Part shown: piece after piece, positions 1 to 24,344 of the stretch
Position numbering within the stretch: the stretch's first letter is position 1
Layout: every line of letters begins with the position of its first letter
From: a virus
Virus record (IMG/VR): IMGVR_UViG_3300031643_000636
Coordinates: 1 to 24,344 of that record
Direction: 5' to 3' (one strand)
Length of the DNA: 24,344 nucleotides
The notes under the pieces: generated by a model
Told to the model about the DNA's origin: nothing
The model's input: the letters and a program-made list of their open reading frames with translations, nothing else
The model's database searches: none
Position numbers and translations under genes: made by a program

Positions 1-408
1 ATGGAAGAGAAAAATAACGACTTGGAAACCTTGCGAGGCATGACCAACAGGCTTCCGCCACCGACGTCGTCTTTCAGTCGAACGAAGGATGATCTTCTCG
101 TTCCTGACATGAAACGGCTCGCCATCAAGAAGGGTACCATGCTGGTCTGGTGCTTGCTGAATGAGCTGGATGTTTCCGTGTTCCGATGCTTCGTTTCGGA
201 GAACTCCGAAATGCTCGTAGAGCGCCGGGAGGGACAAGAGGTCATCTTGATTCATACGGGCGAAATGGAGATAACCCCTTCGATTGAGCCGATTAACCTT
301 GGAGGGGGGAAGTTAATCGTATTGGAGTCCGGCAAGGAGCATATTCTGCATTGGCCCCGCGATACTTGGTTCATTGTGATGTCGGTACCCCTGAAGGAAG
401 GGAAGTAA
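1..408 (+). CDS. Cupin-like small protein
   Basis: Encodes 135 residues if the ATG at base 1 is the true start; its ribosome site would lie outside the window, so the N terminus could be incomplete. From about residue 75 the sequence alternates short strands and glycines as a cupin barrel does: a G-x-E strand, a HTGEME turn, then LGGGKLIVLESGKEH and a final WFIVMSVP strand. No metal-binding histidine set is obvious, so it may not be an enzyme. It sits two bases before the holin candidate and its 3' end supplies that gene's ribosome site, so it belongs to the lysis operon. Role unknown; the fold call is by pattern only. Confidence 0.55.
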   Translation: MEEKNNDLETLRGMTNRLPPPTSSFSRTKDDLLVPDMKRLAIKKGTMLVWCLLNELDVSVFRCFVSENSEMLVERREGQEVILIHTGEMEITPSIEPINLGGGKLIVLESGKEHILHWPRDTWFIVMSVPLKEGK

Positions 409-409
409 T

Positions 410-625
410 ATGCCAGATACACGTCCCAATGGCTGGAACGAATGGTCAAGACATGTCTTGAAGGAGCTCGAGCGTCTCAACGCGTGCTATATGCAGGTGA
501 ATACCGAAATAGAACAGCTCCGTGTCGACATTGCCATGCTGAAGGTCAAGAGCGGGATATGGGGGAGTATAGGAGCGGCTGTGCCCATTCTAATTGGACT
601 GCTAATCTGGGAACTGAGCAAATGA
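410..625 (+). CDS. Holin candidate, XhlA-like
   Basis: A 71-residue protein with a charged amphipathic helical N-terminal half (about 15-47, coiled-coil-like with heptad leucines) and one C-terminal transmembrane segment (about 48-68, GIWGSIGAAVPILIGLLIW) ending in a short charged tail. That layout matches the XhlA/haemolysin family of phage holin partners, which act in the inner membrane to release or activate the endolysin. AAGGAAGGGAAG stands just before the ATG. Its stop overlaps the start of the amidase gene (ATGA), so the two are probably translationally coupled. The neighbour makes a lysis role likely; whether it forms the hole itself or assists another holin cannot be told. Confidence 0.7.
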   Translation: MPDTRPNGWNEWSRHVLKELERLNACYMQVNTEIEQLRVDIAMLKVKSGIWGSIGAAVPILIGLLIWELSK

Positions 626-1071
626 AAACACCGCAGTTTATCATCATACACCACAGCGAAGCAAAAGACCACGGTACTCTCGACTGGGCCGGGATCAAGA
701 AATGGCATGTGGAGCACAACGGGTGGAGGGATATCGGGTACCAGTGGGGCATTGAAAAAGTGGGAAGCCTGTACCAGATCTTAGTTGGGCGAATGCCTAC
801 TGATACGGGAGCCCACTGTAAGAGCAAGAATCGCAATTCTTGGGGTATCTGTTTAGTCGGCAACTTTGACATCACGGTGCCCCCAAAGGCACAGTGGGAC
901 CTGGCAGTCGCATTCTCGGCGTCCTTGAGTGACCTTGCTGGAATTCCAATCGACAGTGTACTTGGGCATAGAGAGGGGGATGTATCAAGTCCAAAGACAT
1001 GCCCTGGAAAGAACTTTGACATGGACAAGTTCAGGCATGATATTTTTGACTACAAAGCAAGCCATATATAA
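622..1071 (+). CDS. N-acetylmuramoyl-L-alanine amidase (endolysin)
   Basis: A 149-residue single-domain Amidase_2/PGRP enzyme of T7 lysozyme size. It cuts the bond between N-acetylmuramic acid and L-alanine in peptidoglycan at the end of infection. The zinc ligands are visible: His10 in IIIHHS, His116 in LGHREG and Cys127 in CPG. The T7 catalytic pair also seems kept, as Tyr40 in IGYQW and Lys125 two residues before the cysteine. There is no signal peptide, so export needs a holin, which fits the upstream gene. A longer open frame reaches back to 442, but the ATG at 622 starts exactly at the amidase domain and forms an ATGA overlap with the holin stop, so it is preferred. Confidence 0.93.
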   Translation: MKTPQFIIIHHSEAKDHGTLDWAGIKKWHVEHNGWRDIGYQWGIEKVGSLYQILVGRMPTDTGAHCKSKNRNSWGICLVGNFDITVPPKAQWDLAVAFSASLSDLAGIPIDSVLGHREGDVSSPKTCPGKNFDMDKFRHDIFDYKASHI

Positions 1072-1104
1072 CAACCGCGTTAACCCGTTCAAAGGAGCTT
1101 AACC

Positions 1105-1668
1105 ATGCGCAAACTAATTACTGTACTGATGGCGGCGGCCCTGCTGACTGGTGCGTGGGTTGTCATGGATGCTCAAACCTCAGCACCAATACCGTCAGGA
1201 TTTCAGGTCTTGGCCTCCCGAGACGCTCCCGATCCGGAAGACCTGTCCGGGCAGGATTCCATCGGCAATGCTGTGAATCGAAAAGACCGAAAGATATACG
1301 TCTATCAAGGATTCGGAGAAAGATCATACAGCAACCTGTTCAACCCCGGCCACCGGTGCTCAATCTTACTTCATGCAGAGTCGGAGGGCGGAACCAATGT
1401 GGGTCTAGGAGTCGTGCTACGCTATGGCTGGGCACAGCCGAATACCAGCAACGCAGCACTGGCTGATACTACATTGATTCGATCATTCCTTGCCTTAGCG
1501 GATACGCTGTGGATAAGCGCAGCAGGTACTTATTACAAATCGTTCACTGCAACTTGGGCTCCACTTGCCTATCTTGAGTTCATTCCGAACTATGTCCAGA
1601 GTGGGGATACTACTCTAAATGGAAACGAGACCTACGTGAGAGGGATATACATATGGGACCGTTACTAA
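1105..1668 (+). CDS. Secreted protein of unknown function
   Basis: 187 residues, with AAAGGAG six bases before the ATG. The N terminus is a classic Sec signal peptide: MRK, then a hydrophobic stretch to about residue 21 and a likely cleavage site near Ala24 (MDAQ). No lipobox cysteine is present. The mature part is rich in Ser, Thr, Gly, Tyr and Trp and looks beta-rich, like an exported or surface protein rather than a cytoplasmic enzyme. I recognise no family. It lies between the endolysin and two small genes in the same operon, so it is expressed with lysis functions. It could be a periplasmic helper of lysis, a superinfection-exclusion factor or a virion surface protein; none is supported by a motif. 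Confidence 0.8.
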   Translation: MRKLITVLMAAALLTGAWVVMDAQTSAPIPSGFQVLASRDAPDPEDLSGQDSIGNAVNRKDRKIYVYQGFGERSYSNLFNPGHRCSILLHAESEGGTNVGLGVVLRYGWAQPNTSNAALADTTLIRSFLALADTLWISAAGTYYKSFTATWAPLAYLEFIPNYVQSGDTTLNGNETYVRGIYIWDRY

Positions 1669-1678
1669 GGAGGCTCTG

Positions 1679-1894
1679 ATGAGTTTCAATTGGGGAAGGT
1701 TTTTACTGGGGCTGGTTGCGAGTGCCAGTCAAGAAGTAGCCGTGTCGGCAAAAAGTCGCAAGACTCGAAAGGTGGCCGATTTTATCACCGGAGGCGCAGC
1801 TTTGACCAAGCTTGTTCTGGAGAGCAAGAAAGCGGAGAAGAGAGATGCGCCTTCTCCATCTGACAGCCCGTTGAAGACGGGCGTAGGAGGGTAA
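1679..1894 (+). CDS. Small hypothetical protein
   Basis: 71 residues, preceded by AAGGAGG at ideal spacing from the ATG. The first 20 residues are moderately hydrophobic (FLLGLVASASQEVAVSA) and the rest is basic with a Pro/Ser-rich tail, so it may be weakly membrane-associated. No family recognised. It sits 10 bases after the secreted-protein gene and one base before the next start, which makes an operon position clear. Part of the late/lysis transcript. Confidence 0.75.
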   Translation: MSFNWGRFLLGLVASASQEVAVSAKSRKTRKVADFITGGAALTKLVLESKKAEKRDAPSPSDSPLKTGVGG

Positions 1895-1895
1895 C

Positions 1896-2153
1896 ATGTA
1901 TGAGCTTATCATCGAATATCTACACTTGATCGTGCCAGCGATTCTCGGAGTTAGCTTTCTCGCTGGTAAATTCATCATGGCTAAGCGAGTGGCCAACCAA
2001 CTAGCCTTGGTGGTACAGTCCTTTGAAAAAGGGGACCGTGACAAGGTTTGGAAAGCCGAAGAGTATGAGGACTTCGGCAGGAAAGCAGTACCGCTGGCCA
2101 AGGATCTGAAATTGGTATTGGGAGGCCTGCTTCCTACCAAGACCAAGATTTAA
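1896..2153 (+). CDS. Small membrane-anchored protein
   Basis: 85 residues with GTAGGAGGG before the ATG. One transmembrane segment at about 8-28 (YLHLIVPAILGVSFLAGKFIM) is followed by a soluble, charged helical tail that ends in KTKI. The size and layout would also suit a holin or antiholin, so this is a second candidate for the lysis membrane protein. It is the last gene of the plus-strand operon, 24 bases before an intrinsic terminator stem. No family recognised. Confidence 0.75.
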   Translation: MYELIIEYLHLIVPAILGVSFLAGKFIMAKRVANQLALVVQSFEKGDRDKVWKAEEYEDFGRKAVPLAKDLKLVLGGLLPTKTKI

Positions 2154-2177
2154 GCTGAGCAGCACTCTCGGAAGCAG

Positions 2178-2221
2178 AGAAAGGGCAGACTCCGAAACTT
2201 TGGGGCCTGCCCTTTCTTTTT
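2178..2221 (+). terminator. Rho-independent terminator of the lysis operon
   Basis: A perfect 11-base inverted repeat, AGAAAGGGCAG at 2178-2188 and CTGCCCTTTCT at 2207-2217, is followed by more T (five T counting the last stem base). It lies 24 bases after the last plus-strand stop. The minus-strand operon ends at 2227, so the stem also sits where the convergent transcript would end, but there is no T run in that direction and it should work mainly on the plus strand. Confidence 0.92.
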
Positions 2222-2226
2222 GCGGG

Positions 2227-3264
2227 CTACTCCGGAATGATTGGCTCGATGGGATTGACATAATTTGGGTTGTCGACGTACAGCCCGATCTTGTTGTCCT
2301 TAACCCATGCAAAGCCATTGACCCAGCCGTAGTGCGCCGTTGTTCGCTTCTGCTTGTAGAAAACGCGGAGCGGGTCGCAGATTATGCCGGACCTGACGGC
2401 GAGAGTCTTGCCATCCTTGCAGGTTCTGATGCCAAAGTTGTGAATGTGCCCGTTTATGGTGTGCTTCATCCCAAAGGAGTAGCACAGCTGCTCTTCTGAA
2501 TTCGGGGCTATCGCACTCTGCGATGACCCGTGGACTACCATTATATCGCCATTGATGGACGCCCGAGAGTCGTTCGACACGAGCAGGCGGTCGCATTCGA
2601 GAAGCTCTTTATACCTGCGCCATCCGGAGCCAAGCTCGTCTTCCATGAGTGCACTATAGCGTCCCAGGTCTTCGCTTTCTCGGTACACGCGCTTGATCTT
2701 CTTCAAGAATTTTATCAGGCGTTCCTCGTGGTTCCCCCGAAAAGCCACTGCTTCGTCGAACTGGGTCAGCATGCGTTCGATCACTTCCCTGCCCATCTTG
2801 AGTTCCTGTACGGCTGTTACCTGATCCCCGCCAAAGTCAAACCGCGACAGGTCTTCAAAGTCAAACCAGTCCCCGGCCAATAAAACCTTCTTGATATTCA
2901 TGTACTTCGCAGCAGCGCAGGCCTTCTCCAGGGTTTTCCAATGAATGAAGGGCACGTGTGCATCGTACAGGATCAACCAGTCGCCCTCGAGCTCAGGCTG
3001 AGTGTCCCACCGGCGGGAATACTTGGCAAACTTTTCCTTCAGATCTGCAAAGTCGAGAGCGTCAACGAGACTGTTGTAATACCACCTAAGATACGCATCA
3101 ACAGTGCTGTCTGAGAGCTCGAATTCGCGTGCCGCAGCTTGGTGCCCACAAGACAGGGCAAGGCGAGCTACCTCAGCAATTCTGCCCATACTCACTCGAG
3201 CGCTGCCGGAAGCTCCGGGAAGTGTCAAAGTTGCTGGTGTCTCAACGTAAACCTTGTTACTCAT
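2227..3264 (-). CDS. Calcineurin-like metallophosphoesterase with N-terminal HTH-like segment
   Basis: 345 residues. The five metallophosphoesterase blocks occur in order: YDAHVP (Asp101, His103), AGDWFD (Asp132), RGNHEE (Asn178, His179), VVHGS (His245) and NGHIHN (His273, His275). These bind two metals and hydrolyse phosphoester bonds; in phages such proteins are often placed near SbcD/Mre11-type nucleases or nucleotide phosphatases, but the substrate here is open. Residues about 25-62 (EVARLALSCGHQAAAREFELSD and following) look like a helix-turn-helix, suggesting nucleic-acid contact. The ATG follows AGAAGGAGACGAA and overlaps the upstream gene by 8 bases. It is the last gene of the long minus-strand series. 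Confidence 0.88.
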   Translation of the reverse strand: MSNKVYVETPATLTLPGASGSARVSMGRIAEVARLALSCGHQAAAREFELSDSTVDAYLRWYYNSLVDALDFADLKEKFAKYSRRWDTQPELEGDWLILYDAHVPFIHWKTLEKACAAAKYMNIKKVLLAGDWFDFEDLSRFDFGGDQVTAVQELKMGREVIERMLTQFDEAVAFRGNHEERLIKFLKKIKRVYRESEDLGRYSALMEDELGSGWRRYKELLECDRLLVSNDSRASINGDIMVVHGSSQSAIAPNSEEQLCYSFGMKHTINGHIHNFGIRTCKDGKTLAVRSGIICDPLRVFYKQKRTTAHYGWVNGFAWVKDNKIGLYVDNPNYVNPIEPIIPE

Positions 3265-3532
3265 TTCGTCTCCTTCTGTAGTAGAATACCAGGATTAGCC
3301 ATGCGAGATTCATTGTCACTATACAGCACCCACCAACAAAGCTACACCACTGATCCAAAGAGGGATAATAATGGAGATTCCAGAATCCCCAAGCCGTGAA
3401 AAAGCCAACTGGCAACCAACTGACACCTCGAATTATCTTATCCTGCATGATTCGAACAACGTTTACAGCCAGTAAGGTTGCCCCAAGCAGCTCAAAGCTG
3501 CCGTTAATGAGATCATTCTGGAAGGCTGTCAT
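3257..3532 (-). CDS. Small phage membrane protein
   Basis: 91 residues from the ATG at 3532, chosen over a longer frame because GGAGGAAAAGC stands right before it. It has about three hydrophobic segments (near 10-24, 35-52 and 60-84) and a very basic RRRRNE tail. The middle block with PVGFFTAWGFWNLHYYPSL resembles a membrane protein family I recall as common and uncharacterised in phages. It overlaps the HAD gene by 20 bases and the phosphoesterase by 8, so it is co-translated with nucleotide-metabolism genes. Function unknown. Confidence 0.75.
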   Translation of the reverse strand: MTAFQNDLINGSFELLGATLLAVNVVRIMQDKIIRGVSWLPVGFFTAWGFWNLHYYPSLDQWCSFVGGCCIVTMNLAWLILVFYYRRRRNE

Positions 3533-3953
3533 GCTTTTCCTCCTCTGGCCATACTCCATACCCTCCGTTAGATCTTTCTTTTTCCTTGGCCACAAGCTCT
3601 CTGAAATAAGAGAGCGTTGCTTTCCAATCTCCCTCAAACCTTATGCCACGGTCATCAATCCAGGCAATGCAAGGAGGCTTTCCTGGATTCTGATGCTTGC
3701 AGACCGGAGCACTGTTAATGAAGTCATACGGGATTTGGTGCTTCTCGAACCACTCGCGAAGGTGCGGAGAGTTTCCTCTGGTAGTCCAGACGAGGATTAA
3801 GTATCCCTCTTTCTTGAGAGACTCCAAGGCCTCTTTAGCTCCCGGCATGGGATCCCCGAGCACAAATTCTCCTTTCCAGCCGTCATACTGAGCCAGCACA
3901 CCGTCGAAGTCTATGCCGATGATGGGATTCTTGCGATAGTCCACGTCAGTCAT
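3513..3953 (-). CDS. HAD-superfamily phosphatase
   Basis: 146 residues. HAD motif I is DFDGVL (Asp15, Asp17), the second motif is WTTRG (Thr57, Thr58), and the last acidic motif is WIDDRG (Asp100, Asp101). This catalytic set makes an aspartyl-phosphate intermediate to remove phosphate groups. The size and the short cap match small phage HAD proteins related to 5'-nucleotidases or the phosphatase half of polynucleotide kinase. No kinase P-loop is present. Its ATG overlaps the stop of the upstream dNTP-hydrolase-like gene (ATGA), which points to nucleotide pool management. Substrate not determinable. Confidence 0.85.
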   Translation of the reverse strand: MTDVDYRKNPIIGIDFDGVLAQYDGWKGEFVLGDPMPGAKEALESLKKEGYLILVWTTRGNSPHLREWFEKHQIPYDFINSAPVCKHQNPGKPPCIAWIDDRGIRFEGDWKATLSYFRELVAKEKERSNGGYGVWPEEEKHDSLPE

Positions 3954-4288
3954 TCGGGAAATTCCTTGATGGGGTTATGTGTCCGGTCGTCCAGCTCTGG
4001 ATGTGTCCGGTCAAACTCGAGAAGAAATAAGAGTTCGCATATTGCATGGGCGAGATGGTGCTTGCCGGTTTTGTAGTCCAGGTCTTCGCCAGCCTTGAAT
4101 TTCAGAATGTGCCGCTCGGCTGCTCCAATGCAGCGGCTCCAACTTAGCCCTTTCTCCCAGTTACGGGCTCCATACTCCTTGACACCATGGGCGAGAACCT
4201 CGCCAACCTGGAGAATGGGACCAGGGGGGATCAGGTCTACTCGAGATTTGCCCTCATCGTGCTTGGTACCCTGTGACTTATCTGTCAT
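3950..4288 (-). CDS. dATP/dGTP diphosphohydrolase-like protein (former DUF5664)
   Basis: 112 residues from the ATG at 4288, which has GGAGGGCAAAAGC before it; an ATG 15 bases upstream has no ribosome site. The pattern KHDEGKSRVDLIPP, then YGARNWEKGLSWSR, a RH helix, GEDLD and HHLAHA is typical of the phage family that I recall being renamed for the N-terminal domain of dATP/dGTP diphosphohydrolases. The His and Asp/Glu residues of these blocks would form a metal site. Such enzymes shape dNTP pools and in some phages serve base-modified genomes. It overlaps the ATPase upstream and the HAD phosphatase downstream. The family is fairly sure; the exact reaction is inferred. Confidence 0.78.
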   Translation of the reverse strand: MTDKSQGTKHDEGKSRVDLIPPGPILQVGEVLAHGVKEYGARNWEKGLSWSRCIGAAERHILKFKAGEDLDYKTGKHHLAHAICELLFLLEFDRTHPELDDRTHNPIKEFPE

Positions 4289-5513
4289 GCTTTTGCCCTC
4301 CATTGTCGAAGATGAATGGTTTGAAGTTCGGATTGATCATATACAGTATATCTTTATTCTCTACTCGAGTTACGCACTCGCCAGAGCCTGTGAGAGCAGG
4401 AAGCACTCTCTTCTTCAGATTTTCGTACGACACGTCTCCCTTGACTCTTGAGTATATCTGCTGCACGCTCAGAGCAGTAGAGGCTTGCCTCAGAAGGTCT
4501 ATTACATACTGCTGGGTTTGGGCAAGGTCGTCTCTTGTCACGTGGGACAGAGACCTCGGCATGTCCCGCTCTGCATCGGATAGAATCTTCATAGCCCTAG
4601 AGAAGTCGTACTCGTTTACTTGCCTATTCCCGTCTCGTCTGGAGGCAGAGGAAATTGTGGCCAGTTTCATGAGATGAGCACCACGCCGGGAATTATACCC
4701 GTCGAAATCCCTCCCAGGGACCTCCTGGACCTTGGCATTCTCGATATACCAGAGCTCGTAAGCTCTCTGGAAGTCTGAGGTCTTGGAAAAGTTACCTCTC
4801 AGGTTGTGAATTGCTCTCAGGTCAGCCTTCAAGTTGGATCTCAGAGTTCTGCGCTCCGGGGTGTTGTATCGCTCCGGATTCGGATCGACGCCACGAGTGT
4901 CTGACCATACAAAGATCATTCGTCCAGTCAACCCGGCACCCACGGCAGTCGGAGGGATAGCCTTGTTGATCCCATCTGGAGTTATCCCTCCAAGGAGTGT
5001 CAGATAACTCTTCTCAACGAAGCGCAGACCGTCTGTAACAGTTCGATGCTTATACGGCCCGCAATCATATAGCTTTATAAGAGCCTCGTGCCATTTTACA
5101 TCTACCTTTGCAGGTCTCAAGAACGTGCTGAGCTCTTCAGCAAACACCGCATAAGAAGCGTGACCGTATGCTCCTCCGGACTCCTCGTAATTTGCCTTGT
5201 ACGCAGCAATCATTTCGTCAAAGAGAGCACTCGCTGTGGTACTGTCTACCCCCATAGAGACCTGATTCTCTTCAAGCATGCGCAGTCCGACTCTCAAAGC
5301 CTCGGTCTTGCGATTGCCTGAAGGGCCAACAAGGGCAATGTAAAAGTTCGGGTAGAATGCAAGGTCTGCACCATGTTCCAGCCGGCACTTACGCTCCAGC
5401 ACGGTAGACAATGTTGCTATGCCAGACCAAATGCAGTAAGCATCACAGCATTCCATGGGCTTTGTGTATTCCATGAACCCGTCAAGCCAGTCATTCAGCT
5501 GCCTCTGAGCCAA
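4278..5513 (-). CDS. DUF3987-type P-loop ATPase, putative replicative helicase
   Basis: 411 residues starting at a TTG; AGGAGGGG lies just upstream and the first in-frame ATG (5474) would cut into the conserved N terminus. A Walker A loop, GPSGNRKT, is at 63-70 and a Walker B-like strand AVFAEE at 122-127. LGGITPDGI near 193 and the following GLTGRMIFVWSD block match the DUF3987 family of phage and plasmid ATPases, thought to be helicase or primase-helicase proteins. The C-terminal 80 residues look like a winged helix (STALSVQQIYSRVKGDVSY). Placed beside polymerase and sigma factor genes, a replication role is the natural reading. No primase motif is seen. Confidence 0.78.
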   Translation of the reverse strand: MAQRQLNDWLDGFMEYTKPMECCDAYCIWSGIATLSTVLERKCRLEHGADLAFYPNFYIALVGPSGNRKTEALRVGLRMLEENQVSMGVDSTTASALFDEMIAAYKANYEESGGAYGHASYAVFAEELSTFLRPAKVDVKWHEALIKLYDCGPYKHRTVTDGLRFVEKSYLTLLGGITPDGINKAIPPTAVGAGLTGRMIFVWSDTRGVDPNPERYNTPERRTLRSNLKADLRAIHNLRGNFSKTSDFQRAYELWYIENAKVQEVPGRDFDGYNSRRGAHLMKLATISSASRRDGNRQVNEYDFSRAMKILSDAERDMPRSLSHVTRDDLAQTQQYVIDLLRQASTALSVQQIYSRVKGDVSYENLKKRVLPALTGSGECVTRVENKDILYMINPNFKPFIFDNGGQKHDR

Positions 5514-5778
5514 GAGACCCCTCCTCGGCTGCGAGTATGATTGCCTTTCTAAGTACGCCGATTTGCAGATTCACTATTGGAGCCACTCCAGAAGGACGGG
5601 ATATTGCTGCTGAGAAGCGCCTGGTCTTTCCCGACGAAGAGTCGGGCAGTTTCAGGTCAGCCCTCATTAACACATATCCAGGACCCCAAGGAGAGGGTTC
5701 AATGGACTCCATGTAGAACCCCTTGTCACCAATCAAGTCAAGGATTTTCTGCATCTCTGGTGTAGTGTGCTCAGTCAT
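5491..5778 (-). CDS. Small hypothetical protein of the replication operon
   Basis: 95 residues; the ATG follows AAAGGAGGTATGGA. It overlaps the ATPase gene by 23 bases and carries that gene's ribosome site within its 3' end. It is soluble and has no membrane segment, cysteine pair or known motif; an N-terminal helix is followed by probable strands around residues 35-60. Its place between the ATPase and the sigma factor suggests a replication accessory role, such as a loader, but nothing in the sequence proves this. Confidence 0.7.
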   Translation of the reverse strand: MTEHTTPEMQKILDLIGDKGFYMESIEPSPWGPGYVLMRADLKLPDSSSGKTRRFSAAISRPSGVAPIVNLQIGVLRKAIILAAEEGSLGSEAAE

Positions 5779-5801
5779 TCCATACCTCCTTTAAGTATAT
5801 G

Positions 5802-6290
5802 TTACAGACATCTGCGCAAATTCTTCCTGACTCTGCGTATGATCTGCCAAACCCTGCCAGCAGACAGTCCGTACTCATCTGCCAGCCTTTGAGCTTCCAC
5901 ACGCCCACCACCATTACGGCAGTAGTTCAGGAATACCTGTGCATCTCTGGCTTTCATTCTGCCAAGTAGCTTTTCAATACTTGCCTTCAAAAGTGTGTAG
6001 TTCTCCAGACAGAGCTCCTTCTCTGTGTGCTTTACACTGTCCAGAGAAACAAAGGCCCGTTGCTCTTTTCCTCTCCCATAGTGTCTCCTCTTTATGTCGA
6101 GTGCTCTTCTCTGTGCAATCTTTCTGACATAATTCGGTCCGAAATGCTTTGGAGCCTGCCGCCAGATATCCATGAAAGCTTCCTGCACGGCATCTTCGAC
6201 CAAGTCGTTGTCCTGTAGTATAGGAAAGCACACAGCACAAGAGTACTCGTACCAGTTGCCAAACAGGTTTTTGAGGTCTCTATTAGTCAT
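5802..6290 (-). CDS. ECF-like sigma-70 family factor
   Basis: 162 residues. Residues 28-72 read as sigma region 2 (NDLVEDAVQEAFMDIWR, then a long basic helix through RRALDIKRRH), the part that contacts core RNA polymerase and the -10 element. Residues 105-160 read as region 4, with a helix-turn-helix in LADEYGLSAGRVWQIIRRV that would bind the -35 element. Region 3 is missing, as in ECF sigmas. The gene overlaps the polymerase stop by 8 bases. A phage-coded sigma factor would direct host RNA polymerase to middle or late phage promoters. A DNA-binding regulator with a sigma-like fold that no longer binds core is the alternative. Confidence 0.82.
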   Translation of the reverse strand: MTNRDLKNLFGNWYEYSCAVCFPILQDNDLVEDAVQEAFMDIWRQAPKHFGPNYVRKIAQRRALDIKRRHYGRGKEQRAFVSLDSVKHTEKELCLENYTLLKASIEKLLGRMKARDAQVFLNYCRNGGGRVEAQRLADEYGLSAGRVWQIIRRVRKNLRRCL

Positions 6291-8775
6291 TCCATGCCTC
6301 TTTCAAGCAGACACCGAGGCTCACAGCTGAAGTGACCGACTTTAAGTCTATCTCCTTCATCGGGTAGAATGAGCGTCCCATCTTAAGCTCAGCCGGGATA
6401 AAGAACTTCCGGCCTTTCCATGAGAGCGGTAGCTGAAGGCTGTCGCGAAGGCGCAGTATCATGTCAGCCATTCTGACCCATCCATGTGAAAGGGGAATCT
6501 GAAAACAGATTTCGTCATGTATCTGGTTCAGCAATTCTAAGTACTGGAACCACTGCTGGTTTTCATGAATGAACAACAGGCCCCTCCAGTTAATGATGTC
6601 GGAAGTCGTGGATTGACCCATCCATGCATAAGCATCCTTGAACAGCTCACGGCCCCACCGATCCATAAAGTACCGCTTCCTTCCCACTGGATTAGTGAGC
6701 GTGCGATCCTTCTCGAGTTGGACTTTCACGTCGCGATGGAACACGTTCTGGATATTGGAATAGCCCAGGTGGTATTTACGAATGATACCGGCTGCCTGAT
6801 TCACCGGCATTTCCCAGTCCAAACTGGCTGCTATCGCACTCATGCCGTAGTTGAGCGCATGGTTTGGGCGCTTGCCCGCTGCATCACGCTCGGAATCTTC
6901 CGGCCTTCCGGCATATGGAGTGCTTCCGGGTTCTCTGCTGATATCTTTTGGATCCTTGCCAAGTATCTTGCCAGCCGTCAAGCTGTGGACATCCTTGCCC
7001 TCTTCGTAGGCTCTCATGAGCTCGGGCTCATTTGCGAGATAGGCAACCGTTCGGCTATCTGCGCCGCTCAAGTCTACACTAAAGCCTGCATATCCGTTGT
7101 CAGCAACCCATATCTTACGAATTCGTTTGGGAAAGGTCTGCTGGTTCATTCCTGTTCCCCACAGAAACTTCGAAGACTTGAGACGCCCGGCCTTCCCAGT
7201 CGGATCGAAGGAGGACCGCAAACGCTGATCCGGATCCATATCGAACAGGACAAAGGTAGACAGGGCCTTTCTTGCACGTCTCGCATCCAGCACATGCCGA
7301 GCCGCTTCTTCTCCCTTGATCTGAAGACGAACAAGGGCGTGCTCGTCCACCGTGACCGAGCCCTTGGTTTTGTATACCGGATAATTCTTGCTGTACTTGA
7401 GGACGCGCTTTATGACAGGCCCAGGCTCTTTCTTGGAGAACTCTCTGTACCCCTTCTCGCCGTAGAAAAAGGCGATACACTGCTGAGACGAATTGGGATT
7501 CAGCTTGATGCCGGTCTCCTTTTTCAAAGCGGCAAGCGCATCCTTCTCTTTTTGAGCGTATACCTTGGCCATGGACTCCCGCTCTGCAAGGTCAATCTTG
7601 ATCCCGCGGGCCTGCATGGCAAGTATCGGACCCATCAGGCGCATCGTTTTGTTGTACAGGTCTGAACACTGGCGCCGCTTGGCCTGTGCCAAGACCTTCG
7701 GGAGGATCTCTTGCAGGACCACCACGTCCTTGCAATTGTAGAGGGAGAACTGCGCCTGGTCCCACTCCCTACCTCTCCATGCGTCCCCTTCTGTTTTGTA
7801 GTACGGGGTCCGCGTGTGGAGGGAGGTCAGGATCTCGAGTGCCTTCTCCAGGTCGGGAAAGGACAGTTTGTGTGCAATTCCAGTATCGTGCTGCACATTG
7901 ACACGTATGCCAAGTTTGCGAAACAGCATGTATGCATCGTAACCGATGTTCTGAGCTACGACCGGGTGCTTCTTCAGCACATGGGTAATCAAAAGCCATA
8001 TGTCGGCTTCCTGCTCGGGTGTCCATATATTCTGCCATGGTTCCAGAAAGGGTATGCTGATGGCCGAATTGCCCCACGAGAGGCCCACATGTGACACCTC
8101 GTCGTTGATCGCTTCGAGGTCGAGGCCAAGGACGCCGCCTGGAAGATCGTCCAGCAGGAGGCTCTGTAGGCGCTCATGGACCGCTTCGTACGAGGGCTGT
8201 ATTGTGAACCCGTATTTGGGACGCCGCAGTTCCGGGAATTCCATGTCACTCTTGATTCGCATTATGTCCTGAATGGCATAATACCGGTTCATCCAGTTTC
8301 GGCGGACACCGGCAGGGTGGAATGTCGGGATCACTTTGCGTCCGGGTAAGAGAGTGGACTCGAGAATGGAGCCACGGTACTTGCCTATCCCGCGCAGGCC
8401 AGTTAAGGCGTAGAGAGGATAGTTACCCAAGGGCACGAGTACATTGGCAGTGCAGAGGGAGAGCTCATGCCTAAGCTCTTCCACACTCTCGAGCCACTCA
8501 CTCCACCGGGGTGCGGATTCGATGGGCCGGGTCTTCGTCGGCTTTGTGAGCCGTGCGAATACGCTCATGTTGTCATTCGGAGCACGCTCTTTCCGAATGT
8601 TCGTGAGCCGTATGCGTTCGCGAACAATACCGGCAGTGGAGAGCCACCTGTTGAGCTCGCGTCCGGCTTCCCCGACAAAGGGCTCGCCACGGGCGACCTC
8701 TTCGGCAGCGGGAGCTTCGCCGATGAACACGGCGAGGGCGTCGAGGGGACCGCAGGGTTCAACTCTTATGGACAT
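6283..8775 (-). CDS. UDG-like domain fused to family A DNA polymerase
   Basis: 830 residues from the ATG at 8775, with AAGGAGG seven bases before it. Residues 1-180 resemble family 4 uracil-DNA glycosylases: GEAPAAEE at 19-26, GEPFVGEAG, TNIRKERAP, a PLGNYPLYALTG helix and FHPA (His153). The cysteines that hold the Fe-S cluster in family 4 are mostly absent. Residues 195-355 are a proofreading 3'-5' exonuclease (Asp219-x-Glu221, Asn276 and Asp280, Tyr346 with Asp350). Residues 370-830 are the polymerase: motif A DLSGADSR at 568, motif B with Lys635, His639, Tyr643, and motif C IHDE (Asp754). All metal-binding carboxylates are kept. It is the main replicative enzyme of this phage and overlaps the methyltransferase gene by 17 bases. 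Confidence 0.92.
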   Translation of the reverse strand: MSIRVEPCGPLDALAVFIGEAPAAEEVARGEPFVGEAGRELNRWLSTAGIVRERIRLTNIRKERAPNDNMSVFARLTKPTKTRPIESAPRWSEWLESVEELRHELSLCTANVLVPLGNYPLYALTGLRGIGKYRGSILESTLLPGRKVIPTFHPAGVRRNWMNRYYAIQDIMRIKSDMEFPELRRPKYGFTIQPSYEAVHERLQSLLLDDLPGGVLGLDLEAINDEVSHVGLSWGNSAISIPFLEPWQNIWTPEQEADIWLLITHVLKKHPVVAQNIGYDAYMLFRKLGIRVNVQHDTGIAHKLSFPDLEKALEILTSLHTRTPYYKTEGDAWRGREWDQAQFSLYNCKDVVVLQEILPKVLAQAKRRQCSDLYNKTMRLMGPILAMQARGIKIDLAERESMAKVYAQKEKDALAALKKETGIKLNPNSSQQCIAFFYGEKGYREFSKKEPGPVIKRVLKYSKNYPVYKTKGSVTVDEHALVRLQIKGEEAARHVLDARRARKALSTFVLFDMDPDQRLRSSFDPTGKAGRLKSSKFLWGTGMNQQTFPKRIRKIWVADNGYAGFSVDLSGADSRTVAYLANEPELMRAYEEGKDVHSLTAGKILGKDPKDISREPGSTPYAGRPEDSERDAAGKRPNHALNYGMSAIAASLDWEMPVNQAAGIIRKYHLGYSNIQNVFHRDVKVQLEKDRTLTNPVGRKRYFMDRWGRELFKDAYAWMGQSTTSDIINWRGLLFIHENQQWFQYLELLNQIHDEICFQIPLSHGWVRMADMILRLRDSLQLPLSWKGRKFFIPAELKMGRSFYPMKEIDLKSVTSAVSLGVCLKEAWND

Positions 8776-10015
8776 CGGCAAGCCTCCTTCTAGCTATTTC
8801 GCAGGCGTGAGGGTCGCTGTCGATACAGATGAAACTGAAGCCTTCAAGTATGGCCGCCTTTCCCGTGCTGCCGCTTCCGGCAAATGGGTCGAGAATGATT
8901 CCACCTGGCGGCGTAACCAGTCGGCACAGGTAGCGCATTAACGCGGTCGGTTTGACTGTCGGATGGTCGTTCCCTTCGCCACGGTCGGCCTTGCTTGCTT
9001 TTGCACAGTAAAAGAACCGAGCGGCGGAACCTTTATCTCGAAAGTCGTGCGTTTCTCTTTTCCCTCCCCAACTCATCAATTGATCCGGGATGTCTTGATG
9101 AACTGGATTATTTGGATTACCGGAGGCTCTTGCACTGTTGGCAATCGGAAACCCCGCCAGCACTTCCTCGCTTCCATCGTGGATTATGTTTGCGGGCCAG
9201 CGGCCTTGCGGGGTCATGCCTGATACAACTATTGATTTCTTTTTAGACCAATCATTACCAGTATGAAAATTCCCAGACTTAAAATTTGATCTTGGGGATT
9301 CTGCTCTTTTAATGCCCGCTTCATAAGCATTTTCATCTGGTTGGAATTCTATCCTGCATCCGTCAATATTCATCGCACCCGTCCCGTGCTTCAGCACATT
9401 CTCGGCAACCGTCCCTTCAATCGGCTTGCGGGCAACAACTATAGGCTCATGGGCTGGCTTAAGTGCTGTTCCCCAACCGTTCCATTGACGGGCCGCTTCG
9501 GTGGCTGGGGCCGTGATAAAGTTATTATGTCTTGTTTTCCCGCTTAAGGTGTTGTGAGCACACTCTTTATTGTAGTTGCCAGAACTATTAGGGGTTCTAT
9601 TGCTGTATAATTTCCCGTCTGGCGTCCTCTTTTCTCTCACCACTTTTCCCTTTTTTCCCGCCGCCTTATCTATCGCTTTACTCACGTCCAGCGACTTCGG
9701 GAAGCCACTCCCGTACAGCCAGCCGATCTGGTCTCGAATCTCAAACCCCGCATCCTCAATGTTCACAACGCCCCGGTGATAAGTGCGGGTGCCGAAGAAG
9801 CTGAGTAGATGCCCGCCCGGCTTCAATATCCGGAAGCACTCTCGCCATGCGTCAACACCTGGAACATCATAGTCCCATTTCTTACCCATGAACTTGAGGC
9901 CGTAAGGCGGATCGGTGATAACCGCATCGACACATGCATCCGATAGGTATTGCATAAACTCGCAGCAATCCCGACAGATCACTTGGCCCAGGAAGGCTTC
10001 AACTCGGATCGGCAT
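8759..10015 (-). CDS. DNA N4-cytosine/N6-adenine methyltransferase, beta-class order
   Basis: 418 residues from the ATG at 10015, preceded by GGGGAGGAACACG; a longer frame lacks such a site. The catalytic motif DPPYG is at 35-39 and the SAM-binding motif DPFAGSG at 376-382, that is, catalytic motif first and SAM site last with a long target-recognition region between, the beta-class order. It transfers methyl groups from S-adenosylmethionine to exocyclic amines in DNA. No restriction endonuclease gene is adjacent, so it is probably an orphan enzyme that protects phage DNA from host restriction or marks it for regulation. The target sequence cannot be read from the protein. Confidence 0.92.
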   Translation of the reverse strand: MPIRVEAFLGQVICRDCCEFMQYLSDACVDAVITDPPYGLKFMGKKWDYDVPGVDAWRECFRILKPGGHLLSFFGTRTYHRGVVNIEDAGFEIRDQIGWLYGSGFPKSLDVSKAIDKAAGKKGKVVREKRTPDGKLYSNRTPNSSGNYNKECAHNTLSGKTRHNNFITAPATEAARQWNGWGTALKPAHEPIVVARKPIEGTVAENVLKHGTGAMNIDGCRIEFQPDENAYEAGIKRAESPRSNFKSGNFHTGNDWSKKKSIVVSGMTPQGRWPANIIHDGSEEVLAGFPIANSARASGNPNNPVHQDIPDQLMSWGGKRETHDFRDKGSAARFFYCAKASKADRGEGNDHPTVKPTALMRYLCRLVTPPGGIILDPFAGSGSTGKAAILEGFSFICIDSDPHACEIARRRLADVHKS

Positions 10016-10514
10016 CGTGTTCCTCCCCTTCTGCTTCAAAGTCAACTCCGTGATCGGGACACTCGTAGTGGGAGGTACACACTTCCATTTCTCCCACCAC
10101 ATCGCCAATAAAGTCTGGTGTGCATACGCTTATTAGCTCTTTTCCACACCAGCACTTCGGAGTGGCATGCTCTCGCTCGCAGTCGGGACATAGTATGTAG
10201 GGATAAAACTTTCCACACGAGCGGCACCGCGTTGCATAAGAGGAGACTTCAGGGAGTGCCTCGCCAACCATGCCATCACGCATGGATACCAGCACGACGA
10301 ACGCAGCCTGTTCGATGGCCTCTTGCTTTGTAAGGCGGTTTGCCTCCACAGCAACTCGCATGGCCGAGACATATTTCCTGGACAGCTGATTGCGGGCCAT
10401 CCTCGCCAAGGCAAATCCGTACTGCAACACCCACTCATCGGTCCAGTCGGATCCTGCTGCTCTTGCCATGATCTGCACGAGGTACCGATAAACATCGCGT
10501 CTAAACTTGGTCAT
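9999..10514 (-). CDS. Zinc-cluster protein of unknown function
   Basis: 171 residues from the ATG at 10514, where AAAGGTGG precedes it. The first 105 residues are helical and mildly basic. The second half carries a dense set of metal ligands: CRSCGK and CPDCE at about 112-129, CWCGK about 12 residues on, then a CTSHYEC block and a nearby PDH. This looks like a two-site zinc ribbon. The tail is acidic. It overlaps the methyltransferase by 17 bases and the HTH gene by 14. Such proteins often bind DNA or protein partners; I cannot name a family. Confidence 0.75.
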   Translation of the reverse strand: MTKFRRDVYRYLVQIMARAAGSDWTDEWVLQYGFALARMARNQLSRKYVSAMRVAVEANRLTKQEAIEQAAFVVLVSMRDGMVGEALPEVSSYATRCRSCGKFYPYILCPDCEREHATPKCWCGKELISVCTPDFIGDVVGEMEVCTSHYECPDHGVDFEAEGEEHDADPS

Positions 10515-10794
10515 CTGTAGCCACCTTTTCGCTGTGCATGGCATGAATGTCCAAACTTCTGATGTACCAGCCATGGAATCTGTACTGCTTTCCTATTCTG
10601 TAGCTTCTCAACTTGCCTCTGCGGGCCATCCTGCGTACCGTAGTCGGACTGACTCGCAGGTACTCGGCTACCTCGGTAGTGGTAAGCGGAAGCCTTAGCT
10701 TGTCTGCCAGCTTATTGTAGTCCAGGTAGTAAAACACGCCAAGCAGAACGCACAATATGGACAGACATCCGATCATGATAAGCTCGATGCTCAT
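10501..10794 (-). CDS. Membrane-anchored excisionase/MerR-type HTH protein
   Basis: 97 residues; GGAGGAAGA precedes the ATG, which overlaps the upstream stop (ATGA). Residues 4-24 are a strong transmembrane helix (ELIMIGCLSILCVLLGVFYYL). Residues 37-80 form a winged helix of the Xis/HTH_17 type: LTTTEVAEYLRVSPTTVRRMARRGKLRSYRIGKQYRF. The DNA-binding part thus appears tied to the inner membrane. If the start were later the helix would be lost, but no internal start with a ribosome site exists before the HTH. It may anchor replicating DNA to the membrane or act as a membrane-tethered regulator. No integrase is near, so a simple excisionase role is unsupported. Confidence 0.8.
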   Translation of the reverse strand: MSIELIMIGCLSILCVLLGVFYYLDYNKLADKLRLPLTTTEVAEYLRVSPTTVRRMARRGKLRSYRIGKQYRFHGWYIRSLDIHAMHSEKVATDDQV

Positions 10795-11129
10795 TCTTCC
10801 TCCAGGATATGGGTTAGAGAATCGGGATGCTCCTTCTGAACAGCCTTCACGCAGCCCTTACAGAGTTCGAAAGTGTCGTCCGGTTCGAACTTACTCACAC
10901 GCTTTATCCGAGGCTTACGCTTGCCCTCTTCCCGAGATTTCTTACACCATGCGATTTCCTTGCCGTCGAGGAGCTCTTTGTATATATGGAGTTTTCCGGG
11001 AGTCGAACTCCCTTTCTTTTTTGCACGCTTCTTGGATATAAGACGGGACGCTTGCATTTCTGATATGAGTTCGAGGAGCTCTTCCCGAGGCATCTCCGTC
11101 GGGTCACGCTTTATGTCGTTGAGGTGCAT
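10791..11129 (-). CDS. Basic hypothetical protein
   Basis: 112 residues; GAGGACCT lies before the ATG. The N-terminal 30 residues form an acidic helix (EMPREELLELISEMQAS), followed by a long Lys/Arg-rich region and a CKGC pair near residue 91 that could be half of a metal site with the earlier WC and a later His. The stop overlaps the HTH gene start by 4 bases. No family recognised; basic charge suggests nucleic-acid contact. Its upstream region holds the 26-base repeat at 11153-11178. Confidence 0.7.
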   Translation of the reverse strand: MHLNDIKRDPTEMPREELLELISEMQASRLISKKRAKKKGSSTPGKLHIYKELLDGKEIAWCKKSREEGKRKPRIKRVSKFEPDDTFELCKGCVKAVQKEHPDSLTHILEEE

Positions 11130-11152
11130 AGGTCCTCGCCGGTTATGTGGCA

Positions 11153-11178
11153 GTTAAGTTGACCAGGGCGGGCCGGAT
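11153..11178. repeat. 26-base dispersed repeat, copy 1
   Basis: The block from GTTAAGTTGACC to GGGCCGGAT differs at one base from 18047-18072. Both copies lie in the leader of a minus-strand gene (24 and 17 bases before the ATG). The stretch 11130-11323 is otherwise non-coding and GC-rich; it also shares a CCGGGGCGGCG block (minus strand) with the second locus and ends in a hairpin next to the upstream gene. Confidence 0.8.
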
Positions 11179-11283
11179 TCCCTCTCCCGGCTTCCTCGTT
11201 GCTTGGAATACAATTACAAGACAGGTATCCCGTCGGAGCTTTACCCTTTCCCCCGGCGCTGCCACGCCGCCGCCCCGGCCAAA

Positions 11284-11315
11284 GGGGGCACAGAGACCGG
11301 AGTCCCCATGCCCCC
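11284..11315 (-). terminator. Strong UNCG-loop hairpin, probable terminator
   Basis: On the minus strand GGGGGCATGGGGAC pairs with GTCTCTGTGCCCCC, 14 pairs including G-U wobbles, closed by a UCCG loop inside a C-G pair, one of the most stable RNA loops known. Only three T follow. It starts 9 bases after the stop at 11324, so it probably ends or protects the recombination-module transcript. Confidence 0.65.
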
Positions 11316-11323
11316 TCAACGCA

Positions 11324-11773
11324 TCAGGCTACGGCAGGCAGATACTTCATGATGGAGTTCTTGTCATCATACTGCCCTTTTGAATCCTCTTCAATGCCAA
11401 TTCGAGCCCTGCCGGTAGCATCCGCAAGGTCATTGAATTCCTGCCCCACCTGCGGAGCCTCACTAGTAGCCGGAGACCAGCCGAAGCAGGCTTCAAACTC
11501 GTTGAGCGCCCGGAGCCTGCGATTCACCTGACGAGGGTCACAATTGTCGTCAGGGAAGAACAGCCGGTCTGTTATCAGGTCGGCATTGGGGAAGTCAATT
11601 GGCTCCAGTACTACTTCGAGCCACATGGTTGACTTTTCAGGGTCGCTCGAGACCTTCACAATCGGGACTCCGCGAATCACTACATCGGTCTCGGTGCGAC
11701 GCTTGATCAATACTGTAGGCTCGACCGTTGCTTCCTGGCCCCAGACAAACATTTCAGGAGTTTGGCTTTCCAT
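11324..11773 (-). CDS. DUF669-like recombination or ssDNA-associated protein
   Basis: 149 residues; AAAGGAGACTTTT precedes the ATG. The order of a beta-rich first half (TDVVIRGVPIVKVSSDP, MWLEVVLEPIDFPNADLITDRLFFPDD), a central helix (RRLRALNEFEACFGW) and a C-terminal strand block with KYLP resembles the DUF669-type proteins that follow RecA-like phage ATPases and are thought to bind single-stranded DNA or substitute for SSB. The tail is not the acidic SSB tail. It lies directly after the Sak4-type gene, in the expected place. Family call is tentative. Confidence 0.65.
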   Translation of the reverse strand: MESQTPEMFVWGQEATVEPTVLIKRRTETDVVIRGVPIVKVSSDPEKSTMWLEVVLEPIDFPNADLITDRLFFPDDNCDPRQVNRRLRALNEFEACFGWSPATSEAPQVGQEFNDLADATGRARIGIEEDSKGQYDDKNSIMKYLPAVA

Positions 11774-11794
11774 AAAAGTCTCCTTTTAAGATGG

Positions 11795-11816
11795 AAAAGG
11801 TGAGTCCGTAGACTCA
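11795..11816 (-). terminator. UACG-loop hairpin between recombination genes
   Basis: On the minus strand TGAGTC, loop TACG and GACTCA form a perfect 6-pair stem closed by a C-G pair around a UNCG-class loop, followed by CC and TTTT. It lies in the 81-base gap between the Sak4-type and DUF669-like genes. The short stem suggests partial termination or an RNA-processing end rather than a full stop. Confidence 0.5.
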
Positions 11817-11854
11817 GTGGGTCATTGTACGCTGACTGTCTTCGCGGCCTCCTT

Positions 11855-12709
11855 TCATGTCTTGTCCTCGAACGGAAGCCCGGCCATCTTCTTGATGGCA
11901 CGGATATCCGGAGGCACTCTGAGAGGTATCTGGCCCATGTTGTTGAGCCTCGACTTTGACCGTATAAGCCCATCATTGTTGGTGATGAGACTGCGCACCG
12001 GGTCGCCTGCCTTGATCCCCTTTGCCGGGTCTGGCTGAAGGGCCTTCTTCACTTCGAGGTAGTACAATTCTGAGAAGAGTGCACACGGTGTCTGTACTCG
12101 TCCGATAAGAGACGGACCGATGTCGATTGTGCGTTGCGTTACCTCATCCGTCCTCTCATAGGGGAGGGCGGTCACAATCACATCGCAGGGAATGCTAACC
12201 ACTCGGCGCAACAGTCCCAGAAGCCGGGTCTGCGCTGGCAGATAGGCCGACCTGTTATCGGAAGTCGGAGCCGTCTCCTGGCCCCACGCAAGCAATGAAG
12301 TGTTCAACAGCGTCATCGAGTCGAGGGCATAAGTGGCGAATCTGTCGAAGAAGCCCGAGCGCAGCCGCTCTCTGAGAGTGGTTTCGTATCGCATCCACTC
12401 TTTCGCAGGATTTTCCATCGGCTCTTCCCACTGGCAATCAGCAATGATCCATCCCTCGTCGAGGCCCTGCCTGATGGAGTCAAGGCCAGTCGGGTCCCAC
12501 GAGTCGATAAAGATCGGCCTCGGGGCAGTGGCGATCAGGCTTGTTTTGCCTGCGCCGGAGAAGGCGTAGACCAGGAAGTTAGTCTTCTTTCCGACTGCGG
12601 ACTCTCCCCTCTTTGCCTGCAAAGCGGCAATGGCTTCGTCTGGGTCTTGCGCCGGTTTCGGAGCTTTAACCTGAGTAAGCTTTTCCCTTTGATCGGCTTT
12701 AATTACCAT
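11855..12709 (-). CDS. Sak4-type RecA-like recombination ATPase (AAA_24)
   Basis: 284 residues. Walker A is SGAGKTS at 51-57, followed by the family strand PIFIDSWDP; Walker B is ATYALDSMT with Asp130. The rest (DVIVTALPYERTDE, then LIGRVQTPCALFSELYYL) follows the pattern of phage RecA-core ATPases known as Sak4, which promote single-strand annealing or strand exchange during phage recombination. The first 40 residues are a charged leader. It is flanked by an Fe-S nuclease and a DUF669-like protein, the usual company. Its start lies inside the end of the 44-residue upstream gene, so translation is coupled. Confidence 0.85.
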   Translation of the reverse strand: MVIKADQREKLTQVKAPKPAQDPDEAIAALQAKRGESAVGKKTNFLVYAFSGAGKTSLIATAPRPIFIDSWDPTGLDSIRQGLDEGWIIADCQWEEPMENPAKEWMRYETTLRERLRSGFFDRFATYALDSMTLLNTSLLAWGQETAPTSDNRSAYLPAQTRLLGLLRRVVSIPCDVIVTALPYERTDEVTQRTIDIGPSLIGRVQTPCALFSELYYLEVKKALQPDPAKGIKAGDPVRSLITNNDGLIRSKSRLNNMGQIPLRVPPDIRAIKKMAGLPFEDKT

Positions 12710-12837
12710 ATCACCCCCATGTTGAGAAGTGCACTGACCAGCTCGACGGCCAGGAGAATTATTGCGAGCGCGAATCTACCGAAATCACTTCTTACTGTTT
12801 TCCAATCTTCTCTGAAATCCGGTGGAGGGTAGCTCAT
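12703..12837 (-). CDS. 44-residue membrane microprotein
   Basis: The ATG at 12837 overlaps the nuclease stop (ATGA), and the stop at 12703 lies 7 bases inside the Sak4-type gene, so it bridges two genes with overlaps on both sides. AGGAGGTG stands 11 bases before the start. A charged N-terminal half (YPPPDFREDWKTVRSDFGR) is followed by one transmembrane helix (FALAIILLAVELVSALLNMGV). The exact fit between neighbours argues for a real gene. Function unknown; it could place the recombination proteins at the membrane or serve only for translational coupling. Confidence 0.75.
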   Translation of the reverse strand: MSYPPPDFREDWKTVRSDFGRFALAIILLAVELVSALLNMGVIW

Positions 12838-13814
12838 GTTAGATTCCACACCTCCTCTGCTTTTTCCTTAGTCGGGTCCCAGAAAGCCTCATGCTTGCCT
12901 TCCGGTATGCCTTCCACGTCTATGTGATCCAAGGGGTTAAGCCACACTGAACACTGATCGAAGTAGGTACACAGCCGGGCATAGTCAAAGCAGGAGTTGG
13001 TGTTCCCCGGAAAGAAATCCGTATCCTCTCCCTGACCTGCGCGGGAAAGGCTTCGGTAGTCGTCTGCCATCTTGGCCACCCAATTCACTGTCTCCTTCTC
13101 CCAGAGAAGAAGCTGTGCATCGTCGAGGGACACAGGCAGGTCAAGGAGAGCCGTTTTCTTTGCTGTTCCGTCTGCCCGTGGCTTGTAGGGCACAATGAGC
13201 CTAATGGATGCCTGTCCGACATCATGATCGGGGTACTTTCTTCTCAACGCTGACAAGTAGGTGCGTATCTGAGAAGACATATACCACTGATTTGCCCCGG
13301 CTTCCGAAGGCATGCGACCTGCCGTCTTGAAGTCTATCAGGCCAATTGAAGAGTCGGAGTACTGGACAACCAGATCGATTCGACCAGCTATGGTCAAGTC
13401 GTTCAGGATCTTCATCTTAAAGCCGACTTCGGAGTGAAGGACCGAAAAGTCCTGGTGCTCTACATATTTGTTGGCATAGGCCTGAAGGATCACCTCGAAT
13501 TGAGCTGCCGTCTTGGGTGCATGGTCAGCGTCCTCTATCGGATCGAAAGTCTCTCGGTAATAGTCTACTGCCAAATTGACAGCTTCTTTCATTGCCACGT
13601 CTGACCAGCCATTCCTGTAACAGTGAGCCAGCATACGATGGACACCCTCACCCCATATCAGGTGTACGCTCTTGCGCTTCGACCCCCATCCGAGAATGTA
13701 TGAGTAAAAGAAGCGTCTCGGGCAGGCTTTGTAGCACGCAAGCTTTGAATTGTCCAGTATGTGCCATGTCGGATGCGGCGGTACTGGGTACTCGAGATCA
13801 GGGACGAAGGTCAC
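12834..13814 (-). CDS. PD-(D/E)XK nuclease with Cas4/AddB-type Fe-S cysteines
   Basis: 326 residues. RecB-family nuclease motifs are in order: ACPRRFFY with Cys31, a GEGVH helix, Glu129 in HSEV, Asp147 in GRID, Asp161-x-Lys163 in IDFKT and the Gln182/Tyr186 pair in SQIRTYL. Three more cysteines (275, 282, 288) near the end complete a four-cysteine set with Cys31, the arrangement that holds a 4Fe-4S cluster in Cas4 and AddB. The enzyme would resect DNA ends to make single strands for the Sak4-type ATPase downstream. No helicase domain is attached and no Cas genes are present, so it is a phage recombination nuclease. Confidence 0.88.
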   Translation of the reverse strand: MTFVPDLEYPVPPHPTWHILDNSKLACYKACPRRFFYSYILGWGSKRKSVHLIWGEGVHRMLAHCYRNGWSDVAMKEAVNLAVDYYRETFDPIEDADHAPKTAAQFEVILQAYANKYVEHQDFSVLHSEVGFKMKILNDLTIAGRIDLVVQYSDSSIGLIDFKTAGRMPSEAGANQWYMSSQIRTYLSALRRKYPDHDVGQASIRLIVPYKPRADGTAKKTALLDLPVSLDDAQLLLWEKETVNWVAKMADDYRSLSRAGQGEDTDFFPGNTNSCFDYARLCTYFDQCSVWLNPLDHIDVEGIPEGKHEAFWDPTKEKAEEVWNLT

Positions 13815-14097
13815 GTGGGCCTCCCTTCAGGATGGCAGTGGTGATGCTGTCCAACGGAGGGTACACGTACAAGGCGACAAGCTCATCTCCATATGCTATC
13901 CACACCGTTGCACTGCCATCTTCCCACTCTTTTGCAGCCACTACTTTGTCTGCATCATACATTATAGCACTCTTCTGGCTTGCCTCCACGATTACCGGTT
14001 TCTCTACTTCAGTGCAGAAATGGATCGCACCTCCCAAGATAAACATGAGGATGGCAAAAAGTACCAAAAGAGCAGATACCGTCCACTTGTTGTCCAT
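13798..14097 (-). CDS. Single-pass membrane protein
   Basis: 99 residues, with AGGAGAGGAGACTGTGT before the ATG. A signal-anchor helix at about 7-28 (VSALLVLFAILMFILGGAIHF) is followed by a soluble domain with strand-like segments (SAIMYDADKVVAAKEWEDGSATVWIAYGDELVALYVY). If N-in, this domain faces the periplasm. It overlaps the nuclease gene by 17 bases and follows the ribbon-helix-helix gene by 17 bases. No family recognised. Confidence 0.75.
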   Translation of the reverse strand: MDNKWTVSALLVLFAILMFILGGAIHFCTEVEKPVIVEASQKSAIMYDADKVVAAKEWEDGSATVWIAYGDELVALYVYPPLDSITTAILKGGPRDLRP

Positions 14098-14114
14098 ACA
14101 CAGTCTCCTCTCCT

Positions 14115-14393
14115 TTATTCATTTAAAAGCTCGCCGGTCAAGCGGTTGCCGACTTGCCGCTCGCGCGTACCTATCCCAAGCTGGTTGAGGCAGGCGAAAG
14201 CCAAGTCTTCGTTCTCGAAGCTTGGTACTTTGCCGTGCTCAACCAAGAGAACGGACAGGTCTGTAAGCGCATTACGCACCAGAGACGCCCGGCTTCGAGG
14301 GAGTACCCCCTGCTCGCCATAATAGCGTCCGATTACAGCCAGCACCGTTATCGGCACACGAAAAGTGACCGTTGCGGTGGTTATGTCAGACAT
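14115..14393 (-). CDS. Ribbon-helix-helix-like regulator
   Basis: 92 residues from the ATG at 14393, chosen because GGAGAGGAGCGTTA precedes it and a strong promoter ends just upstream; the open frame extends further but would run into the promoter. Residues 5-50 fit a ribbon-helix-helix: a short strand (ATVTFRVP), a first helix (ITVLAVIGRYYGEQG) and a second helix (SRASLVRNALTDLSVLL). Such proteins dimerise and bind operators. As first gene behind the promoter it is a good candidate for self-regulation of the leftward operon. Confidence 0.7.
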   Translation of the reverse strand: MSDITTATVTFRVPITVLAVIGRYYGEQGVLPRSRASLVRNALTDLSVLLVEHGKVPSFENEDLAFACLNQLGIGTRERQVGNRLTGELLNE

Positions 14394-14420
14394 TAACGCT
14401 CCTCTCCAAGATACGCAGAC

Positions 14421-14449
14421 AATATAATACATAACGGCGAAAAAGTCAA
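14421..14449 (-). promoter_or_regulatory. Sigma-70 promoter of the leftward operon
   Basis: Read on the minus strand: -35 TTGACT (14444-14449), a 17-base spacer and -10 TATATT (14421-14426), each one base from consensus. The start codon of the regulator follows 28 bases after the -10. An inverted repeat AAAAAG/CTTTTT (14440-14445 and 14451-14456) is centred on the -35 box and could be an operator. It is the best promoter I see in the window. Confidence 0.85.
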
Positions 14450-14538
14450 GCTTTTTGCTGCATGCCTTCAGAGTCCCACATGGTGGGCATCTGCCGAGGG
14501 TGCTCGTGCGGGGAAGGGCCTCCGGGAGCGGATTTCGG

Positions 14539-14871
14539 TCAGGCCACGCCGTCACCTTGGGGAGTGCAGGCAGCGATGGCAGAATTGAGTCTGTTTTCTA
14601 AACTCTTCAGGTCTTCTACTTCATCGAAGCAGCGTGCCTTTGTCTCCCTGACTTTTCCGTATTCTCTTTTCAAGGCATCGATCACAGCATCTCTCAGGGT
14701 ATCTCCACATCCAAACTCTTTGGAAGGTCGAGTCTTGAAGCCCATCCTAGCCGACAAAAGGCTACAGATTGTGATCTCTGCATTCATAATGGTAGAAGCT
14801 GGCCGAGACGCCAGTATGTATATTCCGCCCCAGTTTTCTGAGAGACATCTCAAACCTTTTTCGATGTTCAT
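14539..14871 (-). CDS. Hypothetical protein
   Basis: 110 residues from the ATG at 14871, preceded by AAAGGAGGACTC at ideal spacing; the longer frame lacks a good site. Residues 1-45 look mixed, followed by a helical part with GDTLRDAVIDALKREYGKVRETKARCFDEVEDLKSLENRL, probably coiled coil. No motif recognised. It ends 90 bases before the promoter of the next operon (about 146 bases before the next start), so it is the last gene of the upstream transcript or reads through. Confidence 0.65.
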   Translation of the reverse strand: MNIEKGLRCLSENWGGIYILASRPASTIMNAEITICSLLSARMGFKTRPSKEFGCGDTLRDAVIDALKREYGKVRETKARCFDEVEDLKSLENRLNSAIAACTPQGDGVA

Positions 14872-14882
14872 GAGTCCTCCTT

Positions 14883-15179
14883 TCAGACATTTCGGATGTC
14901 TGCTGGCGACCAACTGAATATGTCGCGATTGTAGGCATCTACGAGCTTTGTGAAATAGCAGGGTCCTGAACTCCAGGGAGTGCACTGCTCAACTTCGCGA
15001 CAGACGTACATTCCAGTCTCGGGATCGATCCCTGGTTCGTAGAATTCGCGCAGGGATACGGAGCCGACATCGAAGGCCATTTCCAATGCGACCTCGCTCT
15101 TGATAGATTGCAGGTTGTGCTTTTCGATCCACTCTTCCGCTTCTGGTGGCAATCCAATCCACTGATCGCTTCTGCTCAT
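14883..15179 (-). CDS. Hypothetical protein
   Basis: 98 residues; GGAGGAGGAAGAATA precedes the ATG, which overlaps the previous stop as TAATG. It is acidic and soluble, with helical ends and three cysteines (in VCREVEQC and GPCYF) in the middle. No family recognised. Its tight coupling to the zinc-ribbon gene upstream supports a real gene. Confidence 0.7.
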   Translation of the reverse strand: MSRSDQWIGLPPEAEEWIEKHNLQSIKSEVALEMAFDVGSVSLREFYEPGIDPETGMYVCREVEQCTPWSSGPCYFTKLVDAYNRDIFSWSPADIRNV

Positions 15180-15457
15180 TATTCTTCCTCCTCCCTGCGA
15201 AGTAGGGGCTCCGCTATACTCAGGACTCTCCGAGCAGAGGCGGTTGCCCTAATGATGGCCTCCCTTCGCAATTTGTATGCGTCCTGTAGTGAGGGTATCG
15301 GCTGGTCGATCTTCTCCTCCAGGTTTCGCAGTGCCCACACCAATTCTGGAAACACTCGGAGCCTGTCCCGGCACACGGTACACAGCGAATAGTTGATCAG
15401 GTTTTTCTTGTTCGTGAACTGAGTCCGACAGCTCGTGCATCTGTGGAGTTTCGGCAT
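15179..15457 (-). CDS. Small zinc-ribbon/coiled-coil protein
   Basis: 92 residues. An N-terminal CTSC and a CTVC about 16 residues later form a zinc ribbon, followed by a long charged helix (ELVWALRNLEEKIDQPIPSL and further) ending in EEEE. AAAAGGAAGTCCCAG precedes the ATG. The first 209 bases are shared, in another frame, with the 3' part of the larger gene 15249-15767. The clean metal site, the ribosome site and the TAATG link to the next gene make this frame the more convincing one in the overlap. Confidence 0.72.
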   Translation of the reverse strand: MPKLHRCTSCRTQFTNKKNLINYSLCTVCRDRLRVFPELVWALRNLEEKIDQPIPSLQDAYKLRREAIIRATASARRVLSIAEPLLRREEEE

Positions 15458-15767
15458 CTGGGACTTCCTTTTCGAGAGTGGGAGAACAGGCGGCGAAGAG
15501 GAACACCACTGCGAGCTTGAGCAGGGATTTAAGACTGTCCCCGCCTATTCCGAGAAAGCTGTAAGGGGATGTCTGATCGGCACTCGGATCGTTGAGAGAT
15601 TGGGTAGCCCTGATTCCCTGCTCCCTGTGTCCGCAGTTAGGGCATATGGAGACCTTCAGATCTCCTCGCTCGAGCTCCTCCTCCATGGGAGTGCCGCATT
15701 CGGGACAGTCGAAAGGGAGTTCGTACGTGCCTCCTTCGTGTTCGGTGAAGTCGATCTGTTTGGGCAT
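15249..15767 (-). CDS. Zinc-ribbon protein with internal hydrophobic segment
   Basis: 172 residues; AGAGGAGACTGACAC precedes the ATG. A zinc ribbon (CPEC at 21-24, CPNC at 42-45) is followed by a linker and a hydrophobic stretch at about 79-94 that ends in FAAC, which looks like a lipoprotein signal or a transmembrane helix. The last 70 residues lie in the region that also codes the next gene in another frame, so their composition is constrained and may not be meaningful. A separate lipoprotein starting inside is possible in shape, but I find no start codon with a ribosome site for it. Function unknown. Confidence 0.65.
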   Translation of the reverse strand: MPKQIDFTEHEGGTYELPFDCPECGTPMEEELERGDLKVSICPNCGHREQGIRATQSLNDPSADQTSPYSFLGIGGDSLKSLLKLAVVFLFAACSPTLEKEVPDAETPQMHELSDSVHEQEKPDQLFAVYRVPGQAPSVSRIGVGTAKPGGEDRPADTLTTGRIQIAKGGHH

Positions 15768-15770
15768 GTG

Positions 15771-16559
15771 TCAGTCTCCTCTGATGAATGGCCTGACGAA
15801 GAGGCTCCAGAGTTGCCTGTATGCAGCCAAGGTCAGCTTGGTTTGTTCGAGTCCGGTGGACAGAGAGCTGTACTTCTTTTCCCAGAAGGCCTTGACGTCG
15901 TCGAAGTCTCTATCGGCTTGTTCCTGTGCCTTCTTGTTTGCCTTTTCCAGGGAGCTACACTTCTCTTTCCAGTATCCCGTTGCTTCCTGGCTGATCTTCA
16001 AATTTGCATTGGCTCCCTTGAGCTTGCCAGTCAGGGACTTGACTTCCCTGTCCTTGGCTTCGGATGCCTTGAACAGCGCTGTCCCCCAAGAATGCCAGTA
16101 TGATGCATCCTCTCTGGCCTTTGCAACGGACGACCTAAGCCACTTCACAAGTGCCTCGCTCTTTCCAAGCTTGTCAGTCAGAGAGTCGATCTCTCGAACC
16201 TTGGCTCCGGATGCCTTGGACAGGGCAGTCCATTTGTTGCGCCACCACCTTGCAATCCGAATCTGCTCCTTTACGTCGGTCTCAAGCCATTCGATGCGCC
16301 TGTCCTTCGCCTTCAGAGCTTCGGTGCCCGAAAGTCCTCCGCGCGCTTTGGACGGGGTATCCCGGTCACGAGCCACCACCACCCCACCCCCTGAAGGCAT
16401 AGAAGGGTTCATTTTTTCGTCGAGTTGCGTGTCGGCGAGAAACTTTTGGATGCTTTTTCTAATGTGGTACATGGTCATCCTTGGAGTTTTCTCGACGAAT
16501 GGTTGCTCCAAGACGAGTGTAGAAATCAGCTGCTGTAGTGCCTCGGGTAAGTCTTTCAT
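15771..16559 (-). CDS. Coiled-coil protein with degenerate tandem repeats
   Basis: 262 residues. Residues about 80-245 hold three to four imperfect repeats of a unit starting at an aromatic pair (Trp105-106, Tyr154-Trp155, Tyr196-Trp197, Phe225-Trp226), followed by a lysine-rich start, an ALxKAS-x-AK core, REI/VxSLTxKL and a helical spacer. The first units resemble each other at DNA level too, so they arose by duplication. The whole region should be a long coiled coil. A flexible Ser/Gly segment at 53-65 separates it from an N-terminal helical domain. No family recognised. It overlaps its upstream neighbour by 4 bases. Confidence 0.72.
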   Translation of the reverse strand: MKDLPEALQQLISTLVLEQPFVEKTPRMTMYHIRKSIQKFLADTQLDEKMNPSMPSGGGVVVARDRDTPSKARGGLSGTEALKAKDRRIEWLETDVKEQIRIARWWRNKWTALSKASGAKVREIDSLTDKLGKSEALVKWLRSSVAKAREDASYWHSWGTALFKASEAKDREVKSLTGKLKGANANLKISQEATGYWKEKCSSLEKANKKAQEQADRDFDDVKAFWEKKYSSLSTGLEQTKLTLAAYRQLWSLFVRPFIRGD

Positions 16560-16996
16560 TTTTCTCCTCCTGTGTTTAGGTGATGGATCTCCTGTATCGC
16601 CTGGGCAATGGCGATATTCTTTACGTCAAACATGAGATGAAATACTTGTTCTTCGCTGAGTCTTTTCCCACTATGGGTTATTCCTTCAACATAGTAGCGT
16701 TTTTTGGTACGAACCAGGGTCGGTAGGCAACCATAAAAGGTAACAGAATGCAATTCCCAAGTTGTCATCAATTCATCAAGTCTATCTTCCAGCGGCCCCG
16801 TCCATGCGGAGTCGTGCAGGAAATCGGGAAGGCTTTCATAGCATTTGCCCTTGGGCGTTATCCATTCAGTATAAGTTCCATATTCCTGTTTAGCTCCATG
16901 ATGTGGCGTAAATTCTCCGGTTTCTTTTTTCCACCCCAAAATCTTCTCAGCAATCCATATTCGTACTTCAAGGCTGTCTTTCGTCAAGTCAATCAT
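16556..16996 (-). CDS. Phage ABA-sandwich-like protein, paralogue 1
   Basis: 146 residues. It opens with a helix ending in IAEKILGWKK, has a central LPDFLHDSAWTGPLED block and closes with NIAIAQAIQEI. This order, a first helix with GW, a WxGPLE segment and a C-terminal alanine-rich helix, resembles the small phage ABA-sandwich family (often annotated BC1872-like). The neighbouring gene 16993-17397 repeats the same blocks, so the two are tandem paralogues; their ATG/TGA overlap is 4 bases. Base composition is more AT-rich than the replication genes. Function unknown in the family. Confidence 0.72.
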   Translation of the reverse strand: MIDLTKDSLEVRIWIAEKILGWKKETGEFTPHHGAKQEYGTYTEWITPKGKCYESLPDFLHDSAWTGPLEDRLDELMTTWELHSVTFYGCLPTLVRTKKRYYVEGITHSGKRLSEEQVFHLMFDVKNIAIAQAIQEIHHLNTGGEK

Positions 16997-17397
16997 TCCC
17001 CCTCCGTTATCGCCTGAACCGCCTGGGCGATGGCGATGTTGGTCATTTGCGTTGGTGTTAGATTTCCTTCAAGATTGAAACACTCACCCATAAGTTTGTC
17101 ATCGAACCATATTTTTTCTGTGGCTACTTCCCGGCCTTCGGAATAGTCAATGGTAGTCTGTCGATATATCTTTGTTACTTCTCTCTCCTTTGCCTTTTTG
17201 AGAAGTTCCAGTTCCAGCGGCCCCGTCCATTCGGAACGGCGCAGGAAATTGGGAAGCGGGAAGGTAGGCCAAGTATTACCTGGTCTTAGGAAATACTCTC
17301 CATGTTTCTTGGTTTCCGGTTTGCGTTCCCATCCCAATATCCTCTCAGCCACATATTTCTTTGTGGCCTGGCTGTCTACGGTCAAGTCAAGTTTCAT
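16993..17397 (-). CDS. Phage ABA-sandwich-like protein, paralogue 2
   Basis: 134 residues from the ATG at 17397, with TGGAGGAACA before it; the longer frame would run through the GC-rich repeat and has no ribosome site. Blocks shared with paralogue 1 are VAERILGWER, LPNFLRRSEWTGPLE and TNIAIAQAVQAITEG, with a more divergent middle. This supports duplication followed by drift. Its leader contains the repeat at 17412-17449. Function unknown. Confidence 0.72.
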   Translation of the reverse strand: MKLDLTVDSQATKKYVAERILGWERKPETKKHGEYFLRPGNTWPTFPLPNFLRRSEWTGPLELELLKKAKEREVTKIYRQTTIDYSEGREVATEKIWFDDKLMGECFNLEGNLTPTQMTNIAIAQAVQAITEGE

Positions 17398-17411
17398 TGT
17401 TCCTCCAGGTA

Positions 17412-17449
17412 TGCCGGTCGCCCGGCGGTTAGTTCTTCCCGGCCCCGGC
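17412..17449. repeat. GC-rich gene-end repeat, copy A
   Basis: Bases 17412-17434 are identical over 23 positions to 18311-18333, and 17428-17449 match 18138-18159 at 21 of 22. On the minus strand the unit holds a GCCGG/CCGGC hairpin with a GCGA (GNRA) loop right before the ribosome site of 16993-17397. Translated in one frame the upstream part reads APPAGAGKN and a stop, like the real C termini of 18328-18687 and 18684-19040. Confidence 0.8.
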
Positions 17450-17462
17450 GGGCGGGGCTGGG

Positions 17463-17627
17463 TTAAGTTACTTCCCACGGATACATAGGAAGATCATCTG
17501 CTATTGGCTCTGGAATACCGCTATCTCCTATTATATGACCCGCTATTATATCTATCCCTTTTACCCATAGAATTTCTCTATGACCATCATCAGCGATAAG
17601 TTCTTCTTTTCTTAGTTCATCTTCCAT
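17463..17627 (-). CDS. 54-residue hypothetical protein
   Basis: Found by reading the gap between larger genes. The ATG at 17627 follows AGAGGCCAAAG. The peptide is acidic (MEDELRKEELIADDGHREIL at the start) with a hydrophobic middle (VKGIDIIAGHIIGDSGIP) and ends in YPWEVT. It uses AT-rich codons (ATA, AGA) unlike the repeat that follows it, which suggests separate origins. No family recognised; the good start site and uninterrupted frame make it likely real. Confidence 0.6.
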   Translation of the reverse strand: MEDELRKEELIADDGHREILWVKGIDIIAGHIIGDSGIPEPIADDLPMYPWEVT

Positions 17628-17655
17628 CTTTGGCCTCTGTTTGGCTGGGTAAGGG

Positions 17656-18030
17656 CTAACTGTCTATCGTTCTATAATCCAGTTTGCCATCTACTTCAAG
17701 CCGTGCCCTTATTTCGGCAAGCAATTGCCTTGTTGTGGCGCAACCCAATTTAGGTTCCTCCCACTCCTTTTTCACTAATTCATCTGCAATTATCTGCTTT
17801 GCAGATTTTCCACAAATTTTACAGATAACCTCCTCCCCTTTGTTAAGGTGGCCCTCTATATGCTTGATAAAAATATCATCTCGTCCTTTGTTTTTATGCG
17901 ACCATTGATATAGGGCTACCGATACACCTATAGCATCAAAAATTGGTTTTTTCACATAAGGAATTTTGCCTTCAAAAATCTTTTGAAGCTCATATCTTGC
18001 TTGTTCAGTCGCTTTGAGCCATTCTACCAT
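17656..18030 (-). CDS. Phage protein with C-terminal ATTRQLLAEI motif
   Basis: 124 residues; AGGAGGAGAAAGCACA precedes the ATG. Residues 1-60 are helical and basic, a CKIC pair lies at about 71-74, and the last 30 residues (CATTRQLLAEIRARLEV followed by LDYRTID) match a motif I recall from many short phage proteins, usually free-standing. Here it seems joined to another segment. AT-rich codon use like its small-gene neighbours. Function unknown. Confidence 0.7.
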   Translation of the reverse strand: MVEWLKATEQARYELQKIFEGKIPYVKKPIFDAIGVSVALYQWSHKNKGRDDIFIKHIEGHLNKGEEVICKICGKSAKQIIADELVKKEWEEPKLGCATTRQLLAEIRARLEVDGKLDYRTIDS

Positions 18031-18046
18031 TGTGCTTTCTCCTCCT

Positions 18047-18072
18047 GTTAAGTTGACCGGGGCGGGCCGGAT
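18047..18072. repeat. 26-base dispersed repeat, copy 2
   Basis: One mismatch to 11153-11178, seven kilobases away and in the same orientation, again directly before a gene start. It begins a 138-base non-coding GC-rich stretch (18031-18168) that also contains the palindrome at 18088 and the repeat at 18138. Confidence 0.8.
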
Positions 18073-18087
18073 GGGGGCCGTGCGGTC

Positions 18088-18104
18088 GGGTTAACTGTTA
18101 ACCC
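18088..18104. repeat. 17-base perfect palindrome
   Basis: GGGTTAACTGTTAACCC is an 8-1-8 perfect palindrome in the leader of 17656-18030, between repeat blocks. It could be an operator for a dimeric regulator or a hairpin in the RNA. Confidence 0.7.
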
Positions 18105-18137
18105 AGGAGCGCTGCGATGCCGACGCCGCCCCGGTCT

Positions 18138-18159
18138 GTTAGTTCTTCCCGGCCTCGGC
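18138..18159. repeat. GC-rich gene-end repeat, copy C (partial)
   Basis: 21 of 22 bases match 17428-17449. On the minus strand it directly follows the 41-residue zinc-ribbon gene, and in that gene's own frame, past the TAA, it reads VPAAEAGKN and a second stop, so the tail has been cut off by the earlier stop. Confidence 0.75.
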
Positions 18160-18168
18160 TGCCGGGAC

Positions 18169-18294
18169 TTATTGTTCGAGCCAAATGATAGAATGACATT
18201 GGGGACACTTATAACCAAGTATTCTTCCCCACTTATCGAATAATCTATCTTTGTCCGTGATGTCAGCATCGCAATAACAGCATCTTTCGCTCAT
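18169..18294 (-). CDS. 41-residue zinc-ribbon microprotein
   Basis: The ATG at 18294 has GGAGGAGAAAG before it. CCYC (5-8) and CPQC (30-33) form a complete four-cysteine zinc ribbon spaced by 21 residues (GRILGYKCPQCHSIIWLEQ at the end). The size is that of a bare ribbon. It may bind DNA, RNA or a protein partner. A repeat-derived tail lies in frame after the stop, so the protein may once have been nine residues longer or more. Confidence 0.75.
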   Translation of the reverse strand: MSERCCYCDADITDKDRLFDKWGRILGYKCPQCHSIIWLEQ

Positions 18295-18310
18295 CTTTCT
18301 CCTCCGTGTG

Positions 18311-18333
18311 TGCCGGTCGCCCGGCGGTTAGTT
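18311..18333. repeat. GC-rich gene-end repeat, copy B
   Basis: Identical over 23 bases to 17412-17434. Here it includes the real stop codon (18328-18330) of the upstream gene and runs to within a few bases of the ribosome site of the next gene. Confidence 0.8.
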
Positions 18334-18687
18334 ATCCTTGGCCCCGGCTGATGGGGGCTGCTGGTTAAATTCACCGAGAATCCTTGCGGTTTCTTCAATT
18401 ACTTCATCGGCGCCCTCAAGTCTGGTTAATAAAAAGAATGCCGGTTTATTTTTCTTGAATAAATCTGCCCAACTCTTTAGCGCTTCATACATCAGCGGGG
18501 CCGCCGCTATCAGGGCGGCATCTGCCTGGGAAACACCTATAACCACTTCCAGTCCTGCATCATTCTCCGCATTGAGGACAATCTTGCCCTCTAAATTTTC
18601 TATCCGAGAAGAATGGTCTTCTGGCCAGGAAGATTTATCTTGTATATTCCACTTCCACGGCCCCGGCGTATGCTTGCTTTCGCTCAC
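18328..18687 (-). CDS. Phage HTPGPW-family protein
   Basis: 119 residues with a GTG start; AGGAGGAAGC precedes it and the GTG overlaps the upstream stop as GTGA. The N-terminal HTPGPWKW, a central strand region and the ADAALIAAAPLMYEALKSW helix are the signature of a very common, uncharacterised phage protein family. The end (QPPSAGAKDN) is coded by the GC-rich repeat rather than by the family domain. Function unknown, commonly found among early small genes. Confidence 0.8.
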   Translation of the reverse strand: MSESKHTPGPWKWNIQDKSSWPEDHSSRIENLEGKIVLNAENDAGLEVVIGVSQADAALIAAAPLMYEALKSWADLFKKNKPAFFLLTRLEGADEVIEETARILGEFNQQPPSAGAKDN

Positions 18688-19040
18688 GCTTCCTCCTTCG
18701 CCCCAGCTGGTGGGGCTTCTTTTGGGTACTGAGCAAGAACTTGTTTGGCTCGCGATGTATCTAAAGTAGCTATTATATCGTTCCCATCTTTATCCTCGCC
18801 ATCCCAGCGATGAAAATTATCCGCTGCTTCCACCAATTCTGCAAGTACCTCCATCGCTGCATCCAGCTTGCGGGTAAGTTCGGCAACTTGAGCCTCCAGC
18901 GGTTTTATCACAAGCTCTTTTACGGCATCGCCAAGAGCATCGGCCAAGGTCTTTGCCGCCTTGCTTCCGAGTTCACGGCCAAATTGCAAAGCCTGTTCTT
19001 TTTTTATTTCTTTTCCTGTCTTTCCATAAGGGTCATTCAT
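18684..19040 (-). CDS. Coiled-coil hypothetical protein with repeat-coded tail
   Basis: 118 residues; GGAGGAGGAAAACGG precedes the ATG. Residues 10-75 form a long helix with coiled-coil character (EAQVAELTRKLDAAMEVLAEL). A polar segment (NFHRWDGEDKDGND) and a final helix follow. The C terminus APPAGAKEEA is the same tail type as in the neighbouring gene. No catalytic motif. Function unknown. Confidence 0.72.
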   Translation of the reverse strand: MNDPYGKTGKEIKKEQALQFGRELGSKAAKTLADALGDAVKELVIKPLEAQVAELTRKLDAAMEVLAELVEAADNFHRWDGEDKDGNDIIATLDTSRAKQVLAQYPKEAPPAGAKEEA

Positions 19041-19084
19041 CCGTTTTCCTCCTCCCCTTCGGGCTTGCTGTCGGCTGGCGGGGC
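19037..19084 (-). other. Orphan copy of the APPA tail
   Basis: On the minus strand, 8 bases after the stop of 19093-19521, one frame reads APPADSKPEGEEENG and a TGA that overlaps the start of the next gene. The frame is open upstream into the end of 19093-19521 but differs from that gene's frame. It looks like a former C-terminal tail uncoupled by a frameshift or stop. Confidence 0.55.
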
Positions 19085-19092
19085 TGTTTGAA

Positions 19093-19521
19093 CTACCAGC
19101 TTACTGTGAAAATGTGCTTCCCTTTGTGCTTCCTGAGAAACTCAACCACGCTGCTCTGTGATGCCGTATCATAGGCTGTCTGATTGGATAAAGCCAGTCC
19201 CTCGGTTATCTTATGAATCAAGGCATCATCTATTACAGGCAAGTCTTCTCTTATAATTTCCGATACTGCCTTTACGGGAGCGGGAATATACGTATCAGAG
19301 TCGTCGAGTAAGCTTGCCTTTAACCAACTTACTTCTCCTATCCACACACTGGGAGTGTTCATAATCTTCTCATTCCTGACATCAGCTCCTGCATGGCGAT
19401 TGCTGCGATAATGCTGGATATTGAACCATCTGGAGCCAATGACATTACAGAAGAAATTTTTGAAGTCTTCTTCGACCAGCTCTCCTTCTTTAAACGCATG
19501 AATGTACAGATCGGCACTCAT
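19093..19521 (-). CDS. Hypothetical phage protein
   Basis: 142 residues; AAAGGAGGAAAG precedes the ATG. The start MSADLYIHAFKEGELVEEDFKNFF resembles an uncharacterised phage family I recall with the same opening. Middle part EVSWLKASLLDDSDTYIPAPV is followed by helices and a last strand HIFTVSW. Cytoplasmic, no membrane segment. Upstream, 19522-19592 is a 71-base gap with a TATAGT element but no convincing -35. Function unknown. Confidence 0.72.
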   Translation of the reverse strand: MSADLYIHAFKEGELVEEDFKNFFCNVIGSRWFNIQHYRSNRHAGADVRNEKIMNTPSVWIGEVSWLKASLLDDSDTYIPAPVKAVSEIIREDLPVIDDALIHKITEGLALSNQTAYDTASQSSVVEFLRKHKGKHIFTVSW

Positions 19522-19592
19522 CTTTCCTCCTTTGCCCGTATCCGGGGCACTATATGTACACTACACTTAAAACCGTGATTTGTTCCAGCAAT

Positions 19593-19913
19593 CTATGATG
19601 GGAGTTCAAGTCCTGGATCGTCTTCATCCATGGGAAGTTGCTCGAACGAATCGGGAGAGATCAGAGCTGCTATGCCGACCAAATCTTTCGCAGTCAGATA
19701 ACAGGCATGACTTGCAAGTCCCTCGATTTGTGTGTCCTGGTCGTCCTCTGGTGGAATGTCCGGCATGCTATTCATGACCTGCTCGGACAGCCACAGAGCA
19801 AAGGGAACAAGACCGGAGTCGGCCCATTTCTGTAAGTCCTTGTCTGTGATTGCTTTGAGGTTGTTCTTGATCCGAGTCCTGACAACAGAAGATACGGCCT
19901 CTTTAAGAGTCAT
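19593..19913 (-). CDS. Hypothetical protein
   Basis: 106 residues; GGAGACTCCAA precedes the ATG. The first half is basic and helical (TLKEAVSSVVRTRIKNNLKAI), the second half strongly acidic (MPDIPPEDDQD and MDEDDPG). Overlaps the upstream gene by 11 bases. No family recognised. Confidence 0.7.
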   Translation of the reverse strand: MTLKEAVSSVVRTRIKNNLKAITDKDLQKWADSGLVPFALWLSEQVMNSMPDIPPEDDQDTQIEGLASHACYLTAKDLVGIAALISPDSFEQLPMDEDDPGLELPS

Positions 19914-20130
19914 TTGGAGTCTCCTTTCTCGCTCTGCGGTTCAGCTCATGCATCACCGCTACGAATTGGTTGAGCAGCTCACGGAAGTCTCGTGTTCCGA
20001 TGGCCCGCACAACCTCGTCAGAAATTACAATGAGAGCGCTCGATAAGTCGCGCTCTGTGCTCTCACGCAGAGCGGCCTTGAAGCGAGTGAGTGTCTTGTG
20101 ACCCTTATACCGTGGGTCGATGTTGCTCAT
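19903..20130 (-). CDS. Hypothetical protein with two plausible starts
   Basis: 75 residues from the ATG at 20130 (GAAGGAGGCACACG before it), or 90 from an in-frame ATG at 20175 (GGAAGGAGGACCGAC before it). Both sites are close to ideal. The downstream start gives a cleaner protein because the extra N terminus translates the second ribosome site (TRRRHT). The protein is a basic helical bundle (RFKAALRESTERDLSSALIV, then RELLNQFVAVMHELNRRARK). No family recognised. Confidence 0.68.
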   Translation of the reverse strand: MSNIDPRYKGHKTLTRFKAALRESTERDLSSALIVISDEVVRAIGTRDFRELLNQFVAVMHELNRRARKETPNDS

Positions 20131-20210
20131 CGTGTGCCTCCTTCGAGTTAGAATGTCCATCCGTGGCTGGCTCATGTCGGTCCTCCTTCCTATGTGCCTT
20201 CGCAGAGTGA

Positions 20211-20339
20211 TCAAGGGTCAGCTTCTGCCTCCTGTATGCCCAGGACAAGGTTCTGGAGTGTGAGACCTTTCGGGATGCTGAATTCTGTCCGATAAATTCT
20301 GAAGCTGTCGGCTATTCGCAAGGCTTCTTTGATCGTCAT
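20211..20339 (-). CDS. 42-residue hypothetical protein
   Basis: Found by reading the gap. The ATG at 20339 has AAGGAGGAACACAAA before it. The peptide MTIKEALRIADSFRIYRTEF continues through a PKGLTLQNLVLGI helix to an acidic end. Its first residues (MT-x-KEA) resemble those of 19593-19913. Likely real because of the strong ribosome site. Function unknown. Confidence 0.65.
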   Translation of the reverse strand: MTIKEALRIADSFRIYRTEFSIPKGLTLQNLVLGIQEAEADP

Positions 20340-20437
20340 TTTGTGTTCCTCCTTCCGGGGCGAGATTGAAAGTCAATCTCATCCTTGTTTGTTTGAAATT
20401 TTGTAATTTTGAAATACCGGGGTCGATACACACTCAC
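20336..20437 (-). CDS. Possible 33-residue leader peptide
   Basis: A GTG at 20437 follows GGAAAGGTGATCTT, and the frame ends in a TGA that overlaps the next ATG (ATGA). The peptide is very basic (YRPRYFKITKFQTNK, then RPGRRNTK). It reads through the inverted-repeat arm at 20361-20395. The overlap fits coupled translation, but the length is short, and the coding claim is weak. Confidence 0.35.
   Translation of the reverse strand: MSVYRPRYFKITKFQTNKDEIDFQSRPGRRNTK
20361..20395. repeat. Inverted repeat, left arm
   Basis: Pairs with 20580-20614: a perfect 16-base core (CAAACAAACAAGGATG on the minus strand here) and a perfect 9-base block (TCAATCTCG) flank 10 diverged bases; similarity seems to continue about 11 bases beyond the core with three mismatches. 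Confidence 0.85.
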
Positions 20438-20605
20438 AAGATCACCTTTCCTTTTTCCTTTTCTTTCCTACACAAATCTCTCCTATATATGCATTTAAAT
20501 ATGATTACATGATAAAGTACATGAAGCAGAGCTTGTATCGCGCGAGAGTCGGGTGCTTATGTAGATAATTTCAAAGTTGCAAACAAACAAGGATGCGAAC
20601 CGTTC
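20438..20605. other. AT-rich non-coding region inside the inverted repeat
   Basis: No convincing gene. On the minus strand it contains an AT-rich stretch (ATATTTAAATGCATATATAG), a doubled TACATGA motif 12 bases apart (plus strand, near 20505), and a purine-rich run before 20437. No consensus promoter is clear. It is the longest AT-rich non-coding stretch seen, so an origin or a promoter for a phage-coded sigma factor is possible. Confidence 0.5.
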
Positions 20606-20614
20606 TCAATCTCG
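20580..20614. repeat. Inverted repeat, right arm
   Basis: Plus-strand CAAACAAACAAGGATG at 20580-20595 and TCAATCTCG at 20606-20614 mirror the left arm. The stop codon of the 46-residue gene lies within this arm. Confidence 0.85.
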
Positions 20615-20746
20615 TAGGTCAAATTCGACCTCCGCGGCGGTCAGTTCATATATGTCCCACCATGCGAGACCGCAATTCGAGCATGACATTTTCTGGTTTA
20701 TCTGGCCCCTCTCAAATTCAAGTTCGTCGCCTTCGATGTCGCTCAT
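20606..20746 (-). CDS. 46-residue CxxC microprotein
   Basis: Found by reading the gap. The ATG at 20746 overlaps the upstream stop (ATGA) and follows GAGGAGGATCGA. An acidic start (MSDIEGDELEFERG) leads to MSCSNCGLAWWDIYEL, a single CxxC knuckle that I recall from short phage proteins. One pair would bind zinc only as a dimer. The stop lies inside the right arm of the inverted repeat. Confidence 0.68.
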   Translation of the reverse strand: MSDIEGDELEFERGQINQKMSCSNCGLAWWDIYELTAAEVEFDLRD

Positions 20747-20979
20747 TCGATCCTCCTCGGGTCTGCTGCTATTTGAGTGTCAAGGTCGCCCATGCACACT
20801 GTGGTCCAGTTCTCTGTGTCTTCGGGCGTGGAAATTTGAACTGAAAACAAGCCGCCGCCGTTGCAGGTCAGCCGTACCAGCCCTGACGGGCATCCCATTG
20901 TCGCCGTCACTTCTTGTGACAGGGGCACGGACACAAGCTCCGTCCGGCGGCCCATTGTGTCTAATTTTGCTACGAGCAT
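20743..20979 (-). CDS. Hypothetical protein
   Basis: 78 residues from the ATG at 20979, preceded by GAGGAGGACACATA and overlapping the upstream stop as TAATG. It looks beta-rich (KLDTMGRRTELVSVPL, LVRLTCNGGGLFSVQIST, NWTTVCMGDLDTQI). No family recognised; tightly coupled to both neighbours. Confidence 0.7.
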   Translation of the reverse strand: MLVAKLDTMGRRTELVSVPLSQEVTATMGCPSGLVRLTCNGGGLFSVQISTPEDTENWTTVCMGDLDTQIAADPRRIE

Positions 20980-21512
20980 TATGTGTCCTCCTCGGTCGGC
21001 TCCCTGTATGTCGCCGCCACTTCCCATAAATTCATGAGACGGGAATTGGGGTTAGGATTTTCTGATTCTTCCCGGCTCGACCTGTTGCGTCGAAGCACAA
21101 AGCGCTCGGGATTAGCGATTCCACCCAAGAACACACTGGGGCGGTTCTCGACGAAGACTCCAGGGCTGGTAAGCTGAAGCTTTCCGCTGGTGCAGTGGAG
21201 GATTAAGGCCATCTGATACGGGTTCTTTGGCTCGGGAGAACCGTATAAGGCCTGTATGTTCTCTGAGTTCTCATATTCGTATAGCAAGCTGTTCCGATTT
21301 GCCCGTCCTCGAAGCGACCACAATGACTCGTCACCGCTCACCCAGCGGCTAACCAGTCTCAGAATTGTCAATCTCATGTCCTCTACTCTATCAGATTGCA
21401 TGAAGTGGTAAGGGTGTATGGAGCCCAAGAGAACCTGGCGAATCATAAGTAGCTCTTGTGGGTTTAGCTTGGCATGCTTAAATAGCTTTATTATATCCGG
21501 AGCAGTGAACAT
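20979..21512 (-). CDS. Hypothetical protein
   Basis: 177 residues; AAAGGAGGATAAAATA precedes the ATG, which overlaps the upstream stop as TAATG. The first 60 residues are helical, with a possible HTH in LNPQELLMIRQVLLG; the second half has strand-like blocks (MALILHCTSGKLQLTSPGV, VFLGGI) and a polar Ser/Arg/Asn-rich linker near 145-155. No family recognised. Its place right after the amidoligase operon makes it part of that transcript. Confidence 0.7.
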   Translation of the reverse strand: MFTAPDIIKLFKHAKLNPQELLMIRQVLLGSIHPYHFMQSDRVEDMRLTILRLVSRWVSGDESLWSLRGRANRNSLLYEYENSENIQALYGSPEPKNPYQMALILHCTSGKLQLTSPGVFVENRPSVFLGGIANPERFVLRRNRSSREESENPNPNSRLMNLWEVAATYREPTEEDT

Positions 21513-21700
21513 TATTTTATCCTCCTTTTGTTGGGCCTCTTTCCGCTACGGTTTTGACGGCGGGACTCTTTTTGGAGTCTGCGAAGTCGCTTTGACTTCT
21601 TTGTACCTTGCCCGGAGAACCTCTTCCTTGGTTCCTTTTTGGCCGCGCTTGGTTTGCAAGAGAAGAGGGACTTTATCAGATTGAAAAGCCATCGAAACAT
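21512..21700 (-). CDS. Small very basic protein
   Basis: 62 residues; GGGAGCTACATC precedes the ATG. An amphipathic start (MFRWLFNLIKSLFSCK) could sit on a membrane; the remainder is almost all Lys, Arg, Ser and Gln (KKSKRLRRLQKESRRQNRSG). It overlaps the amidotransferase gene by 25 bases. It could bind nucleic acid, or be a substrate of the amide-forming enzymes next door; the latter is only a positional guess. Confidence 0.65.
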   Translation of the reverse strand: MFRWLFNLIKSLFSCKPSAAKKEPRKRFSGQGTKKSKRLRRLQKESRRQNRSGKRPNKRRIK

Positions 21701-22830
21701 GATGTAGCTCCCTTGATTAGTGTGGCACCACTACCCGCCAAGAATACTTCGGTGGTTTTCCAATACCCCTTCATGGCGCACTGGTGCTTCACGGATGCGA
21801 CAGTCTCAGCACAGGCTATACACACTCCTCCGCGAGAGGGCTTCGGAGCTGTCTGACCTGACTTGTATATCTTTGCCACTGCGTCGTTGAGCTTGGCAAA
21901 GGCATAATACATAACCGTTGCTCCCGCTCTGTAGGGCAATTCCTTGCCGGGCTTCGGAGTTGAGGTGGTGATTGTATAATACACTGTTTTCTCTGTGGCC
22001 CTGCCTTTAGTATACGAGTAGGACTCATAGTCTTCGTCCGCGTAATCATCGTAATAGTGCCCTGCCCATCGTGTGCTCGAATATTGAGAACGCGGAAGAT
22101 CAAGCTTTGACTGGGTCCATTCGAGAGTCTTCGGATTCAGAGAGACCAGAGTATCAGTCGGTGCTTCCCACAGAGACCACTTTCCCTTTGGGAGCATCTG
22201 TGTTATCCCCTTCAAGTGAGTCAGTATCGACCCGTAGATAAACAGGCCCTGCTCTCTGTTGGATCCCTGATATAGAGACGATACACTGTCCGACAGTATG
22301 TGGATGTTCGGATGTCGTATGGACGAGAAAGCCATTGCTATTGAGCCATTGCAGAGTTTCAGCATCTCGCTAAAGGGTTTCACCTCCAAACCCGTATGTG
22401 TCATCGCTTTGTCCGCTATCCGAAACAGTATTTCACTATCCACTGCATATTCCTGCGGAAGGTCCGAGGTCCTGAACAGCTGGTCTGAATTGTAGATCAT
22501 TCCATTGTGAGTCCCGACGACAGACCCGGCTACTATTGGGTGATTGTTTCCGTTGGAAGCTGCATTGCCCTGAGTGGATAGCCTTGTGTGGCCCATCAAG
22601 TAATACAGGTTCCTTGTAGAGAGCAACTCATTATAAGACTTTAGCTCTATCAGCTCGGAAGCTGGGATATTCGTCTTTACCAGTTTCCAGGTATGCTTGT
22701 CTGGCTTGTTGTAGAAAGCGGCAACTCCAGAGGCGTCTGTACCCCGGCATTGGGCCAGTGTTAACAAAGCTGTGAAGGCCCTTTTAGAATCTGCATTTAT
22801 GTTTCCGACCATTCCTACTAATCCGCACAT
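21676..22830 (-). CDS. Class II glutamine amidotransferase
   Basis: 384 residues from the ATG at 22830 (AGAAAGGACTTGTC before it); this start puts the catalytic cysteine at position 2, as the family needs after Met removal. Ntn-hydrolase motifs are complete: MCGLVG, QCRGTDASG (Arg29), MGHTRLST (His81-Arg83), GTHNGMIYN (Asn109, Gly110) and VDSEILF (Asp131). It frees ammonia from glutamine. The C-terminal 120 residues have a Tyr/Asp-rich low-complexity region and a CIAC plus HQC set that may bind zinc. No synthetase domain is attached, so the ammonia must serve a partner, most likely the adjoining amidoligase, whose gene overlaps by 13 bases. Confidence 0.9.
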   Translation of the reverse strand: MCGLVGMVGNINADSKRAFTALLTLAQCRGTDASGVAAFYNKPDKHTWKLVKTNIPASELIELKSYNELLSTRNLYYLMGHTRLSTQGNAASNGNNHPIVAGSVVGTHNGMIYNSDQLFRTSDLPQEYAVDSEILFRIADKAMTHTGLEVKPFSEMLKLCNGSIAMAFSSIRHPNIHILSDSVSSLYQGSNREQGLFIYGSILTHLKGITQMLPKGKWSLWEAPTDTLVSLNPKTLEWTQSKLDLPRSQYSSTRWAGHYYDDYADEDYESYSYTKGRATEKTVYYTITTSTPKPGKELPYRAGATVMYYAFAKLNDAVAKIYKSGQTAPKPSRGGVCIACAETVASVKHQCAMKGYWKTTEVFLAGSGATLIKGATSCFDGFSI

Positions 22831-23702
22831 GACAAGTCCTTTCTGTGTTTGAGCAAACCATTGCACAGGTGAAGGCGGCAGTTCTCGAATTCGGCGCCTT
22901 TGATTCCGAGATTATAGATGAATCGCCTGAGTCTCTTCAGTGCCTGTTCTCTACTTACCGTTCTGAGTGGATCGCCGTTCCCTATTCCGTCTCCTTCGGC
23001 AGCTTTCTTCACCATATGGAGGGCAAGTACAACATAAGACCGGATTTTCCCGGCGTGTAGTGTACCATTGAAGAATCTGAACTCAACTGTGCCTCTGTAC
23101 CAGTGCGAGTGCAGATTTAGGCTGTAATACCGACTGCCGTCATACTGGCTTGACCCAGCGTGCGGGTCACCGTACCACATGGACTTCATGCCATCCGATC
23201 CGAAATTTGAGAGTGACTTCCTATGATACCTGATTGTCTGTACAAGGCCATGTCTAACTGGCTTACAATAAGCCTCTCTTCTTGAGCTAAGCACTTCAAG
23301 TGCCTGATACAGCTCGTTCTGGTGCCGATGCATCAGATTCACAAGGCGAGCGAGAGCTCTATCACTCAGGTAGGAACTCTCGACATGAACGTGGACTCCG
23401 CAGGTCTCGTTTACATATGCACCAGCGGCTTTTAGGGCTCTCACGGCTTCTTGCAGAAATCCGATGTCCTTGTAGTAGAGAGGTGGAGTTACCATCTCAC
23501 CAACGTTGTCCGATCCGCACTCTCCATCGTTGTCGCTGAGAGACCCGTCGTCTCTGAAGTCCCAATCGCCTCCTCGGGGATCAATGATATTCGAGTTGTC
23601 ACGCGTCCAGTTCAGGTGTTCAGCAACGACACAACATCCTTCTTCGGTGCCCATACCAACATACTCAACTTCGACACCGAATCGCATTTGTTTATAGTCC
23701 AC
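22818..23702 (-). CDS. Amidoligase (COOH-NH2 ligase, glutamine-synthetase-like fold)
   Basis: 294 residues with a GTG start, since AAAGGAG lies 8 bases before it and the next ATG is too far. Family motifs in order: RFGVEVEY (Glu11, Glu13), GDWDFRDDGSL (Asp52), GEMVTPPL (Glu69), TCGVHVHVE (His104, His106), YYSLNLHSHW and GTVEFRFFNGTLHAGK (Glu207, Arg209, Lys219). This matches the Amidoligase_2 family, predicted to use ATP to join a carboxylate to an amine, making peptide-like side links or amides. Glu and His would hold metals and ATP. Overlaps the amidotransferase gene, its probable ammonia source. Substrate unknown. Confidence 0.88.
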   Translation of the reverse strand: MDYKQMRFGVEVEYVGMGTEEGCCVVAEHLNWTRDNSNIIDPRGGDWDFRDDGSLSDNDGECGSDNVGEMVTPPLYYKDIGFLQEAVRALKAAGAYVNETCGVHVHVESSYLSDRALARLVNLMHRHQNELYQALEVLSSRREAYCKPVRHGLVQTIRYHRKSLSNFGSDGMKSMWYGDPHAGSSQYDGSRYYSLNLHSHWYRGTVEFRFFNGTLHAGKIRSYVVLALHMVKKAAEGDGIGNGDPLRTVSREQALKRLRRFIYNLGIKGAEFENCRLHLCNGLLKHRKDLSCAD

Positions 23703-23889
23703 TTTTTCTACTCCTTTCTTTTGCCCACTGTTGAGTTTTGTGTACGATTAGCCACATCTGTCTTACATACTCCTCCTCTGTTTTAGTGAACTTGCTGTCC
23801 TCCGATTCGAGAGCCTCTCTCAGGAGAAGCTGAGCGCTGTCCAGCCTTCGGAGCGCCATGCCTATGGTTATGATCGCGGATCTCTCCAT
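23692..23889 (-). CDS. Small helical protein
   Basis: 65 residues; GGGAGGATTCGG precedes the ATG. It is nearly all helix (ALRRLDSAQLLLREALESED, then EEEYVRQMWLIVHKTQQWAKERSRK), probably a two-helix hairpin. It overlaps the amidoligase by 11 bases and its upstream gene by 22. No family recognised; an adaptor or enzyme partner is possible. Confidence 0.7.
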   Translation of the reverse strand: MERSAIITIGMALRRLDSAQLLLREALESEDSKFTKTEEEYVRQMWLIVHKTQQWAKERSRKSGL

Positions 23890-24344
23890 CCGAATCCTCC
23901 CGCCCCGGTGCTCACAGACTCTGTGACATACAGGAAATCTGGATCTACGCTCCTGAGTCGCCTCGGCTCCGCAGGCTTTGCCTTTCGCACCCTGAAGCGT
24001 GTTTTGTACCTGGCTCTGAACTTGTTCACTGATTCTACTATGGCTACTTGGTATCGCCAGTCATAGATCAGAGTTGGAGTGCTGCCTGACTGTCCAAAGT
24101 TCAGGTACTGGGCCTCGACGACGCCCGCTGGCCCGCCTTTCATATCCGAGATATTATCTATCCCTAAGAGTCCCGCCAACACACACATGGGATGCCACCC
24201 ATTTCGAAAGTTAGAGGAGCGGGCTTCTATTGGGAAAAACCGGGTGTCGATCACTCCATTCACGAAATCCCTTAGCAGCTTCCAGTTATAATCATGGCGG
24301 GGACCAGACAGATCCAAATTTCTGAGCTGGCTTGCTGTTACCAT
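23868..24344 (-). CDS. Hypothetical protein at the window edge
   Basis: 158 residues from an ATG that is the last base triplet of the window; its ribosome site is not visible, so the true start may be further out. The N-terminal half has aromatic-rich segments (HDYNWKLLRDFVNGVIDTRF, NGWHPMCVLAGLLGIDN); the second half is basic (KFRARYKTRFRVRKAKPAEPRR) and ends in a Gly-rich tail. I see no ATP-grasp or transferase motif. As first visible gene of the amidoligase operon it may act in the same pathway. Confidence 0.65.
   Translation of the reverse strand: MVTASQLRNLDLSGPRHDYNWKLLRDFVNGVIDTRFFPIEARSSNFRNGWHPMCVLAGLLGIDNISDMKGGPAGVVEAQYLNFGQSGSTPTLIYDWRYQVAIVESVNKFRARYKTRFRVRKAKPAEPRRLRSVDPDFLYVTESVSTGAGGFGWRDPRS

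Follow-up and report, generated by a model that had tools for sequence, protein, structure and literature searches.

Pairs of genes for an amidoligase and a class II glutamine amidotransferase (GATase) have been published for UFV-P2 and other LUZ24-like phages (PMC3890496), phage tf (PMC3517423), RIO-1-like phages (PMC5498523) and OM43 phages (PMC10580990). In RIO-1-like, LUZ24-like, PA11-like and phiEco32-like podoviruses they are summarized as part of a predicted cassette for the modification of peptides or peptidoglycan (Iyer 2009 and Hardies 2013 as cited in PMC5498523; PMC3890496). The proposed role is a change of the cell wall together with superinfection exclusion (PMC5498523; PMC10580990; PMC11253131) or, alternatively, a function in nitrogen metabolism (PMC10945688). 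Single cases of a link between an amidoligase and a gamma-glutamyl cyclotransferase have also been reported (PMC11318856; PMC11253131). In the literature searched, no report of a tested substrate of the phage amidoligase-glutaminase pair and no biochemistry of any Amidoligase_2 protein was found. Tailed phages frequently carry such pairs, which are predicted to modify host molecules; the census of neighboring genes presented here shows which partners travel with them and suggests gamma-glutamyl chemistry, leaving fewer candidate substrates to try in an initial biochemical assay.

The pair described here is a new, divergent example of this known arrangement. It is located in a virus record of 24,344 bases that was analyzed over its whole length (the window), and no near relative of the whole window was present among the phage records searched. 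The window resembles the podovirus cassette in having an Amidoligase_2 gene and a class II GATase gene in the early/replication half of a tailed-phage genome. The cassette, however, also comprises a COOH-NH2 ligase, an ATP-grasp gene and often a cyclotransferase, and its amidoligase represents another subfamily with only 17–20% identity to the one studied here; no ATP-grasp gene or second COOH-NH2 ligase was found within the 24-kb window, which is cut at one end near the pair, and both are also absent from several other amidoligase-GATase pairs. Arthrobacter phages (Laroyevirus, Ottawa) share with the window an amidoligase followed directly by a free class II GATase with no ATP-grasp gene nearby, but in these phages a cyclotransferase precedes the pair, and the identity is only 22–24%. 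The OM43 phages (PMC10580990) likewise combine PF12224 and PF13522 in one phage group, but belong with a different host lineage and are likened to the window by family and not by sequence comparison. Finally, the amidoligase of the window falls in the same subfamily (31–41% identity) as those of Firmicutes prophages and the Heliusvirales, which are paired with a cyclotransferase and lack a GATase, unlike the window, where a GATase is present and a cyclotransferase was not detected.

The amidoligase and glutaminase genes

The pair and the adjacent genes are arranged as follows:

20979..21512, minus strand: gene of 177 aa without assigned function, second gene downstream of the GATase
21512..21700, minus strand: gene of a strongly basic protein of 62 aa, 25-base overlap with the GATase end
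21676..22830, minus strand: class II glutamine amidotransferase (GATase) with a GlmS/PurF-type glutaminase domain, 384 aa (PF13522, model)
22818..22830, minus strand: overlap of 13 bases between amidoligase and GATase, possible translational coupling (gene coordinates)
22818..23702, minus strand: Amidoligase_2, 294 aa, GTG start, ribosome-binding site AAAGGAG (PF12224, PHROG 2443, AlphaFold2 model)
23692..23889, minus strand: gene of 65 aa without assigned function, 11-base overlap with the amidoligase start
23868..24344, minus strand: gene of 158 aa without assigned function, upstream of the pair and running to the contig end

An earlier, sequence-only reading had described two enzyme genes that overlap by 13 bases and are flanked by small genes of no assigned function. 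The overlap (22818-22830) is exact if the GATase starts at ATG 22830, which most likely is the true start rather than GTG 22866, since AAAGGA is found just upstream and the encoded protein begins with MCGLVG, placing the catalytic cysteine at position 2, whereas GTG 22866 has no such site. Overlaps are common on the minus strand, where they occur in 23 of the 37 called neighboring gene pairs, and the 13 shared bases were therefore rejected as a special sign of coupling. The flanking small genes are present on both sides as described. The 65-aa gene had no Pfam or PHROG match. The 177-aa gene occupies the position where many relatives have a gamma-glutamyl cyclotransferase, but is not itself such a gene.

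Profile matches expected by the sequence-only reading were obtained for both proteins. The product of 22818-23702 matched PF12224 (Amidoligase_2) with an E-value of 3.4e-43 and 148.7 bits (curated cut-off, 22 bits) and PHROG 2443 (amidoligase) with an E-value of 2.4e-50, and the GATase open reading frame (21676-22866) matched PF13522 (GATase_6) with an E-value of 2e-14 and 54.1 bits (curated cut-off, 27 bits). That both enzymes keep their catalytic residues was borne out by alignments of 34 amidoligases and 27 GATases: residues E11, E13, D52, E69, H104, H106, R141, R191, N196, E207 and R209 of the amidoligase are invariant across the 34 relatives, and in the GATase the cysteine that becomes N-terminal once Met is removed (C2), the glutamine-binding residues R83, T86 and D131 and the oxyanion-hole pair N109-G110 are conserved in at least 26 of the 27 aligned rows.

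The AlphaFold2 model of the amidoligase (pLDDT 91) had its best structural matches, with Z-scores of 14, in 2gwc (plant glutamate-cysteine ligase), 1tt4 and 1r8g, among them YbdK. The alignments with glutamate-cysteine ligase and YbdK extended over 240–249 residues, and glutamine synthetases and the depupylase Dop ranked next. A sequence profile search of the PDB retrieved no Amidoligase_2 structure, its only hits being brief repetitive stretches of designed proteins or surface proteins. Because of its fold and active site, the protein is predicted to be an ATP-dependent carboxylate-amine ligase of the glutamine synthetase/glutamate-cysteine ligase fold.

A profile built from the 27 GATases found E. 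coli GlmS with an E-value of 2e-22, above PurF and asparagine synthetase. The counterparts of GlmS Cys1, Arg26-Gly27, Arg73, Thr76, Asn98-Gly99 and Asp123 are all retained in the GATase, and GlmS Trp74 is replaced by Leu at a position that varies among the relatives (Y, W, L, F). The structural model, in which residues 1–250 mostly have a pLDDT above 90 and a tail of about 130 aa falls below 50, has the Ntn fold of the GlmS/PurF type and matched PurF and GlmS with Z-scores of 26–28 and EgtC with a Z-score of 21.9. The C-terminal tail (approximately 21740-21810) contains a possible zinc-binding CxxC...HxC motif, GVCIACAETVASVKHQC, and cysteine-pair motifs also end the GATases of five other loci (L006, L014, L017, L199 and L203).

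Partners of related amidoligases and glutaminases

Viral contigs were scanned with a GATase profile built from three close sequences, all of which were previously known to adjoin amidoligases, so that the scan favors close kin. Of the 29 loci obtained, 28 had an amidoligase adjacent to the GATase, in 27 cases on the same strand and usually at a distance of 0–500 bases, and the remaining locus is truncated by its contig end, which falls within the GATase. Even GATase matches with 25–45% identity were still paired with an amidoligase. A corresponding scan with a single amidoligase sequence returned no loci. Annotated phages with both genes close together include Arthrobacter phages, ctwe8250, Vibrio 1.293.O, PA11-like phages, Klebsiella Klyazma and Pseudomonas Bjorn, the amidoligase of the latter having been detected in the present analysis. 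Since an amidoligase adjoins the GATase in 28 of 29 viral loci, the pairing is not due to chance, and it is widespread in phages. Hence, on the two points on which the sequence-only reading had staked its case, 22818-23702 does have a profile match and homologs of the two genes are neighbors.

A different picture emerged from the census of the 160 loci in viral and bacterial collections that are closest to the amidoligase of the window. An AIG2-like gamma-glutamyl cyclotransferase was found beside the amidoligase in 148 of these loci, mostly directly downstream and with a median of 7 bases between the open frames (confirmed by Pfam in five sampled loci), whereas a GATase adjoined the amidoligase in only 2 of the 160 loci of this same subfamily. 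Among 16 whole records that were checked, 14 had no adjacent GATase and none elsewhere in the record either. The most useful new observation of this study is how strong the link to a cyclotransferase is in the amidoligase subfamily to which the window belongs. Both a GATase and a cyclotransferase are present in 20 of 31 loci. In the window, PF06094 (cyclotransferase) had no match within the 24.3 kb, and the record ends just beyond the 158-aa gene beside the pair. One Clostridia-like amidoligase/cyclotransferase locus (L144) lies inside a contig titled as a Thermoplasmatales archaeon MAG, where a binning error is likely.

In a quick tree, the amidoligase of the window was placed beside a cyclotransferase-only member in a group mixing both kinds, on a long branch that makes its exact position uncertain. 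At least four changes are needed to explain the distribution of the GATase label on this tree, in which related sequences are not independent counts, and the GATase partner therefore has been gained or lost repeatedly. The glutamate-cysteine ligase fold and the frequent presence of a cyclotransferase next to related amidoligases point to gamma-glutamyl-type amide bonds, with the GATase as a probable added source of ammonia.

Another recurrent neighbor of phage amidoligases, present in 19 loci, is a conserved protein of roughly 80 aa (M-I-E-RDGR-LQGTALQIV-AM) for which Pfam gave no family above cut-off; in two loci (L185 and L201) the cyclotransferase carries it as a C-terminal fusion:

L126:7293-7529, L161:6764-7054, L022:6161-6400 and L021:6683-7009 (strand not given): examples of the conserved protein of about 80 aa that recurs beside amidoligases

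Neither this protein nor a cyclotransferase was detected in any frame of at least 25 residues in the window, and the 62-aa protein downstream of the GATase has no counterpart in the related loci.

Proposed reaction and alternative explanations

The preferred reading, to which we assign a probability of roughly 45%, is that the two genes encode an amide-forming pair dependent on glutamine. Ammonia would be freed from glutamine by the GlmS-like glutaminase, and the amidoligase would activate a carboxyl group at the expense of ATP and join it to this ammonia or to another amine; the activated group would most likely be the gamma-carboxyl of glutamate or of a similar side chain. From the folds and retained residues, with which it is consistent, we infer a plausible transfer of ammonia from the GATase to the ligase, and from the cyclotransferase in relatives a gamma-glutamyl chemistry. 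The family matches, the invariant catalytic and glutamine-binding residues, the fold matches and the conserved neighborhood all speak for such a pair. A point against it is the scarcity of the GATase in the ligase's own subfamily (adjacent in 2 of 160 loci, absent from 14 of 16 whole records); since most members lack a GATase, the ligase does not need a dedicated ammonia source. The failure to detect a cyclotransferase in the window, and to find an Amidoligase_2 structure in the PDB or biochemistry of such a protein in the literature searched, also counts against this reading.

Among possible substrates, a peptide of the host cell envelope, for instance the peptidoglycan stem, might be the likeliest; its alteration could render competing phages or lysins less effective. 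Both the cell-wall target and the presumed advantage for the phage are speculative. Nothing in the sequence favors peptidoglycan over other substrates. A host precedent for an influence of class II GATase-type enzymes on sensitivity to phages is AsnH of L. casei, the loss of which decreases sensitivity to phage J1 about 10^4-fold (PMC3885529).

The fold similarities also bear on a different sequence of events, in which the amidoligase first couples a gamma-glutamyl group to an amine, forming a bond that the GATase-fold protein subsequently breaks in the manner of EgtC, without any donation of ammonia. By fold, EgtA and EgtC of ergothioneine synthesis are comparable to the pair in the window, as in both a GCS-fold ligase acts alongside a free-standing class II GATase-fold protein. 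The modeled ligase matches glutamate-cysteine ligases (EgtA-type enzymes), the GATase model matches EgtC well and shares its arrangement as a free-standing glutaminase domain without a synthetase domain, and the cyclotransferase, the usual partner in relatives, likewise removes gamma-glutamyl groups. EgtC hydrolyzes a gamma-glutamyl bond and passes no ammonia to a ligase. It is, however, clearly outranked by GlmS and PurF in both the structural comparison and the sequence profile, being absent from the sequence matches of the 27-GATase profile. Moreover, a trimming GATase would be redundant with the cyclotransferase in the 20 loci that contain both. We regard this explanation as unlikely.

A role in nitrogen or amino-acid metabolism, with free small molecules as targets and gamma-glutamyl amides made or recycled to support the metabolism of the infected host, is quite unlikely. 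It was proposed for Phage-ZRK32, which has a GATase, an amidoligase, a glutathione synthase and a cyclotransferase, but the support consists of growth with the whole phage and not with individual genes (PMC10945688). The fold of the ligase, which is that of enzymes using free glutamate, agrees with such a role. Hosts, however, already possess glutamine synthetase and glutaminases.

A broader scheme, which is improbable at present, is that of a widespread gamma-glutamyl tagging system in phages, with the amidoligase as writer and the cyclotransferase as eraser. Some phages, including the one studied here, would add or substitute a glutaminase, so that the ligase produces primary amides on a target in the host envelope or on a protein and rival phages are blocked; the window would then represent a form that works with ligase and glutaminase alone, without an eraser.

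Modification of a small neighboring protein, for which the sequence-only reading had suggested the basic 62-residue protein (24 K/R, 2 D/E, hydrophobic N-terminus), is very improbable. In its favor, the gene of this protein immediately follows the GATase, has a plausible start and overlaps the GATase stop, and in some relatives the amidoligase has the conserved 80-aa protein as a neighbor. This conserved protein is missing from the window, however, and among 205 loci no relative of the 62-aa protein was found; nor does any comparable small basic protein follow the GATase in 30 other loci that were inspected. Having no counterpart in any related locus, the 62-aa protein was rejected as a conserved substrate and is a weak candidate substrate. 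Of the original proposal, the functional pair is supported and the peptide substrate is not.

Other genes of the window

Several further genes on the minus strand are related to DNA metabolism. The gene at 6283-8781 codes for a uracil-DNA glycosylase domain fused N-terminally to a family A DNA polymerase (PF03167 and PF00476), for which the closest full-length relative found was that of Desulfofustis phage LS06-2018-MD01 (34% identity). Near the primase and polymerase, 3950-4303 encodes a member of the dATP/dGTP diphosphohydrolase N-terminal family (PF18909, E-value 2e-31). No adenylosuccinate-synthetase-like gene was detected among the genes scanned in the window, and therefore no claim of altered bases is made. 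The gene at 8759-10108 encodes an N6/N4 DNA methylase, and since the match covers residues 60–440 on a model of 221 positions, the sequence suggests an insertion of about 160 residues in this enzyme.
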